A stretch of DNA of 64,000 nucleotides, taken from assembly GCF_964033635.1 (NCBI RefSeq), contig NZ_OZ035533.1, positions 4,216,001 through 4,280,000 on the forward strand, read 5' to 3'. Source of the DNA: Chitinophaga sp. MM2321 (lineage in GTDB: Bacteria > Bacteroidota > Bacteroidia > Chitinophagales > Chitinophagaceae). How positions within the stretch are numbered: position 1 is the first letter of the stretch; each line of letters begins with the position of its first letter. Made by a program: the position numbers and the translations under genes. Shown here in pieces: positions 1-64,000 of the stretch. Below the pieces are notes generated by a model. The model ran no database searches. It worked only from the letters and a program-made list of their open reading frames with translations, and was not told the origin of the DNA.

Positions 1-2544
1 GGCTTTGATAACACAACCGTCCAGGGCGCACTCAATACCATGAATGGTGGCAACCTGGCGCTGAACATCAACATTCCCGAAGCGGCTTACCTCAATTATC
101 ATGTGCAGGACCTGCAGGTAAAAGGAGACGGCAATTTCAATAAAGTAAATATCAGTACCAGCATCGGCAAAGTATTGTCCGGCAGCCATGTTATCCTGCA
201 AAACCCGCTGATACTGGCCAGTTCAGGGCATGACACCTCTTTTGTAAAAGTAGATCTCCAGGCACAGGATACCTCTTCACTCGATGGATTTTATGCCCGC
301 GTAATCACGGTACCGGAAGGCGTAAAAGTAAACTTCCTCAACAGCGCCTTTAGCGTAAACGAGCGCCAGTGGAATGTTACACCGGGCAACGAAATATACT
401 GGAGCAAACATTTTCTCACGGTAAAGAATCTGCGCGTTACCCGCAACGATCAAAGCATTACCGTAGAAACCAATGAATTTAATCCCGACGAGTCCAAATT
501 TATTGTCACACTCAAAAGCCTGAACCTTGCAGATGTAATACCGGCGCAGCTCATAGCCACCCGCGTGGAAGGTATTACAGATGGCACTATTCATATTACA
601 GATCCTACCCAGGACCTCGATATCAATACCGCCCTGAGAACGCGGGAACTGCGTATTGACAATGACTCTATCGGTGTACTGAATTTCGACGGCACCTACC
701 GGCACAATACTGGCACCGCCACCTTTGCCGTGAAGTCTGACAACGAAGGAAAGAATTTCCTGGCGCAGGGTAAAATAGGTTTGTCTGCCAGCAATAAGGA
801 TATCGACGCCAGCATAGACCTGAACGGCACTTCCATCAGCCTGCTCAGTAAGTACCTGACGGGATATGTATCCGATCTCACTGGTGCGGTCAGCGGTAAA
901 GTAAACATCACCGGCACTACAAACCAGCCAAGCGTAAAAGGCAACCTGGAACTGGATACCGTAGCCGTTACCGTCGATTACCTGGGCACCCGGTATAAAA
1001 TACCCAAACTGAATGTAAACATCGATGATAACCTGATCGAATTCGGCAACTTCACCATCGTTGATAAATACAATACCGCAGGCACTGCCAGCGGTTATAT
1101 CAGCCATGATCACTTTGATAAACTGAATTTTGATTTTGATGTAACAGGAAGAAAATTCCTCTTCCTCAACACCAGTGCTGCCGATAACGATTTGTTTTAT
1201 GGAGATGTTATTGCAGATGGTAAAGTATATTTTTCCGGACCGCTCAATGATATGCAGATGCACATCGTTGCGCGTCCTATCAAAGGAACCCATTTCTATC
1301 TGCCCATGTCCGACAGCAAGGATATTGGTAAATATGACTACATCACTTTCAAATCATACGGCACAGAAATAAAGGATACCAAAAAGAAAAAAGATAATAC
1401 CAAACTGACCGTTAAACTGGACATCGCCGCCAATCCGGATGCACAGATAGATGTGATCCTGGACGCCACCACCGGCGATATTATTTCTGCCAACGGTACC
1501 GGAAACCTTCAGATCACTGTGAATACGCAAGGCGATTTCAACATATTCGGTAACTATGAGATCAACAACGGTTCCTACAACTTTACGTTTCAACGCCTCA
1601 CCAGCTGGAAGTTTGATATAGAAAAAAACAGCACCATCACCTGGAATGGCGACCCGCAGGAAGCAAAAGTAAATATCACGGCCAAATATTCATTACCAAA
1701 GGTGAGCCTCTACAACCTGCTGGGACAGGCCGCCACCATGGCTGCCAACGATAAACTGGCCACCCGTACAGAAAAAGTGGATGTATTGATTAATCTCCGC
1801 GGTGCACTCCTGAAGCCGGATATATCTTATACCATTGAGTTGCCCGAAGTAGGGAGTCTCTCCTATGAAAGTGGTGTGGCCGCTAAACTCAAAGAGATCA
1901 ACAACGATCAGAATAAAGCATTGCTACAGGTATATGGACTACTACTCTTTAACCAGTTCCTCCCGGACGATGCCGCCACCAATGCAGCAGCCAATGTGGG
2001 TATTACCGGCAAAAACAGTGTAGGACAGGCACTCTCCGCGCAGGCATCGGCCATCCTGAACAATATTACCGGCGCCCTGCTGAAAGGTAGCGGTATCGGT
2101 GTAAACGTAAACTACCGCGCATACAATGTAGGCGGCCCCGGTGTGCAGGACAATTCTTCTGTAGACCGCAACCAGGTGAGCGCCGGCATTACCAGCACCT
2201 TATTCAATAACCGGTTCAGGCTATACGCCGGTGGCGACTACGACTGGGGTAAAACCTCCACGTCCGCCAACGCCAACCGTTTTGCCGGCGACTTCCGCAT
2301 AGAATACCTCCTCACCCCGGATGGGCGCTTCCGTATCAATGCCTTCAGTAAATCTGATTATGATGTGTACAACCTCAACAACCGGACGAAATCCGGCGTA
2401 GGCATCTCTTATATCCGGGAATACAACCGCTTCAATGAATTATTTAACAGGCGCAGAAGCCGCACGCCGTTATTAGATTCCCTCCGTCGGGCAGCAGCCC
2501 TAAAGGAACAGGATAAAAAGGACCAGGATAAGCAGGATTTATAG
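1..2544 (+). CDS. tamB: TamB-like translocation/assembly module protein (5'-truncated by window)
   Basis: The frame is open from base 1, so the N-terminus lies outside the window; 847 residues are visible. The protein is a long run of alternating hydrophobic/polar beta strands with almost no helix, as expected for the TamB/AsmA-like (DUF490) superfamily, envelope-spanning proteins linked to outer-membrane biogenesis. The C-terminal third carries the conserved TamB region, including VLINLRGALLKPDISYTIEL, followed by Ala/Asn-rich and beta-barrel-like strands (GGDYDWGKTSTSANANRFAG). The tail is charged (KEQDKKDQDKQDL). The last seven codons and the TAG stop lie inside the left arm of a long palindromic repeat that begins at 2521, so the tail sequence is partly repeat-derived. 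The gene converges on ribBA. Assignment is by fold and C-terminal motif; no TamA partner is visible. Confidence 0.85.
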   Translation, partial: GFDNTTVQGALNTMNGGNLALNINIPEAAYLNYHVQDLQVKGDGNFNKVNISTSIGKVLSGSHVILQNPLILASSGHDTSFVKVDLQAQDTSSLDGFYARVITVPEGVKVNFLNSAFSVNERQWNVTPGNEIYWSKHFLTVKNLRVTRNDQSITVETNEFNPDESKFIVTLKSLNLADVIPAQLIATRVEGITDGTIHITDPTQDLDINTALRTRELRIDNDSIGVLNFDGTYRHNTGTATFAVKSDNEGKNFLAQGKIGLSASNKDIDASIDLNGTSISLLSKYLTGYVSDLTGAVSGKVNITGTTNQPSVKGNLELDTVAVTVDYLGTRYKIPKLNVNIDDNLIEFGNFTIVDKYNTAGTASGYISHDHFDKLNFDFDVTGRKFLFLNTSAADNDLFYGDVIADGKVYFSGPLNDMQMHIVARPIKGTHFYLPMSDSKDIGKYDYITFKSYGTEIKDTKKKKDNTKLTVKLDIAANPDAQIDVILDATTGDIISANGTGNLQITVNTQGDFNIFGNYEINNGSYNFTFQRLTSWKFDIEKNSTITWNGDPQEAKVNITAKYSLPKVSLYNLLGQAATMAANDKLATRTEKVDVLINLRGALLKPDISYTIELPEVGSLSYESGVAAKLKEINNDQNKALLQVYGLLLFNQFLPDDAATNAAANVGITGKNSVGQALSAQASAILNNITGALLKGSGIGVNVNYRAYNVGGPGVQDNSSVDRNQVSAGITSTLFNNRFRLYAGGDYDWGKTSTSANANRFAGDFRIEYLLTPDGRFRINAFSKSDYDVYNLNNRTKSGVGISYIREYNRFNELFNRRRSRTPLLDSLRRAAALKEQDKKDQDKQDL

Positions 2545-2628
2545 GATTAATAAGATGGGTGTTTTGCTGTTTAATATTAAACAACAAAACACCCATCCTC
2601 TTAATCCTATAATCTTTAAATCCTGGTC
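2521..2628. repeat. Family A intergenic palindrome, copy 1
   Basis: Inverted repeat of about 108 bp between convergent tamB and ribBA. Both arms begin GACCAGGAT at the outside, pass through ATAGGATTAA and reach the core GATGGGTGTTTTG (left, 2554 on) and its complement CAAAACACCCATC (right). The centre, GTTTAATATTAAAC, is itself palindromic, so the fold can be almost continuous. The left arm encodes the last codons of tamB; the right end supplies the TGA stop of ribBA (2627-2629). Related copies are at 12801 and 30950, and a half copy is at 49948. There is no U-tract of a classical terminator. Confidence 0.9.
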
Positions 2629-3829
2629 AGCCTTTCATAATCTCATGCCCCAGCTTATCTCTTTTGGTACGGAGATAATTTTCATTGTGGGGGTTAGAAT
2701 GTATTTCGATGGGAACATTTTCCACTACTTCCAGGCCATAGCCGCTTAATCCGGCTCTTTTCCGTGGATTATTGGTGATGAGGCGTAATTTGGTGATGTT
2801 AAGATGACGGAGGATCTGTGCGCCTACGCCATAATCACGTTCATCCATTTTAAAGCCCAGTTCCAGGTTTGCTTCTACGGTATCCAGTCCTTCTTCCTGA
2901 AGCTTGTAGGCTTTCAGTTTATTCATCAAACCAATACCGCGGCCTTCCTGGTTCATATATAAGATAAGGCCCTTGCCTTCCTTTTCCACCATTTGCATGG
3001 CGGCGTGGAGCTGTTCACCACAGTCGCAACGCAGGGAGTGCAGGATATCGCCGGTTACACAGGAAGAGTGTACGCGTACCAGTACGGGTTCGTCTTTGGT
3101 CCATTCTCCTTTCTTCAGCGCCATATGTATTTCGCCGGAGTTTACCTGTTTAAAGGCTACGAGTTCAAAGTTGCCGTATTGGGTAGGCATCTGTACCCTT
3201 ACACCTTCTTCTATCAGCGTTTCTGTGCTGAGGAGATAAGCGATCAGGTCTTGTATGGAAATGAGTTTCAGGTCGAATTTGTCGGCAATTTCACGTAGCT
3301 GTGGCAAACGGGCCATGGAGCCGTCTTCGTTCATAATTTCCACGAGTACGCCGGCAGGTTCAAAACCAGCCAGGCGGGCCAGGTCTATGGTGGCTTCTGT
3401 GTGGCCGGAACGGCGTAATACGCCGCCGGTTTTGGCTTTCAGCGGAAAAATGTGTCCGGGCTTACCGAGGTGTTCCGAGCGGGTGTTCGGATCTATCAGC
3501 GCCTGTACGGTTTTCGCCCTGTCATGGGCAGAGATGCCTGTAGTACAGCCATGTCCCAGCAGATCAACGGAAACGGTGAAAGGTGTCTGGTGCAAAGCCG
3601 TATTATCACGTACCATCAGCTCCAGTCCCAGTTCATCGCAGCGTTCTTCTACCAGCGGTGCACAGATCAGGCCACGGCCGTATGTACTCATAAAGTTGAT
3701 GATCTCCGGTGTTACATTACGGGCGGCAGTAACAAAGTCGCCTTCATTCTCACGGTCTTCATCATCCACTACGATTACTAGCTTGCCGTTTTTTATATCT
3801 TCTATTGCTGCTTCTATTTTATCTAACAT
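2627..3829 (-). CDS. ribBA: Bifunctional 3,4-dihydroxy-2-butanone-4-phosphate synthase / GTP cyclohydrolase II
   Basis: Catalyses two early steps of riboflavin synthesis: ribulose 5-phosphate to DHBP, and GTP to the diaminopyrimidine intermediate, in the cytoplasm. The N-terminal RibB domain (about 1-205) has the acidic loop [14 protein letters not shown]; the C-terminal RibA domain (about 210-400) has the zinc site [18 protein letters not shown] and the GTP-binding stretch NQEGRGIGL. Length (400 aa) is normal for RibBA. An in-frame ATG exists at 3868, but I chose the ATG at 3829 because GGAGG sits 9 bases upstream and homologues start MxxxIExAI. The gene is single and convergent with tamB. 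Its TGA stop is the outer end of the family A palindrome. Confidence 0.96.
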
Positions 3830-3865
3830 ATTATATTCCCTCCGGGTCAGAAATGTTGAATTGCG

Positions 3866-3873
3866 CAAAGTTA
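3866..3873 (-). promoter_or_regulatory. Candidate -7 box of the ribBA promoter
   Basis: On the minus strand this reads TAACTTTG followed by C, an exact match to the Bacteroidota -7 consensus TAnnTTTG, 37 bases upstream of the chosen ribBA start. At the expected 19-base distance the -33 element reads TATC, a poor match to TTTG, so only half of the promoter is supported. Confidence 0.5.
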
Positions 3874-4252
3874 CGACATATAGGTGTTAAATGATACGTT
3901 AAACTCCGACCTTTTCCCGTTAAAAAAACCCTGGCAATATGTTAATTATACAGACAAATTTTAACATATAATGTTATATCTATATTAATTCGGTATTATA
4001 CACTTCAGCAGGCAAAAAGTTCAATGTGGACAAAGGTTTCATGCATTAACAATAACATAAATTTGACGGATCATAATTTTTAAAGAAATTATTGAATAAA
4101 CGCATTGTGAATACACGTTTCCACCCTGTTATGTCAAAACATTTTATCAAGTGTTGTGTTATCTTTCACGGCTTAACAATTTGTTAATTTGGCGTTAAAT
4201 TTTAACCAGGATTTTTTGGCACCTTTGCGGCATAAAACAAACTTCTCTCATC
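3874..4252. other. A+T-rich divergent intergenic region between ribBA and the TonB receptor gene
   Basis: About 380 bases without a gene. It is A+T rich, with several TTAACA/TGTTAA-type words but no long dyad, riboswitch-like core or RNA gene that I can recognise. Near the right end CACCTTTGC (4220-4228) resembles the -7 element and would place a start site about 20 bases before the receptor ATG. The ribBA leader is too short for a typical FMN riboswitch and I do not see its conserved loops. Confidence 0.5.
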
Positions 4253-7200
4253 ATGGGATTTAGAAAATTACTCTTTACATTTTCATTGTTATTGTCAACC
4301 TTCCTTACTTATGCACAGGTTACAACCAGTAGCATCACCGGTGTTGTAACAGATGCCAAAGGCGAGGGTTTGATCGGGGCTACCGTTAAAGCCACCCACA
4401 CACCTACCGGAACAATATATGGTACTACCACCCGGAATGCCGGTGAGTTTACAATCCCCAACGTTCGTGTTGGCGGACCTTATAAACTGGAAGTATCCTA
4501 TATCAGTTATTCTACTGAAACTTACAACGACATCTTCCTAAGCCTGGGTACACCATTGAAAATGAATGTAAAACTAACTGAAGGCACTACCAGCCTGAAA
4601 GAAGTAAGCATCACCGCTACCAAAAACATTGCCCAGGGTAATGGCGGTACGGCACTCAACATCTCCCGTACGCAAATAGACAACATCCCTACGGTAAACA
4701 GAAGTGTACAGGATTTCGTAAAAATGAGTCCACAGGCAGCGGTTTCTACCAACGGTAAAGATGGTTCCCCTATGGGTATCTCCTTTGGTGGCCAAAGTAA
4801 CAAATACAACCAGTTTGCGGTAGATGGTGCAGTCACCAACGACGTATTCGGCTTATCTGCTTCCGGCACCAATGGCGGCCAGGCAGGAGCTAACCCGATT
4901 TCCATCGAAACAATAGATCAGTTACAGGTAGTACTGAATCCATACGATGTTAAACAAAGCGGCTTCACCGGCGGTGGTATCAATGCGATCACTAAAAGTG
5001 GTACGAACGAATTACACGGCGCCGCCTATTTATATTACCAGGACCAGGGCCTGGTAGGTAAAGCACCGGACTCTACAAGAATGGGTTACGGCAGCTTCAA
5101 TAATAAAATTTTCGGTGCCAGCCTCGGCGGTCCGATCATCAAAAATAAACTGTTCTTCTTCGCAAATGCGGAAAGATCTGTCAGACATAATCCCATCGAC
5201 TTTAACCCCGGAGCAGGTGCTTCAAACGTAACGGTTGATGAAATGAAAAGTGTGTATGATTTCGTAAAAACCAAGTATAATGTTGATCTTGGCGGCTACA
5301 CGGATCAGCAACGTGAAAAACCGGCTACTACCCTGTTTGGTCGTATTGACTGGAATATCAACAGCGTGCATAAACTGACCCTGCGTCATAACTACCTGAA
5401 TGCCAGCGATCTGGTTTACAGCAGAACCAATACCTCCGCTGCTTTCTTTAATAGCTACTATACCTTTCCTTCAAAAAGTAATTCAAGCGTGATTGAATTA
5501 AACTCTAACTTCTCCAATAAGCTGAGTAATGAGTTAAGGGTAGGATATAATAATGTGAAAGACCGGAGGATATATAACGGCCAACCATTCCCCAATGTTA
5601 CGATTAACGATAATGGTCGTACTATTAACATAGGCAGTGAGTTTTCTTCTACCGCCAACGCCCTGGATCAGAGTATCTGGACTATCACAGATAACCTGAC
5701 CATGTACCGTGGCAAACACACTATCACAGTTGGCGCCAATGCTGAAATTTATAAAATCAAAAACACCTTTATCCAGGCAGCTTTCGGTGCTTATGTATAT
5801 GATTCTATCGCAGGATTCATCAATGACCTGAAACCCAGACAGTATCAGATCAACTATACCACCGCAGATTCTACCCTGAGAGAAGGTGTAGGCTTCAAAG
5901 CTGCGCAGATCGGCATTTATGCACAGGACGAATGGAATATCAGAAGAAATTTCACCCTGACTTATGGTGTGAGAATAGATATGCCCATCTTCCCAACCAC
6001 ACCACCTGATAACGAATCATTCTCCAAAAATCCAAACTTTGCCGGATATTCCACCACCACCATTCCTAAGTCAAGACTATTGGTGGCACCACGTGTTGGT
6101 TTTTCATGGGACGTAACGAATGACGGTAAAACAATTATCCGTGGTGGTGTAGGTATTTTCACCGGCCGTGTACCTTTTGTATGGATTTCCAACCAGTACG
6201 CTAACACGGGTAACGTATATACAAACGTGAACCTGAGCGGCGCCGGATTACCCGATGCATTCCGTTTCAACTACGACGGAAACAGCCCTTTCTACGGTCA
6301 GTACTCTGCGGCCAACCTCACTGCAATGGGCGCAAACGTAGGCAGCAGACCTTCCAACATCAACCTGTCTGATAAGAACTTTAAGTTCCCGCAGATGTTC
6401 AAAACCAACCTGGCTATTGAAAGACAACTGCCATGGGGTATGCACGCTACACTGGAAGGTAACTTTACCAAAACTATCAACAACGTTATCTGGAATAACC
6501 TGAACGTATATGAAACAGGAGACAGTATTGCACTGGGTGGTAATGTGAATAGACCATTATGGAAGAAAAAAGATCCTAACGCCGGTGACCAGATCCTGTT
6601 GTTAAAAAATACCAACGAAGGTTATACCTACAATATTTCCGGTGAGCTGACCAAAGTAACATCCAACGGTCTGTTTTTCAAGGTAGGTTACTCTTATGGT
6701 GATTCTTACTCCGTGAATGATGGTACTTCTTCTACCGCTGCCTCCAACTGGCGCTTTGGACCAAACATCAATGGTTTGAATAACCTTGAAATGGCACGCT
6801 CCAACTATAGTATGGGTAGTCGCGTACTTGCAGTGGTTTCCAAAGCCTTTACCTATGGTAAAGAAAAACAATTCCGTACTTCTGTTTCCCTGTTCTATAA
6901 TGGTCAGTCAGGCATACCTTACTCCTGGGTATATTTCAACAGTGTTGACCCAACCGGTGATGACCTGGGTAGCAGTGGTAACAATGACCTGATCTATATC
7001 CCCAAGGCTACGGAAATAAGCACCATGCGCTTTGATCCTATTACTCAGCGGAACTCTGCCGGTGCAGTTATCTACACCCGTTCCGAAGCTGAACAGAGAC
7101 AAGACTTCGAACGCCTGGTTAGCAACGATAGCTACCTGAGCAAACATCGTGGTGAAAATGCCGCTAAAAATGCTATTCGTACGCCGTTCGAAAATATCTT

Positions 7201-7489
7201 CGACTTCAAAGTAGCGCAGGTATTACCTATCTACAAAAAACATAAAGTAGAAATTACTTTTGATATCCTGAACGTAGGCAACCTGTTGAACAGCGACTGG
7301 GGTAAAACCTATTTCATTGCCAACAACGCATCTACTCCGCTCACATACAGGAAATCTGATGCTAACGGCCCGTTATTCCAATATGACAGAAGAAGGGTTG
7401 TAAATGGTTATGGTGAAGAAACGCCTTACTATATTAACAACTTTACTGCCCGCTGGAGAGGCCAGCTCGGTCTTCGCTACAGCTTCTAA
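4253..7489 (+). CDS. Oar-like TonB-dependent outer-membrane receptor
   Basis: 1078-residue outer-membrane receptor. The signal peptide ends at TYAQ (about residue 22). A carboxypeptidase-regulatory-like beta-sandwich follows (about 25-112, ITGVVTDAKGEGLIGATV), then the TonB plug (about 115-245, with NGGQAGANPISIETIDQLQV) and a 22-strand-type barrel ending in the aromatic residue of LGLRYSF. The plug and barrel resemble the Oar subfamily rather than SusC, and there is no SusD gene beside it, so a polysaccharide-locus role is not supported. The substrate cannot be read from sequence. The gene is transcribed alone: a 380-base region lies upstream and a strong intrinsic terminator follows 22 bases after the stop. 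Confidence 0.93.
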   Translation: MGFRKLLFTFSLLLSTFLTYAQVTTSSITGVVTDAKGEGLIGATVKATHTPTGTIYGTTTRNAGEFTIPNVRVGGPYKLEVSYISYSTETYNDIFLSLGTPLKMNVKLTEGTTSLKEVSITATKNIAQGNGGTALNISRTQIDNIPTVNRSVQDFVKMSPQAAVSTNGKDGSPMGISFGGQSNKYNQFAVDGAVTNDVFGLSASGTNGGQAGANPISIETIDQLQVVLNPYDVKQSGFTGGGINAITKSGTNELHGAAYLYYQDQGLVGKAPDSTRMGYGSFNNKIFGASLGGPIIKNKLFFFANAERSVRHNPIDFNPGAGASNVTVDEMKSVYDFVKTKYNVDLGGYTDQQREKPATTLFGRIDWNINSVHKLTLRHNYLNASDLVYSRTNTSAAFFNSYYTFPSKSNSSVIELNSNFSNKLSNELRVGYNNVKDRRIYNGQPFPNVTINDNGRTINIGSEFSSTANALDQSIWTITDNLTMYRGKHTITVGANAEIYKIKNTFIQAAFGAYVYDSIAGFINDLKPRQYQINYTTADSTLREGVGFKAAQIGIYAQDEWNIRRNFTLTYGVRIDMPIFPTTPPDNESFSKNPNFAGYSTTTIPKSRLLVAPRVGFSWDVTNDGKTIIRGGVGIFTGRVPFVWISNQYANTGNVYTNVNLSGAGLPDAFRFNYDGNSPFYGQYSAANLTAMGANVGSRPSNINLSDKNFKFPQMFKTNLAIERQLPWGMHATLEGNFTKTINNVIWNNLNVYETGDSIALGGNVNRPLWKKKDPNAGDQILLLKNTNEGYTYNISGELTKVTSNGLFFKVGYSYGDSYSVNDGTSSTAASNWRFGPNINGLNNLEMARSNYSMGSRVLAVVSKAFTYGKEKQFRTSVSLFYNGQSGIPYSWVYFNSVDPTGDDLGSSGNNDLIYIPKATEISTMRFDPITQRNSAGAVIYTRSEAEQRQDFERLVSNDSYLSKHRGENAAKNAIRTPFENIFDFKVAQVLPIYKKHKVEITFDILNVGNLLNSDWGKTYFIANNASTPLTYRKSDANGPLFQYDRRRVVNGYGEETPYYINNFTARWRGQLGLRYSF

Positions 7490-7510
7490 TGTAATTAAAT
7501 ATCTTTTTTG

Positions 7511-7548
7511 AAGAAGCCGTCCCATAATTATGGGGCGGCTTCTTTTTT
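7511..7548 (+). terminator. Intrinsic terminator of the TonB receptor gene
   Basis: Stem AAGAAGCCGTCCCA / TGGGGCGGCTTCTT around a TAATTA loop, followed by a run of T. The stem has one G:U-type pair and is G+C rich at the middle. Confidence 0.92.
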
Positions 7549-7593
7549 ACAATAAAACCATGCCCCTCCCCGTTATATTTCAAATCCAAACCC

Positions 7594-9054
7594 TTGTCCT
7601 ATATCCGCTTTACCATGCAGTTCTTTACGTGCATGATCCCTTTTATAAAAAGTACTGCACAGAACATTGTTCCCAATCCGGGCTTTGAGGATGTGAATAT
7701 CTGTACAGAATACCATGCACCCTGTGCCCCCAGCGCCTGGGAGTCAACAGCACCGCATATCAGCAAAATAATTTATAAAGAAGACAAAGGGCAACACTAC
7801 CTCACCCTCACCACACAAAGCAGGATTAACCCGGATTTCCGGTCGTATTGCCAGACAACACTGCTATGCCCGCTGCAGCAGGGCCAAACCTATACGCTGC
7901 GCATGTACACCAGGAACAACCACGACGAGCTACCACTCACGGATATACGATTTGATACCGCTGCCGTGTTCCGCAACGCTACCAGTATGCTGAACCTGAA
8001 GCCTTCCCTGCAACTCACTTCAAAGAACATTGCCGGACAATACCATAACTGGACCATCCTGGAGAAAACATTCGTAGCAGACAAAAACGCTACACATCTT
8101 ATCATAGGCAATTTTCAAAGAAAAACGCACCCGGCGAAAGGTGAATCTTACCTCTACCTGGACAGTGTTACCATCACCCCGTTATCCGGTAAGATATGTG
8201 CCGATGCAGATTCCATCAAAGCGCAACTATATGCCTACCATAACCGGCACTCCTTTTACCTGACAAGTAGCCCCACCGAAGAAGCATATACCCGGATGCC
8301 GGCCCGCGCACCGTTACCACAGGCGGTGTTTCAGCGCAGTGGCCAATGCGATACTTTATTGCTGAAAAGTGATTTCTTCCTGCCGCATAGTAAAAACATC
8401 AACCCCTCTTATGTAGGCCAACTGGATAAAATGTTGAAAGTAGCACACAACGACGTACGTAATAAAATAGGGCTCACCGGTTATGCACACCGGTCGGCGA
8501 ATAAAAAATACAACGAGATCATTGCACAGGACCGGGCCAATGAAGTAGCCAAATACTTTGTTTATCAGCAGGGATACAGCTTCGACGATTTTACCATTGC
8601 CGGTGCAGATGGCACTGCACCCGACGGAGACACCAGCGAACTGGTCATGCTGGTCAGCTGCCAGCCTGCTCCCGAAGTAACGGTACCGGACATACGAACA
8701 GATACCCTGATTATTCCCGACCTGCTCTTTAAAGTAAACAGCAGCGAACTTAATGTCCATATGCTCCTGTCCATGGACAGCCTGATAAGCAAAATACCGG
8801 TAAATGATAGTATAGCCGTTTCCGTTACCGGCCACACCGACAATACAGGTACCGGTGAATACAACCAGGAGCTGTCTATGCGCAGAGCGGGCACTGTAGC
8901 AGATTATATCCGGAATAAAAAACCGGGGGCTGTCATCAGTGAGGTGAATGGTATGGGAGAATCTATGCCGGTGGCAGACAATAATACCGTTGAAGGGAGA
9001 AGAAAAAACCGGAGAGTAGAAATCGTGCTCTATTATCTCCCGAAAAAAAATTAA
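7594..9054 (+). CDS. Exported OmpA-domain (peptidoglycan-binding) protein
   Basis: 486 residues. Order: signal peptide; an N-terminal beta-sandwich-like region beginning IVPNPGFEDVNIC (about 25-200), a start common in Bacteroidota surface proteins; a degenerate OmpA-like segment (about 265-345, LTGYAHRSANKKYNEIIAQD); and a complete OmpA C-terminal domain (about 370-484, VTGHTDNTGTGEYNQELSM and NRRVEIVLY). The complete copy should bind peptidoglycan and anchor the protein to the cell wall. The start is uncertain: TTG at 7594 gives the longer signal peptide, while ATG at 7615 gives a short one (MQFFTCMIPFIKSTAQ). The stop overlaps the stop of the convergent esterase by a few bases. Confidence 0.85.
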   Translation: MSYIRFTMQFFTCMIPFIKSTAQNIVPNPGFEDVNICTEYHAPCAPSAWESTAPHISKIIYKEDKGQHYLTLTTQSRINPDFRSYCQTTLLCPLQQGQTYTLRMYTRNNHDELPLTDIRFDTAAVFRNATSMLNLKPSLQLTSKNIAGQYHNWTILEKTFVADKNATHLIIGNFQRKTHPAKGESYLYLDSVTITPLSGKICADADSIKAQLYAYHNRHSFYLTSSPTEEAYTRMPARAPLPQAVFQRSGQCDTLLLKSDFFLPHSKNINPSYVGQLDKMLKVAHNDVRNKIGLTGYAHRSANKKYNEIIAQDRANEVAKYFVYQQGYSFDDFTIAGADGTAPDGDTSELVMLVSCQPAPEVTVPDIRTDTLIIPDLLFKVNSSELNVHMLLSMDSLISKIPVNDSIAVSVTGHTDNTGTGEYNQELSMRRAGTVADYIRNKKPGAVISEVNGMGESMPVADNNTVEGRRKNRRVEIVLYYLPKKN

Positions 9055-9794
9055 CTAAAATAAGATAACCGCAAAAAGGTATTGAAAGCTGTTTTCCAGG
9101 TAGCAGTATCATGACGACCACCTGCTATTTCCAGGTAATGAATATCCGTATCCATGCGGTACCCTTTCTGTTGCAGCTCCTGCATCAGGTCCTGCGTATC
9201 GTCAATACTGTCGATAATGCCGTTGTTGTTGCGGTCATCCGTTTCGTCGGCGGTACCACATTGAAAAAAGAACTGCAACCCTGGATGATAATCCCCTTCG
9301 CGGATCAGGCGATGCATGATCCGGTGGTCATGATCGTTGTAATCTTCATTCAGCTCATGGCTACGCCACCACAATGCACCGGAAAGTACACCGGCCATAC
9401 TAAAAATACCGGGATGCTGCCATACAATATCAAGTGCAGACAACCCACCGAGCGAAAAGCCCGCAAAGGCACGCCGGGTAAAGGTTACATTACTGTATTC
9501 CTTTTCCAGGAAAGGCAGCAGCTCCTCCATAATAAAACGGGTGTAATCCGCAGCCCTGTTGCCCTGCCCCAGGTAATCCGCCTCCGCAGCGGTGCCATAC
9601 TCCAGACGCCGCTTGGGACCCGCGTGGATAGCCACGATAAACACAGCAGGCATCCCCTGTTCCAGCATTTCAGGCAGGTCCTGCCCGTCATTCACCAATA
9701 GCAGCGGTAACTGGCTTATTCCAGGGTGATACACGTCCATAGTCACTTCCCGCAGGATAAACCTGGAAAACAAACGTTGATGGAAGATCTTCAT
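9051..9794 (-). CDS. Alpha/beta-hydrolase, putative esterase (Esterase D / enterochelin-esterase type)
   Basis: 247 residues, no signal peptide. The nucleophile elbow is GFSLGG with Ser114; the likely catalytic His is H228 in GGRHDTATW. Between them an unusual acidic stretch, ADETDDRNNNGIIDSIDD (about 182-199), follows the FxCGxxDE element and looks like a calcium-binding DxNxxGxID loop. The family hydrolyses acyl or peptide esters; the substrate is unknown. It is transcribed away from a second hydrolase gene 57 bases off, and the amidoligase/ATP-grasp genes follow in that direction, so a shared role with that cluster is likely but inferred. Confidence 0.85.
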   Translation of the reverse strand: MKIFHQRLFSRFILREVTMDVYHPGISQLPLLLVNDGQDLPEMLEQGMPAVFIVAIHAGPKRRLEYGTAAEADYLGQGNRAADYTRFIMEELLPFLEKEYSNVTFTRRAFAGFSLGGLSALDIVWQHPGIFSMAGVLSGALWWRSHELNEDYNDHDHRIMHRLIREGDYHPGLQFFFQCGTADETDDRNNNGIIDSIDDTQDLMQELQQKGYRMDTDIHYLEIAGGRHDTATWKTAFNTFLRLSYFS

Positions 9795-9851
9795 CTCAAC
9801 AATTTACCAATAAACCAATAATCTTTTTTAAATTTAACTAAACACTTTCCC

Positions 9852-10559
9852 TTGACAGAAAACTATTACAAATGGCATTCGCCCAATCTGGGAAAGGAAT
9901 TCGAGATGCTGGTGTTCGGTGACAGCGGGTTTCCATTACTCCTCTTCCCTACCTCCATGGGTCGCTACTATGAAAGTAAAGACCGTGGCCTGATAGATGC
10001 TATCAGCTGGTTTATTGAGGAAGGCCGCGTGAAAGTATATTGCCCCGATAGTATTGATGCCAGCAGCTGGTACAACAAAAGTATTGCCCCGCAATACAGA
10101 GCGTATAACCATACCTGTTATGACAAACTCCTGCTGGAAGAAATTCTTCCCCGTATGGAAGCAGAAACCGGTATGAACCGCATCGTGGCCACCGGATGTA
10201 GTTTCGGCGGTTTCCATGCAGCCAATTTTGCTTTCCGTCATCCGGAAAAAGTATCGTACCTGTTTAGTCTCAGCGGTATTTTCGACATCAAACCACGGAT
10301 GGACGGCTATTACGACGATAACGTATATTTCAATAATCCGGCAGACTTTATGACGGATAATCAACAGGCAGACCTATGGCGGATGGGCATCGTATTAGGC
10401 GTAGCAGATACCGATGTAACCCGCCCGCAAAATGAGCAGATGTCGGGTATCCTGGCAGCAAAAAACATCACCCACTGGCTGGACGTACGTCCGCATACCC
10501 TGCACGACTGGCCCGTATGGCGCGAAATGCTGCCGCATTATCTATCACTCATCAAGTAA
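9852..10559 (+). CDS. Alpha/beta-hydrolase, esterase-like (COG4947-type)
   Basis: 235-residue cytoplasmic protein with nucleophile elbow GCSFGG (Ser117) and a C-terminal His in RPHTLHDWPVW. It begins TENYYKWHSPNLGKEFEMLV, typical of a family of small esterases that recur beside ATP-grasp and GCS2 genes. The start is a TTG at 9852; there is no ATG until residue 19, and the residues before it are family-like, so TTG is preferred. The downstream ATP-grasp gene starts 5 bases after this stop, so the two are co-transcribed and probably translationally coupled. Substrate unknown; removal of an acyl or ester group from the ligase product is one possibility. Confidence 0.85.
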   Translation: MTENYYKWHSPNLGKEFEMLVFGDSGFPLLLFPTSMGRYYESKDRGLIDAISWFIEEGRVKVYCPDSIDASSWYNKSIAPQYRAYNHTCYDKLLLEEILPRMEAETGMNRIVATGCSFGGFHAANFAFRHPEKVSYLFSLSGIFDIKPRMDGYYDDNVYFNNPADFMTDNQQADLWRMGIVLGVADTDVTRPQNEQMSGILAAKNITHWLDVRPHTLHDWPVWREMLPHYLSLIK

Positions 10560-10564
10560 GGACT

Positions 10565-11638
10565 ATGAAAAAAATAGGCATTCTTTTCGGACAGGAAGAC
10601 ACCTTCCCACAGGCATTTGTGGATCGTGTTAACCGCATCAATCCACCCGGCATTTTCGCAGAATTTGTAACCATCGATAAAGTGTTGCAGGGCGCCGATT
10701 GCGGCTACGCCGTAATCCTGGACCGTATTTCACAGGATGTACCCTTTTACCGCGCCTTCCTGAAAAATGCGGCCGCCGCCGGCACTGCAGTGATCAACAA
10801 CCCTTTCTGGTGGAGTGCTGATGATAAATTCTTTAACAATGCACTGGCACAAAAAATAGGCGTAAATGTACCCCGCACCGTACTGCTGCCTTCCAACGCA
10901 TTACCCGATAATACCACCGATAAATCTTTCCGCAACCTCGTTTACCCATTCGACTGGAACACCATTTTCGATTACATCGGGTTTCCGGCTTATATGAAGC
11001 CCTATGCAGGCGGTGGCTGGAAGCATGTTTATCAGTTAGATGACAAAGAAGACTTCTTCCGTAAACACAGCGAAACCGGGCAACTGGTGATGATGTTGCA
11101 GGAAGAAATTGATTTCAGCCAGTATTACCGCTGCTACTGCATTGGCGGAAAAGAAGTACGCATTATGCCTTACAATCCAAGGAATACCCCTAATCTCCGC
11201 TACCAGGCGGATTTTAAAGGTAGTTCGGCACTAATGGAACAGATCACCGAACAGGTGCTTACGCTGAATCAGTACCTGGGTTATGATTTCAATACGGTGG
11301 AAATAGCCGTACGCAGTGAAGTACCCTACGCTATTGACTTCTGCAATCCCGCACCCGATGCAGACCTACCGTCTGTTGGAGAAGAAAATTTTGAATGGGT
11401 GGTGGAAACCAGCGCCCATTATGCCATTGAAAGGGCCATTGCCCAAAAACCGGGGAAAGACAATCTTACCTGGGGCAAATTTGTACAACGCACACCGCCC
11501 AGAGCCAGGAAAGAAGCAGCTCCCAAACCCAAAAAGGAAACCGTGCCTAAACCAAAGAAAGCAACCAAAACAACCGCAAAGAAAGCGATCACATCTCCCA
11601 AAAAAATTACCGCTAAAAAACAGTCAAAAGAAAAATAA
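10565..11638 (+). CDS. ATP-grasp ligase (RimK/D-Ala-ligase-like) with Lys/Pro-rich tail
   Basis: 357 residues starting MKKIGILFGQEDTFP. ATP-grasp features: the nucleotide-binding lysine in FPAYMKPYAGGGWKHVY (about 142-158) and the Mg-binding Asp/Asn pair in AIDFCNPAPDADL (about 260-272). Such enzymes form an acyl-phosphate and join a carboxylate to an amine or thiol. The last 45 residues are unlike the rest: repeats of KPKKE/KPKKA and KKITAKK, resembling a histone H1 or AlgP-type tail, suggesting binding to nucleic acid or another polyanion. An upstream in-frame ATG at 10517 lies inside the previous gene; the ATG at 10565 fits the family start. Followed after 65 bases by the GCS2-type ligase. 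Confidence 0.88.
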   Translation: MKKIGILFGQEDTFPQAFVDRVNRINPPGIFAEFVTIDKVLQGADCGYAVILDRISQDVPFYRAFLKNAAAAGTAVINNPFWWSADDKFFNNALAQKIGVNVPRTVLLPSNALPDNTTDKSFRNLVYPFDWNTIFDYIGFPAYMKPYAGGGWKHVYQLDDKEDFFRKHSETGQLVMMLQEEIDFSQYYRCYCIGGKEVRIMPYNPRNTPNLRYQADFKGSSALMEQITEQVLTLNQYLGYDFNTVEIAVRSEVPYAIDFCNPAPDADLPSVGEENFEWVVETSAHYAIERAIAQKPGKDNLTWGKFVQRTPPRARKEAAPKPKKETVPKPKKATKTTAKKAITSPKKITAKKQSKEK

Positions 11639-11667
11639 ATCTTTTATCTCCGCAACTCCGTTATTCA

Positions 11668-11691
11668 TACGTAATTTTACCTTATTACGTA
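11668..11691. promoter_or_regulatory. Dyad TACGTAAT-N8-ATTACGTA upstream of the amidoligase gene
   Basis: Perfect 8-bp inverted repeat with an 8-base spacer, ending 12 bases before the GCS2-type ligase ATG. It could be an operator or a short attenuator-like hairpin for the ligase gene. No U-tract follows. Function inferred only from symmetry and position. Confidence 0.35.
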
Positions 11692-11703
11692 AAAACTATC
11701 AAT

Positions 11704-12813
11704 ATGTTCAGGGCGTTTACGCTGGGTATAGAAGAAGAATACATGGTGATGGACCCCCGCACCCGGGAGCTACGGTCACACGAACAAAAGATCGTAGAAC
11801 AGGCGCATAAAGTGATCAACGACCAGGTGAAAGCAGAATTTCATCAGGCCGTAGTGGAAGTGGGTACACAGATCTGTGCCAACATACATGAAGCCCGGAA
11901 AGATGTGGCCTTCTTACGCCGTACCATCGCACAAATAGCCGGCGATCTTGGTTTCAGCATCGGCGCATCGGGTACACACCCCTTCAGCAAGTGGGAAAAG
12001 CAACTGATCACCGATCATCCCCGCTATTTCGAAATCGTAAATGAAATGCAGGATGCCGCCCGCTCTAACCTGATTTTCGGACTGCACGTGCATGTAGGCA
12101 TGGAAAACCGGGAGATGGCACTTCATATAGCCAACTCCGTTAGATACTTCTTACCGCATATTTTTGCGCTCAGTACCAACTCCCCTTTCTGGGAAGGTCG
12201 TAACACCGGCTTCAAATCCTTCCGTACCAAGGTTTTTGACAAATTTCCCCGTACCGGCATCCCCGATTATTTTGCCAGCATTGAAGAATATGATAACTAC
12301 ATCAAGCTGCTGGTAAAAACAAATTGTATAGATAATGCCAAAAAAGTATGGTGGGATCTGCGGGTACATCCATTCTTCAACACGGTGGAATTCCGCATTT
12401 GCGATGTGCCCATGTCACTCGATGATACGATCACAATCGCGGGTCTTTTCCAGGCGGTATGTGCAAAGATTTACAAGCTGCGCATGCAGAACCTCAACTT
12501 CATCATCTACAACCGCGCGCTGGTAAACGAAAACAAATGGCGCGCATCCCGCTATGGTATTGATGGTAACCTCATAGACTTTGGTAAGGAGATGGAAGTG
12601 AACACACGGGCACTCATATACGAATTACTCGATTTCGTAGATGATGTGGTGGATGATCTGGGCAGCCGCGAAGTAATCCAGTCCACCACCAATATCCTGG
12701 AAAAAGGTACCGGGGCAGACCGGCAACTCAAAAAATTTGAGGAAACCAACGACCTCGTGGCAGTGACGGATTTTATTCAGGGGCAATTTCTAAAGGGCTG
12801 TGACCAGGATTGA
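11704..12813 (+). CDS. GCS2-family carboxylate-amine ligase (YbdK-type, glutamate-cysteine-ligase-like)
   Basis: 369 residues, the usual length of the YbdK/GCS2 family. The N-terminus FTLGIEEEYMVMDPRTREL-like stretch (residues 4-21) contains the metal-binding glutamates; FGLHVHVGMEN (about 122-132) is the second conserved block. The family uses ATP to couple a gamma- or alpha-carboxylate to an amine. The true substrate is often not glutamate plus cysteine, and no glutathione synthetase of standard type is adjacent. It sits between an ATP-grasp ligase and a glutamine amidotransferase, which points to a multi-step peptide or amide synthesis. The final codons (C-D-Q-D-stop) are made by tandem TGACCAGGATT units at the edge of a family A palindrome. 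Confidence 0.9.
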   Translation: MFRAFTLGIEEEYMVMDPRTRELRSHEQKIVEQAHKVINDQVKAEFHQAVVEVGTQICANIHEARKDVAFLRRTIAQIAGDLGFSIGASGTHPFSKWEKQLITDHPRYFEIVNEMQDAARSNLIFGLHVHVGMENREMALHIANSVRYFLPHIFALSTNSPFWEGRNTGFKSFRTKVFDKFPRTGIPDYFASIEEYDNYIKLLVKTNCIDNAKKVWWDLRVHPFFNTVEFRICDVPMSLDDTITIAGLFQAVCAKIYKLRMQNLNFIIYNRALVNENKWRASRYGIDGNLIDFGKEMEVNTRALIYELLDFVDDVVDDLGSREVIQSTTNILEKGTGADRQLKKFEETNDLVAVTDFIQGQFLKGCDQD

Positions 12814-12953
12814 CCAGGATTAAAAGGATTAAAAGATTTATAGGATGGGTGTTTTGTTGAAAGATTTTGTCGAAAGGCTTATTATATCATAAATATAAAA
12901 TCATTCAACAAAACACCCATCCTTTTAAATCCTAAAATCCTTTAATCTTGGTC
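12801..12953. repeat. Family A intergenic palindrome, copy 2
   Basis: About 153 bp inverted repeat. The left end is a tandem TGACCAGGAT TGACCAGGATT and the right end reads AATCTTGGTCA. Inside are the AGGATTAAAAG-type A+T-rich arms and the core GGATGGGTGTTTTGTTGA / TCAACAAAACACCCATCC. The loop (about 12864-12902) is longer than in the other copies. The second TGA of the left end is the stop of the GCS2-type ligase. Unlike copies 1 and 3 it lies between two genes on the same strand. Confidence 0.9.
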
Positions 12954-12973
12954 AATTGTTTTAATTTTGCACT

Positions 12974-13870
12974 ATGCATCCAATTAAAAACAACTGGAAG
13001 GTGGCAGTGCTGGATATGTATGAAGGCGTACCAAATGAAGGTATGCGTTGTATCCGGGAAATTTTGTCTCAATATGCGGACATGCATGCGCTGGACTTAC
13101 AATTTGATGAATTTGAGGTGCGGCAACATCAACAATTGCCGGATACTTCTTACGATATTTATATTTCAACGGGCGGCCCAGGCAGCCCGGTAGACAGTGA
13201 AGGCAGTGATTGGGAACGCGCTTATTTCTCCCTGGTAGAAGACCTCTTGGAATGGAACCGCACCCAGGAACAGAAAAAACCGGTGTTTTTTATCTGTCAC
13301 TCCTACCAGATCATGTGTCGCTATTACCAACTCGGCAATGTGTGCAGGCGGAAGTCACCCGCATTTGGCGTTTTCCCCGTACATAAAACAGCGGCAGGTA
13401 TGCGGGAACAGGTTTTCAGCGCCCTCCCCGATCCGTTTTATATTGTAGACAGCCGCAACTGGCAGGTGATAGAACTGAACTACGAAAACCTGCAAGCCAT
13501 GGGCGGACACGTACTGGCCCTCGAAAAAGAAAGGCCGCATGTTCCGTTGGAACGCGCTACCATGGCCATCCGGTTTAATGAACACTTCATCGGCACACAA
13601 TTTCATCCGGAAGCGGATGCCGATGGAATGCACATGTACCTCCTGCAGGACGAAAAGAAAAAACAGGTAGTGGATAACCATGGCCCTGAAAAATACCACA
13701 GCATGCTGCAACAACTGACAAGCCCCGATAAGATCATGCTCACCCACGACCGGTTTATTACGGCCTTCCTGGATTATGCTATATACGGGGCGCTGTCTGA
13801 AAGACTGGCGGCGATTAAACATTTAGTGGAAGTGCCCGTCCATAATGATGATGAAAACACGTATTTCTAA
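12974..13870 (+). CDS. Class I glutamine amidotransferase-like protein
   Basis: 298 residues. The class I GATase triad is complete: Cys108 in FFICHSYQ, His211 and Glu213 in TQFHPEAD; the oxyanion strand is ISTGGPGSPVD. Such domains release ammonia from glutamine for a partner synthase, or act as gamma-glutamyl hydrolases when alone. No synthase domain is fused, so the partner may be one of the flanking ligases. The region after the triad (about 214-298) is longer than in a bare GATase domain and is mostly helical. It follows the family A repeat and precedes the second ATP-grasp gene by 38 bases. Confidence 0.87.
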   Translation: MHPIKNNWKVAVLDMYEGVPNEGMRCIREILSQYADMHALDLQFDEFEVRQHQQLPDTSYDIYISTGGPGSPVDSEGSDWERAYFSLVEDLLEWNRTQEQKKPVFFICHSYQIMCRYYQLGNVCRRKSPAFGVFPVHKTAAGMREQVFSALPDPFYIVDSRNWQVIELNYENLQAMGGHVLALEKERPHVPLERATMAIRFNEHFIGTQFHPEADADGMHMYLLQDEKKKQVVDNHGPEKYHSMLQQLTSPDKIMLTHDRFITAFLDYAIYGALSERLAAIKHLVEVPVHNDDENTYF

Positions 13871-13908
13871 TCTTCATCTTCATGCGTCATTTGTAATTTT
13901 TCAACATT

Positions 13909-15108
13909 ATGATTCCTGCTGTCAGAACATCCTATAATCAACAGTTTACTACCGCCCAATACCAGGATTTTTTAAAGGGCATCGCACAGGATGCGGGCAT
14001 TGCGCCCTCCTTCCGTGTAGCAGAAACACCCGTGTTTGTACCCGCTGCCCTCACGGCAAAACTGGTACAGGCCTGTGAGGAAATTGTGAACGTGATCCTG
14101 CGGCCCGACTTCAAAACCATTACCAGGGAAGCCATTCCACCGGAACTGAAAGTACCGCACGAGAATGATCATCCCCACTTTATAGTGATCGACTTTGCCG
14201 TATGTGAGCAGGAAGATGGTTCACTGGGGCCCCAGCTCATAGAGCTACAGGGCTTTCCCTCCATGTATGCCTTCCAGGACGTGATGGCCCGGCAATTCAA
14301 AACACATTTCGACATTCCCGGACAACTACATAATTTCTTTAACGGACTCGATGAAACATCTTACTACCAGCTGTTGCGTAAAATGATTATCGGCGATCTT
14401 CCGCCTGAAGAAGTGGTCCTGCTGGAAGTGAAGCCAGAAGAGCAAAAGACCCGGATAGACTTTTACAGTACAGAGAAATATATCGGTATCAAAACGGTGT
14501 GTATCACCCAATTGATCCAGGAAGGAAAAAAATTGTTTTATGAACAGGATGGTATTAAAACACCCATCCAGCGCATCTATAACCGCATCATTTTCGACGA
14601 CCTGCAAAAGCAAGCCGCTTCGCTGGCGCCGCATGTAAACCTGTTCCAGGACCTGGATGTAGAATGGATTACGCACCCCAATTGGTTTTACCGCATCAGC
14701 AAATACACGCTGCCCTTTATTCACAGTGAATTTGTACCAAAGAGCTGGTTCCTGCATGAGCTGCCTGTTATTCCCGCAGACCTGGAAAATTATGTATTGA
14801 AGCCCCTCTTTTCTTTTGCCGGTAAAGGTGTGCTGATAGATGTAACACCCGAAGATATTGATCAGATCAAAGATCCCGAAAACTGGATCCTCCAGCATAA
14901 AGTGAAATATGCCCCGGCTATTCAAACTCCCACCGGCCCGGCCATCTGCGAAATCAGGATGATGTATATCTGGCCGGATGACACTGCGCGTCCTATTCTT
15001 GTACACAACCTCGCCCGCATCAGTAAAGGAAAGATGATCGGCGTAGGATTCAATGACAAAGAAACCTGGGTAGGCGGTAGCTGCTGTTTTTTTGAATCAG
15101 CAGAATAA
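13909..15108 (+). CDS. Divergent ATP-grasp-like protein (possibly circularly permuted / glutathionylspermidine-synthase-like)
   Basis: 399 residues, no signal peptide. Features compatible with ATP-grasp: a conserved acidic block LGPQLIELQGFPSMYAFQD (about 107-125), similar in style to the glutamate/asparagine metal site of glutathionylspermidine-synthase-like proteins; and a later nucleotide-binding lysine block YVLKPLFSFAGKGVLIDV (about 296-313) followed by EIRMMYIW. The order, metal-site-like block first and ATP-lysine later, would suit a circular permutation. I do not recognise a characterised orthologue. As last gene of the 9.85-15.1 kb run it is expected to form another amide or peptide bond in the same product. 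Confidence 0.75.
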   Translation: MIPAVRTSYNQQFTTAQYQDFLKGIAQDAGIAPSFRVAETPVFVPAALTAKLVQACEEIVNVILRPDFKTITREAIPPELKVPHENDHPHFIVIDFAVCEQEDGSLGPQLIELQGFPSMYAFQDVMARQFKTHFDIPGQLHNFFNGLDETSYYQLLRKMIIGDLPPEEVVLLEVKPEEQKTRIDFYSTEKYIGIKTVCITQLIQEGKKLFYEQDGIKTPIQRIYNRIIFDDLQKQAASLAPHVNLFQDLDVEWITHPNWFYRISKYTLPFIHSEFVPKSWFLHELPVIPADLENYVLKPLFSFAGKGVLIDVTPEDIDQIKDPENWILQHKVKYAPAIQTPTGPAICEIRMMYIWPDDTARPILVHNLARISKGKMIGVGFNDKETWVGGSCCFFESAE

Positions 15109-15202
15109 TTTTTTACAGAAGACAAATAGGCTGCGTATCCCGTTATTATCTTGACAATAATATTTACATTTATGTTTATATGTCAATATAATATGATTCC
15201 TT

Positions 15203-16321
15203 ATGTTTAGTAACCTAGCCATAGACGTAGCTTTGGGCCTTATTTTCATCTATCTGTTGTACAGCCTGCTGGCCTCCATTGTACAGGAACTGATTGCCCG
15301 GATGTTTAATTCCCGTGCGCGGATACTCACCAAAGGGTTGCGCAGAATGCTGGAAAACGCTGACCATCATACCGATCTTGGGTTTTTTGGGAGATTTACT
15401 TTTTTCAACTGGTTTTATGAATTGGGCTGGAGCGTGGTGTATTTTTTTGCACCTTTCAGAAAGAGCCCTTTTCTCCGGAAATTCTATCAGTCGCCATCTA
15501 TCCGTTGTCTGGGTGAAAACAGTGCAGCAGCAAAACCGGCATATATCAGTCCGCCTATTTTTTCACAAACCATGGTGCATCTCCTGCGGGGCAACGATCA
15601 GCAACACCATCTTACAGATGCCGCCGCCATCCGGGAATCCCTGTCAGAAAACCGCCTGCACCTGGCGCCCGATACGCTGACTCATTTACGGAACCTTTTT
15701 GAAGATGCCCGACATGATGTAACGAAGTTCCGTATTAACATGGAAGCCTGGTTCAATGAAACCATGGCCCGTGCAAGCGGCTGGTACCGCAAACAAACAC
15801 AAACCTGGCTGCTGGTCATCGGTATCGGCATTGCAGCTTTATTTAATGTGGATTCCATTGCCATCGCGCGCATCCTCATGAAAGATAAAAATGTGCGGGA
15901 GCAGATGGTGCAGCTGGCAGCCAGCCGTACGCCTGCCTTTACCGCTATAACGGATACACTTATACGAAAAAACGTACTCCACAAAGACAGCGCCTTTTTC
16001 CGGCAGGATACGTCGTTGCGTGTATTCGTAAACGATACTTCCCTGATCGGTGTATATGCCATGTTACGCGAGGATGCCGGCGACGCAAAAAATGTGCTGG
16101 GTATCAGCCGGCAGTGTGTTACAGATACAACCGGTGGAACCCGCACGATCCGCTGCGGATTTACCCATCCCTTTCAGCAAAACGGCTGGCTCATACTGGC
16201 AGGCTGGATAATGACAGCCCTGGCTATCTCCCTGGGTGCGCCTTTCTGGTTTGATCTGTTGGGAAAACTGGTAAAATTCAGGTCTGTACCCCCTACTGAT
16301 ACAACTTCAGCTACGGAATGA
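15203..16321 (+). CDS. Membrane protein of unknown function
   Basis: 372 residues with hydrophobic segments at about 6-27, 70-85, 200-216 and 335-355. Between them are soluble stretches: a basic cytoplasmic-looking part after the first helix (RMFNSRARILTKGLRRML) and a helical part with ARHDVTKFRINMEAWFNETM. A periplasmic or cytoplasmic loop after the third segment carries two cysteines. I do not recognise the family. The A+T-rich leader of about 95 bases separates it from the ATP-grasp cluster, so membership in that cluster is uncertain. RidA follows after 50 bases on the same strand. Confidence 0.7.
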   Translation: MFSNLAIDVALGLIFIYLLYSLLASIVQELIARMFNSRARILTKGLRRMLENADHHTDLGFFGRFTFFNWFYELGWSVVYFFAPFRKSPFLRKFYQSPSIRCLGENSAAAKPAYISPPIFSQTMVHLLRGNDQQHHLTDAAAIRESLSENRLHLAPDTLTHLRNLFEDARHDVTKFRINMEAWFNETMARASGWYRKQTQTWLLVIGIGIAALFNVDSIAIARILMKDKNVREQMVQLAASRTPAFTAITDTLIRKNVLHKDSAFFRQDTSLRVFVNDTSLIGVYAMLREDAGDAKNVLGISRQCVTDTTGGTRTIRCGFTHPFQQNGWLILAGWIMTALAISLGAPFWFDLLGKLVKFRSVPPTDTTSATE

Positions 16322-16371
16322 GGAAGATGTAGTAAATTCGGTGATCCTATCACCTCCTCAACATTTTCCAT

Positions 16372-16767
16372 ATGAAACGTACCAATTACGCCTCCGGCGC
16401 TATCTGGGAAAATAAAGTCGGCTATTCCCGTGCGGTAAGAGTGGGCAATGTGATTGAAATATCCGGTACTGTGGCCGTAGATAATGATAAGGTAGTAGCA
16501 GAAGGTAACGCCTATGAACAAACGAAGTTTGTGCTGGCAAAGATAGAATCAGCCCTCATCAGCGCGGGCGCCAACCTGCACGATGTAGTGCGTACCCGCA
16601 TGTTTGTAACAGATATTTCCAGATGGGAAGAATATGGGAGAGCACATGGGGAATTTTTCAAAAGCATAAAACCAGCTACCACCATGGTGGAAGTGAGTAA
16701 ACTGATTGATCCCCGCTACCTGGTGGAAATAGAAGCCACGGCTATTTGCAAGGGGGAAAATATGTAG
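16372..16767 (+). CDS. RidA/YjgF family protein (enamine/imine deaminase type)
   Basis: 131 residues, the normal length. Conserved Rid features: the N-terminal block ending in a Gly-Tyr-Ser segment (KVGYSRAVRVGNVIEISGTV), the substrate arginine in VVRTRMFVTDI, and the C-terminal VEIEATAIC. Rid proteins hydrolyse reactive enamine/imine intermediates from PLP enzymes; this longer-looped variant may have another substrate. The TAG stop is two bases from the left edge of a family B palindrome, shared with the convergent rhodanese gene. Confidence 0.9.
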   Translation: MKRTNYASGAIWENKVGYSRAVRVGNVIEISGTVAVDNDKVVAEGNAYEQTKFVLAKIESALISAGANLHDVVRTRMFVTDISRWEEYGRAHGEFFKSIKPATTMVEVSKLIDPRYLVEIEATAICKGENM

Positions 16768-16877
16768 GAATTTTTTGATTTACGATTTTTTGATTTTGAG
16801 ATTTAGCGATTTGGTTTCAGGTAGTTGTTATCCTGAAACCAAATCGCTAAATCTCAAAATCGTAAATCAAAAAATCA
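16768..16877. repeat. Family B intergenic palindrome, copy 1
   Basis: Inverted repeat between convergent ridA-like and rhodanese genes. The inner arm TTTTGAGATTTAGCGATTTG...CAGG is perfect over 28 bp around a 10-base loop (16822-16831). Outside it both arms carry ATTTTTTGATTTACGA, and the left arm has an 8-base duplication (TTTTTTGA) relative to the right. The right tip supplies the TGA stop of the rhodanese gene (16875-16877). Confidence 0.92.
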
Positions 16878-17180
16878 TTTACTGGGTTCCTGCCACTTCA
16901 GCATTCCACCTACCAGGTTCTTCACATTGGTAAAGCCCATGGTTTCCAGAAGCATGCAAGCCTGACCACTGCGGTTGCCGCTACGGCAGTATATAATCAC
17001 TTCTTCATCTTTCCACTCTTCCAGCTCATCTACCTGCATGGCCTGTACATGCCCAAGGGGAATATGTACACCGCCGATATTGAATTCAGCTCTTTCATGT
17101 GGCTCCCGTACATCTACTATATGCAGTTCTTCACCGCTATCTATTCTTTGTTTCAGTTCTTCTACTGTTATATTTTGCAT
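16875..17180 (-). CDS. Single-domain rhodanese-like sulfurtransferase
   Basis: 101 residues, one rhodanese domain. The active-site loop is YCRSGNRSG with Cys65, the six-residue loop expected for a sulfurtransferase rather than a phosphatase; the upstream CDVREPHE-type motif (IVDVREPHERAEF) is present. Cytoplasmic (no signal peptide). It lies 38 bases after the PASTA gene on the same strand, so it may be the last gene of the ddl operon, with the family B palindrome as its 3' end. Confidence 0.92.
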   Translation of the reverse strand: MQNITVEELKQRIDSGEELHIVDVREPHERAEFNIGGVHIPLGHVQAMQVDELEEWKDEEVIIYCRSGNRSGQACMLLETMGFTNVKNLVGGMLKWQEPSK

Positions 17181-17218
17181 AGTTAAAAGTATTTAAAATC
17201 AAATTACATCATTTTCGG

Positions 17219-18031
17219 TTATTCCTGCGTTGCTGGCTGATGTACCACTGAATCCTTTACAGGCTTGAGGGCAGACAACCACAGATCCACACTTTCACCG
17301 GCACGTACCATATTAAAATCACCAATCTCATTTTTACGGGAGGGTACCTGTTTGATGATATAAGCATTCAGGGTATCCGATACACTGGGGTCTATAATAA
17401 TGGTACCCGGACCGAGATTGCTGGCGCTCAACATTTCCCTTGCTTCCGCATAGGTAAGTCCTACGAAATCAGGAACCGGGTTTTCGATGCTGCCGGTGCC
17501 ACTGCTCAGGATCAGGGTCAGGTTACTACCTTCCGGTAAGGGGGTGCCCGGCTTAATCCTTTTGCCATTCAGCAATTGCTGTAAAACCGTATTGGTGGCA
17601 AAGTCTGGCCGGTAGATAGTATCTCCTACATTCAGGCGCATGCTTTTCAGCATCATTTCAGCACTGCGGAAAGTAAGTCCTTCCAGGTCAGGCATCTTCA
17701 CCATAGGAGCTACCGTTTTATTTACCGTGAGGTAAATAGTTCTGCCCACCTTTACCTGTGCGCCCCGGTCGGGTGTTTGTACCCATACCGCCAGCGGAGG
17801 AATGGAGTCTATATAAATAGAATCTCTCACATCCGCCTCAAAACCCATTTTTTCCAGTGTGGCAATAGCTTCTTTTACATTTTTCCCACGCACATCAGGC
17901 ACTGTCAGCTGTTGACCGTGCTTGGTAATAGTACCCAGCAGGGAGAAAAATAACAACGCCAGTAAAAAAAAGAAGGCAATAACAATCAACAGGTTAAATC
18001 CGAATGAACGCTTGGTAATAAAATCGAGCAC
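17219..18031 (-). CDS. Membrane-anchored protein with three PASTA domains
   Basis: 270 residues from a GTG start. One N-terminal membrane helix (about 12-35, LIVIAFFFLLALLFFSLLG) is followed by three PASTA repeats beginning VPDVRGKN, MPDLEGLT and VPDFVGLT, ending near residue 250. PASTA domains bind muropeptides or lipid II; no kinase or transpeptidase domain is fused. An ATG at 18085 would overlap the ddl stop and add 18 residues that do not belong to the family (HEVTNYGLQIITLNTYI). I prefer GTG at 18031, giving the usual LDFITKRS start. The pairing with ddl supports a cell-wall role. Confidence 0.85.
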   Translation of the reverse strand: MLDFITKRSFGFNLLIVIAFFFLLALLFFSLLGTITKHGQQLTVPDVRGKNVKEAIATLEKMGFEADVRDSIYIDSIPPLAVWVQTPDRGAQVKVGRTIYLTVNKTVAPMVKMPDLEGLTFRSAEMMLKSMRLNVGDTIYRPDFATNTVLQQLLNGKRIKPGTPLPEGSNLTLILSSGTGSIENPVPDFVGLTYAEAREMLSASNLGPGTIIIDPSVSDTLNAYIIKQVPSRKNEIGDFNMVRAGESVDLWLSALKPVKDSVVHQPATQE

Positions 18032-18072
18032 GATGTATGTATTAAGTGTGATAATTTGCAATCCGTAATTTG

Positions 18073-19059
18073 TTACTTCATGCATTCTTCCAGCAGAACA
18101 CCATAAAATTCCTGCAACGTTTTCCCGGCAGCTCTTACCTGTTGCGGCACGAGGCTGTTCTCTGACTGCCCCGGCATTGTATTTACTTCCAGGAAATATA
18201 ATTTGCTGCTGGCTTCTTCATAAATAAAATCTATCCGCACAATACCCTTGCAGTTTAGTTTATCATATAATGCTGCAGCTGTTTGCTGTACCAGCTTGGT
18301 AATATCATCAGCTACCGGGGCCGGCGTTATTTCGTTGGATACACCGGGTGTATATTTAGCTTCGTAGTCAAAAAACTCTTTACTACTCACCACTTCTGTA
18401 ATAGGCAGTACGGTAATATTACCGTTGGCACGATACAGGCCGATGGTGAGTTCCCGTCCTTTAATAAACTCTTCTATCAGCACCTGGCTGTCTTCTTTAA
18501 AGGCTTTTTCGATGGCAGCCGGTAGTTCTTCTGCTGTTTTCACCTTTGACATGCCGATGCTGCTGCCGCCTTCCGCCGGCTTAACAAATACCGGCAAACG
18601 CAGTTGTTGCAGAATCTGTGCCGTATCGTGCGACTGCTCCCGGAACACATGTACTGATTTTGACACATTTACATTCCCGAAGGCCGTTACTACCTTGTTG
18701 CAATAGCTTTTATTAAAGGTTAAGGCGGAGGTAACCATGCCGCAACTGGTGAAAGGAATGTCCAGCATTTCGAAATAACCCTGTAAACGGCCATCTTCAC
18801 CGGGTGTGCCATGGATGCCGATGAATACGGCATCAAATTTTATCTTTTTGCCGGCGAGCGTCAGGGAAAAATCATTCTTATCGATTTCCTGTACGCTGCC
18901 ATCAGCTCCGGTATAATGCCAGCCTTCCTTTGTTATAATGATCTTGTAAACTGCATATTTGCTGCTATCCAGGTTTTTCTCAATGGTTACAGCACTTTGT
19001 ACGGATATCACATATTCTCCGGAATATCCGCCGGCTACCAAAGCTATATTCTTCTTCAT
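18073..19059 (-). CDS. ddl: D-alanine--D-alanine ligase
   Basis: 328 residues, starting MKKNIALVAGGYSGEYVIS, the usual glycine-rich N-terminus. ATP-grasp features: the lysine in LPVFVKPAEGGSSIGMSKV, EEFIKGRELTIGLY, and the metal/substrate-binding FLEVNTMPGQSENSLVPQ. It ligates two D-alanines for the peptidoglycan stem peptide in the cytoplasm. It is first in the order ddl, PASTA, rhodanese. Its N-terminal serine position is Glu/Tyr-rich (SGEY), as in many Bacteroidota enzymes. Confidence 0.96.
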   Translation of the reverse strand: MKKNIALVAGGYSGEYVISVQSAVTIEKNLDSSKYAVYKIIITKEGWHYTGADGSVQEIDKNDFSLTLAGKKIKFDAVFIGIHGTPGEDGRLQGYFEMLDIPFTSCGMVTSALTFNKSYCNKVVTAFGNVNVSKSVHVFREQSHDTAQILQQLRLPVFVKPAEGGSSIGMSKVKTAEELPAAIEKAFKEDSQVLIEEFIKGRELTIGLYRANGNITVLPITEVVSSKEFFDYEAKYTPGVSNEITPAPVADDITKLVQQTAAALYDKLNCKGIVRIDFIYEEASSKLYFLEVNTMPGQSENSLVPQQVRAAGKTLQEFYGVLLEECMK

Positions 19060-19124
19060 ACGATATTTTACAATAAGCGGGTAAAGTTAAAGGTTTATTG
19101 TGTTTGTTATTCATCAAATTACAT

Positions 19125-19157
19125 AAAAAAACCGTCCCGGCTACGCCCGGACGGTTT
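19125..19157 (-). terminator. Intrinsic terminator of the ferredoxin gene
   Basis: On the minus strand: AAACCGTCCGGGCGTAGCCGGGACGGTTTTTTT, a G+C-rich stem with U-tract just after the ferredoxin stop. It also insulates ddl, which starts 66 bases further on. Confidence 0.92.
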
Positions 19158-19180
19158 AAAAGATGTTTTTTTTCAATATA

Positions 19181-19528
19181 TTAAATGTGCAGTCTGGCTT
19201 TCTTTTCCATCAGGTCATCCACAGTTTCCTGGTACATTTCATCAGGTACACAGCAATCAACCGGACAAACGGCTGCGCATTGTGGTTCTTCATGAAATCC
19301 CTGGCATTCTGTACATTTGTTGGGCACAATATAGTAGGCATCAACGCTGATAGGTGCATTACGCTGATCGGCGTCCATTACTGAACCATCCATCAAAGTA
19401 TAGGTGCCTTTAACGGTCGTTCCATCAGCAAGTGCCCATTCTACACCGCCTTCATATATTGCATTATTTGGGCATTCTGGTTCGCAGGCGCCACAGTTTA
19501 TACATTCGTCTGTTATCTTAATTGCCAT
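19181..19528 (-). CDS. Ferredoxin with two [4Fe-4S] clusters
   Basis: 115 residues. First cluster motif [12 protein letters not shown] (Cys9, 12, 15, 19); second [21 protein letters not shown], with the expanded C-x2-C-x8-C-x3-C spacing of Alvin-type ferredoxins. A roughly 45-residue insert separates the two motifs. It is an electron carrier in the cytoplasm; the partner is unknown. It is divergent from the acyl-CoA reductase gene (94 bases apart), an arrangement I recall as common in Bacteroidota. Confidence 0.94.
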
Positions 19529-19622
19529 AGAGTAAACTTTTTGTTTAAGTAGTAAGCCGTAATTTCGTACACAAAAATAAAAATTTTCCAGCTTTAATTA
19601 AGTCAAATATTTATATAGTTTC

Positions 19623-20621
19623 ATGAACATAGCAGAAAAAGAAGTCGCGCTGGTACGCCTGGGCCAGTACCTGGCGGGTAACAGCCCGGAATTGACAGCA
19701 GTAAAAGAACGTGCTTTTATCGCAAACGGATGGTTTATTCCTGCATTTATTGACAAAGCACTGGAAAATATCTGCCAATATTTCCTGGAACCGGCTGCCC
19801 TGCATCAGTGGTTGCAGCAATATCCCGCTGCCGGCAACGACTGGGAACCCAAAAAAGTAGGCATCGTGGCTGCCGGTAATATTCCCATGGTAGGCTTCCA
19901 CGACTGGCTTTGCGGATTTATCAGCGGTCATCACGTAAAACTGAAACTTTCTTCCAAAGATGAAATCCTGATGAAACACATCCTGGAAAAGATAGCCGAA
20001 TGGTATCCGGACCAGGCAAATCAAACCCAGGTGCAGGATATGCTAAAGAATTGTGATGCCTATATTGCTACCGGCAGCAACAATTCCGCCCGCTACTTTA
20101 CCTACTATTTTTCAAAATATCCCAATATCATCCGTCATAACCGTACTTCCGCCGCCGTACTCACCGGCACAGAAACACCGGAACAACTGGATGCCCTGGC
20201 CGATGATGTAATGATGTACTTCGGCCTTGGCTGTCGCAATGTAACGAAGATACTGGTACCGGAAGGCTATAACTTTGATCCGTTACTGAACGCCCTCCGG
20301 AAATACGACCACCTGGCCGATCACCACAAATACAAGAATAACTACGATTATAACCTGGCCCTGCTCCTGCTGAACAGCAGCCCTTACCTGACCAACGGCA
20401 GTATTCTCCTGCATGAAGCAGCATCCCTGTTTTCACCGATCAGTGTATTGAACTATGGTTATTATAAAGATATAAACCAGCTGCAGCAGGACCTCGCAGG
20501 AGAGGAAGTGCTCCAATGCCTGGTAGGCCAGTCCTATACCCCTTTCGGCTACGCACAACAACCTTCCCTGATGGACTATGCCGATGGTGTGGACACCATG
20601 GCTTTCCTTACAACACTATGA
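19623..20621 (+). CDS. Acyl-CoA reductase (LuxC-like)
   Basis: 332 residues, related to the aldehyde-dehydrogenase-like LuxC family but shorter than LuxC itself. Visible blocks: VGIVAAGNIPMVGFHDWLCG (about 78-97), YIATGSNNSARYFTYYF (about 156-172) and the Cys block YFGLGCRNVTKILVPEG (about 199-215), in which Cys204 is the likely acyl-binding thiol. The expected reaction is NADPH-dependent reduction of an acyl-CoA to an aldehyde; the substrate is unknown. An intrinsic terminator follows directly, so it is a single gene. Confidence 0.88.
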   Translation: MNIAEKEVALVRLGQYLAGNSPELTAVKERAFIANGWFIPAFIDKALENICQYFLEPAALHQWLQQYPAAGNDWEPKKVGIVAAGNIPMVGFHDWLCGFISGHHVKLKLSSKDEILMKHILEKIAEWYPDQANQTQVQDMLKNCDAYIATGSNNSARYFTYYFSKYPNIIRHNRTSAAVLTGTETPEQLDALADDVMMYFGLGCRNVTKILVPEGYNFDPLLNALRKYDHLADHHKYKNNYDYNLALLLLNSSPYLTNGSILLHEAASLFSPISVLNYGYYKDINQLQQDLAGEEVLQCLVGQSYTPFGYAQQPSLMDYADGVDTMAFLTTL

Positions 20622-20641
20622 TGCTGATGATCTGAAGAGAT

Positions 20642-20681
20642 AAAAAAGCGGAAAGCGGATAAGGACGTTTTCCGCTTTTTT
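20642..20681 (+). terminator. Intrinsic terminator of the acyl-CoA reductase gene
   Basis: Stem AAAAAGCGGAAA / TTTTCCGCTTTTT around a 13-base loop containing a second GCGGA, followed by T-tract. Confidence 0.88.
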
Positions 20682-20949
20682 CGTCTCTTATATTATATAT
20701 CCTGTTTTACCCTGGTAACTTTTTGTCGCACTACTTTGTTATATTGACAGTACCGGATGCTATCCTGGCAGGTGCATAACCTGTTGCCTTTAAACCATCT
20801 TTAACGATTGCCATAAAAATCTGTTAAAGTAAATGCCAGGTATTCATTTCAGGCTCCACCGCTATTAAATTTGTAGGCAGGGCATGCAAATTGATCATAT
20901 TCGGACATATAGAATTAATTTAGTCACACAACGCTAAACACACTATAAT
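20682..20949. other. Leader region of the HtrA protease gene
   Basis: Together with the terminator this is a 328-base gap. It is A+T rich; TAATTTAG (about 20914) is a weak -7-like element. I see no long dyad or RNA gene. Confidence 0.4.
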
Positions 20950-22530
20950 ATGAAATTCAAGCAAATTGTTACTACTGTTCTTATCAGTGCTGTAACTGCC
21001 GTTGCCGCCATATTCGTGTACGGCAAATATTTTCAATCCGGACCAGCAGGCGTTTTTCAGAATGATTCCAGTGTAGTTCCTGTAAATTATGCAAGGTACA
21101 TGCCCGGAACAGGCGGGAGTGCCAACGCAGTTCCTCCTTCAGATTTTGTTTCGGCAGCCAAGGCAGCCGTTCCCGGTGTAGTACACATCAAAACAAAAAT
21201 CAATCCCCGCCAGGTACTGAATGGTAATAACCTTCAGCGGAAACGCAGTATCCTGCAGGATCTTTTCGGAGATGAATTCTTCGGAGACGAATTCAATGGT
21301 GGTGGAGATGGCCGTAAATACTACATTCCCGGCCAGATGGCCTCTGGTTCCGGCGTATTGATTTCTGGCGATGGGTACATCGTGACCAACAACCACGTGA
21401 TCGCGGATGCAGATGAAATCAGTGTCAGTCTCAGCAACGATAACAAAACTTACAAAGCTAAACTGATAGGTGCTGACCCCAGTACAGACCTCGCCGTGGT
21501 AAAGATCGAAGCCAAAGGCCTCCCTTACCTCATGTATGGTAACTCAGACAACGTAGAAATAGGTCAATGGGTGCTCGCAGTAGGTTATCCCCTGAACCTT
21601 GACGCTACCGTAACAGCCGGTATCGTGAGCGCAAAATCCCGCTCTATAGGTATCAATAAAGGCGTAGGCAGATTAAACAATGCCATCGAATCATTTATTC
21701 AGACGGATGCTGCGGTAAATCAGGGTAACAGCGGCGGCGCACTGGTAAACACTGCCGGTGAACTGGTAGGGATCAACTCTGCTATCGCTTCGCCTACTGG
21801 ATCTTACGCGGGTTATTCCTACGCAATTCCTGTAAACCTGATTAAAAAGGTGGTTAATGATCTCCTGAAATATGGTAATGTACAACGGGCTTACCTCGGT
21901 GTCAGATATGCTTCCCCCGCTGCCATTGCTTCTATGAGCGATGATCAGCTGAAAGAAATTGGTATCCGGAGAGATGTAAACGGGGTACAGATCACTGAAG
22001 TAATAGACAACAGCTCTGCTGGTTTAGCGGGTCTGCGCTCCGGGGATATCATCACCAAAATTAATGGTGTAAACGTTCCGGGCCCCTCCCAGATGAGTGA
22101 ACAGGTGGCCCGTTACAAACCAGGAGACAAAATCAGCGTTACCTATCTCCGTGATAATAAAGAAATCACTGCCGATAATGTAATGCTCCGGAACCTCCAG
22201 GGTAATACAGACCTGGTAAAGATCACCACCCTGGATCGCCTGGGTGCTGAATTATCCGACCTTAATAAAGAAGAAGCTGCGCGTATAGGCGTTAGCGGTG
22301 GTGTGAAAGTAACGGATATCGGTAACGGAATCCTGAAAAAGCAAACCAGTATGGCGCCGGGATTTGTAATCCTTAAAGCCGGTAACACCACCGTCAACTC
22401 GGTAGATGCCCTCAGCCTCGTCCTGGATAAACAGAAAAGTGTACAACTGGTAGGCTTCTACCCACAACGTGGCGGAAACATCTACTATTACAACATCAAT
22501 ACAGGTAGCGGAAACGCAGAGAACCTGTAA
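20950..22530 (+). CDS. Do/HtrA-family periplasmic serine protease with PDZ domain
   Basis: 526 residues. An N-terminal hydrophobic segment (about 5-26) serves as signal or anchor. The trypsin-like domain has the complete triad His149 (TNNHVIADA), Asp180 (STDLAVVK) and Ser261 (NQGNSGGALVN). A canonical PDZ domain follows at about 310-410 (AYLGVRYA, ITEVIDNSSAGLAGLRSGDI). A C-terminal region (about 425-510) looks like a second, degenerate PDZ (GVKVTDIGNGILKKQTSMAPG). The role is envelope protein quality control. It converges on the LytTR regulator gene; both TAA stops form the tips of a perfect 124-bp palindrome. Confidence 0.95.
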   Translation: MKFKQIVTTVLISAVTAVAAIFVYGKYFQSGPAGVFQNDSSVVPVNYARYMPGTGGSANAVPPSDFVSAAKAAVPGVVHIKTKINPRQVLNGNNLQRKRSILQDLFGDEFFGDEFNGGGDGRKYYIPGQMASGSGVLISGDGYIVTNNHVIADADEISVSLSNDNKTYKAKLIGADPSTDLAVVKIEAKGLPYLMYGNSDNVEIGQWVLAVGYPLNLDATVTAGIVSAKSRSIGINKGVGRLNNAIESFIQTDAAVNQGNSGGALVNTAGELVGINSAIASPTGSYAGYSYAIPVNLIKKVVNDLLKYGNVQRAYLGVRYASPAAIASMSDDQLKEIGIRRDVNGVQITEVIDNSSAGLAGLRSGDIITKINGVNVPGPSQMSEQVARYKPGDKISVTYLRDNKEITADNVMLRNLQGNTDLVKITTLDRLGAELSDLNKEEAARIGVSGGVKVTDIGNGILKKQTSMAPGFVILKAGNTTVNSVDALSLVLDKQKSVQLVGFYPQRGGNIYYYNINTGSGNAENL

Positions 22531-22651
22531 ATATTTTGGGATTTTTTGATTTACGAATTTAGGGATTTAAAATGCAGCGAAGATTTTCACGTAGACCTTC
22601 GCTGCATTTTAAATCCCTAAATTCGTAAATCAAAAAATCCCAAAATATTTA
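22528..22651. repeat. Family B palindrome, copy 2: perfect 124-bp inverted repeat
   Basis: Two 55-bp arms (22528-22582 and 22597-22651) are exact reverse complements, separated by a 14-base loop. Landmarks from the outside in: TAAATATTTTGGG, ATTTTTTGATTTACGAA, TTTAGGGATTT, AAAATGCAGCGAAG. The outermost TAA of the left arm is the htrA stop; that of the right arm, read on the minus strand, is the stop of the LytTR regulator. RNA from either strand would form a very stable hairpin. Confidence 0.97.
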
Positions 22652-23410
22652 AAGATTTATAACTCCCTTTAATTGAGTAAAGAACTCGTCTTTCTTACGG
22701 GAGGAGATAGGAATATTTTTCTGATCGCTCATCACCACGGCTGTACCCAGACCTTTGATGATTTTTACGATGTGATGGATATTGATAAGGAAAGATTTAT
22801 GCACCCTGTAGAATCCTTTATCAGACAGCATTTCCTCATATTCTTTCAATGACTTTGAAATGAGATGGGAAACATTGTTGATTAATTGAATTTTGGTATA
22901 GCTATCAAATGCTTCGCAGTAAATGATGTCTTTCAGATCAATAACATTATAACCGTCATTTACGGGAATAACTATTTTGGAGAATGCGTTGTCGTTATTC
23001 TTTACGTAGTCTTTCAGAATAGAGGCCAGTTCATTGAGTCTTCCTTTCTTACTTTTCTTCACTTTTTCCAATGCGTCTTCCACTTCGCTCACCTTGATAG
23101 GTTTGAGCAGATAGTCCAAAGCGGCAAACTTAATGGCCTGCAATGCATATTCCTGGAATGCGGTGATAAAAATGACTTCAAAGTTCAGTACCGGAAACAT
23201 TTCCAGTAGCTGAAACCCATTATGCGGCGGCATCTCAATATCGAGGAACAGTACATCAATGGGGTTGTTTTTAATCATTTCTGCCGCCTCATTGATATTT
23301 TGTGCTTCACCTACTACTGTCACATCTTTGCAGTAGTTTTCCAATATGTTGCGCAAAATATGAATGTTGCGGACTTCATCGTCTACAATGGCAGCTTTTA
23401 TATTACTCAT
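22649..23410 (-). CDS. LytTR-family response regulator
   Basis: 253 residues. Receiver domain 1-120 with acidic pocket DDE (10-12), phospho-acceptor Asp57 in LFLDIEMPP, and the Thr/Lys positions in FITAFQEYAL and LLKPI. LytTR DNA-binding domain from about 145 to 250 (DGYNVIDLKDIIYCEAFDSY, FYRVHKSFLINIHHI). Its ATG overlaps the TGA of the upstream sensor kinase by 4 bases (ATGA), so the two are translationally coupled and form a two-component pair. Confidence 0.96.
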   Translation of the reverse strand: MSNIKAAIVDDEVRNIHILRNILENYCKDVTVVGEAQNINEAAEMIKNNPIDVLFLDIEMPPHNGFQLLEMFPVLNFEVIFITAFQEYALQAIKFAALDYLLKPIKVSEVEDALEKVKKSKKGRLNELASILKDYVKNNDNAFSKIVIPVNDGYNVIDLKDIIYCEAFDSYTKIQLINNVSHLISKSLKEYEEMLSDKGFYRVHKSFLINIHHIVKIIKGLGTAVVMSDQKNIPISSRKKDEFFTQLKGVINL

Positions 23411-26337
23411 AACATCTTAACAATGGGAATCAGAATTTCAACTAAGGTACCTTCCTTATTGCCGAAACCAGATTTAAATTTATCAATAATTTCCAACTTT
23501 CCAACACTTCCATTAAAAGATTTTATAATCTGCAAGCGTTCTCTAATCACACTTAAAGCAGTGGATTCGTGTTTTATCAGTCTGGAACTCTTTATGCTAT
23601 TGGACTTGTCCCAACCTATTCCGTCATCATCTACAGAACAATAAAGAAGATCATCCACCATTTCCAATCTTATCTCCAGGTAGCCACTACTGTTTTTTGG
23701 AGCCAGGCCATGTTTGATGGCATTCTCCACAATAGGTTGAATGATCATGGGAGGAATATACACAGTATAGTCCTTCAGTTCATCTTCTATAACGAAATGA
23801 TAGGTAAAGGAATGTGCAAACCGGATCTTTTCCAACTCCAGGTAACGTGTCAGAAAAGCGATTTCTTCTTCCAAAGATATATAAGACTTACGGGAATTGT
23901 TCAACATCTGACGCATCAATGTAGCAAAGTCAGCCAGAAAATTCAGCGCCTGCTTCTCTTCTTTTTCCAGAATCAGGTGCTGTACAGAGTTTAGCGAGTT
24001 GAAAATGAAATGCGGATTCATCTGATTGGTGAGCGCCTTGGCTTCCAATTCAGCAATACGGCGGTTATATTCCGTTTTTCTTTTCTCCGCCTGTTTGATT
24101 CGTCTTACAATATAGCGCAGCACAAACAGGATCAGCAGCAGTGCAGCCAGCAGGAGAACGCCCCTCGCCCACCATTCCTGGTACCATTGCGGCAAAATGT
24201 TCACTTCCATGCTGATGGGATGCGACCAGTTGCTTTTATATTTACGTGCCCGCACCAGCAGCCTATACTGGCCTGGTTGCAGATCCGGAAAAGGAATAAT
24301 ATTGGACATGGTGGTTACCCAGCCATTGGTAGTATCACCGGAAAAGTTGTACTGGTATTCTACCATTTCCGGCAGATCAAAAACAATGGCGCCAAATTCT
24401 GCTTCGAAAGAGGCTTTGCGTTTGTAGAGATGCACAAACGATGATGCCGGCAGGAAAGTACTGTCGCCATAGCGGATATTGCTCAGGTAGGTTACCGGTG
24501 GCACGGTATCTACCGGAAGCTTGTCGCCTTTAAAGTAACAGAGCCCATTGGAAGTAGCGATGTACAGCAGGCCGTTATCGTTATAAACACCCCTGATATC
24601 GTCAGACATGAGGCCATCATTGGAAGTAATGTTACGTATGAGGGTCTGGTCGTTGACATTAATAATGGAAACTCCTTTGTTGGTCGCCACATACATGCCA
24701 TTGTCGCCATCGTAGTATAACTGCTGACAAATATCGCTGGCGAGGTTGTTGGCGGTAGACAAGTGTTTCACCACAGTATCTCCCTGCAACACGTAAATTC
24801 CCTGATCGCTGGTGCCCACCCACAGGTGCCCGTTGACCCATTTCAGGTCTTTGATACTCATCTTGCGGAAGTTGGCTGCACCGGTAGGTATCAGTATCCT
24901 TTTCCCGTCTGTACAATAATACAACCCGGTATTGGTGCCTACGTAATAGGCAGAGTCGTTGATACAGGCGATGGAAGTAACCAGCATATCCAGGTCGTTG
25001 ATCACATAATCATCCAATGCGATCACCTGGTTTTTAGCAGCTATCCTTATTTTGCCGGATGGTGAGATATCAATATCCTTCAGCATTTTCACGGCTCTCA
25101 GGCGGGAGGCTTTTTGTGTGGCCGTATTAAACTGTACCACGCCGTTGTCTGTACCAATGAGTACCGTACGATCGCGGTATGGCAGAATAGTCAGGATACT
25201 GTTCCGGCCACTGAGGGTATCCAGCGTAAACTGACGGATACGCCCGGCATGATCTATCGTATTAAGGATACCGGCGTTTTGCCCTATCAGGAGCAAATCC
25301 GTTTTTTTATCTTTAAAAATACTAAAGATAGAGTGGGAATACAGCCCGTTGGTATTATCGAGATAGCTGAAATAGAAATTTTTGTAGGGGATATTATAAA
25401 CACCATCACCAAAAGTGGTAATCCAGATATTACCGTCCCTGTCTTTTAGCAGGGAGGTGATGTAGTGGTTATCCAGGAGTTTGATCACTTTTTTCTCTCC
25501 CTTGAAAAAACCTTTCATAAAAAATAATGCACGCTGCGTACCTACCCAGAGGTTATCATCATCAATGCACATATTACTGATCTCGTCTGTAATGCCCCAG
25601 TCTGCGCCATTAAAAAAACAGATCGCATCCTTTGCTTTATAGGAATACAGCGTGTTGCGGAGAACTACGATAGAGTTCTGACGTATGCGCGCTACCAACG
25701 CGGTATCATCCAACGGGTACGGACATACGGGAAATATTTTCTGGGAAGGATTATTGGGATCTTTCAGGTTATCAACATGAAAGGAATTCTGTAAGGGATG
25801 AAAGATGCTGTCGTTCCTGATCAAAAAGAAAAGATCGGTACCAGAGGCGCCCAGCTTGTCGTAGGTTGTTTTTTTACCATTGTATTGAACGATGCGGTTG
25901 TTGGTATTCAGGAACCAGATGTAGCCGCCTTTCCCTTCAAAAGCGTACTGCATATAGTGGCTGCGGCTATTGAAGGCGAGTGAGGTATCATTCTCTTCGT
26001 TATGAATAACGGAATTGGCATAGAAGGAAGGCTTGCCATTGAGGGTAAAGAACCACAGGCGGCCTTTGGAGTCGGCGGCCAGTTTCACGACATCGTTATC
26101 AGTCAGGCCGTCCTTTTTAGCATAATTGCGAAAGCGTTTTCCATCAAACTTACTGACGCCGGTAGGGGTAGCAAACCATATAAACCCATCTTTGTCCTGC
26201 ACAGCAGCATATACTGTAGCATTAGCAAGACCATCTTTCACATTATAGTTACGGATCATCAGGCCCTGGGCCAGCGTAGTTGTGCCTGTGCAAAAGATGA
26301 CCAGTAACCACAAGAGTATATAACGGATAAAGGGCAT
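23407..26337 (-). CDS. Propeller-type sensor histidine kinase (LytS/His_kinase family)
   Basis: 976 residues. Signal peptide ending TLAQ (about 23); a long periplasmic region (about 25-690) of two-component propeller repeats (DGFIWFATPTGVSKFDG, GNIWITTFGDGVYNI, NGLLYIATSNGLCYF); a Y_Y_Y-type domain (about 630-715, NFSGDTTNGWVTTMSN); one membrane helix near 725-748; then a LytS-type His kinase with phospho-acceptor near His775 (NPHFIFNSLNS) and an HATPase N-box near 872 (PIVENAIKHGL). The partner is the LytTR regulator that overlaps its 3' end. Sensors of this layout usually respond to envelope or glycan signals; the ligand is not evident and no carbohydrate locus adjoins. Confidence 0.95.
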   Translation of the reverse strand: MPFIRYILLWLLVIFCTGTTTLAQGLMIRNYNVKDGLANATVYAAVQDKDGFIWFATPTGVSKFDGKRFRNYAKKDGLTDNDVVKLAADSKGRLWFFTLNGKPSFYANSVIHNEENDTSLAFNSRSHYMQYAFEGKGGYIWFLNTNNRIVQYNGKKTTYDKLGASGTDLFFLIRNDSIFHPLQNSFHVDNLKDPNNPSQKIFPVCPYPLDDTALVARIRQNSIVVLRNTLYSYKAKDAICFFNGADWGITDEISNMCIDDDNLWVGTQRALFFMKGFFKGEKKVIKLLDNHYITSLLKDRDGNIWITTFGDGVYNIPYKNFYFSYLDNTNGLYSHSIFSIFKDKKTDLLLIGQNAGILNTIDHAGRIRQFTLDTLSGRNSILTILPYRDRTVLIGTDNGVVQFNTATQKASRLRAVKMLKDIDISPSGKIRIAAKNQVIALDDYVINDLDMLVTSIACINDSAYYVGTNTGLYYCTDGKRILIPTGAANFRKMSIKDLKWVNGHLWVGTSDQGIYVLQGDTVVKHLSTANNLASDICQQLYYDGDNGMYVATNKGVSIINVNDQTLIRNITSNDGLMSDDIRGVYNDNGLLYIATSNGLCYFKGDKLPVDTVPPVTYLSNIRYGDSTFLPASSFVHLYKRKASFEAEFGAIVFDLPEMVEYQYNFSGDTTNGWVTTMSNIIPFPDLQPGQYRLLVRARKYKSNWSHPISMEVNILPQWYQEWWARGVLLLAALLLILFVLRYIVRRIKQAEKRKTEYNRRIAELEAKALTNQMNPHFIFNSLNSVQHLILEKEEKQALNFLADFATLMRQMLNNSRKSYISLEEEIAFLTRYLELEKIRFAHSFTYHFVIEDELKDYTVYIPPMIIQPIVENAIKHGLAPKNSSGYLEIRLEMVDDLLYCSVDDDGIGWDKSNSIKSSRLIKHESTALSVIRERLQIIKSFNGSVGKLEIIDKFKSGFGNKEGTLVEILIPIVKML

Positions 26338-26383
26338 CTGATAAAGTTAGTGGTTTATTGCTATGATTGGTGCTGAACTATAA

Positions 26384-26445
26384 ATTACGGAATGGTGAGC
26401 AGATAAGGAAGATTAATTATTATTATCTCCTCATCACTCCGTAAT
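26384..26445. repeat. Imperfect hairpin between proS and the sensor kinase
   Basis: Arms ATTACGGAATGGTGAG and CTCATCACTCCGTAAT match at 14 of 16 positions around a 30-base A+T-rich loop. It lies 12 bases after the proS stop and has no U-tract. It is distinct in sequence from families A and B, but has the same 3'-end placement. Confidence 0.7.
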
Positions 26446-26456
26446 CTGTAATAGTA

Positions 26457-27932
26457 TTAATATGCTCTCGCAAATAAAACCCGCTCTTTAGACGGCTTAC
26501 CACTCAGGATACAAATACCCGCTTCCTGTGGATTGTCCAGCGGAATACAGCGGATAGTGGCTTTAGTGCGGTCTTTGATCTGTTCTTCTGTTTCGGCGGT
26601 ACCGTCCCAATGCGCTAATACGAATCCACCTTTTTCGTCCAGCACTTTTTCAAACTCTTCAAAAGTATCTACACGGGTAATATGTGTATCACGATAACTT
26701 TTTGCTTTATCGAAGAGGTTTTGCTGGATTTCTTCCAGGAGGTCCTGGATGCGGCCTGATAAACCATCGAGTGACAGACTCATTTTTTCTTTCGTATCGC
26801 GGCGGGCTACTTCAGCCACATTATTTTCCAGATCTCTGGCGCCGATAGCGATGCGGACAGGTACCCCTTTCAATTCATATTCTGCAAACTTCCAGCCTGG
26901 GCGGTTATTGTCCGTATCGTCGTATTTAACACGGATGCCGGCACGCTTCAGTTCGGCAACGATCACATTTACTTTTTCATCGAGGGCAGCTTTCTGATCG
27001 GGGCCTTTATAAATAGGCACGATCACCACCTGGATGGGTGCTATACGGGGTGGCATAACAAGTCCCTGGTCATCGCTGTGCACCATGATCAATGCACCAA
27101 TGAGCCGGGTAGATACGCCCCAGGAGGTAGCCCATACATATTCCAGTTTGTTTTCCCTGTTGGAAAACTGTACATCAAATGCTTTGGCGAAATTTTGTCC
27201 GAGGTAATGAGAAGTACCTGCCTGCAGGGCTTTACCGTCCTGCATGAGGGCTTCCACGCAATAAGTATTTACTGCGCCGGCAAATCTTTCGCTTTCAGAT
27301 TTCACCCCACGGATTACGGGTACAGCCATATAATTTTCCGCGAAGTCGGCATAAATACCGAGCATCTGTTCTGTTTCAGCGATGGCTTCTTCAGAAGTAG
27401 CGTGGGCGGTATGTCCTTCCTGCCAGAGGAATTCGGTGGTACGGAGAAACAGGCGGGTGCGCATTTCCCAGCGTACTACGTTTGCCCACTGGTTAATCAG
27501 CAGAGGCAGATCGCGGTATGACTGGATCCAATCTTTATAAGTATTCCAGATAATTGTTTCAGAGGTTGGGCGAACGATGAGTTCTTCTTCCAGTTTTGCT
27601 TCCGGGTCTACTATTACGCCGCCGCCGTTGGGGTCGTTTTTCAGGCGGTAATGGGTAACAACTGCACATTCTTTTGCGAACCCTTCCACGTGGGCAGCTT
27701 CTTTGCTCAAAAAGCTTTTAGGGATGAACAGCGGGAAATATGCATTCTGGTGACCGGTTTCTTTGAATTTGCTGTCGAGCACGTCACGCATAGCTTCCCA
27801 CAGTGCAAAACCATATGGTTTTATCACCATGCATCCGCGTACGGCGGAATAATCTGCCAGACCGCCTTTCAGCACCAGGTCGTTATACCATTTTGCGTAA
27901 TCTTCCGAGCGGGCTGTAATCTCTTTACTCAT
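26457..27932 (-). CDS. proS: Prolyl-tRNA synthetase (archaeal/eukaryotic type)
   Basis: 491 residues, the length of the archaeal-type ProRS without the bacterial editing insert. Class II motifs: LRPTSET-like [11 protein letters not shown] (motif 2 region), [10 protein letters not shown], and [16 protein letters not shown]; the C-terminal anticodon-binding domain starts near 290 ([11 protein letters not shown]). It charges tRNA-Pro. It is preceded by a full consensus promoter at 28073-28103, giving a leader of about 130 bases. Confidence 0.97.
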
Positions 27933-28072
27933 AAATAAAATAGCTGATTTATATTCCTTTGTTTTTTAATGACTAAACGGTCAATTTGTCGCATTTGAAT
28001 AAAAGTCAGGACAAGTCTGACACCGGACAGATTGGCTTAGTTTTTGTCATCATATTAAAGAAGAAAATGCCA

Positions 28073-28103
28073 CAAACGTACATGAAAATAGTAAAGGTGC
28101 AAA
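28073..28103 (-). promoter_or_regulatory. Consensus promoter for proS
   Basis: Read on the minus strand: TTTG (28103-28100), 19-base spacer, TACGTTTG (28080-28073). This matches the Bacteroidota primary-sigma consensus TTTG-N19-TAnnTTTG exactly. The predicted start is near 28066, about 130 bases upstream of the proS ATG. Confidence 0.85.
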
Positions 28104-28214
28104 TAGTTGGTCTAAAATAAAATAAGCAACCATTGTTATTGTAACTTTATCCCTTATTAATCCGTTTAAAAAGTGTAAATTTACTATACAGATCACGCTA
28201 AAAATGTATTTCAA

Positions 28215-29222
28215 ATGAAACCTATATTATATATCGCACTGGCTGGATCGCTCGCACTGGGCGCCTGCTCCAGTACATACAAAGCGGCGCAGACACCGGA
28301 CGATGTATATTATTCGCCGCGTCAGCAGGCCCGTACTTATGCATCCACGACCGGCACAGATGGCTCTAATGGCAATTCTGTGCAGGATGAGAACGCTAAT
28401 TATGCACAAGCTGCCGATGAAGATGAAGGCACTTATGTAACTTACCAGGATGAGGATCAGGGAGATTACCAACGCCGTTTAAACCGTTTTGGTAGTAACA
28501 GTGGCTACAGTGGTGGTTACTGGGATGGCTACAATGCGGCTTCTAACCTATATGTAAATAATTATTACGGCTTTGGTATGATGAGCCCATACAGCAGCTT
28601 CGGTTACAGTCCTTTCTACGGCAGCATGTGGGGTCCTTCTCTGAGCATTGGCCTGGGTTGGGGCTTTGGTGGTGGATATTACAGTCCATGGAGCCGTGGT
28701 TACTACGGTGGTGGCTGGGGATATCCTTACTATGGTCACTACTCCCCTTACTACGGTGGCGGATACTATGGCGGTGGATATTATGGCCACGGCAACAGGT
28801 ATTACACCAGCCGTCCGGCTAACTCTTACGGTCCTGTAAGAGGTGGTAACGAAAGAGTGGTAAACAGAAATTTCACCAACAGTGGCGGTACTACCGGCAA
28901 CAGTTACTCCCGTCCAGCAAGAGGCAGCAACATTCAGCCTGTTAATGGCGGCAGAAACACTGGTGGATTCGTGAATCCTTCTTCTACTTCACAGCGCCCA
29001 CGCAGGGTTTTCCAGCAGTCCAACTCTGAAAGACCAGTCACCAGACCTTCAAATAACAGCAGTCAACAGAATAGCAACTATTCACGTCCGCAGAGAGTAG
29101 AATACTCAAGACCCTCTACTCCTGCTCCAACCTACTCAGCACCTTCAGGTGGTAGCCGCGTAAACAGTGGCGGTAGTAGTGGCGGTGGCGGCTACAGTCG
29201 TCCAGCAAGAGGAGGCCGTTAA
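28215..29222 (+). CDS. Gly/Tyr-rich low-complexity lipoprotein of unknown function
   Basis: 335 residues. Lipoprotein signal with lipobox LGAC (Cys17) followed by SSTYK. Residues about 20-95 are acidic and polar; about 95-200 are a low-complexity stretch of Gly, Tyr, Trp, Ser (YYGGGWGYPYYGHYSPYYGG); the rest is Ser/Asn/Arg/Pro-rich (SRPARGS, RPSNNSSQQN, YSRPARGGR). I recognise no enzyme domain. The composition suggests a surface-exposed or self-associating outer-membrane lipoprotein. It is divergent from proS and followed by a strong terminator. Confidence 0.88.
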   Translation: MKPILYIALAGSLALGACSSTYKAAQTPDDVYYSPRQQARTYASTTGTDGSNGNSVQDENANYAQAADEDEGTYVTYQDEDQGDYQRRLNRFGSNSGYSGGYWDGYNAASNLYVNNYYGFGMMSPYSSFGYSPFYGSMWGPSLSIGLGWGFGGGYYSPWSRGYYGGGWGYPYYGHYSPYYGGGYYGGGYYGHGNRYYTSRPANSYGPVRGGNERVVNRNFTNSGGTTGNSYSRPARGSNIQPVNGGRNTGGFVNPSSTSQRPRRVFQQSNSERPVTRPSNNSSQQNSNYSRPQRVEYSRPSTPAPTYSAPSGGSRVNSGGSSGGGGYSRPARGGR

Positions 29223-29237
29223 TAAAAAGATCTTACT

Positions 29238-29276
29238 AGATAAGCGTAGCATAAAAACTACGCTTATCTTTTTTTA
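29238..29276 (+). terminator. Intrinsic terminator after the Gly/Tyr-rich lipoprotein gene
   Basis: Perfect 12-bp stem AGATAAGCGTAG / CTACGCTTATCT with an 8-base loop and a run of seven T. Confidence 0.94.
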
Positions 29277-29386
29277 TTGCACAAGTTTTGCCCTATTGAC
29301 AACGTTATAGCTATTATTGCAGAACACGTCAGCACAATCATAGCCCGACCTGCAGAACAGCATTTCAATTCTAAGTATATAGTATT

Positions 29387-30952
29387 ATGATTAAAAGAAT
29401 TTGCCCTCTTTTAGGAGGCCTCTTTTTATCCGTTTCGGCCATGGCGCAAAGCTCAACAGACGCGCTGCTTTATTCGCCCAACCAACCTTTCGGAACAGCA
29501 AGAAACCAGGCACTCGGCGGCGCAGGTGTTGGCCTTGGAGGAGATTATTCATCCGCCCATACTAACCCGGCGGGTATTGGTATGTTTAAAACCGGCGAAT
29601 TCCTTTTTTCTGCCGGCGTAAACATCAACAACAATACTTCTTCTTACCTGGGTAATAACAGTCTTGATAACAAAGGCAATAAAACCAACTTCCAGCTCCC
29701 TAACATAGGGGTTATCTTTGCTACCAACAAAGGTACCGGCAGCAGCTCCTGGAATAATATTACCTTCTCCCTGGGCGTTAACCGCCTGGCAAATTATAAT
29801 AACAAGATTGTAGTAGCGGGTCGTAACCTGGCGTCTTCCTATACAGATACCTGGGTAGACCAGATGTGGTCCGCGGATTCCGCTGGTATTGAAAATAATT
29901 ATCCATTAGGAGGCAGCCTGGGCTACAGGACCTTCTTAATTGACCGCTACCAGAATACGGATGGCTCCTTTGAACCCATGAGCAATGCCTCTCCTGACCG
30001 GAGAACCGGCGGCCTCACCGATGGGATACAACAGCGCGGCATCCTGGAAACACGTGGCGGACTGGATGAATTTGCCTTTGCCGTGGGTGGTAACTACGGA
30101 AACCGCTTGTATATAGGTGGTAGCGTAAATGTTCCCAATGTAAACTACCGGGAAGATTTTACCGTAATGGAAGATGATGCCAGCAATAATGGCAACAATG
30201 ATTTTGGTTACTTCGATTATCGTCAGTTTCTCAGACGCACTGGGCTTGGTATTGGCGCTAAAGTAGGTGTACTCTATAAAATATCTGATCGCTTCCGGAT
30301 AGGCGGCGCTTTCCATACCCCTACCTTTTATAGCCTGCATGACAGCTACACCGCTGATCTGACGGCCAACACAGAAAGTTATGGCGGCACCCGGTATGCG
30401 CATTCTGACGATGTAACAGAAGGATACCCAGTGGAAAATGACTACAATTATGTTACACCCATGCGTGTAATGGGTGGCGTATCCTACTTTTTTGGCGACA
30501 TCACCCATGTAAGCAATACACAGGGCTTTATCACAGCTGATTATGAATATGTAAACCAGTCGTCCGGCAAATTCAAAATGAGCAATGACCGTAATTTTGA
30601 AGGCGACCTGAACACAAATATCGGCGCGATATACAAGTCTGTTTCCAATGTAAAAGTGGGGGCAGAACTGAAGTTCGCCACCCTTTATGCAGTAAGGGCG
30701 GGTTTTGCAGCTTATGGTAACCCGTATAGCACCGATAGCTACAATGCAGGTGTAAATGCTTCCCGCAAAGTATACAGTGGTGGTTTCGGTTTCCGTAATA
30801 AAGGATTGTATGCTGATCTCACTTACAGTTATACACAGGGCAATGACCGGTACCGGTTGTATACCAGCACCACAGAAGGTCTGACACCGGATGCTGCCAC
30901 ACTGGATTACACCCGCAGCAATATTATTTTAACGATGGGATTCAAATTCTGA
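29387..30952 (+). CDS. FadL/OMPP1-like outer-membrane protein
   Basis: 521 residues. Signal peptide ends AMAQ (about 21). The following SPNQPFGTARNQALGGAGVG and SSAHTNPAGIGMFKTGEFLF segments are the N-terminal hatch typical of the OMPP1/FadL/TodX family, with the NPAG motif; the rest is amphipathic beta strands ending in the aromatic LTMGFKF. The family carries hydrophobic substrates across the outer membrane; the substrate is unknown here. The TGA stop is the first three bases of family A palindrome copy 3. Confidence 0.9.
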   Translation: MIKRICPLLGGLFLSVSAMAQSSTDALLYSPNQPFGTARNQALGGAGVGLGGDYSSAHTNPAGIGMFKTGEFLFSAGVNINNNTSSYLGNNSLDNKGNKTNFQLPNIGVIFATNKGTGSSSWNNITFSLGVNRLANYNNKIVVAGRNLASSYTDTWVDQMWSADSAGIENNYPLGGSLGYRTFLIDRYQNTDGSFEPMSNASPDRRTGGLTDGIQQRGILETRGGLDEFAFAVGGNYGNRLYIGGSVNVPNVNYREDFTVMEDDASNNGNNDFGYFDYRQFLRRTGLGIGAKVGVLYKISDRFRIGGAFHTPTFYSLHDSYTADLTANTESYGGTRYAHSDDVTEGYPVENDYNYVTPMRVMGGVSYFFGDITHVSNTQGFITADYEYVNQSSGKFKMSNDRNFEGDLNTNIGAIYKSVSNVKVGAELKFATLYAVRAGFAAYGNPYSTDSYNAGVNASRKVYSGGFGFRNKGLYADLTYSYTQGNDRYRLYTSTTEGLTPDAATLDYTRSNIILTMGFKF

Positions 30953-31052
30953 CCAGGATTAAAGGGATAAAAAAAGATTAAAAGGATGGGTGTTTTGTTA
31001 TTAAACAGAACGCCCATCCTTTTAATCTTTTTTTATCCTGCTAATCCTGGTC
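30950..31052. repeat. Family A intergenic palindrome, copy 3
   Basis: Inverted repeat of about 103 bp. Left end TGACCAGGATTAAAGGGATA, right end TATCCTGCTAATCCTGGTC; core GGATGGGTGTTTTGTT on the left against AACAGAACGCCCATCC on the right (two mismatches), loop ATTA. It lies between the convergent FadL-like gene and miaA. The first three bases are the TGA stop of the FadL-like gene. Confidence 0.92.
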
Positions 31053-31073
31053 CGGTTTACTCCTGGTTAAAGG

Positions 31074-31976
31074 CTAGTCAAAGGCTAGTTTAATGCGAGT
31101 CAGGATATCCTCACTATTACGGGGATCAAACCATTCAAATGCGGGATCCTTTCTAAACCAGGTGAGCTGGCGTTTTGCATACTGCCGGGTATGCGTTTTT
31201 ATGTCTGTTACTGCCTGTTCCAGGGAGAGTTGTCCATCGAGATAATCAAATATTTCCTGGTAGCCTACAGTGCGCAGTGCATTATGTTCGCGGTAAGGTA
31301 GTACCGCCTTTACTTCTTCCACCAAACCGGCTTCCATCATCAGGTCTACACGATGATGAATATGCTGGTGCAATAATTCTTTGGGTAAGGTAATGCCTAT
31401 TTTAATGATCCTGAAATCCCGCTGTGTGCGATGGGCGGTGCGGAAAGTAGTGATAGAAAGCCCGGTGGCTTCCAATACTTCCAGTGCGCGGATCAATCGT
31501 TGTGGATTTTTTGTTTCTGCGGTAGCATAGAATATGGGATCACGCCGTTGCAACTGTTCCTGGAGCCATGGTAATCCATGCTGTGTGTATTGCGCATTCA
31601 ACGCTTCCCGGATACCGGCAGGAATGGCAGGCATTTCATCGATTCCTTCGCAGAAAGCCCTTATATAGAGGCCAGTACCTCCACACATCACTGCTACATC
31701 GTTTTGTGCAAATATTTCCTGTGCATATTGCAGCGCCAGTTTTTCGTAGATGCCGGCATTTACTTCTTCCCGGATAGTATGCGAGTTGATGAAATAATGC
31801 GGTACAGCAGCCAGTTCCGAAGCAGACGGTTTTGCCGTACCGATACTGATTTCACGATAGCATTGCCGGGAATCAGCAGAGATAACAGCCGTATTGAACA
31901 GCTGTGCTATTCGTATAGCCAATGCCGTTTTACCGGAAGCTGTAGGACCGGCTATAATGATAATGGTTTTCTGCAT
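31074..31976 (-). CDS. miaA: tRNA dimethylallyltransferase
   Basis: 300 residues, normal length. P-loop GPTASGKTALA near the N-terminus, VISADSRQCYREISIGTAKP, GGTGLYIRAFCEGID, and the C-terminal QYAKRQLTWFRKDPAFEWFD are all MiaA signatures. It adds a dimethylallyl group to A37 of tRNAs reading UNN codons. The last codons contain a 10-base direct duplication (AAAGGCTAGT at the 3' end region). It heads downstream of a run of tRNA-maturation genes on the same strand (tsaC, cca, unknown, miaA); the unknown gene ends upstream within 10 bases. Confidence 0.96.
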   Translation of the reverse strand: MQKTIIIIAGPTASGKTALAIRIAQLFNTAVISADSRQCYREISIGTAKPSASELAAVPHYFINSHTIREEVNAGIYEKLALQYAQEIFAQNDVAVMCGGTGLYIRAFCEGIDEMPAIPAGIREALNAQYTQHGLPWLQEQLQRRDPIFYATAETKNPQRLIRALEVLEATGLSITTFRTAHRTQRDFRIIKIGITLPKELLHQHIHHRVDLMMEAGLVEEVKAVLPYREHNALRTVGYQEIFDYLDGQLSLEQAVTDIKTHTRQYAKRQLTWFRKDPAFEWFDPRNSEDILTRIKLAFD

Positions 31977-31981
31977 TGACT

Positions 31982-32569
31982 TTAGAAACTATTCTCTTCT
32001 TCCGCGGTGCCGCCAAATTCGTCGGCGCCATCGCTATCGCTGCCTAAAGCGTCTTCTTCACCTTCTTCGCCATAGCCATCAGCATCCATCCCTTCTTTAT
32101 TGAGGTCATATTTTTCTTCCATTTCCACGAGCTTATCGCCAACCAGGCCTTTGGTGCCGTATTGGCTGGGGGCGAGACCTTCTTTGCGTACACATACCGG
32201 GTAGGTGATCTTGCTGTTTTCGTCTTTGGACACACCGATCAGTTCTACCAGGAACGACCAGTTTTTGGCAAAATCGTAGAGATAGATAAATTTCTGATTA
32301 GGATCCTTTACAGCAGCAGCAATAGGCGTGTCAGACATGAGCAGGGGCTCTGCCTTACGCGGCTGTTTATCCATTTCCAGGATGATTTCACGGCCACGTT
32401 GCCAGTTATCATTGCTGCGGAAGAAGGTAGCTTTATGTTTAGAATCGAATTCGAATGCCAGCAATATTGCCTGATGAAATAATAAAAACGTCTGATTCGG
32501 CTTGATGGAAATGTCTCTGTAAACACTTTCATCTTCTTCCCAGTAAACTCTGAATTTCAAAACCGGCAT
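31982..32569 (-). CDS. pRiA4b ORF-3-like protein with acidic tail
   Basis: 195 residues. The N-terminal part (about 1-130) has the hallmarks of the PRiA4_ORF3 / IS1096-passenger fold: MPVLKFRVYWEEDESVYRDI, then YLYDFAKNWSFLVELIGV, then a CVRKEGLAPSQYG-type segment. Despite the name there is no transposase or terminal repeat beside it. The last 45 residues are strongly acidic (DADGYGEEGEEDALGSDSDG), unlike typical family members. It ends 5 bases before miaA and sits within a tRNA-maturation run, so a role with tRNA or RNA is a guess from context only. Confidence 0.8.
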   Translation of the reverse strand: MPVLKFRVYWEEDESVYRDISIKPNQTFLLFHQAILLAFEFDSKHKATFFRSNDNWQRGREIILEMDKQPRKAEPLLMSDTPIAAAVKDPNQKFIYLYDFAKNWSFLVELIGVSKDENSKITYPVCVRKEGLAPSQYGTKGLVGDKLVEMEEKYDLNKEGMDADGYGEEGEEDALGSDSDGADEFGGTAEEENSF

Positions 32570-32673
32570 GACAATTTGGTTAAAAGTTAGATAAATATAT
32601 AAAATTCCAGCACTTAGTCAAGGGCGCTGTCTGATACTACAATAATAATTCCGACTCCGTAAAATTACCAATT

Positions 32674-34110
32674 TTATTTAACTGGGGTGAGATCAAATGC
32701 GATCGCTTTTTTCAACATAAATGCATATGCTGCTTCGTACGTGTTTTGGATTTCTCCATCGAGAATAGCTTCCCTAATGGCGCTTTTCAGATCCCCTACG
32801 ATCCTTCCCGGTTTCAGGCCGAATGTTTCCATGATCATTTCGCCGGTTACCGGAGGTTGCCAGTTACGGATGCGATCATTTTCTTCCACTTCTTTTAAAC
32901 GCTGACGGACCAGTTCAAAATTTTCGAGGTAACGTTTTACTTTTGCTTTGTTTTTAGAGGTTATATCCGCCTCACACAGCATCATTAAGCTATCCAGATC
33001 ATCTCCGGCATCAAATAATAATCTGCGGATAGCCGAATCCGTTATATTCTCTTTTGTAAGGCTGATAGGCCGCAGGTGTAGTTCCACCAGCTTCTTTACC
33101 AGCTTCATTTTTTCATGTAATGGTAATTTGAACCGGGTAAAGATACGGGTGACCATTTTACCACCTACCGCATCGTGACCGTGAAAAGTCCAGCCGTGGC
33201 CGGGTTCAAATTTTTTAGTAGCCGGCTTGCCGATATCGTGCAGCAGTGCAGCCCATCGCAGCCAGAGATCGCGGGTATTTTCCGAGATATTATCTACTAC
33301 CTGCAAGGTATGATAAAAATTATCTTTATGCCCCTTTCCTTCATACATCTCCACGCCTACCATATCGATCATTTGCGGGAAGATGATCTTCAGCAATCCG
33401 GCTTTGTACAGCAAATCCAGTCCTACCGAAGGTTTGGCCGACAGCATTATCTTATTAAATTCGTCTGTAATTCTCTCCTGTGAAATAATACGGATGCGTT
33501 CTGCATTTTCCCGGATCGCATTAAAGGCGCTTTCTTCAATTGTAAACTGTAACTGTGATGCAAAGCGGATGGCGCGCATCATGCGAAGCGGGTCATCGCT
33601 GAATGTTTGCGCGGGCTCCAGGGGTGTACGGATGATCTTTTTATCCAGGTCTGCGAGGCCATCGAAAGGATCAAGCAGGGTGCCGTAGTCAGCATCATTC
33701 AGGCTGATCGCCAATGCGTTGATGGTAAAATCGCGGCGGTTCTGATCATCCTGCAAAGTACCCGCCATTACTTCAGGATTACGGGAGTCCTGCCGGTAGC
33801 TTTCTTTGCGGGCGCCTACAAATTCCATTTCGAGGTCATTCCACTTTATCTGTGCAGTGCCGTATGTTTTGAAATAATTTACGGTGATATTGTCGCCCAA
33901 ACGTTCTGCCACCTTATGTGCCAGGGCAATACCATCTCCCACACACACAATATCCATATCTTTTGTTCTTCTTCCCAACAGTTTATCGCGCACAAAGCCA
34001 CCTATCAGATAGGCGGGCACGCCCAGGTCGCGGGCAGCGATCGCTATCTTTTCCAACACTTTCCGTTCCTGCAGGGAGCAGGGAATGTCCAATGGCTTGC
34101 TGCTGATCAT
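32674..34110 (-). CDS. cca: CCA tRNA nucleotidyltransferase with HD domain
   Basis: 478 residues. Head domain with [21 protein letters not shown], containing the GG..RD element and the catalytic Dx[12 protein letters not shown]; poly(A)-polymerase RNA-binding part; and an HD phosphohydrolase motif [11 protein letters not shown] in the C-terminal half. It adds or repairs the 3' CCA. This matters here because both tRNA genes in the window lack encoded CCA. An in-frame ATG at 34161 adds 17 residues of poor quality; the ATG at 34110 ([12 protein letters not shown]) is preferred. Confidence 0.94.
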
Positions 34111-34180
34111 ATTAATAAATTCCTGTTCAATTTTATTCCTTTCTCTGAAACCAGGGCGCAAATGTAATAAATAAACATTT

Positions 34181-34750
34181 TTAATCCCGGATTATCGCTA
34201 TTGAACCATCCTTTCCGATCCGGATAATCCGGGAAGCCTGCGTATTGGCAGCTTCCTGCTGCCGGTATTTTACTACATAGTCCACCCCATTGACGATAAG
34301 CGGCGATACCCCGCTAAACTGCGCTGGTGAAGGTTCTCCGCTAACATTGGCAGAAGTGGACACCAACGGTTTGCGCAGTCGTTTCAACAAATGGCGGCAA
34401 AAAGGGTCCTGTACAATACGGATAGCCACGCTCCCATCTTCGCCGATCACATTGGGCGCCAATCCTAATGCGCCTTCATAAATGACCGTAGTAGGACGGG
34501 TAAAGCCTGCAATAATATCGCTCATATCCGGGCGGGGATTGGCGACATAGTGCAACAGGTCGCGCAGATCGGCCAGCAGCACCACCAGGCTTTTGCTTTC
34601 ACTGCGTTGTTTGAGTGCAAATACTTTATGCACAGCAGCTTCATTGGTAGCATCACAGCCGATGCCCCAGATAGTATCTGTAGGATACAGGATCAGGCCA
34701 CCACTGCGAAGTACCGGCAAAGCTGCTGTAATATCATCTTCAAAAATCAT
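34181..34750 (-). CDS. tsaC: L-threonylcarbamoyladenylate synthase (YrdC/Sua5 domain)
   Basis: 189 residues, YrdC domain only. Conserved blocks: [16 protein letters not shown], the Lys/Arg pair in [11 protein letters not shown], and [12 protein letters not shown], whose Ser/Thr/Asn bind the nucleotide. It makes threonylcarbamoyl-AMP from threonine, bicarbonate and ATP for t6A37 of tRNA. The Sua5 C-terminal domain is absent, so TsaC is the better name. It precedes cca by 70 bases on the same strand. Confidence 0.94.
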
Positions 34751-34779
34751 GGAAATTTTGTGATTTTTTATATTGTTAT

Positions 34780-35916
34780 TCAGCTATTCAGGCTGTTATA
34801 AACGTTCATCATCGCTGCGGCACACTTTTCAGGGGTGAACAGCTGCGCATGTTGCCAGCCTTTTTGCTGCATATCCTGTACCAATGCAGCATCGCTCACC
34901 ACCCGCTGCATGGCGGCGGCTATGGTAGCGGGATTCAGCGGGTCTACATATAATGCGGCGTTGCCCGCGGTTTCTCCAAAACAGGAACCCTGCGAGGTGA
35001 TCACCGGTGTGCGACTCCACAGCGCCTCCAGGATAGGAATGCCGAAGCCCTCAAATAAAGAAGGATACAGCAATGCCACAGCGCCCTGGTAGAGCAGCGG
35101 CAACTCGGTATGTGACAGCCTGGCCCGCTCATTGAGCCATATCACCTGTTGTGAAAGACCGTTGGCTTCCAGGTAGGCCTTCACCTTTTTCTTATAGTCG
35201 CTTCCGCTACCCAACACCACCAGCGGTACATCCACTGCGCCTTTTAGTGTATGCATGGCCGTTACGATGCCCAATAAATTTTTACGTTCTATTACAGAGC
35301 CGACATACAGGAAATATTGCGGGGGCAGCTGGTATTTTGCGCGCATTGCGGCGATGTCTGTTTCGCTGTGCGTTACCGCGAAAGCGGGGTCACAGCTCTG
35401 GTACACCACTGCTATTTTATCTGCAGGCGTATGATAATAAGTGATCAGGTCCTGCCGGGTTTGTTCACTGATAGCCACTACTTTATCCGCATAACGGCAG
35501 GCATAACGAGCCTTCCGGCGGTAAGTCAGCACATCAATAGGATTGTACTGGCGAGGGTATCTCTCAAAAATAAGGTCATGCATGGTCACGACAGACTTTA
35601 TACCGGAGTGATGTATCCCGAAAGGGATTTCGTGGCTGAGGCCATGATACAGATCAATACCGTAGCGTTGCAGATCCAGTACCACATAGCGGCTGCGCCA
35701 GGCAGACTTCAACCAACGATGCAGCGTCTTTTCAGGCACCACCACGGGAAGCGCCGCAGGATCTTCCATTTTAAACATATCCGTTTTTCTGGGAGCAAAT
35801 AAATAATATTCATGCTCCGGGAAACCCGCTACCAGAGAAGTTATCAGGGTACGGCTATAGTTGCCCAACCCTGTATCATTCTGAAAAGCGCGCTTGGCAT
35901 CAAAACCAATCTTCAT
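34780..35916 (-). CDS. Glycosyltransferase family 4 protein
   Basis: 378 residues, GT-B fold. N-terminal DAKRAFQNDTGLGNYSRTLI (mannosyltransferase-like start), nucleotide-sugar-domain blocks YFLYVGSVIERKNLLGIVTA and the E-x7-E motif in PSLFEGFGIPILEALWS, then CFGETAGNAALYVDP. It resembles mannosyl/glucosyl transferases of lipopolysaccharide or glycan assembly. No other polysaccharide gene is adjacent, so the acceptor cannot be inferred. A family B palindrome begins 10 bases upstream of the start. Confidence 0.9.
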   Translation of the reverse strand: MKIGFDAKRAFQNDTGLGNYSRTLITSLVAGFPEHEYYLFAPRKTDMFKMEDPAALPVVVPEKTLHRWLKSAWRSRYVVLDLQRYGIDLYHGLSHEIPFGIHHSGIKSVVTMHDLIFERYPRQYNPIDVLTYRRKARYACRYADKVVAISEQTRQDLITYYHTPADKIAVVYQSCDPAFAVTHSETDIAAMRAKYQLPPQYFLYVGSVIERKNLLGIVTAMHTLKGAVDVPLVVLGSGSDYKKKVKAYLEANGLSQQVIWLNERARLSHTELPLLYQGAVALLYPSLFEGFGIPILEALWSRTPVITSQGSCFGETAGNAALYVDPLNPATIAAAMQRVVSDAALVQDMQQKGWQHAQLFTPEKCAAAMMNVYNSLNS

Positions 35917-35925
35917 ATGTCAAAA

Positions 35926-36047
35926 ATACAAGAAAACATTTAGGGATGTATGTATTTGGATATTTGGATATTTTGTTTTAGATAAAGATGTACCACAGGA
36001 ACACATCTCTAAATACATAAATCAAAAAATCCCTAAATGTTTTGTAT
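35926..36047. repeat. Family B palindrome, copy 3 (imperfect, between divergent genes)
   Basis: Outer arms ATACAAGAAAACATTTAGGGAT (left) and ATCCCTAAATGTTTTGTAT (right) pair with a 3-base gap. The right arm contains the family word ATAAATCAAAAAATCCC, while the left arm has diverged to GGATGTATGTATTTGGATAT with a duplicated GGATATTT. Unlike the other copies it sits between two gene starts (glycosyltransferase and dapD), not at gene ends. The dapD -7 candidate TATGTTTG (36048-36055) abuts its right tip. Confidence 0.8.
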
Positions 36048-36071
36048 TATGTTTGCAAAAAATAGCAAAAG

Positions 36072-36884
36072 ATGGAATTACAACAACAAATACTCGCTGC
36101 CTGGGCTGATCGTAGCCTTTTACAGGAAACGCAGTACACAGATGCTGTGAAAGAAGTAATAGAGGCGGTAGATAAGGGTAATCTGAGAGTTGCGGCGCCA
36201 ACAGAAAGTGGTTGGGTAGTGAATGAATGGGTAAAACAGGCTATCCTCCTATATTTTACTATTCAGCCTATGGAAACGATGTCGCTGGCTCCGTTTGAGT
36301 TTTATGATAAAATGAAGCTGAAGAGTAATTATAAAGACCTGGGTGTGCGTGTAGTTCCGCATGCGATTGCCCGTTACGGCGCTTTCATTGCCAAAGGTTG
36401 TATCCTGATGCCATCCTATGTAAACATCGGTGCGTATGTGGATGAAGGTACCATGGTGGACACCTGGGCTACCGTTGGTTCCTGCGCACAGATAGGCAAA
36501 CACGTACACCTGAGCGGTGGTGTTGGTATCGGCGGCGTACTGGAGCCATTACAGGCCAGCCCCGTGATCATTGAAGACGGCTGCTTCATCGGCTCCCGTT
36601 GTATTGTGGTAGAAGGCGTACATGTAGAAAAAGAAGCCGTATTAGGCGCCAACGTAGTATTGACGCAGTCTACAAAAATCATTGACGTAAGCGGCAGCGA
36701 GCCTATCGAATACAAAGGCCGTGTACCTGCCCGCAGCGTAGTAATACCAGGTACTTATACCAAGAAGTTCCCGGCAGGCGAATACCAGGTTTCCTGTGCA
36801 TTGATCATTGGTCAGCGCAAAGCCTCTACAGACCTGAAGACCAGCCTGAACGACACCCTCCGTGAATTTAATGTAGCCGTATAG
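36072..36884 (+). CDS. dapD: Tetrahydrodipicolinate N-succinyltransferase
   Basis: 270 residues, the usual length. N-terminal helical domain followed by a left-handed parallel beta-helix of hexapeptide repeats (VNIGAYVDEGTMVDTWATVG, GVGIGGVLEP, CFIGSRCIVVEG). It makes N-succinyl-2-amino-6-oxopimelate in the succinylase branch of lysine and meso-diaminopimelate synthesis. It stands alone, with a -7 box TATGTTTG about 20 bases upstream of the ATG and a hairpin after the stop. Confidence 0.96.
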   Translation: MELQQQILAAWADRSLLQETQYTDAVKEVIEAVDKGNLRVAAPTESGWVVNEWVKQAILLYFTIQPMETMSLAPFEFYDKMKLKSNYKDLGVRVVPHAIARYGAFIAKGCILMPSYVNIGAYVDEGTMVDTWATVGSCAQIGKHVHLSGGVGIGGVLEPLQASPVIIEDGCFIGSRCIVVEGVHVEKEAVLGANVVLTQSTKIIDVSGSEPIEYKGRVPARSVVIPGTYTKKFPAGEYQVSCALIIGQRKASTDLKTSLNDTLREFNVAV

Positions 36885-36887
36885 TTT

Positions 36888-36938
36888 TTAAGGGAAAGAA
36901 CGAAGCAGCAAATTGCTTTCTTTGTTCATTCCCTTAAA
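36888..36938 (+). terminator. Long hairpin after dapD
   Basis: Outer stem TTTTAAGGGAA / TTCCCTTAAAA enclosing a second dyad GAAC-GAAGCAGC / GCTTTCTTTGTTC. The symmetry allows termination in either direction; the T-run is short. It separates dapD from the tRNA-Leu promoter. Confidence 0.7.
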
Positions 36939-36953
36939 ATAGCAGCAAAAAAA

Positions 36954-36984
36954 TTTGGAGAATTTAAAAATCCGCTTACCTTTG
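36954..36984 (+). promoter_or_regulatory. Consensus promoter of tRNA-Leu (first copy)
   Basis: TTTG (36954-36957), exactly 19 bases, TACCTTTG (36977-36984) followed by C. This is a complete TTTG-N19-TAnnTTTG match; the predicted start is about 14 bases before the mature tRNA 5' end. Confidence 0.9.
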
Positions 36985-37004
36985 CAATCCGTTTTACGGG
37001 AGAT

Positions 37005-37088
37005 GCCCAGATGGCGAAATTGGTAGACGCACTGTGTTCAGGTCGCAGCGTTCGCAAGGATGTGCTGGTTCGAATCCAGTTCTGGGCA
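37005..37088 (+). tRNA. tRNA-Leu (anticodon CAG), first copy
   Basis: 84 nt class II tRNA. Acceptor stem GCCCAGA / TCTGGGC with discriminator A; D arm GCGAAATTGGTAGACGC; anticodon stem CTGTG / CGCAG with loop TTCAGGT (anticodon CAG); long variable arm around CGTTCGCAAGGATGT; T arm GCTGG TTCGAAT CCAGT. CCA is not encoded. It is identical over all 84 bases to the copy at 57424. Confidence 0.98.
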
Positions 37089-37093
37089 CTTGG

Positions 37094-37125
37094 AAGGGTA
37101 ATGTTTAAAAGCATTACCCTTTCTT
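37094..37125 (+). terminator. Terminator after tRNA-Leu (first copy)
   Basis: Stem AAGGGTAATG / CATTACCCTT with an 8-base A+T loop and a short, interrupted T-run. Confidence 0.75.
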
Positions 37126-37283
37126 AATTATATCATCTAAAAGCCACTCATGTGATTCTTCGGAATGGATCAAGTTTTTCTTAAACTTTACCCGCACAAT
37201 AGTAATTTATTCTCAATTCCTTCTCTGAGTTTAAAATTCTAATTACATAACAATCCTTAAGATTTAAAAAACTAACTCTAGTA

Positions 37284-37994
37284 ATGACCCTTCCATCAGA
37301 GCTACTGCCAAAAAGTTTTAACTGTCAATCCAACATCTACAAACAAATTCTACATAAAATCAGCACCCTGGAATCCTTGGAAGATGCCTTACCTATGGTA
37401 TTTATAATTCACGACATGCGCGACTTTTCGCTGATTTATATGTCGAAACTAGGATTAGAAAAATTAAAAATAACGCAGGAGGAGTTAAGAGGATATTCAG
37501 ATGAATATTTTATCAAATTTTTCAATATTGAAGATGTAGAAAACTATCTTCCTAAGTTTAAAGCGATGTCTGAAAATAATTCAGATGAAATAATTACTTT
37601 TTTCCAGCAAGTCAGAACCGGAGAAGATGGAAATTTTGAATGGTATTTAAGTGGTGCAAAGATATTTATGCGAGATGAAAATGGATTACCCTTGTTATCA
37701 ATAACCATGGCTATGCCAATAAATGTTCACCTTCATGTAACGGCGAAGGTAGAACGGTTAATGGAAGAAAATATTTTGCTCAGAGAAAGCGCCCATATAT
37801 TCGCAGCATTAACCGCCCGGGAAAAATTTATATTAAAGTATACCGCATTGGGAGACAGTTCTCTTAAAATAAGTAAAGCATTAAACATAGCAGAGAATAC
37901 TGTTAAAACTCACCGGCGAAATATTAAACAAAAGTTAAATGCAAAGTCAAATTACGACATCACTAAGTTCGCCCAAACTTTCAATTTGATATAG
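37284..37994 (+). CDS. PAS-domain LuxR-type transcriptional regulator
   Basis: 236 residues. The N-terminal half (about 20-150) resembles a PAS fold (MVFIIHDMRDFSLIYMSKLG, FFQQVRTGEDGNFEWYLSGA); a short coiled segment leads to a LuxR/GerE helix-turn-helix at about 172-230 (LTAREKFILKYTALGDSSLK, IAENTVKTHRRNIKQKLNA). The target genes are unknown. It is visibly richer in A+T than the dapD side and has an adenine-rich codon choice. It converges on the four-gene exported-protein operon, whose last stop is 24 bases away, and may regulate it. Confidence 0.9.
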   Translation: MTLPSELLPKSFNCQSNIYKQILHKISTLESLEDALPMVFIIHDMRDFSLIYMSKLGLEKLKITQEELRGYSDEYFIKFFNIEDVENYLPKFKAMSENNSDEIITFFQQVRTGEDGNFEWYLSGAKIFMRDENGLPLLSITMAMPINVHLHVTAKVERLMEENILLRESAHIFAALTAREKFILKYTALGDSSLKISKALNIAENTVKTHRRNIKQKLNAKSNYDITKFAQTFNLI

Positions 37995-38017
37995 CACTTA
38001 ACTATTTGATACAACGC

Positions 38018-38707
38018 TTAATTATTTACTGCTGAGGGTTTATTTAATCCAAACCAAATACCGACTGATGGTATCATCCCCGTATTCTTTCTTAAAGAAT
38101 TGGCGCCAACACCTGCGCTGACACCCCAGTTTTTAATGTTCAACATTAGTTTTGCCTCATAGAAATAACCTATTTCGAATGTTGAACTTTTAGCTTCAGG
38201 TTCCAATACGTGTACCTGGTTTTCCCATACACTATTATCGTGCACTGAAAAATGGCCGGTTGTTACATTTGTAATATATCCTGCTGCCGGTCCGCCTGCA
38301 AGGCTGATATTTAGCGGGTTCAGTAGCCTGATCCATAATCTTGGGTAGAGCTGAAAATGTGGTATTTGATAGTCATCTTTCAGAAAATTCTCCCCAATCC
38401 CATCGTTCAGGAGTGGTGTGCCGGGAAAAGTGATTTTATTGGTTACAGTTTGGTAGCCCAAGCCAAATCCCAGGTTTAGTCTTACTGCGGGCGTGCCTAA
38501 TTTGAAACTTTTAAAATCAATCATCATTCCTCCCCCATAACCTTTATCGTCAGGTATATGGCCATAAATCTCCAAAATATTATAGGCCCCATCAAACGAA
38601 TAAGCTGCCGGATATTTATAAGGACTGAAATAGTCACTTTTAGGAAAATCCTGTGCCAGCAGCGATGAGCTGGAAAGAATAATAAATAATGTATATAGAA
38701 ATCTCAT
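38018..38707 (-). CDS. Exported beta-rich protein of unknown function
   Basis: 229 residues with signal peptide ending LLAQ (about 19). It contains repeated amphipathic beta strands (FKLGTPAVRLNLGFGLGYQ, LYPRLWIRLLNPLNISLAGG, LMLNIKNWGVSAGVGANSLR), like a small outer-membrane barrel. I do not recognise a named family. Last of four closely packed genes on the minus strand (gap of 6 bases to the preceding lipoprotein gene). Confidence 0.8.
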   Translation of the reverse strand: MRFLYTLFIILSSSSLLAQDFPKSDYFSPYKYPAAYSFDGAYNILEIYGHIPDDKGYGGGMMIDFKSFKLGTPAVRLNLGFGLGYQTVTNKITFPGTPLLNDGIGENFLKDDYQIPHFQLYPRLWIRLLNPLNISLAGGPAAGYITNVTTGHFSVHDNSVWENQVHVLEPEAKSSTFEIGYFYEAKLMLNIKNWGVSAGVGANSLRKNTGMIPSVGIWFGLNKPSAVNN

Positions 38708-38713
38708 AGAGAA

Positions 38714-39286
38714 TTAAAATTTATAGATTACATATCTGGTATCTACAGTTCCGTTCATATCAGAAAAGCCAGCTTGTATGCTGGTTTGAAAATTAAAATT
38801 TACGCGAACATTGTCTCCGGATTGCCCATAATTACTGATAGTCATAGTTCCAGGCACACTTGCCTTAGTTGTATTTCTGGTAGTAAAATAGTTGGCTGGT
38901 CCTTTCATAATATCTATTTCTACTCTTAAATTTTGTATTGAAAATGCCTGAGCCGGATTAGATTTTATCGACTCCAACTGTGCGCCAGATACAAGCCCCT
39001 CGGCATGGAAATAGTATAAATCTCCATTGTTGGCACCTGAAAACCGAATATGAAAATGACTACCCTCACTTTCTGATGAACCCTTGTCTTCATAACACCC
39101 GTACGTGGATGCAGCATTGTTTGTTACTTGAAACGAGCCTATGGTATAATTCGATAAGCTAAAACTCACATTACCACCTGGCACAACTTTCAGCAACGCT
39201 TCATTTTCAAGATCAGTTTTGGCACAGGCATTTAAAAACAAAATTGCTGCAAACGAAAACGCAAAAAGTTTTAATATACTCTTCAT
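38714..39286 (-). CDS. Lipoprotein of unknown function
   Basis: 190 residues with lipobox LNAC (Cys21). The mature part is rich in beta-forming residues, with single Cys64 in TYGCYEDKGSS and HFHIRFSGA; a calycin- or lectin-like sandwich is possible, but no family is recognised. It lies 9 bases after the ankyrin gene and 6 before the beta-rich protein gene, so it belongs to the same operon. Confidence 0.82.
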   Translation of the reverse strand: MKSILKLFAFSFAAILFLNACAKTDLENEALLKVVPGGNVSFSLSNYTIGSFQVTNNAASTYGCYEDKGSSESEGSHFHIRFSGANNGDLYYFHAEGLVSGAQLESIKSNPAQAFSIQNLRVEIDIMKGPANYFTTRNTTKASVPGTMTISNYGQSGDNVRVNFNFQTSIQAGFSDMNGTVDTRYVIYKF

Positions 39287-39295
39287 TATATTGAA

Positions 39296-40708
39296 TTAAA
39301 TCGTCTTTAATGCTTTAATTACTTCATTATATCTACGCTCTTTCGCTACTTTCGTGGGGGTTCTCTTCCACTGATCTTCTATATTTTTACTGGCGCCATT
39401 TGATAACAATAACTGAATGATTTCAACATTTCTGTTACGAACAGCAAAATGCAAAGCTGTCCAACCATTTGGCCCTTTTACATTTACATCTGCCTTGTTT
39501 TGAATTAATATCTGGATGGCGCTTTTATCGGAATTATAAACCGCTGCCATTAATGGTGTCCAATTGGTATTACTAAGTGCATTCGCTTCTGCATTATTCT
39601 TCAAAAGAACAGTTATCATTTCCAAACTTTTCATATAATGAACAGCATAAAACAAAGGCGTTACGGTACCTTCAGCCACCTGTAGCGGTGCATTGATATC
39701 TGCTTTCTTTGCGAGTAGATTTAGTATATTGGGTTGGTTGTGCAACAGGCAATAATATACTGGAGAGTAGCCTACTTTATTTACTGATGTAAGATTTGCA
39801 TGCTTAAAAACCAGTTTTTCGGCACCAGCATAGAAATCATTTTTAATAGCTACATGTAGCGGAGTTTCTCCTGCATTATTTTTAACTTCCAGATCTGCTC
39901 CTGATTGTATCAGATAATCTGCAATAGCCGATTGCTTTTTTCGCATACTAATATGGATCAGCCTTTCACCCTGGCTATTCCTGCTGTTTTTATCCGCTCC
40001 TATTTGTATCAGATAACTTAATTCATTCAATCCCCCATCTTCTACTGCCTGTACAACATAGTTATTAGGGTTTTTCTGCTTATCCATTTCAACTTCAATC
40101 GTCTTCAGGTTAGCAGAAGATTTCCCGACCTCCTTGTAGAGTTCCAACAGATCTTTATCTTTCGATTTTAGTGCGGTCTCAAATAGTTTCTTTTCATTAT
40201 TTACATTAATGGAAGCCTCTTTCTTTTCTACACTTTCCTCCATTGCTTTTTTTGCTCGCAGTGCTGCTTCTAAATCTTCCTTCTTTTCTCTTTCTTCCTT
40301 TTCCTTTTTCTCTTTCTCCAGCAATTCTAAATTCTTCCAGATATCACTTTTAAAATCCAGCATCATCTTATAAGCTTCGCCGTTTTGGGCAGCAGCTGGA
40401 ATCAAGTTTTCGTAATTTTGACAGGCAATAGCAGCATTAACCCAATCGGCATTCAGCATCAGTGCCTGGCATTTTAAAGATTCAATTTTAGCATTGCTCC
40501 CATTTAATGCCTTTTGGCAACTTTCTAAATAGTGCAACGCTAAGGAGGCATTTCCGTTTTCCAATTCTTTTTTTGCAGATCCATATAATGCTGCTGGATC
40601 TTGCGCAACTACCGTCAAACCTGTAAAACAAAATATCGCTAAAAAGATCGCCTTTTGTAAACCTTGAAAGTTTGATAGAATATGATGTAGCATTAACTTT
40701 AATGGCAT
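39296..40708 (-). CDS. Exported ankyrin-repeat protein
   Basis: 470 residues. Signal peptide ending VVAQ (about 35). A TPR-like helical part (about 38-125, ALYGSAKKELENGNASLALH), a charged coiled coil (about 128-200, EKEKKEKEEREKKEDLEAAL) and seven or more ankyrin repeats (about 215-465), including AGETPLHVAIKNDFYAGAEK, NTNWTPLMAAVYNSDKSAIQ and NGWTALHFAVRNRNVEIIQL. Ankyrins mediate protein binding; export places this in the periplasm or on the surface. Second gene of the operon, 26 bases after the 514-residue protein gene. Confidence 0.87.
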   Translation of the reverse strand: MPLKLMLHHILSNFQGLQKAIFLAIFCFTGLTVVAQDPAALYGSAKKELENGNASLALHYLESCQKALNGSNAKIESLKCQALMLNADWVNAAIACQNYENLIPAAAQNGEAYKMMLDFKSDIWKNLELLEKEKKEKEEREKKEDLEAALRAKKAMEESVEKKEASINVNNEKKLFETALKSKDKDLLELYKEVGKSSANLKTIEVEMDKQKNPNNYVVQAVEDGGLNELSYLIQIGADKNSRNSQGERLIHISMRKKQSAIADYLIQSGADLEVKNNAGETPLHVAIKNDFYAGAEKLVFKHANLTSVNKVGYSPVYYCLLHNQPNILNLLAKKADINAPLQVAEGTVTPLFYAVHYMKSLEMITVLLKNNAEANALSNTNWTPLMAAVYNSDKSAIQILIQNKADVNVKGPNGWTALHFAVRNRNVEIIQLLLSNGASKNIEDQWKRTPTKVAKERRYNEVIKALKTI

Positions 40709-40734
40709 AATATTAAAAAATTGACATGTTAAAT

Positions 40735-42279
40735 TTATTTGCAGTACACTTCTTTCCGCGGTTTATACCCTTTTGATTTAAAGTTCGACTCCTCCTGTGC
40801 GATCAACCCTCTAAGTTCTTTAGCTTCCCGGGCCAGTCTTTCCTCTCTCCTCCTATCATCCGCTTCAATTTGAGCAGATGAACGCTGATCGTTTCCATTA
40901 GATACTACCAACGAATACCTTGGAATTGAAGATCCGAAATACCATTTACTGGTATGTTTATATGATCCGGATTCAAACTCAAGGGATTCTCCCGCAGTAA
41001 AATTATAATCATGCTCATCAAGACTAATTTTTTCAGTGGTGAACTCGGCTGTTAATTGTCCATTCGGGCAGGCACCTATTGAAGGTTCACTCGGCAATAT
41101 TTTAGCATATAGCTGCGCGCCCATATTATTCAGTAAAAAAATTTCATTTCCTTTTCTCGCCAGGTAGTATTTCTGCTTTGTGCTTTTAACGATGTGATCA
41201 AAAGCCGGGGTTTTAAGTACTCTACCTTTGCTTGTTTTAATTCCATATAGTCTGGTGTTACTATCATAAAAAGATTCTGTATCAGCATCCACCATATCCG
41301 TTTCATCCCAAAATCCGCCTCCCGATTTAGTTTCATTCTTTCCCTCTTTAACCTGATCAAATACGGAAGGCTTTTCTTTTCCATTTTCATAGTTGGTATA
41401 CTTCTGGGCAATCTCAATCATTTCATCCACCTTCCATTCAATTCGGGCAATTTTGAAAGATGTTATCGATAATGACCTCCCCATTTTAAACAACTCTACA
41501 AATCTCGATTTCTTGTCGCTCAGGTTTTCCGGAATATTGATAAAGTCGTACCAACTGTATACAATACTTGGTGAGGTCCAGTCCTGCTTATCACGGCTAA
41601 ATTTGTACAAAATACTAGTCCCACTAAGCGTTCTTGTATAATCTATGGCATATCCGGCACTACCCAGATCTTCCATAATATTATATCTCTTTCTGAAATC
41701 ATAGTATTCTTGCTCCGGCTTATCTCCTGTATTAAAATTAAATTCAAAATCAACACTTAAGGGCGTGATATTATCAAATCGCTGTAATAAGTTCGGGTAC
41801 TTCTTGAGATCATTCCTATTGATTCTTTTTAAGGTATTCAGACCGTTATCGTTAGCATATAATACTTCAAAATAGCCTGAACTTGTCCAGTCGAATTTAT
41901 ACCGTTCTAAGGGCGTCTCACCTGTAGTCCACCACTCAAAACACAATACTGCATCGCCCAACATTCCTCTCGCCATAGCACCTTCCTTTCCATGCCATTT
42001 ATCAGGATCTGCGAGCGGATCGGTTTGACCTGGATAGGGAGATCTTATTTTTGGAAGCCCTTCCGCCAATTTAGTATTAGGCAAAAGCGACAGTGCTCCC
42101 GAAAAAGATTTACCTTTTATTGAAACTTTCCCCTGGCTATAACTGAAAGGGAGAAATACTACGATAAGGAGAAATGACAGCAGAATTTGGAGAAAGAAAC
42201 CATTATTAATGGCCTTTGCAAAAGTTTTCATAGCCGAACTTATTTTCATCAAAATATAGGTATATAGTTCTGTAGCCAA
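40735..42279 (-). CDS. Exported protein of unknown function, head of the four-gene operon
   Basis: 514 residues from the first ATG; the ATG at 42249 (MKISSAMKTFAK) is equally possible. A hydrophobic segment (about 30-47) and SYSQ cleavage site indicate export. Mature protein: no recognised domain; features include PDKWHGKEGAMARGMLGDAV, FCRYDFIN-like aromatic strands and a C-terminal basic/acidic helix (ADDRRREERLAREAKELRGL) ending in YCK. No membrane span follows the signal. It is very A+T rich compared with genes before 37 kb. A -7 match (TAACTTTG) lies about 60 bases upstream. Confidence 0.78.
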   Translation of the reverse strand: MATELYTYILMKISSAMKTFAKAINNGFFLQILLSFLLIVVFLPFSYSQGKVSIKGKSFSGALSLLPNTKLAEGLPKIRSPYPGQTDPLADPDKWHGKEGAMARGMLGDAVLCFEWWTTGETPLERYKFDWTSSGYFEVLYANDNGLNTLKRINRNDLKKYPNLLQRFDNITPLSVDFEFNFNTGDKPEQEYYDFRKRYNIMEDLGSAGYAIDYTRTLSGTSILYKFSRDKQDWTSPSIVYSWYDFINIPENLSDKKSRFVELFKMGRSLSITSFKIARIEWKVDEMIEIAQKYTNYENGKEKPSVFDQVKEGKNETKSGGGFWDETDMVDADTESFYDSNTRLYGIKTSKGRVLKTPAFDHIVKSTKQKYYLARKGNEIFLLNNMGAQLYAKILPSEPSIGACPNGQLTAEFTTEKISLDEHDYNFTAGESLEFESGSYKHTSKWYFGSSIPRYSLVVSNGNDQRSSAQIEADDRRREERLAREAKELRGLIAQEESNFKSKGYKPRKEVYCK

Positions 42280-42339
42280 TTTTGTGATTGGATTTTACTA
42301 CTACAGCCTGAGTATTTATTCTTATTGCTCAGATTCTGG

Positions 42340-42347
42340 CAAAGTTA
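42340..42347 (-). promoter_or_regulatory. Candidate -7 box for the four-gene exported-protein operon
   Basis: Minus strand TAACTTTG followed by C, an exact TAnnTTTG match, about 60 bases upstream of the first gene. TTGC lies 19 bases further upstream in place of TTTG, so the -33 element is partial. Confidence 0.5.
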
Positions 42348-42463
42348 AAGCGGCAAAGAGGTTCCTGCAATAATCACAAGTGGGTATTTTGCAGGGGAAA
42401 TTCTGGCTAAATCCAGTTTAAACACTGTTTGGTTAGTTTTATTTTGGGGCTGCAACCATCTCC

Positions 42464-44674
42464 CTACAACCGCTTCCGTTCTTCACTATTCCCTGCTTCC
42501 CTCCGCAATTTCTCGGCGGTATTACCAAATTTATAGCTGATACTCAGCTGATAAAAACGATTGATCTGAAAGCCATAAAATGTTTGCGGGATATCATTTA
42601 CTACACTAGAAACCTTTACAGCACTTGACCGCAGGAGATCATTGGCAGTGAGTGCCACTTCTACTTTTTTCTGTAAGATGGATGCTTTTACGCCCAGGTC
42701 CAGTTTGTAATAGGCATTGGATTTACCCAGCTGGTTTATTTCGGGGAATTGATACCAGAAATTTGCAGTGCCCGCAAATGTTTTCTTCTTATTAAAATAA
42801 ATATCATTGTTGGTAGCAAGATATGCACCATAACCGGCTATCTCGCGGATATTAGCCAAAGATGAACGGGTGCTGGTGTGGTATATTAAAACCTGTTGAT
42901 TGCTTGTCCACCAGTCAGTAGGCTGCCAGGCGATATTCTCGGAAACGCCTATACGGAAAGTACCGAGGAAGTTGAGTGGTGTGGTAATGATCGTATCACT
43001 GAGGATATGCCCCAGCGTTACATTTGTAAATCCGTTGCTTGTGATGTTCGCGAAAACAGCGGTGGTAAAGTGTCCCCGGAATACATGCGAGAGTTCGAAG
43101 TTGGTCGTGTATGCCGGTTGCAAGTAAGGATTTCCTTCGAGATAACTCTCCGCAGTAGTGAGTGACTTAAACGGATTGAGATTCCAGAATGTTGGCCGGT
43201 TCACCCGTTTGTTGACCATCAATGCAAAATGGTGGTCCTCGCCGGGATCAAATCCTATTTGCAGGGAAGGATAAATTTTGAGATAGTTATACGGCGTTTT
43301 TTGTTGCAACGTATAAGAGTAGCCGTTAGTTTGGGTGACCTCCGCCCTTACACCGGCCATTAGTTTCCACTTTTCAAAATCCTTTTCAGCGGTACCGTAC
43401 ACTGACTGTGTGTTTTCCTTATAGTCAAATTCGTTGCTGAGTCTTTTATTCAATGTCAGCGAATTATCGTCGGCTTTATCATAATAAAAGGCATTGCTGT
43501 AGGTATTGATAAAACTAAGCTTCGCGCCCACATTAAACTTTGCTATAGGAGAAGGTAGTACGGCATCCGCCTTTAAAGTGTACACATCAATATGTTGCAC
43601 ATTATCGTCGTAATAGCGGGTGCGGCCATCGGGGAACAGGCTGCCATCCGCTTTATAACGATTGCTTTCAAAATCAGAGCGGTCTGTTCTGTAGTAATTG
43701 AAATAATCTGCATCCAGCAATAATTTCTTGCCGGTGGTATCGAGGAGGATGTCGGCATGCAAATTAAACGCATGTGAATTGGCGATGGGATAATAATCTG
43801 CATAGGTTCGCATCACCTCCATCATATCTCCCTTTTTATCATAAACGGGATTCAATACATGATCCGAGCCATCATAATTATTTTTTCCGCCGATATACGA
43901 CGCACCGATGGTAGCTGTATTACTCAACTTGTAATCCACGCCAGCCACCAGGCTCAGGTTATTGAACTTATACAACCCTGTATCGGTTTGTTTCCATGTT
44001 TTATCGGGATAGTCCATATCAATACCAAATCCTTCCAGGTGCCTGTCTTTTGTCAGGTTTAAACTTCCATAAGCCGACCATCGTCCCTTGTTATAATTGA
44101 TATTACCATTCAGGGCAAGCTCACCAAAATTCTGGATACCATATACTTCCGGTTCGCCGGGGGCATATAACTTGGAAGCCAGTTGCCAACTACCGGAATA
44201 GCCTTGTTGTTTGTCGTGTTTCAATATAATATTTACCAGACCGGCGTTGCCTTCCGTTTCGTATCGGGCGGAAGGATTGGAAATCACTTCTACTTTTAAT
44301 ACCTGGTTAGCTGCAATAGACTGGAGGTAACGGAGCAGATCATTTCCGGATAATTGCACCAGGCGATTGTTGATCATCACCTTAACCGCTCCTTTTCCTA
44401 CGAGACTGATCTCACCATTATTCACACGGACGCCCGGTATTTTACCAATAGCATCGAGGATGTTGGTACCAGCGGCAGATACGCTGTTAGTGAGGTTATA
44501 AGTGGTTTTATCATCAGATTTCTGTATGACAGGTTTACTGCCTGAAATCTCGATTGTCTGCAATTGTTTCAGTTCGGGCTGCGAAGTATCTGCACTACGC
44601 TCCTGTGCATACGTAAATTGCCAAACAAATAATAACGATACTAAAATGGGCCAGACAACTATTCTCTTATTCAT
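42464..44674 (-). CDS. TonB-dependent receptor-like outer-membrane beta-barrel protein
   Basis: 736 residues from the ATG at 44674 (MNKRIVVWPILVSLLF); an ATG at 44707 would add 11 residues before the signal peptide, which ends TYAQ. No carboxypeptidase-like domain; the plug is at about 45-150 (NILDAIGKIPGVRVNNGEIS, QVLKVEVISNPSARYETEGN), and the barrel belongs to the outer_membrane-barrel_3 type (MVNKRVNRPTFWNLNPFKSL). Substrate unknown. An upstream terminator separates it from the VOC gene. Confidence 0.9.
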   Translation of the reverse strand: MNKRIVVWPILVSLLFVWQFTYAQERSADTSQPELKQLQTIEISGSKPVIQKSDDKTTYNLTNSVSAAGTNILDAIGKIPGVRVNNGEISLVGKGAVKVMINNRLVQLSGNDLLRYLQSIAANQVLKVEVISNPSARYETEGNAGLVNIILKHDKQQGYSGSWQLASKLYAPGEPEVYGIQNFGELALNGNINYNKGRWSAYGSLNLTKDRHLEGFGIDMDYPDKTWKQTDTGLYKFNNLSLVAGVDYKLSNTATIGASYIGGKNNYDGSDHVLNPVYDKKGDMMEVMRTYADYYPIANSHAFNLHADILLDTTGKKLLLDADYFNYYRTDRSDFESNRYKADGSLFPDGRTRYYDDNVQHIDVYTLKADAVLPSPIAKFNVGAKLSFINTYSNAFYYDKADDNSLTLNKRLSNEFDYKENTQSVYGTAEKDFEKWKLMAGVRAEVTQTNGYSYTLQQKTPYNYLKIYPSLQIGFDPGEDHHFALMVNKRVNRPTFWNLNPFKSLTTAESYLEGNPYLQPAYTTNFELSHVFRGHFTTAVFANITSNGFTNVTLGHILSDTIITTPLNFLGTFRIGVSENIAWQPTDWWTSNQQVLIYHTSTRSSLANIREIAGYGAYLATNNDIYFNKKKTFAGTANFWYQFPEINQLGKSNAYYKLDLGVKASILQKKVEVALTANDLLRSSAVKVSSVVNDIPQTFYGFQINRFYQLSISYKFGNTAEKLRREAGNSEERKRL

Positions 44675-44754
44675 ATATACTATAATCGCATGAAAATAAA
44701 CATTCAAAATCAGCGTATTCGTTTTTTTTGATAAATGGAATACGGAGCAGACAC

Positions 44755-44787
44755 AAAAAGGCCGGAATTGCTTCCGGCCTCTTTTTT
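44755..44787 (-). terminator. Intrinsic terminator of the VOC gene
   Basis: Minus strand GAGGCCGGAA GCAA TTCCGGCCTTTTT; a perfect stem of at least 8 bp with U-tract. It also has a T-run in the plus direction, so it may be bidirectional. Confidence 0.9.
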
Positions 44788-44808
44788 ATAAAGGGATGAT
44801 CCCCGATA

Positions 44809-45216
44809 TTACTGATTAATGGCAGTGGGGTCCATGTACACCACTTCCCATAAGTGACCATCCAGGTCACTGAAGCTCCTTGAATACATAAAACCCAGAT
44901 CCTGCGCTGGTTTCGGCTCCTTTGCGCCAGCCTTTACAGCTTTGTCTACCGATCCATCTACCTCTTCTTTGCTATCGGCAGAGAGGGCGAGGATCACTTC
45001 ATTTACTTTTGAAGTATCGGCGATATCCTGGCTGGTAAATCCTTTAAAGAAAGGTTCAACCAGGAGCATCGCATAAATTTCTTCAGATATCACGAGGCAG
45101 GCGGCATTATCATCGGTAAACTGTTTATTGAAAGTATATCCCATGGCAGTAAAAAAATCCATTGATTTTTTGAGATCCTTTACCGGTAGGTTGACAAATA
45201 TTTTTGTTGCCATCAT
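44809..45216 (-). CDS. VOC-superfamily (glyoxalase/dioxygenase-like) protein
   Basis: 135 residues. Typical start KIFVNLPVKDLKKSMDFFTA, central EEIYAMLLVEPFF, and C-terminal FSDLDGHLWEVVYMDP, whose Glu could bind metal. This subgroup (with VNLPVKDL) is common and mostly uncharacterised; antibiotic resistance should not be inferred. It may be co-transcribed with the DoxX gene 45 bases upstream. Confidence 0.9.
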   Translation of the reverse strand: MMATKIFVNLPVKDLKKSMDFFTAMGYTFNKQFTDDNAACLVISEEIYAMLLVEPFFKGFTSQDIADTSKVNEVILALSADSKEEVDGSVDKAVKAGAKEPKPAQDLGFMYSRSFSDLDGHLWEVVYMDPTAINQ

Positions 45217-45261
45217 TTTATTTTTTATCGTTATTAAATAATTACTACAGCATAGTTTCCT

Positions 45262-45675
45262 TTATGCTTCTTCCCTGCGTAAAGGGAAAACGGTATGTAA
45301 AGCGGGATCGCGTAAGAACAACCCAATCCATACCAGTACACCGAAAACAATGGGGAAATAATAAGGTTCATGTACACGGGCCATAACGGCTACTGCGCCG
45401 CCGAGGTAGCAGCTAACGAAGATAGCGCCGAGAAGAGCGGTACGCGGTATACTATAGAGAATGGTAGCTATCAGTAAAACAGTGCCGATTCCCTGCACCA
45501 TTTCGGCCGGCCATTGCAATTTAACAGATCCTTCTACAGAAGGTGCAGCCTTTACCACTTTCATAATGGCATCCACCAGTAAAAAAAGGACGCACAAGGC
45601 GGAGATGATACGCCCGGTCCAGATGGATTTATTTGCCCGTGTTTTTTTTGACATAACGTTGTGTTGAGCTTCCAT
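45262..45675 (-). CDS. DoxX-like membrane protein
   Basis: 137 residues with four hydrophobic segments (about 20-36, 55-75, 80-98, 107-125) and a DoxX-like layout (WPAEMVQGIGTVLLIATILY). The physiological role is unknown. ATGs at 45675 and 45654 (MSKKTRANKS) are both possible starts. Confidence 0.82.
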   Translation of the reverse strand: MEAQHNVMSKKTRANKSIWTGRIISALCVLFLLVDAIMKVVKAAPSVEGSVKLQWPAEMVQGIGTVLLIATILYSIPRTALLGAIFVSCYLGGAVAVMARVHEPYYFPIVFGVLVWIGLFLRDPALHTVFPLRREEA

Positions 45676-45791
45676 AAAATACTATATTTTTGGCTTGTTT
45701 GATTAACAGTACAAACTTACCCGGATTAATTATTATTAAAGCTGTGTAAACACGACATTGTTAAGGGCCATTTGCGACAAATTAATAAATG

Positions 45792-45822
45792 CTTGCCCTG
45801 ATCCCGAAATAACTTACCTTTG
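45792..45822 (+). promoter_or_regulatory. Near-consensus promoter of the J-domain/KTSC gene
   Basis: CTTG (45792-45795), 19-base spacer, TACCTTTG (45815-45822) followed by C. Only the first base of the -33 element deviates. The predicted start is about 65 bases before the ATG. Confidence 0.8.
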
Positions 45823-45895
45823 CCGGTTTTTCAGGTATAATAAATGGTAGCCTGCTCATAGTGATCAGCCTGTTTATATTGAGAATAAATACATT

Positions 45896-46345
45896 ATGAG
45901 TAAAATAGTTGATTACAGGAAGCTTTTAGGCGTGAGCAAAGGCACTGAGGTAAAGGAATTAAAGACCATTTACCGCAATTTAATGAAAGAATGGCACCCC
46001 GATAAGTTCCAGGAAGAAGACGAAAAGAAACTCGAAGCAGAAGAGAAAAGCAAAGAACTGATTGAAGCATACCATTTTTTAGTGAGTATAGCACCGGAAA
46101 CGATTGAGCAGGCATTGCCGGCTTATACTGAAACGGTGTCTGTTTCCACTATCGAGAATTTCTCCTACTCCAAGCAAACGCTGCAGCTGCATTTCATGGA
46201 TGGTAGTAGTTATGAGTACTTTGATGTACCCAAAAACATCTACACAAAGCTGATTAACTCAGATGCACCCGGAAGGTTCTGCCGCCGGCATGTTTATTTC
46301 TCCTATGTATACCGTAAGGTTGCAAAGGCTGTAGAAGCCTACTAA
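45896..46345 (+). CDS. J-domain / KTSC-domain fusion protein
   Basis: 149 residues. The N-terminal J domain (about 4-65) has the HPD motif in KEWHPDKFQEED, required to stimulate Hsp70 (DnaK). The C-terminal KTSC domain (about 85-145) has FMDGSSYEYFDVPKNIYTKL and the SDAPGRF segment. KTSC was named for association with lysyl-tRNA synthetase and nucleic-acid enzymes; its function is unclear. The protein may recruit DnaK to an RNA- or DNA-linked partner, which is inference. Confidence 0.9.
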   Translation: MSKIVDYRKLLGVSKGTEVKELKTIYRNLMKEWHPDKFQEEDEKKLEAEEKSKELIEAYHFLVSIAPETIEQALPAYTETVSVSTIENFSYSKQTLQLHFMDGSSYEYFDVPKNIYTKLINSDAPGRFCRRHVYFSYVYRKVAKAVEAY

Positions 46346-46358
46346 ACGAAGGCTTCTG

Positions 46359-47966
46359 CTAGTCAATATAATGTTTCTCATCTGAGGCATCGCCTGTTTC
46401 CACATGTTTGCGTGGAGAAAAGAAATCGAAATAATACAGGCCAGCCTGTTCAAATAATTTCATCTGCGGTTTTAGCCGTGCGGTGAATTTGTCAAAATCC
46501 CGTTTGGCTGGTTGTGTCCATGCAGCTTCCGCCAATGCGGAAATGCGGGGATACAACATGAAATCAAGCCGGCGTCCATCAGGGATGGTTTCGGTCCACA
46601 AACAGCCCTGTATGCCCAGGATCAGGCTATCCTTCCCGTGTGTGGCGGGCAGTTGCTCACTGGAAAATGTGTATACCGATTTCAGTTCATTAAACTCCCC
46701 ATTCTTCCATCTCCGGCCTATCTTATGGGAGCTGTCCTGCACAAAATCTAAATAAAACGGTAAACGGGGGCACAGGATCACGGAATACCCTTTCTGCAAC
46801 GACATTTCCAGTGTTTCCGGTTTTTCCATTCTCCACCAGCATACAATTGTTTTATTGGCGGGCAGTGTGGCCGTGGCTATTTCATCCCAGGCCATTACCT
46901 TATTATTCATTTTCAATACGGTGTCGGCCATACGCTGAATAAAATAATCTTCTACCTGTTTTCGGGAGGTCAGTTTATGCGTTTGCATTAGTCTTGCGAT
47001 CCCGCTATCCGCATCCCAGGCTGCGTTGCCAGAGGAGACTTCATCACCACCGAGGTGAATCAGTTGCGAAGGAAAAAGTGCATCCGTTTCCTTCAGGATA
47101 TCCGTCAGGTATTGATAGGTGCCTTCCCTGCCGGGGTTAAAAGTAAAGTCAGGATATTTTTCAGTACCGCCACCGTTAAATGCAGGATATGCCCTGTTTG
47201 CCGCACTGGCATGACCAGGCATATCTATTTCGGGGATGATGGTGATAAACCGTTCCTGTGCATAAGCCACTATTTCTTTGATATCATCCTGGGTGTAATA
47301 GGCGGCAGGTGCATTTGGGTTCTTGAAATTGCCGATACCACCGACAGTTGTTAACAGGGGATATTTTTTTATTTCCAGCCGCCAGCCGGGTGCATCTGTG
47401 AGGTGCCAGTGGAAGCGGTTTAGTTTATAAAACGCCATCCAGTCGAGAATGGATTTTACTTTTTCTTTTCCATAGAAAAAGCGGGATTCATCCAGCATTA
47501 GTCCGCGCCAATGATAACGGGGTGCATCGGTAATATTCCAGCAGGCAACCGCCAGTGATGCATTGTTTACGGTACTACCGGTAGTTAATTGCAGCAACGT
47601 GATAATACCGTTGAAGATACCTTCGTTATGACGGGCACTCACCAATACCCCTTCTTTATTCATTGTCAGCGTATAGGCGTCTGCGTTTGTACCGGGTTTA
47701 CTACGTTGTAATACAATAGCAGGTCCCCTACTTTTTGACAGGATATTCACATGAATCTGGTACCTGCGTTGTAATTCCTGCTGCAGATACACAGCGATCG
47801 GGCGCAGTGAGGCATCTTTTACCACCAATGCAGTATGATTACCGATCACAAATTCATGCTCCACTTTGCTGTACTGATCGGGTAAAGGAATGACCGGGCA
47901 GGCTTGTTGGGCTATCGTGTATTGGCAAATGATCAACATCACCATACACAAAAATAATTTTCTCAT
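46359..47966 (-). CDS. Beta-N-acetylhexosaminidase, glycoside hydrolase family 20
   Basis: 535 residues with signal peptide ending TIAQ (about 20). An N-terminal GH20b-like domain (about 25-145) precedes the catalytic TIM barrel (about 148-500): YHWRGLMLDESRFF, RFHWHLTDAPGWRLEIKKYP, and the catalytic pair Asp308-Glu309 in LIHLGGDEVSSG. It removes terminal GlcNAc or GalNAc residues from chitin oligomers or glycans in the periplasm, in line with a chitinolytic lifestyle. Single gene. Confidence 0.95.
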   Translation of the reverse strand: MRKLFLCMVMLIICQYTIAQQACPVIPLPDQYSKVEHEFVIGNHTALVVKDASLRPIAVYLQQELQRRYQIHVNILSKSRGPAIVLQRSKPGTNADAYTLTMNKEGVLVSARHNEGIFNGIITLLQLTTGSTVNNASLAVACWNITDAPRYHWRGLMLDESRFFYGKEKVKSILDWMAFYKLNRFHWHLTDAPGWRLEIKKYPLLTTVGGIGNFKNPNAPAAYYTQDDIKEIVAYAQERFITIIPEIDMPGHASAANRAYPAFNGGGTEKYPDFTFNPGREGTYQYLTDILKETDALFPSQLIHLGGDEVSSGNAAWDADSGIARLMQTHKLTSRKQVEDYFIQRMADTVLKMNNKVMAWDEIATATLPANKTIVCWWRMEKPETLEMSLQKGYSVILCPRLPFYLDFVQDSSHKIGRRWKNGEFNELKSVYTFSSEQLPATHGKDSLILGIQGCLWTETIPDGRRLDFMLYPRISALAEAAWTQPAKRDFDKFTARLKPQMKLFEQAGLYYFDFFSPRKHVETGDASDEKHYID

Positions 47967-48084
47967 GTTCAGCTTATAGTTTTAGCAAGATGACCGGCAT
48001 TTGTTCCGTCATCTTATTCATCTATATGGTTATTATCTGCCAAGATACTATTTGCATCCATTACCTGTACCTGTTTATCCGGAA

Positions 48085-49326
48085 TTATATTTTTCTGAAC
48101 ACTACAATACCATTATGACCACCAAAACCGAAAGTATTGCTCATGGCCACATTCACCTCTTTCTGATGGGCGGTGTTCCGTACAATCTGCAATCCTGCCG
48201 GAATGGTGGGGTCCAGTGTTATGGTATTAATGGTGGGGGGTATAATACCTGTTTTAATGCTCAGGATGCTGGCAATGGCTTCTATCGCGCCTGCGGCGCC
48301 CAACAGGTGGCCCGTCATTGATTTGGTAGCACTGATGTGCAGCTGTGCAGGTTGTGTACCGAATAATTTTACGATGGCGGCTATCTCACTCAAATCACCC
48401 ACAGGCGTAGAAGTAGCGTGTGCATTCAGGTAATCCACCTTTTCTATTGTCAGACCGGCATCTTCCAGTGCAAACTTCATAGCCTGGTATGCTCCCAGCC
48501 CTTCTGGATGTGTGGCGGTCATGTGATAGGCATCGGCTGTCATGGCAGCACCGGCCACTTCTGCATATATGGTGGCGCCTCTTGCTTTGGCGTGCTCATA
48601 TTCTTCCAGTACCAAAGCACCGGCGCCTTCTCCCATCACAAAGCCATCACGCTCGGTATCAAAAGGACGTGAAGCAGTGGCAGGGTCGTCATTCCTGACA
48701 GACATCGCCTTCATGGCACAGAAGCCACCTACGGAAGCCGCTGTGATGGGCGCTTCCGAGCCTCCCGTGATCATTACCTTGGCCTTTCCTATACGGATGT
48801 AGGTAAGCGCATCCATGATAGCTGTATTAGAGGTAGCACAGGCAGAAACAGTGGTATAATTGATGCCCATGAGACCATACCTGATGGAAATCATACCTGA
48901 AGCCATATTGGAGATCAGCCTGGGAACGAAATAAGGACTGAACCGCGGATTATAATCTCCCTTTACATATTCTGTTACCTGTTCTTCAAATGTTTGCATA
49001 CCACCCTGCCCGGAGCCCCAGATCACACCCGTATCAAAAGGGTCCATGGTGCTGAAATCCAGCCCCGCATCTGTGATGGCTTCCGCTGCGGCAGATAGTG
49101 CATACTGCGTGAAGGGGTCTGTTTTCCGGATCTCATTTTTATCCAGTACATCGGCTGCATTGAAATCTTTCAGTTCACAGGCAAACTTTGTTCTGAAACG
49201 GCTGGCATTAAAACGGGTGATGGTTGCTGCGCCATTTTTGCCGGCAACCAGGCTATCCCAGAATGATGTTACATTATTACCAATCGGTGTTACAGCGCCA
49301 AGGCCGGTGATGACAACTCTTTTCAT
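48085..49326 (-). CDS. fabF: Beta-ketoacyl-ACP synthase II
   Basis: 413 residues. The catalytic triad is complete: Cys163 in VSACATSN, one His in LNAHATSTPVGDLSE and the second in KSMTGHLLGAAGAIEA. It condenses malonyl-ACP with acyl-ACP. It follows a TetR gene by 15 bases and has no fatty-acid genes around it, so it may be a specialised paralogue and not the housekeeping enzyme of the fab cluster. Confidence 0.93.
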   Translation of the reverse strand: MKRVVITGLGAVTPIGNNVTSFWDSLVAGKNGAATITRFNASRFRTKFACELKDFNAADVLDKNEIRKTDPFTQYALSAAAEAITDAGLDFSTMDPFDTGVIWGSGQGGMQTFEEQVTEYVKGDYNPRFSPYFVPRLISNMASGMISIRYGLMGINYTTVSACATSNTAIMDALTYIRIGKAKVMITGGSEAPITAASVGGFCAMKAMSVRNDDPATASRPFDTERDGFVMGEGAGALVLEEYEHAKARGATIYAEVAGAAMTADAYHMTATHPEGLGAYQAMKFALEDAGLTIEKVDYLNAHATSTPVGDLSEIAAIVKLFGTQPAQLHISATKSMTGHLLGAAGAIEAIASILSIKTGIIPPTINTITLDPTIPAGLQIVRNTAHQKEVNVAMSNTFGFGGHNGIVVFRKI

Positions 49327-49341
49327 AATGAAGTTTATTTT

Positions 49342-49893
49342 TTAGCGTAAGTCTTCCAGGAGGCGTTTGGTGATCCGGTTACAGATTCCCCCTCCCAATA
49401 CTCTTGATAACAACAAAGATGCCTGAAGATTTGATATCACCAGTAACGCACGATCACCGGCATCCCCTTTAAAGTGAAGTAATTTTTTTCTCCGTCCCTG
49501 TTCGAGGCAATGGGTTAACCAGGTAAGGATACCGGTTGCCATTTCCTGTACTTTTTGCTGCATATCCGGCGATAGTGTTCCGTAATCCGGCGCCAGCGAT
49601 CCCATTAAACAAATATTGTGCGCCTGGCTGTGCTTACGGAATACGTCGAACAATTTTACCAGTTGTTCATCTTCCGGCAAATTTTTCCATCTGTGGGTAT
49701 GTGCAGCAAACTTCTCCAGCTCTTTATCTATTACGCTGATGCCCAGATCAGCCTTTACCGGGAAATGGTAGTGAATGGCTGCATTCTTTACCGACAGCGG
49801 ATCGGAGATATCTTTATAGCTGAACGCATTGAACCCTTTCACCCGGATCAGCTGATCCGCCATTGCCACAATTTTTTCTTTTGTTTCAGACAT
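49342..49893 (-). CDS. TetR/AcrR-family regulator upstream of fabF
   Basis: 183 residues. Helix-turn-helix at about 22-45 (GFNAFSYKDISDPLSVKNAA, IHYHFPVKADL) with the usual TetR tyrosine-histidine segment; helical ligand domain afterwards. It is probably co-transcribed with fabF (15-base gap). A perfect TetR-style palindrome lies 26 bases upstream of its start, so autoregulation is likely; the ligand may be an acyl-CoA or similar, which is a guess from fabF. Confidence 0.92.
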   Translation of the reverse strand: MSETKEKIVAMADQLIRVKGFNAFSYKDISDPLSVKNAAIHYHFPVKADLGISVIDKELEKFAAHTHRWKNLPEDEQLVKLFDVFRKHSQAHNICLMGSLAPDYGTLSPDMQQKVQEMATGILTWLTHCLEQGRRKKLLHFKGDAGDRALLVISNLQASLLLSRVLGGGICNRITKRLLEDLR

Positions 49894-49918
49894 GTGTTGT
49901 TGTTGACTGCTGCAAAAA

Positions 49919-49938
49919 TACTTACTTATCAGTAAGTA
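49919..49938. promoter_or_regulatory. Probable TetR operator
   Basis: Perfect 20-base dyad TACTTACT TATC AGTAAGTA, just upstream of the tetR-fabF pair. The arms are 8 bp each. Palindrome size and place suit a TetR-family dimer site. Confidence 0.75.
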
Positions 49939-49947
49939 AGCAAATAA

Positions 49948-49980
49948 GACCAGGATAAATAGGATTAATATGATTTAAAG
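49948..49980. repeat. Half copy of family A repeat
   Basis: GACCAGGATAAATAGGATTA continuing ATATGATTTAAAGG, which matches the outer part of the left arm of copy 1. The GATGGGTGTTTTG core and right arm are absent; a degenerate GATGCCCGTTTAA follows at about 49991. Confidence 0.65.
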
Positions 49981-50009
49981 GAGATGATGTGATGCCCGTT
50001 TAATGCAAT

Positions 50010-50051
50010 AAAAAAGCGCCGGGAATATGCTGTAACACATATCCCCGGCGC
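50010..50051 (-). terminator. Intrinsic terminator of the sugar-oxidation operon
   Basis: Minus strand GCGCCGGGGATATG / CATATTCCCGGCGC around an 8-base loop, then a run of U. It lies 18 bases after the last gene of the operon. Confidence 0.94.
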
Positions 50052-50068
50052 ATTTTAAATAATATTAT

Positions 50069-51004
50069 CTACCGGTAAGTTTTCAGTGCGGCTTTATCCC
50101 CTATCTCTGCCAGCACCTTTTTCAATCCATCTATATTGAGTTGTAATCCCACTTCGGCATCCGGGGCAAAAGATTCATTAATAATGCCAACAGGGCCCCG
50201 ATAGGAACTTTTCCACACCATACGCATGATGGCTGCCTCTGCATCTCCCTGTCCTACCGGAACAACTTTTACCGGGTCGCCTTTTATAAGACCGGCAATA
50301 TTAAATGCCAGCAGATGCGGCAGGATCTTAGGGAAGAATACCGGGAAACTGTTGAGATCTCCTTCTGCATGATGTAAATTATATACAATTCCGATGTTGG
50401 GCATTTTTAAATAGTCTATTACGGCTAATTGATTTTCGGGTTCACCAAACCATCCCCCATGATTATAAAGCCCCAGTTTACAGCCGATTTCATCCAGCTT
50501 TTTTGCGATATAAGCTACTGGTTTTGCCATAGCGCGTACTTTTTCTTCCTGTGTCATATTATCAAATGCAGGAATACCGCCAAACATGCACCATAACTGT
50601 GTTTTTACACCATGTCTTTTCAGCAGGTCAATTATGATCTGTAAGTTTTTATCGTCTTCAGGGTGGGGACCGGAAGCAAACCAGAAGCCTTCCAGTTTGA
50701 TGTTATATTTCTTCAGCATATCCAGTTCTTCATCGAAAGAAGGAATATGTTTTTCGCGCCAGTCGTACGCCAGCTTTGTAATGCCGAGTTTTTTCAGCAT
50801 CTGTGCGCGTTCTTCAGGGCCCCTGTTTTTGCTGTCGAATGGAACGATGCACCAGGCAACAAGATTGTTTCTTGAATAGATATCACCACCGGAACGTTTT
50901 TGCGCTTTAACAGGCGAAACGTGGATACATAACACGAATAGCAGTGCTATCCCGGTTATGCCGGTAAAAATCTTATTCCTTTTTTTTGCACGAAGAAGAT
51001 TCAT
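50069..51004 (-). CDS. Exported sugar-phosphate isomerase/epimerase-like TIM-barrel protein
   Basis: 311 residues. Hydrophobic N-terminus (about 12-33) with KAQ-type cleavage indicates export, unusual for the xylose-isomerase-like AP-endonuclease-2 superfamily. Barrel features: WREKHIPSFDEELDMLKKYN, EGFWFASGPHPEDDKNLQ, GLYNHGGWFGEPENQLAVID, GIVYNLHHAEGD. Such exported members in Bacteroidota may act on oxidised sugars in the periplasm. Last gene of the operon. Confidence 0.87.
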   Translation of the reverse strand: MNLLRAKKRNKIFTGITGIALLFVLCIHVSPVKAQKRSGGDIYSRNNLVAWCIVPFDSKNRGPEERAQMLKKLGITKLAYDWREKHIPSFDEELDMLKKYNIKLEGFWFASGPHPEDDKNLQIIIDLLKRHGVKTQLWCMFGGIPAFDNMTQEEKVRAMAKPVAYIAKKLDEIGCKLGLYNHGGWFGEPENQLAVIDYLKMPNIGIVYNLHHAEGDLNSFPVFFPKILPHLLAFNIAGLIKGDPVKVVPVGQGDAEAAIMRMVWKSSYRGPVGIINESFAPDAEVGLQLNIDGLKKVLAEIGDKAALKTYR

Positions 51005-51028
51005 ATTTTTCTTTTTGTTTGTGTACGA

Positions 51029-53113
51029 TTAATGCTGATCAGGTAATGCAAATGCCACATAGGCGTCACCGTTGGGTGTACCCAGTTTGCCGCCACCAGT
51101 GGCAGGTATCACCACATATTGTTTACCATTTACCATGTAGGTGCTGGGAACGGCATTGCCGCCATAAGGAAGTGGCGCTTCCCACAACACCTTACCGGAA
51201 TCCTTATCAAACGCCCTGAATTTCAGGTCGCGCGCTGCTGCGATGAATACCAATCCCCCGCCGGTTACAATTGATCCGCCAAAGTTTTCTGTACCGGTTT
51301 GAGGAATCCCTTTGCGGGTTAGTTCTTCGTATTCGCCCAGTGGTACTTTCCATTTTATTTTGCCGGTGGTCAAATCCAGTGCATTCAGTGTACCCCATGG
51401 CGGCGCGGTGGCAGGATAGCCTTGTTCATCCAGGAATTTGATGTAACCGGTGGACTGAAAAACAGGTATTTTTTCCCGTATTGTTTTCGCCGTTGTATTT
51501 TTAGTATCCAGCAGATAAGCAGCGATGGCTTGTACATCATCTTCCGGAATCTGTGTAAAAGCCGGCATACCGGGTCGGCCTGTTTTGATGATCTTTACAA
51601 TATCCGCCTGTTTATATTTCAGCGATAAATTTTTCAGCGCCGGAGCAGCTCCCATTCCCTCCCGGTCGCCACCATGACAGCTTACACAACCCCTGGACAG
51701 ATAAACATTCCTTCCCGGTGGTGCGGCGTTTTTGCCGGTTGCAGCGGGATCAGCATTGATATCCTGCATGGTGATATGCCATGCCAGTTCATTTGCATTT
51801 ACGTAGAGCGTATTGCTTTCCGGTTCATAGGAGCCACCACCCCATTCCGCGCCCCCATGGATGCCGTAGTAGATGATTCCTTTTTCGGAGGGCGGCACAA
51901 ACCAGCCGGTATCAGAAGCGTTAAAACGCTTTAATGCGGATGCATGTGCTTCGGGGTTTAGCTGTGTCAGGTCTGCGGAAGTAACAACCTGCCGGGAGAA
52001 AGGCTCCGGCCACAACACATAAGGTTGTGTAGGAAACCCATTCTCACCGAATAGTGAACTCACCGGAACCTGCCGCTCTTCTACTTTGGAAAACAGCTCG
52101 CCGGTTAAGCGGTTAAAGAGCAGGGTGTTGCCGGTTTTCGTCAGCTGTGCCACTCCCGGTACCTTTTTACCGTCTTTCCTAAGGTTTACCAACATGGGCG
52201 CACAAGGGAGGTCTAAGTCCCACAAATCGTGGTGAATGGCCTGGTAATGCCATTTCTTTTTCCCTGTACCTGCTTCCAGCGCAACAATACAATTACCATA
52301 CAACTGCTCGCCTGTATTATCCGGCCGGTAAAAATCATTTTTGGGTTGCCCGGTGGCAAAGAACACCATTCCATTATCGCTATCTACACACAAGCCTCCC
52401 CATACATTTACGCCGGCACCGGTTTTCCAGAAATTTTTATCTCCCCAGCTTTCATATCCTGCTTCACCGGGTTGCGGAATAGTATGAAAGATCCATTCGC
52501 GTTTGCCTGTATGAATATTGAATGCGCTTACATTCGCGGGTGCACTCCAGGTCATGGCGCCCACTATCACCAGGTCTTTGAAGATAACCGGAGATGCCGG
52601 AGCAGTAATAGCCATTTCAGCAGCAGGTCTTACCAATCCATCGTTTAAATTGATTCTTCCCTTATCTCCAAAACCGTCCATGGGTTTACCTGTTTTTGCG
52701 CTGATGACATTCAGGTATGAACCAGCAGTAAAGGCGATCAGGGATTGCGTTCCTTCTCCCCAAAAAGCGATGCCCCGGTTAACTCCTCCCATTGTTTCAC
52801 CTGCTCTTGCGGGATTATAGCGCCAGATCTCTGTTCCTTTTGCTGCATTTACCGCAATCACTTCCTGCGATGGTGTAGTGATGTACATGATACCATCTAC
52901 AATCAAGGGATTGCCTTGAACATTCCCCGCCATATTGCCGGTATGATAGGTCCACGCAACTTTTAGCTGTGCAACATTTTCTTTATTGATCTGATTTAGT
53001 GCGGCGTAGTTGGTATGTCCTTCGTCTCCTCCCGTAAATTTCCAATCGGGATTATTGACTTGTGTACAGGAAACGGCAGACAGGATCAGCAGACTACTGC
53101 ATAATCTTTTCAT
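51029..53113 (-). CDS. PQQ-type quinoprotein dehydrogenase lipoprotein with cytochrome c domain
   Basis: 694 residues. Lipoprotein signal with Cys in SAVSC (about 16 from the ATG at 53113; the ATG at 53143 adds 10 residues). Beta-propeller of quinoprotein alcohol/glucose dehydrogenase type (IHHDLWDLDLPCAPML; TPPWGTLNALDLTTGKIKWK); a class I cytochrome c inserted between propeller parts, with heme site Cys476-Val-Ser-Cys479-His480. It would oxidise a sugar or polyol in the periplasm and pass electrons to the respiratory chain. PQQ synthesis genes are not in the window. Confidence 0.9.
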   Translation of the reverse strand: MKRLCSSLLILSAVSCTQVNNPDWKFTGGDEGHTNYAALNQINKENVAQLKVAWTYHTGNMAGNVQGNPLIVDGIMYITTPSQEVIAVNAAKGTEIWRYNPARAGETMGGVNRGIAFWGEGTQSLIAFTAGSYLNVISAKTGKPMDGFGDKGRINLNDGLVRPAAEMAITAPASPVIFKDLVIVGAMTWSAPANVSAFNIHTGKREWIFHTIPQPGEAGYESWGDKNFWKTGAGVNVWGGLCVDSDNGMVFFATGQPKNDFYRPDNTGEQLYGNCIVALEAGTGKKKWHYQAIHHDLWDLDLPCAPMLVNLRKDGKKVPGVAQLTKTGNTLLFNRLTGELFSKVEERQVPVSSLFGENGFPTQPYVLWPEPFSRQVVTSADLTQLNPEAHASALKRFNASDTGWFVPPSEKGIIYYGIHGGAEWGGGSYEPESNTLYVNANELAWHITMQDINADPAATGKNAAPPGRNVYLSRGCVSCHGGDREGMGAAPALKNLSLKYKQADIVKIIKTGRPGMPAFTQIPEDDVQAIAAYLLDTKNTTAKTIREKIPVFQSTGYIKFLDEQGYPATAPPWGTLNALDLTTGKIKWKVPLGEYEELTRKGIPQTGTENFGGSIVTGGGLVFIAAARDLKFRAFDKDSGKVLWEAPLPYGGNAVPSTYMVNGKQYVVIPATGGGKLGTPNGDAYVAFALPDQH

Positions 53114-53163
53114 TCCTTTCAGGCGGTTATTCTTCTTATTCATAACGTAAAAATTCCTGCTGT

Positions 53164-54051
53164 TTATGATTTCTTTTCAGGGAAATTATACGCGTATTTC
53201 CAGGTATCACTCATTTCAGGATATTGTTGTCTGCATGCCAGGTATTCCTCCATCATCCGCTTCATGTCAGGGCTCAGTGTTTCCAGGTATTGCGGTGTCA
53301 GTAAGTCGCCATTCAACAGGTAGAAATGCCAGGTAGGCGGATATTGTGCGCTGTGATATCCCATATGCAGCGTTCTTCTCGGGAGCTTCATCACTTCCGT
53401 GAATCCACGGTGAATAAGGTTGTTATTGTACAATACCGCCTGACCGGCTTTGAGCATAACAGGTATACCACCAGGCATGACTGCACCAACCGGTGCATAA
53501 TGTTTTGAGCCTGCGAATGCTTCATTTTCTCCTGCCGTATTCCCCCTGTTATGACTGGCAGGTACCACCCACAGCGAGTTTTCGTCTACCAGCGGAAGAT
53601 TGATCTGCACACTGTTATGGAACCGTTCCGGAGAGAACAGCCAGTCTTCAATTTCGGGTTGGGGAATCTGAATGATATCCCGGTGCCATCCGAGTGAGTA
53701 GGCTGTTCCTACGTTTGCCGCAAGGATAGAAGCATTATTAACGATCAGGTTGGGCCCGATGATTTCTTCTACAGCTTTTAATATTGCCGGATGATGAAAG
53801 GCATGATGAATGGATTCCGTACCTGGCTTTGTGAGCAGGTGGAAATAGTATTGCCTGGCTTCTTTTCCGAAATCGGCTATCTCATCGCCGAGATGCTGAA
53901 AAGAAGAGCTGTGTTTTTTAGTATCTCCGGCGGCGGATTTGGGGCTCAGTAATACATCCATTACTTCCCTGAAGGCAGCAATTTCTGCTGCTGAGAGAAC
54001 ATCGATAATAACATATCCGTCTCTCAGAAATTTTTCTTTGATTGACAACAT
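53164..54051 (-). CDS. Phytanoyl-CoA-dioxygenase-family protein (Fe(II)/2-oxoglutarate)
   Basis: 295 residues, cytoplasmic. Iron-binding His123-x-Asp125 in SLGWHRDIIQIP; a distal His in NNNLIHRGFTEV and the Arg that follows complete the 2-His-1-carboxylate plus 2-oxoglutarate site. The family hydroxylates small molecules; the substrate is unknown. It lies 20 bases from both neighbours in the same operon, suggesting oxidation of the same sugar-like compound. Confidence 0.9.
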   Translation of the reverse strand: MLSIKEKFLRDGYVIIDVLSAAEIAAFREVMDVLLSPKSAAGDTKKHSSSFQHLGDEIADFGKEARQYYFHLLTKPGTESIHHAFHHPAILKAVEEIIGPNLIVNNASILAANVGTAYSLGWHRDIIQIPQPEIEDWLFSPERFHNSVQINLPLVDENSLWVVPASHNRGNTAGENEAFAGSKHYAPVGAVMPGGIPVMLKAGQAVLYNNNLIHRGFTEVMKLPRRTLHMGYHSAQYPPTWHFYLLNGDLLTPQYLETLSPDMKRMMEEYLACRQQYPEMSDTWKYAYNFPEKKS

Positions 54052-54072
54052 CGCTTTAAGATAAGAGGGGTG

Positions 54073-55230
54073 TTAGTGAATAGTGACCTGTTGTTTGTTT
54101 TGTGCAGACAAGAGTCCTGCTTCCAGTACGCGCATAATTTGCAGACCGTCATGAAAGTTAGGTGCAATGGGTTCTTGCCCGGCAACGGCTTTGAGAAAAT
54201 CAGCGGCGGCATGTATAAATGAATGTTCATAGCCGATGATGTGTCCCGGAGGCCACCAATTGCTGATGTATGGATGTACGGATTCAGTGGCGAGTATGGT
54301 GCGGAAGCCCCTTGCATGCGGAGGGTCGTCTGCGTTATAATACTGCAATTCATTCATACGTTCCAGGTCAAAAGCAAGGCTGCCTTTACTGCCATATATT
54401 TCAAAAGACAATTTATTTTTCCTTCCTGTTGCAAAGCGGGAGGCTTCAAAAGAACCGATGGCCCCATTTTCAAATTGTACCATCATCAGGGCAGCATCTT
54501 CTACTGTTACTGGACCTTTCCCGGTTCCCGTGGCAGTGGCTTTCAGATTGCCAACAGAATCTTCGCTGGCCAGTGGTCTTTCTGTAATAAATCCCGTAGT
54601 AAGACAAGAAACTGTTTTGATGGCGCCTATGAGGTAGTGTGCCAGATCAACAGCATGTGAATTGAGATCCCATTGTGGTCCTGCCTGTGCCGTTTCTTTT
54701 TGTAACTGCCAGGAGAGCGGAAATTCAGGGTCCACGATCCAGTCCTGCTGATATGCTGCGCGCCAGTGGAAGATGCGTCCGAGTGCACCTTCTTCTATCA
54801 TTTGCTTAGCCAGTGCGATGGCTGGTACGCGGCGGTAATTATGATTCAGGTAATGTGTCACCTTATTTTCGGTACATACCCGCAACATTTCTGCGGCCTG
54901 TAGTGCCGTCATGGCCATGGGCTTTTCGCAGAAAATATGTTTACCTGCTGCGGCGGCAGCTATCGCCACTTCATAATGCAGGTGTTGTGGTAATGCAATA
55001 TCAATGATATCTATATCGCTGCGGCTGATCACTTTTTTCCAATCAGTTTCTGTTTGTTCCCAGTGCCATTTCTGTGCGAATGCTTTCAGTTGGGATTCAT
55101 TTCTTCCACAGGCTACCTTCAATACCGGTTGCGCCGGTACCTCAAAAAAAAGGGGTGCCTTTTTCCAGGCGTTACTATGTGCCTTCCCCATAAATTTGTA
55201 ACCGATAATACCAATGTTGAGTGTCTTCAT
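54073..55230 (-). CDS. Gfo/Idh/MocA-family NAD(P)-dependent oxidoreductase
   Basis: 385 residues. Rossmann glycine block GIIGYKFMGKAHSNAW, the catalytic-lysine motif in HIFCEKPMAMT, and NHNYRRVPAIALAKQMIEEG. The C-terminal beta-sheet domain has DLNSHAVDLAHYLIGAIK with conserved Asp/His. It oxidises a ring hydroxyl, typically at C1, C2 or C3 of a sugar or inositol. It has no signal peptide, so it acts in the cytoplasm. The preceding isomerase gene ends 6 bases upstream. Confidence 0.93.
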   Translation of the reverse strand: MKTLNIGIIGYKFMGKAHSNAWKKAPLFFEVPAQPVLKVACGRNESQLKAFAQKWHWEQTETDWKKVISRSDIDIIDIALPQHLHYEVAIAAAAAGKHIFCEKPMAMTALQAAEMLRVCTENKVTHYLNHNYRRVPAIALAKQMIEEGALGRIFHWRAAYQQDWIVDPEFPLSWQLQKETAQAGPQWDLNSHAVDLAHYLIGAIKTVSCLTTGFITERPLASEDSVGNLKATATGTGKGPVTVEDAALMMVQFENGAIGSFEASRFATGRKNKLSFEIYGSKGSLAFDLERMNELQYYNADDPPHARGFRTILATESVHPYISNWWPPGHIIGYEHSFIHAAADFLKAVAGQEPIAPNFHDGLQIMRVLEAGLLSAQNKQQVTIH

Positions 55231-55236
55231 ATCAGG

Positions 55237-56097
55237 CTATTGTATTTGAAAGGCGATGTTCCTCAGGGCTTTGATGCTTTGCGCCACCACAGCTTCTTCC
55301 TGGTTAGCATAATCAGGATGGAGGAAATCAATTTCCACGGCGAGGAAGCCTTCATAATTATTTTCTTTCAGTAAGCGGGCCAGCCTTACATTTTCAACGA
55401 GGCCCAATCCGGCAGGCACGCAGGAGAAAAAGTACCATTCATCTACGGGAACGCCTTTTACCGGCATAAGGTCTTTGATATGCGTGGCGAGTACGTATGG
55501 CGCCAGTTTTTTCATTGCCTTCACAGGGTCATCGGCTACACGCAGGAAATTGCCGGAGTCAAAGTTTACACCGAAGAACGGGGAGTTTACATCTTTTACT
55601 AACTGAAGTATTTCATCCGAGTTATAGTCGATATGATTTTCTACAGCCAGCTTCACATCATACCTGGTTGCGATGGCGGTAGCGGCGGCAAACATTTTAG
55701 TAAGTTTCTCCAACTGCGGACCATGGGGCTGAAATCTGAATTGTAAGCTGCTGCCCACTACCCGCATCACTTTTGCGCCGATTTGCTGCGCATATTCAAT
55801 ATGCCGGAGCATATCATCATAGGCTGCTTCATTGCTGCCTCCTTCCAGTCCGTCGGGATGGCCCCAGGCGTACACCCTGTCCAGTTGCTGGTTATCCAAT
55901 GTTGTCTTGATTCCACTGAGATATGCGGGGGTGAATGAGGGAATAAAACAAGACTCCAGTGAAATGCCGTCAATGCCCAGCTCTGGCAGCCTGGAGAGGA
56001 ATGTGTCAAAGGACAATTCTTTCGCGGGCGCTTGTTGTCCGGGATATACTTCACCAAATAAGCGGTGGTAGCAATAGCTATCGATACCTACTTTCAT
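55237..56097 (-). CDS. Sugar-phosphate isomerase/epimerase-like TIM-barrel protein, first gene of operon
   Basis: 286 residues, cytoplasmic. Xylose-isomerase-like barrel: GIDSYCYHRLFGEVYPGQ, LGIDGISLESCFIPSF, VKLAVENHIDYNSDEILQL, FFGVNFDSGNFLRVADDP and VATHIKDLMPVKG give the usual Glu/Asp/His metal ligands. Paired with a Gfo/Idh/MocA oxidoreductase it probably isomerises or eliminates an oxidised sugar. It heads the five-gene operon; the promoter and operator lie immediately upstream. Confidence 0.9.
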   Translation of the reverse strand: MKVGIDSYCYHRLFGEVYPGQQAPAKELSFDTFLSRLPELGIDGISLESCFIPSFTPAYLSGIKTTLDNQQLDRVYAWGHPDGLEGGSNEAAYDDMLRHIEYAQQIGAKVMRVVGSSLQFRFQPHGPQLEKLTKMFAAATAIATRYDVKLAVENHIDYNSDEILQLVKDVNSPFFGVNFDSGNFLRVADDPVKAMKKLAPYVLATHIKDLMPVKGVPVDEWYFFSCVPAGLGLVENVRLARLLKENNYEGFLAVEIDFLHPDYANQEEAVVAQSIKALRNIAFQIQ

Positions 56098-56157
56098 AGT
56101 ATTGATTTACAGTGTTAAATGGACACACGATTTCTTCCTGCAACAGGTGTTTTACTA

Positions 56158-56179
56158 AAATAGTGTACGTTAACTATTT
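56158..56179. promoter_or_regulatory. Probable LacI-family operator
   Basis: AAATAGTGTACGTTAACTATTT: outer arms AAATAGT/ACTATTT pair perfectly, and the centre ACGT is self-complementary with two mismatched positions on each side. It lies between the divergent operon and LacI gene and covers the predicted start site of the operon promoter (about 56173). Confidence 0.75.
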
Positions 56180-56210
56180 CAAAAGTATACAATATTGCAG
56201 CATATCCAAA
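56180..56210 (-). promoter_or_regulatory. Consensus promoter of the sugar-oxidation operon
   Basis: Minus strand TTTG (56210-56207), 19-base spacer, TACTTTTG (56187-56180): an exact consensus match. The predicted transcription start near 56173 is inside the LacI-type dyad, so repressor binding would block initiation. It overlaps the proposed 5' end of the LacI reading frame. Confidence 0.85.
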
Positions 56211-57316
56211 CTTTTTTTTTATTATTTTTTCTGTTAGGTCTTTTATCTACTTTTGAAAAAAAAATTATTAAAGAGAAGAACAGAAATATCGGTATTAAAG
56301 AAATAGCGGAAAGGGCAAATGTTTCCATCGGACCTGTTGACAAGGTATTGCATAACCGTGGCGGCGTATCGGAAAAAACGCGTCTACGGATATTAAAAGC
56401 AATCAAAGAACTGGATTACAAACCCAATATCCTTGCCAGCAGATTAAAATCAAAGAAGGAATACAACCTGGCCATCCTCCTGCCACAAGGTACCCAACAA
56501 ATTCCTTTCTGGTTTGAACACCAAAAAGGTTTTGAACGTATTAGAAAAGAGCTGGACCAGTTTGGCATAAACCTGGAAACATTCCATTTCGATCAGAACA
56601 GTGCATCTTCTTTCACTACCAAGCTTAACAAAGTCATCAAAGGGAAGTATGACGGTATTTTTATGGTACCGGTTTTCTATAATGAAACCATCAGGTTACT
56701 GCGGCACGCCGGCAAAACAGGTACACCGGTGATCTTCTTTGACAGTAACATCACTGACCAGGGCAATCTCAGCTTCATTGGTCAGAATTCCAGGGATAGC
56801 GGCTACCTCGCTGCCAACCTGCTGGACTATGGCGTTTCTCCGGAAGCAACTTTACTGGTAGCCACTATTGTCAGAAAAGATGATAACCACATTCATTTCT
56901 CCGCCAGGGAAGCGGGTTTCCTGGCATATTTCCAGGAAGCAAACCGGAAGATCATTCACTATGAAAATAAAAGTGGTAACGACCGTGCAATAGAGAAAGA
57001 GATCACCGCTTTACTGCAACGGGAACCAGGTATTGAAGGCATCTTTGTGACGAATGGCATTTCTAAAATAGCCGCAACCGTTAGTCAACTCAATACCAAC
57101 CGCTACAAACTGGTGGGATATGACCTCACCGATGAAAATATTTTTTTCCTGGAGAAAGGAATCATTCATTTTCTCATCAATCAACAACCCGACAAACAAG
57201 CTTACCAGGGGATCAAACTGTTTTATGAGTATCTCATATTAAAGCAACCGATCGCCAAAAGTTACTACATGCCTATCGATATTGTAACGCGATGCAATCT
57301 GAAATACTATCAGTAG
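56195..57316 (+). CDS. LacI-family regulator of the divergent sugar-oxidation operon (5' end uncertain)
   Basis: Up to 373 residues. Helix-turn-helix NIGIKEIAERANVSIGPVDK with hinge region YKPNILASRLKSKKEY, then a periplasmic-binding-protein-like effector domain (LAILLPQGTQQIPFWFEHQK, PVIFFDSNITDQGNLSFIGQ). The start is odd: no ATG or GTG lies in frame upstream of the HTH. The only standard start is TTG at 56195, which gives a hydrophobic leader (QTFFLLFFLLGLLSTFE) not seen in LacI proteins. A TTG at 56253 followed by A9 is one base out of frame; a tenth A would give an ordinary MKKKIIKEKN start. It ends 107 bases before the second tRNA-Leu. Confidence 0.85.
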   Translation: MQHIQTFFLLFFLLGLLSTFEKKIIKEKNRNIGIKEIAERANVSIGPVDKVLHNRGGVSEKTRLRILKAIKELDYKPNILASRLKSKKEYNLAILLPQGTQQIPFWFEHQKGFERIRKELDQFGINLETFHFDQNSASSFTTKLNKVIKGKYDGIFMVPVFYNETIRLLRHAGKTGTPVIFFDSNITDQGNLSFIGQNSRDSGYLAANLLDYGVSPEATLLVATIVRKDDNHIHFSAREAGFLAYFQEANRKIIHYENKSGNDRAIEKEITALLQREPGIEGIFVTNGISKIAATVSQLNTNRYKLVGYDLTDENIFFLEKGIIHFLINQQPDKQAYQGIKLFYEYLILKQPIAKSYYMPIDIVTRCNLKYYQ

Positions 57317-57369
57317 TATTGTATCCATCCTATCCCCCTTTTCTGTTCCCGGAAATATTTTCAAAAAAA

Positions 57370-57400
57370 TTTGGTAAAATCGTTTGTCTGCTTATCTTTG
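57370..57400 (+). promoter_or_regulatory. Consensus promoter of tRNA-Leu (second copy)
   Basis: TTTG (57370-57373), exactly 19 bases, TATCTTTG (57393-57400) followed by C. The AAAAAAATTTGG block around the -33 element is shared with the promoter of the first tRNA-Leu copy. Confidence 0.9.
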
Positions 57401-57423
57401 CAGCCCCTGACACGATATCAGTT

Positions 57424-57507
57424 GCCCAGATGGCGAAATTGGTAGACGCACTGTGTTCAGGTCGCAGCGTTCGCAAGGATGTGCTGGTTCGAATCCAGTT
57501 CTGGGCA
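57424..57507 (+). tRNA. tRNA-Leu (anticodon CAG), second copy
   Basis: 84 nt, identical in every base to the gene at 37005-37088: same acceptor stem GCCCAGA/TCTGGGC, loop TTCAGGT and long variable arm. CCA is not encoded. It has its own promoter and terminator. Confidence 0.98.
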
Positions 57508-57508
57508 C

Positions 57509-57539
57509 AAAATGGACAAACTTCGGTTTGTCCATTTTT
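57509..57539 (+). terminator. Terminator after tRNA-Leu (second copy)
   Basis: Perfect 13-bp stem AAAATGGACAAAC / GTTTGTCCATTTT with a TTCG tetraloop, then T. The UUCG loop makes it very stable. Confidence 0.94.
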
Positions 57540-57561
57540 ATTTTCGGGAAGACCTTAATCT

Positions 57562-58098
57562 TTATCGTTGAGTATTTCCCCCCATAGGAGAATACACCGG
57601 AACATAAAAGGGAGAATAGCCATTGTAGCCGCCTCTACTTACGCCAATGCTACCGGAAATGGAGAATGTTCTTTCATTATTGATATACATTACGCCTATT
57701 TTTGCATCCGAATAGGCGGTAAAGTTGTTAGTCTGCATCAAGCTATTGTTCTTGTTAATCGCAGGTTGATAAGGAATACTGTTGTAATGGAAAATATAAG
57801 GGGTCATCGATACGCCTCCGAAGGCGTACAGGTTATTGGTCAATTGACGGTTGACCTGCAATGCCAAAGGTACCGACAAGAAGGAACTTCCCCCTCCTTT
57901 AAATGCTACAAAGCCAGAGGATACGCCGGCATATTTTGTAACAAACCATTTCTTATAAATATTGTTGGTATCGCTTACCTGTTGAGGGTGTTTGAAGGCA
58001 GATTCCCTGCCATTCATAGCTCCGAAAGATGAGTCTATCTGTGCATTTACAGCCATACCCGACATTAAAATAGCAGCAAAAAGTATTATCCGTAACAT
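57562..58098 (-). CDS. Exported protein of unknown function
   Basis: 178 residues from the ATG at 58098 (an ATG at 58116 adds six residues). Signal peptide ends VNAQ (about 20). The mature part is Gly/Asn/Tyr rich with beta strands (GFVAFKGGGSSFLSVPLALQ, FSISGSIGVSRGGYNGYSPF), resembling a small outer-membrane beta protein; no family recognised. It ends opposite the tRNA-Leu terminator. Confidence 0.82.
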   Translation of the reverse strand: MLRIILFAAILMSGMAVNAQIDSSFGAMNGRESAFKHPQQVSDTNNIYKKWFVTKYAGVSSGFVAFKGGGSSFLSVPLALQVNRQLTNNLYAFGGVSMTPYIFHYNSIPYQPAINKNNSLMQTNNFTAYSDAKIGVMYINNERTFSISGSIGVSRGGYNGYSPFYVPVYSPMGGNTQR

Positions 58099-58236
58099 AC
58101 CATTAAAGATAAGCATCCTTTTTTATTAAAATGCTAACATAATCACAATATGCAAAATAGCTACGATTGAATCTGAGAGTGACATTTATATGGACCAGGT
58201 CACGAGAATCAAGGTATTTTTTTCATCTTATAAAAA

Positions 58237-59784
58237 TTACTCAGTAATCAGCTTGAGCACATATTCCATCTGCGTATCGCGGTTCTGCATAAAATCACTG
58301 AAAGTAGGCCACACCGTATGATCGGGAATAATGCCCCTACCTACTGGTTGATCCGGCTTTACAGGTGCATCCTGATCTACATAAACAATAGAGAATTTCG
58401 TTTTTATTTTTGAATGAGGCAGTTCGTATATCACCGACATATGGCCGTTGTGGCCATAATATCCTCCAACGGTTTCTACTCCAACAATGGTGACATTGCG
58501 TGCATAGGCTTTTACAAGAGAAGCCAGGTGTGATGCTGCTGATGCCACATTTTCATCAATGAGTAGATACAATTTTCCTTTGAAACCGGGATGCTTGGGA
58601 TAATACACCGGGTTGTATTTGATGTTCTGCATATTCCGGCCATTATGCAATGCCGGGAAATAATCTTTCAGCATTCGCTTTCCATCAGCTTTTGCCATCG
58701 AGTCCATCCTTTCTGCGGTAGATACACCCCAAAAATATTTTTCATATGGAATCCCGTCATCAAAGATCGTATAAGCCAGTGTATTTTCTTTGAAGCTGGA
58801 ATCCGTCAGGTACATCATCGGTTGTTCAAAAGTAGGATCACTGCCACCGGGATTGCTGCGGATGTCCAGGATGAGGTTGGGTATATTGTTATTGTTAAGT
58901 GCCTGGAATACGCTGTCTATAAACGCTACATATACCGGAAAGGCCGGGTCCTCCAGTCCACTGGCCATGGAGAATATCCGCAGGTTCAATAAACCCGTTG
59001 AGGGGTTCACCATCTTAAAACTATATTTAGGTTGCACAGTGTAATCGATCACACTATCTACTGATGCACTATGACGCAATATTAAGTTGGCTGTTCGTTG
59101 CGCCAGCGATACAGCTGGTACTGTCACTGTTTGCTCTTGGGTAGCACCCGGGGCTACAAACGCGATGGCAAAACTATCTTTGATGCCGTACTCATACAGG
59201 TAACGCAATCCATAACTTCTGTTCACACTGCTTGATAGTTTTTCTGTTTGAGTAAAGCCATCTGCTGTTATGTATTTGTAAAAAGATTGCATCAGTTCCT
59301 TGTCAGTAATACCATTGATACCCATCACCCGCGATCCTACAGGGATTTGCGCTGTTTTGCTATTAAAGATCATATTACCTTCAATATATTTAAGGGCAAA
59401 AGGAAAGAAGCCACGTTGCCGATTGTAATATCCGACAAGATCGGCTTGCGGTTCTGTATAGTTATGGCAGCTTCCTTCAAAATCAGTCAACTGCAAAATG
59501 ATCTTATAAAAGGCAAGTGTAGACATAGGCCGGCGTACCTCCTTAAAGGCCCATTTATAAATGCTGTCGATTTGCCTTTGGGTGCGGTAGCGATACAGAC
59601 CAGAGTTAGCTTTTTTACGGATATCAAGGAACAACCGCAGGTCCTGCTTCATCTCACTGGGATGAAGCTGCCGGTTGTATATGGACAGGCTGTCGAACGG
59701 TTGTTTAGCCTGCTGGGATGAATTAGCGGTTGATTGTGCCCATCCCTGATGCGCAAGTAATAGCAAAAACAGTAATTTTTTCAT
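58237..59784 (-). CDS. S41-family peptidase (exported)
   Basis: 515 residues with signal peptide ending GWAQ (about 17). C-terminal-processing-protease fold: LLNLRIFSMASGLEDPAF, LILDIRSNPGGSDPTFEQ and the probable nucleophile Ser415 in DENVASAASHLAS; the following IVGVETVGGYYGHNG block is also typical. The PDZ domain of classic CtpA is not evident between residues 130 and 230. The catalytic Lys, usually about 25 residues after the Ser, is not obvious, so the activity is less certain than the fold. Confidence 0.85.
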   Translation of the reverse strand: MKKLLFLLLLAHQGWAQSTANSSQQAKQPFDSLSIYNRQLHPSEMKQDLRLFLDIRKKANSGLYRYRTQRQIDSIYKWAFKEVRRPMSTLAFYKIILQLTDFEGSCHNYTEPQADLVGYYNRQRGFFPFALKYIEGNMIFNSKTAQIPVGSRVMGINGITDKELMQSFYKYITADGFTQTEKLSSSVNRSYGLRYLYEYGIKDSFAIAFVAPGATQEQTVTVPAVSLAQRTANLILRHSASVDSVIDYTVQPKYSFKMVNPSTGLLNLRIFSMASGLEDPAFPVYVAFIDSVFQALNNNNIPNLILDIRSNPGGSDPTFEQPMMYLTDSSFKENTLAYTIFDDGIPYEKYFWGVSTAERMDSMAKADGKRMLKDYFPALHNGRNMQNIKYNPVYYPKHPGFKGKLYLLIDENVASAASHLASLVKAYARNVTIVGVETVGGYYGHNGHMSVIYELPHSKIKTKFSIVYVDQDAPVKPDQPVGRGIIPDHTVWPTFSDFMQNRDTQMEYVLKLITE

Positions 59785-60142
59785 ATGATTTCCGGGTATC
59801 AGGCGCTAATCTACAAAAACCTTAGAATGTGACCAATTCGTACAAATTTATCACAAGGCTTTTTTTGTAGGTAGCTGAGTGATGTGGGGAATGGTATGCA
59901 ATTACTCCACAGGCAAAGCAGTTTTTTGCCTCATGAGTTCAGCGCACGAATTCAACATGGACAGTTTGGCACTTTTGCAACCTCGGTCAAGTATTATAGG
60001 GTATGCGCGAAGCGTATCATAAAGCACTTGATCGAACTAAAAGTAATATTTTCGGATGAAACTTCACAATCAAGATATGGAGTCCGGTATGGCTATATCT
60101 GTACAAAGTATACCGGGTTCCCGAGGAGACCAATGCAGATTC
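59785..60142. other. Gene-poor stretch between the S41 peptidase and a small membrane-protein gene
   Basis: About 360 bases. One plus-strand reading frame (59884-60327) crosses it and overlaps the next gene, but shows no family features. I see no dyad longer than a few bases, no RNA gene and no remnant of a recognised element. Confidence 0.4.
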
Positions 60143-60577
60143 TTATTGCGGGACAATATTCGAAAACTTCTGCTTACCAACAACATTATCTGAATAAAGA
60201 ACTGTTTTCTTCTTACCAGCTGATTTATAGCATTTACCATGAAAGCAATAATAGAATATACTACCTGCAAAATACATTGCCACATCCCACCAATCACCTA
60301 TATAGTATGTGTAAAAATGAGGCATAATCCATTCAAAAAACAGGGATACATACAATGCAATAAATAAAAGATATCCAAGAGAATATGTATAATACCTATT
60401 TCTGACTATAAATATACGGGTAAAAGTAAGCGTTAGATGTGACATGGCCGGCACCGCAATAAAATCGGTCAAATAGCCATTGAGGAGGGGAATAGGCTGG
60501 TGTATATACCGGCAGATATGAATAACGCTCCATACCAGGCAGTAAATAATAAATAAACGATCGAATAATTGCTTCAT
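60143..60577 (-). CDS. Small membrane protein with four predicted helices
   Basis: 144 residues. Hydrophobic segments at about 8-25, 35-58, 64-86 and 95-112; the C-terminal 30 residues are basic and polar (KCYKSAGKKKTV). The family is not recognised. The ATG directly follows the stop of the upstream 64-residue gene, so the two are translationally coupled. Likely repressed with it by the divergent TetR protein. Confidence 0.75.
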   Translation of the reverse strand: MKQLFDRLFIIYCLVWSVIHICRYIHQPIPLLNGYLTDFIAVPAMSHLTLTFTRIFIVRNRYYTYSLGYLLFIALYVSLFFEWIMPHFYTYYIGDWWDVAMYFAGSIFYYCFHGKCYKSAGKKKTVLYSDNVVGKQKFSNIVPQ

Positions 60578-60772
60578 TTACAACACAAACATGACAGCTC
60601 CACAAATAACCAATGAAATGAGTAGAAACATAACTGCAAACAGGTAGAACCCACTGTGTTTAAGCATTTTCACCGGTAATACATCTCCAGGTTTGACAGG
60701 AAAAATACTGTTCCTCAATCGTTGAAGTAAAGGTCTTTCCTCCTGTTGTAGATCATTTAATTCGTCCGCCAT
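60578..60772 (-). CDS. Small single-span membrane protein
   Basis: 64 residues from the ATG at 60772 (MADELNDLQQEERP); an upstream ATG at 60859 would run through the TetR gene start and is rejected. Acidic N-terminus, a Pro-rich middle and one C-terminal membrane helix (about 43-63, FYLFAVMFLLISLVICGA). Function unknown; first gene of a two-gene operon opposite tetR. Confidence 0.72.
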   Translation of the reverse strand: MADELNDLQQEERPLLQRLRNSIFPVKPGDVLPVKMLKHSGFYLFAVMFLLISLVICGAVMFVL

Positions 60773-60783
60773 GTTGTTCTTAT

Positions 60784-60831
60784 TTAGAACAAATGTACTA
60801 TTTTTATTAAAAATTAGTTCAATTGTTCTAA
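60784..60831. promoter_or_regulatory. Divergent control region with TetR-type half sites
   Basis: Between the small membrane gene and tetR: TTAGAACAA (60784-60792) and its reverse complement TTGTTCTAA (60823-60831). The right half overlaps the near-palindrome TTAGTTCAATTGTTCTAA (60814-60831), centred on CAATTG. These half sites lie where both divergent promoters must be, so regulation by the adjacent TetR protein is likely. Confidence 0.6.
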
Positions 60832-60839
60832 ATTTGAAT

Positions 60840-61439
60840 ATGAATACTAAAGAACGCATTCTGATAACGGCTTTGAAACTATATAACAGCCAGGGCGTAA
60901 ATACTATTACAAGCAGGCATATCGCAGCAGAAATGGGAATCAGTCCAGGTAATCTACATTATCACTTTAAGCATACTGATGAAATCATTCAAACGCTTTA
61001 CGATAGATTATCCCTCGATTTTGATGCCATCATACTTTCAATGGAATCACCCGGCCACATTGACATAACTGTAATTAAAGATTTAACCAGGCGCTCATTC
61101 GAATTAGTTTATACGTATCGCTTTATATTCTTACATTTTGTGGAAATAGGGTTACGCATCCCCGCTGTAAAAAAAGATTACTATGCATTAACACAACGAA
61201 GAGAGCAGCAATTTCTGGCTTTTTTTGAAAAATTAAAGTCTGATGGCGTATTCAGAAGAGATATACCGGCAACCGTACTTCAAGCACTTGTTACACAAAT
61301 TTTTATTATAGGAGACTTCTGGCTATCAAACAATGAATTAACACTAAAGCTGAAAGGAAGTAAGGCAGTAGCTCATTACAGCAACATCTTATTCAATCTG
61401 TTCTACCCTTACCTGGTAGATCCTGCACAACTAAGCTAG
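60840..61439 (+). CDS. TetR/AcrR-family regulator
   Basis: 199 residues from the ATG at 60840 (MNTKERILITALKLYN); an upstream frame opening at 60771 overlaps the divergent gene and lacks family sequence. Helix-turn-helix at about 22-45 (TITSRHIAAEMGISPGNLHY, HFKHTDEIIQTLY). The all-helical effector domain has no recognised ligand pocket. It probably controls the two small membrane proteins transcribed away from it. Confidence 0.92.
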   Translation: MNTKERILITALKLYNSQGVNTITSRHIAAEMGISPGNLHYHFKHTDEIIQTLYDRLSLDFDAIILSMESPGHIDITVIKDLTRRSFELVYTYRFIFLHFVEIGLRIPAVKKDYYALTQRREQQFLAFFEKLKSDGVFRRDIPATVLQALVTQIFIIGDFWLSNNELTLKLKGSKAVAHYSNILFNLFYPYLVDPAQLS

Positions 61440-61735
61440 TGTTCGGGAATATCAAACTTACCGCTGCTTTTGTAGAATGGCGGTAACAGTAAATATTTTT
61501 AAAACGGGACCAGGTGAGGAGTAATTTCAATAATTTTATAAGGTCGGATTAAATAACAGCTGCAACAATATTATCGATATCATGCTACCACACACCTGCG
61601 ATGTGACCAAACCAGTAAATTCTGTGACGAATGCCTACAAAGAGACAGGAAGCAAAGACGTTGACTTTAAGTTAGTGCTCCGGAGCACCTGATTGGTTCA
61701 ATAGCTTACCACTATTGTTGATTTTTCAAGATTTC
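61440..61735. other. Region between tetR and a Crp/Fnr gene, with a hairpin
   Basis: About 300 bases without a supported gene. A hairpin TTACCGC / GCGGTAA (61458-61486) followed by an A+T-rich run may terminate tetR transcription. The rest shows no structure that I can name. Confidence 0.45.
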
Positions 61736-62452
61736 TTACTGGATATTACCGCAACCCGATAATTTAATCAGTTGCTTTACATCTTTAATCCAAATCTTTC
61801 GTCCCTGGGAATTTAAAATGCCGGCAGCTTTGAACTCTGTTAAAAACCTGACGATATTTTCATTGCCGGTACCTACCATATTAGCCAGATCACTACGGGA
61901 AAGATTGATCATAATTTCTTCGCCAGGCAATGTTTCTGCTTTAAATTTTTCGCGTAATACAATTAATGTAATCGCCAGTCTTTCTTTCACAGAACGCTGT
62001 GCAAATACAGAAATGCTATTTGTCAGCACCGCGAATTCATGACTGAGGGTTTTGAGTAACCTGCGTGGCAGCACACTGGATCTTTCCAGGGTAGTTATAA
62101 AATCTTCTTTGGGGATAAATGCAATGACACATTCTTCTAAGGTAGCGGCAGAATCAGGGTAACGTTCGTCTGCTAAAATAGCGTGGTATCCAATCAATTC
62201 ACCTGTATTGGCAACATAAATAATTTGTTCCCGGCCGTTTTGATCCACCTGGTATTTTTTTACTTTCCCTTTTTTAACAAAGTAAATACCCGAAGCAACT
62301 CCTCCCTCTCTGAATATAACTTCCCCTTTGCTATACCGTTGTTCCTGCATGTGCGCACAGAGATCAGCATACTCATCTTCCGGCAGATTATTTAAAATGG
62401 ACTGCGATTTAAAATTCCATTTATCAATAGGAAACAGACCAGCTAAACTCAT
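61736..62452 (-). CDS. Crp/Fnr-family transcriptional regulator
   Basis: 238 residues. Cyclic-nucleotide-binding-like beta barrel (about 25-135: EVIFREGGVASGIYFVKKGK, ELIGYHAILADERYPDSAAT) and a C-terminal winged helix (about 165-230: NLSRSDLANMVGTGNENIVR, FLTEF). No N-terminal cysteine cluster, so it is not a classical [4Fe-4S] Fnr. It is a close paralogue of the truncated gene at 63311, with aligned blocks throughout. Upstream TACCTTTG (62532-62539, minus) is a -7 match. Confidence 0.93.
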   Translation of the reverse strand: MSLAGLFPIDKWNFKSQSILNNLPEDEYADLCAHMQEQRYSKGEVIFREGGVASGIYFVKKGKVKKYQVDQNGREQIIYVANTGELIGYHAILADERYPDSAATLEECVIAFIPKEDFITTLERSSVLPRRLLKTLSHEFAVLTNSISVFAQRSVKERLAITLIVLREKFKAETLPGEEIMINLSRSDLANMVGTGNENIVRFLTEFKAAGILNSQGRKIWIKDVKQLIKLSGCGNIQ

Positions 62453-62531
62453 AGAAAATTGACCTATTGGATAAAAAAAAGTGATTTTTTCAGCTTTCCA
62501 GTTGAAAAGTATCAGTGAACCTGAATGGCTT

Positions 62532-62539
62532 CAAAGGTA
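62532..62539 (-). promoter_or_regulatory. Candidate -7 box for the Crp/Fnr gene
   Basis: Minus strand TACCTTTG, an exact TAnnTTTG match about 85 bases upstream of the ATG. GTTG at a 20-base spacing could serve as the -33 element. Confidence 0.55.
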
Positions 62540-62582
62540 CCTTCACCTTATGAAAGTATCAACTATTTCTTGTCCTGGGAGG

Positions 62583-63194
62583 TTATAATTTGATCCAGTA
62601 CTTCAACAAGTGGTCTATATCTGTTCCCACAATATGATACCCATGTGGCGCTTCATCTTCATTGCAGTGGTAAGTAGCCAACCGTGTTCCTGCCGGCATT
62701 TTTTCGAGTTCTTTATATAAGTATCGGTTATATTGATTGTACAGGTACCTGGAGTAGGTAAACTTATCATCTATTTTGTAAGTACCGGGAAGGTTTTCAT
62801 AAAAAGAGTTGAAAAAGTAAAAATGATTGTACTCCCTGAAATCAAGTTCTATCAAATTACCGTGCATGAAAGTAACATTCCCGAGTCCGACCATTTCTTG
62901 TGCAATGGTTGCATAACGTACCAGATCCATGCGCTGTTCAATACCGTAAAAAGAGGCTTCCGGGTTATAATAAGCGCCGCCCAGACAAAATTTTCCAGGC
63001 CCGCTACCAATATCCAATATCTTTACACCCGGCGTTGCCGCCAGGAATTCCGAAGCTTTCTGAACTACTTTTAGCGGAGTCCAATGCCTTTGAGCCAACG
63101 CCTGTATATAAAGCGGATAGAGATGGTGAAAATGAAAGTCGGAGGTAAACCATTTGTCTAGCTCTCCAGGTAAAGAAGGAGATGTTACCGGCAT
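62583..63194 (-). CDS. Class I SAM-dependent methyltransferase
   Basis: 203 residues. Motif I VKILDIGSGPGKFCLGG with the SAM-binding glycines at about residues 54-70, an acidic residue in FYGIEQRMDL (motif II), and VTFMHGNLIELDF (motif III region). The target is not evident. It lies between two Crp/Fnr paralogues and is transcribed toward the first; a -7 box TACCTTTG (63219-63226, minus) sits about 25 bases upstream. Confidence 0.88.
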   Translation of the reverse strand: MPVTSPSLPGELDKWFTSDFHFHHLYPLYIQALAQRHWTPLKVVQKASEFLAATPGVKILDIGSGPGKFCLGGAYYNPEASFYGIEQRMDLVRYATIAQEMVGLGNVTFMHGNLIELDFREYNHFYFFNSFYENLPGTYKIDDKFTYSRYLYNQYNRYLYKELEKMPAGTRLATYHCNEDEAPHGYHIVGTDIDHLLKYWIKL

Positions 63195-63218
63195 ATTTTA
63201 TCCTGTTGTTTTATGCAG

Positions 63219-63226
63219 CAAAGGTA
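63219..63226 (-). promoter_or_regulatory. Candidate -7 box for the methyltransferase gene
   Basis: Minus strand TACCTTTG followed by C, an exact -7 match; the -33 position does not fit TTTG. Confidence 0.5.
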
Positions 63227-63270
63227 TTTATCAATCTATCTCTCTGCGGTAAACTTTATCATCCCAAAAA

Positions 63271-63284
63271 GTGATTTATATCAA
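63271..63284. promoter_or_regulatory. Fnr/Crp-like binding site
   Basis: GTGATTTATATCAA matches the Fnr/Dnr consensus TTGAT-N4-ATCAA at all defined positions but the first. It lies 27-40 bases upstream of the second Crp/Fnr gene and about 77 bases upstream of the methyltransferase start, so it could serve either gene. Confidence 0.6.
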
Positions 63285-63310
63285 TTTTAAAATGGCTAAT
63301 TTTAATCATT

Positions 63311-64000
63311 ATGAGTATCAAGGGTGTTTTTCCGATAGATAAATGGGATTTCAAAAGTGAATCCATCCTTGCTGATTTGCCATCGGATATTTATGAGCTG
63401 CTGACAGCCCATAAAAGTGAGCAGGTATATAAAAGAAATGAGGTGCTTTTCAGAGAAGGCTCCTATCCATCCGGCATATTTTATATAACCAAGGGCAAGG
63501 TCAAAAAATATAAAGTAGATAATGAAGGGAAAGAGCAGATAGTCTACCTCGCCAATACGGGGCAACTAATCGGGTATCATGCCATTTTATCCGAAGACAG
63601 GTACCCGGATTCTGCGGCCGTGATAGAAGATAGTACCATTGCCTTCATTCCCAAAGAAGATTTTCTTAAAACACTGGAACATTCTCCTGTGCTCAACAAC
63701 AGGCTACTCAAGGCTTTAAGCCATGAATTTTCGGTACTGGCCAACAGCTTGACGATGTTCGCACAGAAAACTGTAAGAGAAAGACTGGCGCTACAATTAA
63801 TTGTTATCCGCGAGAAGTATAAAGTAAATTATGTAGCAGGAATGCCCGTAGAAATAAATATCAGCCGGGAAGATTTAGCCAGTCTGGTTGGTACCGCCAG
63901 GGAAAATGTTGTCAGGGTTCTGACTGAATTCAAGGAAGACAGCATATTAGAAACAAAAGGCAGAAAAATTATAATAAGAGATGTTAACAAGTTGATTAAA
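63311..64000 (+). CDS. Crp/Fnr-family transcriptional regulator (3'-truncated by window)
   Basis: The frame starts ATG at 63311 (MSIKGVFPIDKWDFKSESIL) and is still open at base 64000 after 230 codons, so the stop lies outside the window. Sensor barrel: NEVLFREGSYPSGIFYITKG, QLIGYHAILSEDRYPDSAAV; winged helix: NISREDLASLVGTARENVVR, VLTEF. It matches the gene at 61736-62452 block for block, including FPIDKW near the start and FIPKEDF. A Fnr-like dyad lies in its leader. Expected full length is about 235-240 residues, so only a few codons are missing. Confidence 0.93.
   Translation, partial: MSIKGVFPIDKWDFKSESILADLPSDIYELLTAHKSEQVYKRNEVLFREGSYPSGIFYITKGKVKKYKVDNEGKEQIVYLANTGQLIGYHAILSEDRYPDSAAVIEDSTIAFIPKEDFLKTLEHSPVLNNRLLKALSHEFSVLANSLTMFAQKTVRERLALQLIVIREKYKVNYVAGMPVEINISREDLASLVGTARENVVRVLTEFKEDSILETKGRKIIIRDVNKLIK

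What the first reader, a model, noticed from the sequence alone, without database searches (positions are those of the whole stretch)
9051..15108. Possible uncharacterised amide/peptide biosynthesis system: two hydrolases, two ATP-grasp proteins, GCS2 ligase and GATase
Six adjacent genes encode three separate ATP-dependent carboxylate-activating enzymes plus an ammonia or gamma-glutamyl handling domain and two esterases. Spacing in the forward run is short (5-65 bases apart from the family A repeat) and points to one pathway. No peptide precursor, NRPS, carrier protein or exporter is visible, so a small gamma-linked peptide, a polyamine conjugate or a protein modification are all open. From memory, comparative work on amidoligases (Iyer, Aravind and colleagues) predicted functions for similar neighbourhoods; I cannot confirm that this arrangement was included or that any product is known.
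Basis: partly seen in the sequence, partly recalled or inferred. Interest (0 to 1): 0.75.

Follow-up and report, generated by a model that had tools for sequence, protein, structure and literature searches.

The report
Unknown three-ligase amide pathway in Bacteroidota
Many bacteria of one large phylum share a set of six enzyme genes that together look able to build a small peptide-like molecule, possibly one capped with a polyamine, but I found no account of what the molecule is.

Summary
Six genes lie at 9051-15108: A (divergent esterase), B (esterase), C (RimK/LysX-like ATP-grasp), D (YbdK-type GCS2 ligase), E (class-I GATase fold), F (circularly permuted ATP-grasp). The genome is a Chitinophaga by its relatives.

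The set is a real unit. Of 94 F loci fetched from other genomes, 25 keep -A B C D E F and 58 have C near F. In 247 genomes of the phylum C, D and F occur in 87, 80 and 74; they come and go together within families (0 of 10,000 shuffles), also where they are not adjacent.

F's predicted structure matches the glutathionylspermidine-synthetase/YgiC/glutathione-synthetase fold; YgiC and YjfC are reported peptide-spermidine ligases. Candidate catalytic residues of C, D, E and F are invariant. Best reading: D makes a gamma-glutamyl-type amide, C extends it, F caps it with an amine (perhaps homospermidine), E hydrolyses a gamma-glutamyl amide, A and B turn the product over. Enzyme classes are shown; order, substrates and product are inferred.

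I found no paper on this set in capped searches; Iyer et al. 2009 was not held.

The parts
9051..9794 (-). A: alpha/beta-hydrolase (PF00756 esterase), divergently transcribed; Ser114, Asp187, His228 are invariant candidate catalytic residues
   Evidence: PF00756 79.9 bits; 27 of 27 rows keep these residues; nearest solved chains include siderophore-degrading and ferulic acid esterases
9852..10559 (+). B: second alpha/beta-hydrolase (PF00756 esterase), TTG start; candidate nucleophile Ser117, candidate acid Asp188
   Evidence: PF00756 37.3 bits; Ser117 in 46 of 50 rows, Asp188 in 50 of 50; one solved chain, a CE1 carbohydrate esterase, at E 1e-5
10565..11638 (+). C: RimK/LysX/ArgX/Ddl-like ATP-grasp ligase with a variable Lys-rich C-terminal tail
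11704..12813 (+). D: YbdK-type (GCS2) carboxylate-amine ligase
   Evidence: PF04107 200.3 bits; NF010039 536.8 bits, cut-off 371; YbdK 1r8g E 8e-50; E10-E12, E45, E52, R183, R231 in 59 of 59 rows
12974..13870 (+). E: stand-alone class-I GATase-fold enzyme with Cys108-His211-Glu213
   Evidence: PF00117 36.7 bits; C108, H211, E213 and GGPG67-70 in 53 of 53 rows
13909..15108 (+). F: circularly permuted ATP-grasp ligase of the glutathionylspermidine synthetase / YgiC / eukaryotic glutathione synthetase fold

Best explanation
A conserved Bacteroidota pathway for a small amide, built without ribosome, NRPS or carrier protein. Shown: three ligases of different kinds (D: GCS2/YbdK; C: RimK/LysX-type ATP-grasp fold; F: YgiC/GspS/glutathione-synthetase-type ATP-grasp fold), one GATase-fold enzyme (E) and two esterase-family hydrolases (A, B), of which C, D, E and F are statistically co-inherited and A and B are frequent neighbours. 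Inferred: D uses ATP to make a gamma-glutamyl or similar amide; C adds one or more amino acids; F caps a carboxylate of that peptide with an amine, most likely a polyamine such as homospermidine; E cleaves a gamma-glutamyl amide (or supplies ammonia); A and B hydrolyse esters or amides of the product for maturation, recycling or clearance. Work in the cytosol is also inferred (no signal peptide seen by eye; no tool run).
For: Order -A B C D E F in 25 of 94 fetched F loci, B C D E F in 14, C within the fetched flank of F in 58; median gaps 6-33 bases for B-C, C-D, D-E, E-F and D-F pairs. Co-occurrence in 247 genomes: C-F 71 both, 16 C only, 3 F only, 157 neither, p 5e-42; D-F 69/11/5/162, p 6e-43. 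Within-family agreement C-D 93, C-F 97, D-F 100 of 104 genomes, 0 of 10,000 shuffles as good. Candidate catalytic residues of C, D, E and F are invariant in their alignments. F's fold matches YgiC and YjfC best by VIA-align; PMC12568646 calls these peptidylpolyamine synthetases and cites a paper on their peptide-spermidine ligase activity (passages seen). 73 of 74 F genomes have a PF01916 gene (70; a family that includes the homospermidine synthase SpeY) or NspC above cut-off (3), against 132 of 173 without F, p 1e-6.
Confidence: 0.5

Rival explanations
1. The set makes a glutathione-like tripeptide or low-molecular-weight thiol: D joins Glu and Cys, C or F adds a third amino acid as glutathione synthetase does, E is a gamma-glutamyl peptidase, and A/B act like S-formylglutathione hydrolase.
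Against: A bacillithiol enzyme family (BshC) is found in 242 of 247 genomes, 237 over the cut-off, so the set does not stand in for that thiol, though a second thiol is possible. C's nearest folds are RimK, LysX, ArgX and Ddl. A scores 13.1 bits against a cut-off of 281.7 for S-formylglutathione hydrolase and B does not match it.
Confidence: 0.2
2. A protein-modification system: C adds amino acids to a target protein as RimK does to ribosomal protein S6, and F or D adds an amine or further residues; E and A/B remove the tag.
For: C's best VIA-align match is RimK, with a RimK-RpsF complex next; C bears a Lys-rich tail in some orthologs that could bind nucleic acid or an acidic partner.
Against: No small tag-like gene stands out around the loci, but only frames of about 80 aa or more were clustered; the Lys-rich tail is missing in many orthologs.
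Confidence: 0.15
3. E supplies ammonia from glutamine to D or F, so the product is a primary amide (glutathione-amide-like) rather than a polyamine conjugate.
For: E keeps Cys-His-Glu in 53 of 53 rows and often lies directly upstream of F (median gap 11 bases over 52 E-F pairs).
Against: E is missing in families f31, f38, f41, f43, f49 and f55 of the sample, which keep C, D and F, so it is not needed for F's reaction there.
Confidence: 0.15

Closest known systems
E. coli YgiC and YjfC, and glutathionylspermidine synthetase (Gss/GspS)
   Different: 10-16% identity in those rows; no amidase domain; sits with a GCS2 ligase, a second ATP-grasp, a GATase and esterases; substrate unknown.
Eukaryotic (homo)glutathione synthetases
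   Different: About 8-14% identity in the VIA-align rows seen; partner genes differ.
YbdK family carboxylate-amine ligases (GCS2, NF010039/PRK13515)
   Same: D passes the curated cut-off and keeps the Glu-rich site.
   Different: The physiological substrate of YbdK is, as far as I recall, unknown; D's acceptor is untested.
RimK / LysX / ArgX / D-Ala-D-Ala ligases
   Different: Below the RimK family cut-off (29.1 against 143.4); no partner such as LysW or RpsF was noticed nearby (not searched for by model).
E-64 pathway (ATP-grasp Cp1B with other amide-forming enzymes)
   Different: Fungal, different partner enzymes and substrates.
gss-hss clusters of beta-proteobacteria and a phage
   Same: Suggested route to glutathionylhomospermidine (PMC9992855 passages).
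   Different: The passages seen mention no GCS2 ligase, second ATP-grasp, GATase or esterase; here no homospermidine synthase is in the cluster.
Iyer et al. 2009 amidoligase neighbourhoods
   Same: Recalled as predicting many such pathways.
   Different: Text not held, so whether this arrangement is in it is unknown.

Membership tests
GspS/YgiC/YjfC-type peptide-amine ligases (F) | circularly permuted ATP-grasp fold of the GspS synthetase domain | tested here: met
GspS/YgiC/YjfC-type peptide-amine ligases (F) | curated family model match (Pfam or NCBIfam) | tested here: not met
   no family at E up to 1; PDB profile hit to YgiC only at E 0.01
GspS/YgiC/YjfC-type peptide-amine ligases (F) | ATP- and metal-binding residues | tested here: inconclusive
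   D95, E112, Q114, K298, E348, R350 invariant in 95 rows; K298 lies in a KP segment aligned with YgiC; other residues not mapped on a solved structure
GspS/YgiC/YjfC-type peptide-amine ligases (F) | ligation of spermidine or another polyamine to a peptide | not testable with these tools
   needs assay
YbdK / GCS2 carboxylate-amine ligases (D) | curated family score and conserved Glu residues | tested here: met
   NF010039 536.8 bits against 371; E10-12, E45, E52 in 59 of 59
RimK family (C) | curated family score TIGR00768 | tested here: not met
   29.1 bits against 143.4
ATP-grasp superfamily, RimK/LysX-like fold (C) | fold and conserved ATP-grasp residues | tested here: met
class-I GATase fold (E) | Pfam match and Cys-His-Glu | tested here: met
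   36.7 bits against 22.8; 53 of 53 rows
gamma-glutamyl peptidase (E) | hydrolysis of gamma-glutamyl amides | not testable with these tools
   analogy with plant GGP1 is recalled
PF00756 esterases (A, B) | Pfam match and GxSxG nucleophile | tested here: met
   79.9 and 37.3 bits against 22; Ser in 27 of 27 (A), 46 of 50 (B)
graspetide (RiPP) clusters | short precursor gene by the ATP-grasp gene | tested here: inconclusive
   no recurrent small gene among frames of about 80 aa or more; shorter frames were not surveyed; C's Foldseek list includes MdnC and PsnB

The most novel reading that the evidence does not exclude
Much of the Bacteroidota phylum makes an undescribed gamma-glutamyl peptide-homospermidine conjugate (an analogue of glutathionylspermidine or trypanothione, but built by a YbdK-type ligase, a RimK-like ligase and a YgiC-like ligase), with its own gamma-glutamyl hydrolase and esterases to regulate free polyamine.
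Probability: 0.27. Interest if true: 0.8.

Novelty: new variant of a known kind. Interest (0 to 1): 0.6.

Why it matters
The three ligases resemble families whose physiological substrates are, as far as I recall, poorly known (YbdK, YgiC/YjfC). Here they are tied together, with high conservation and concerted gain and loss, in about a third of the 247 sampled Bacteroidota genomes (74-87 of 247 by gene). That gives a defined gene set in culturable strains (Chitinophaga, Niastella, Pedobacter, Mucilaginibacter and others named) in which one set of knockouts and one metabolomics run could reveal a widespread metabolite and assign functions to several orphan enzyme families at once.

Tried and rejected
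Replacement of bacillithiol: rejected, BshC is in 242 of 247 genomes. Graspetide or RiPP cluster: not favoured; no recurrent small gene among frames of about 80 aa or more, shorter ones not surveyed. Gene F as part of one fixed operon everywhere: rejected, 29 of 94 loci hold none of the other five in the flank. Neighbours of F in the 36 loci without C were looked at: ferredoxin plus amidohydrolase in one family, a sodium/solute symporter in two loci, otherwise mixed; no common theme. NspC as the polyamine source: above cut-off in only 10 of 247 genomes; SpeE gave no hit in the own genome; SpeA only below cut-off; a PF01916 gene is present there at 1.7e-42. The replacement protein X compared with F by profile gave only weak similarity (probability 21.6, E 0.001; X profile of 4 rows), so I call them only similar in type. 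The D-E inverted repeat was considered as a regulator and set aside as a dispersed element (105 matching pieces). No match to C on plasmids. Literature searches without a match to this gene set: (8, 30 and 89 showed 20 of 38, 124 and 1,171 papers); some searches were on single topics (gamma-glutamyl peptidase, homospermidine).
Full report
THE GENES. Six frames were checked in the window: A 9051-9794 (-), B 9852-10559, C 10565-11638, D 11704-12813, E 12974-13870, F 13909-15108 (all +). Pfam and NCBIfam place A and B in PF00756 (esterase), D in GCS2 with a strong match to the YbdK-type carboxylate-amine ligase model NF010039, and E in class-I GATase. C has only sub-threshold hits to R2K and RimK models, and F has none. 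Gaps are B-C 5, C-D 65, D-E 160, E-F 38 bases; A is divergent, 57 bases from B.

CONSERVED RESIDUES. In the family alignments made from the fetched loci plus the window protein: C K145, GGG149-151, E246, D258, N261 in 59 of 59; D E10-E12, E45, E52, R183, R231 in 59 of 59; E C108, H211, E213 and GGPG67-70 in 53 of 53; F D95, E112, Q114, K298, G305, G307, E348, R350 in 95 of 95; A S114, D187, H228 in 27 of 27; B S117 in 46 of 50. Matches scoring 150 bits or less were left out of these alignments, so the counts lean to clear orthologs. In the wider C alignment two distant members (L161, 35%; L163, 42% identity) have lost several of these residues. That the residues are catalytic is inferred from the families; the D187/H228 assignment in A is a guess from conservation.

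CONSERVED NEIGHBOURHOOD. F occurs in 41 of 59 genomes of the relatives search, own genome and all 35 other same-genus genomes included, and in 74 of 247 phylum genomes. The genus is Chitinophaga, inferred from named close homologs and from a contig of G027 with the same length as a C. niastensis contig. I fetched wide flanks for 94 F loci, one per genome: all 73 non-own F genomes of the phylum sample, 17 of 35 same-genus genomes and 4 further order members. Arrangements with matches of 80 bits or more: -A B C D E F 25; B C D E F 14; B C D F 8; C D F 5; E F 4; D E F 3; B C E F 2; C D E F 2; -A C D E F 1; C E F 1; F alone 29. Some flanks end at contig ends, so the fuller arrangements are lower bounds. 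Besides the core families, the next most frequent gene family (frames of about 80 aa or more) is in 19 of 94 loci. Named strains or species among them are of Chitinophaga, Sediminibacterium, Hydrotalea, Niastella, Niabella, Flavihumibacter, Pedobacter, Mucilaginibacter and Cryomorpha.

CO-OCCURRENCE. In the same 247 genomes C is in 87, D in 80, E in 63 (59 after I dropped four hits with E above 1e-6) and F in 74. Pair tables (both / first only / second only / neither): C-F 71/16/3/157, D-F 69/11/5/162, C-D 71/16/9/151, E-F 46/13/28/160; one-sided Fisher p 5e-42, 6e-43, 9e-36, 5e-19. Six D hits (G062, G223, G263, G271, G287, G302) at 32-39% identity come without C or F and may be other YbdK-type proteins; three C hits (G065, G143, G216) at 35-42% come without F. 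To remove family effects I shuffled labels within 15 families (104 genomes; families that I judged mixed or informative, the rest left out): agreement C-D 93, C-F 97, D-F 100, E-F 83, C-E 84, D-E 79, none reached in 10,000 shuffles. Linkage alone is not the cause: in the one-contig genome G099 C, D and F lie more than 250 kb from each other, and in G115 F lies about 1.7 Mb from C and D; of the 28 F-alone genomes also searched for C and D, 24 hold both.

A VARIANT. In 13 genomes of families f37, f40, f44, f48, f50, f60 and f61, C and E are present without F. Seven of these loci were fetched. In four the gene between C and E could be read: 452-474 aa, CP_ATPgrasp_2 (PF14403) above the cut-off in two, just below in one and clearly below in one. 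An A-like esterase lies next to E in three of the seven and B next to C in three. So another circularly permuted ATP-grasp stands in F's place; its similarity to F is weak.

THE POLYAMINE QUESTION. NspC above cut-off is in 10 of 247 genomes; the own genome has no SpeE hit, only sub-threshold SpeA, but one PF01916 deoxyhypusine-synthase-like gene, a family that includes the homospermidine synthase SpeY (PMC9992855 passages). PF01916 is in 196 of 247. By my hand tally of that listing 70 of 74 F genomes have it; three more (G052, G234, G246) have NspC above cut-off; one (G122) has neither. For genomes without F the count is 132 of 173; p 1e-6. This is family-confounded and weak support. Of the 13 C+E genomes without F, 7 have either gene.

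HOW IT MOST LIKELY WORKS. Shown: three distinct ligase types, a GATase fold and two hydrolases; C, D, E and F co-inherited. Inferred: D forms a gamma-glutamyl-type amide; C adds an amino acid; F caps with an amine; E removes gamma-glutamyl or gives ammonia; A and B turn over product. D's absence in f18 and E's absence in several families mean neither is strictly required. I give 0.5 to the general scheme and about 0.27 to a peptide-homospermidine product.

WHAT IS KNOWN. The listings I saw show no paper on the set (three of them capped). PMC2588565 (passages) mentions another GCS2-sized ligase family near a GATase-like thiol peptidase and predicts peptide formation; PMC4431377 and PMC8939145 (passages) do not mention this arrangement in the passages seen. 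Iyer et al. 2009 is not held. Hence 'new variant of a known kind', interest 0.6.

Noticed in passing
12809-12956: A 148-base palindromic element (two 60-nt arms, 80% complementary; RNA fold of the gap z -11.5) fills the D-E gap; 105 matching pieces, both strands counted, occur in the genome, so it is a dispersed repeat family.
   Followed up: partly
L128:7573-10173: F is fused in frame to a sodium/solute symporter (867-aa open frame, 160.1 bits to TIGR00813, cut-off 184); in L133 a symporter gene is directly upstream of F.
   Followed up: partly
L084, L085, L095 and others (mostly family f43): F genes without C nearby follow an amidohydrolase and often a small gene in a fixed order; in L095 these are PF07969 and a 4Fe-4S ferredoxin.
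   Followed up: partly
11501-11638: C ends in a Lys/Pro/Ala-rich low-confidence tail, present in some orthologs and absent in others.
   Followed up: no
15203-16321: The next gene downstream encodes a 372-aa protein with no family match above cut-off; by eye it has membrane segments.
   Followed up: no
L254 (own genome, C1:6391306-6392220): Deoxyhypusine-synthase-like gene (PF01916), a homospermidine-synthase candidate.
   Followed up: partly
L155, L156: C-E loci in which my ORF filter hid C (and E in L155), probably behind longer overlapping frames; their positions come.
   Followed up: no
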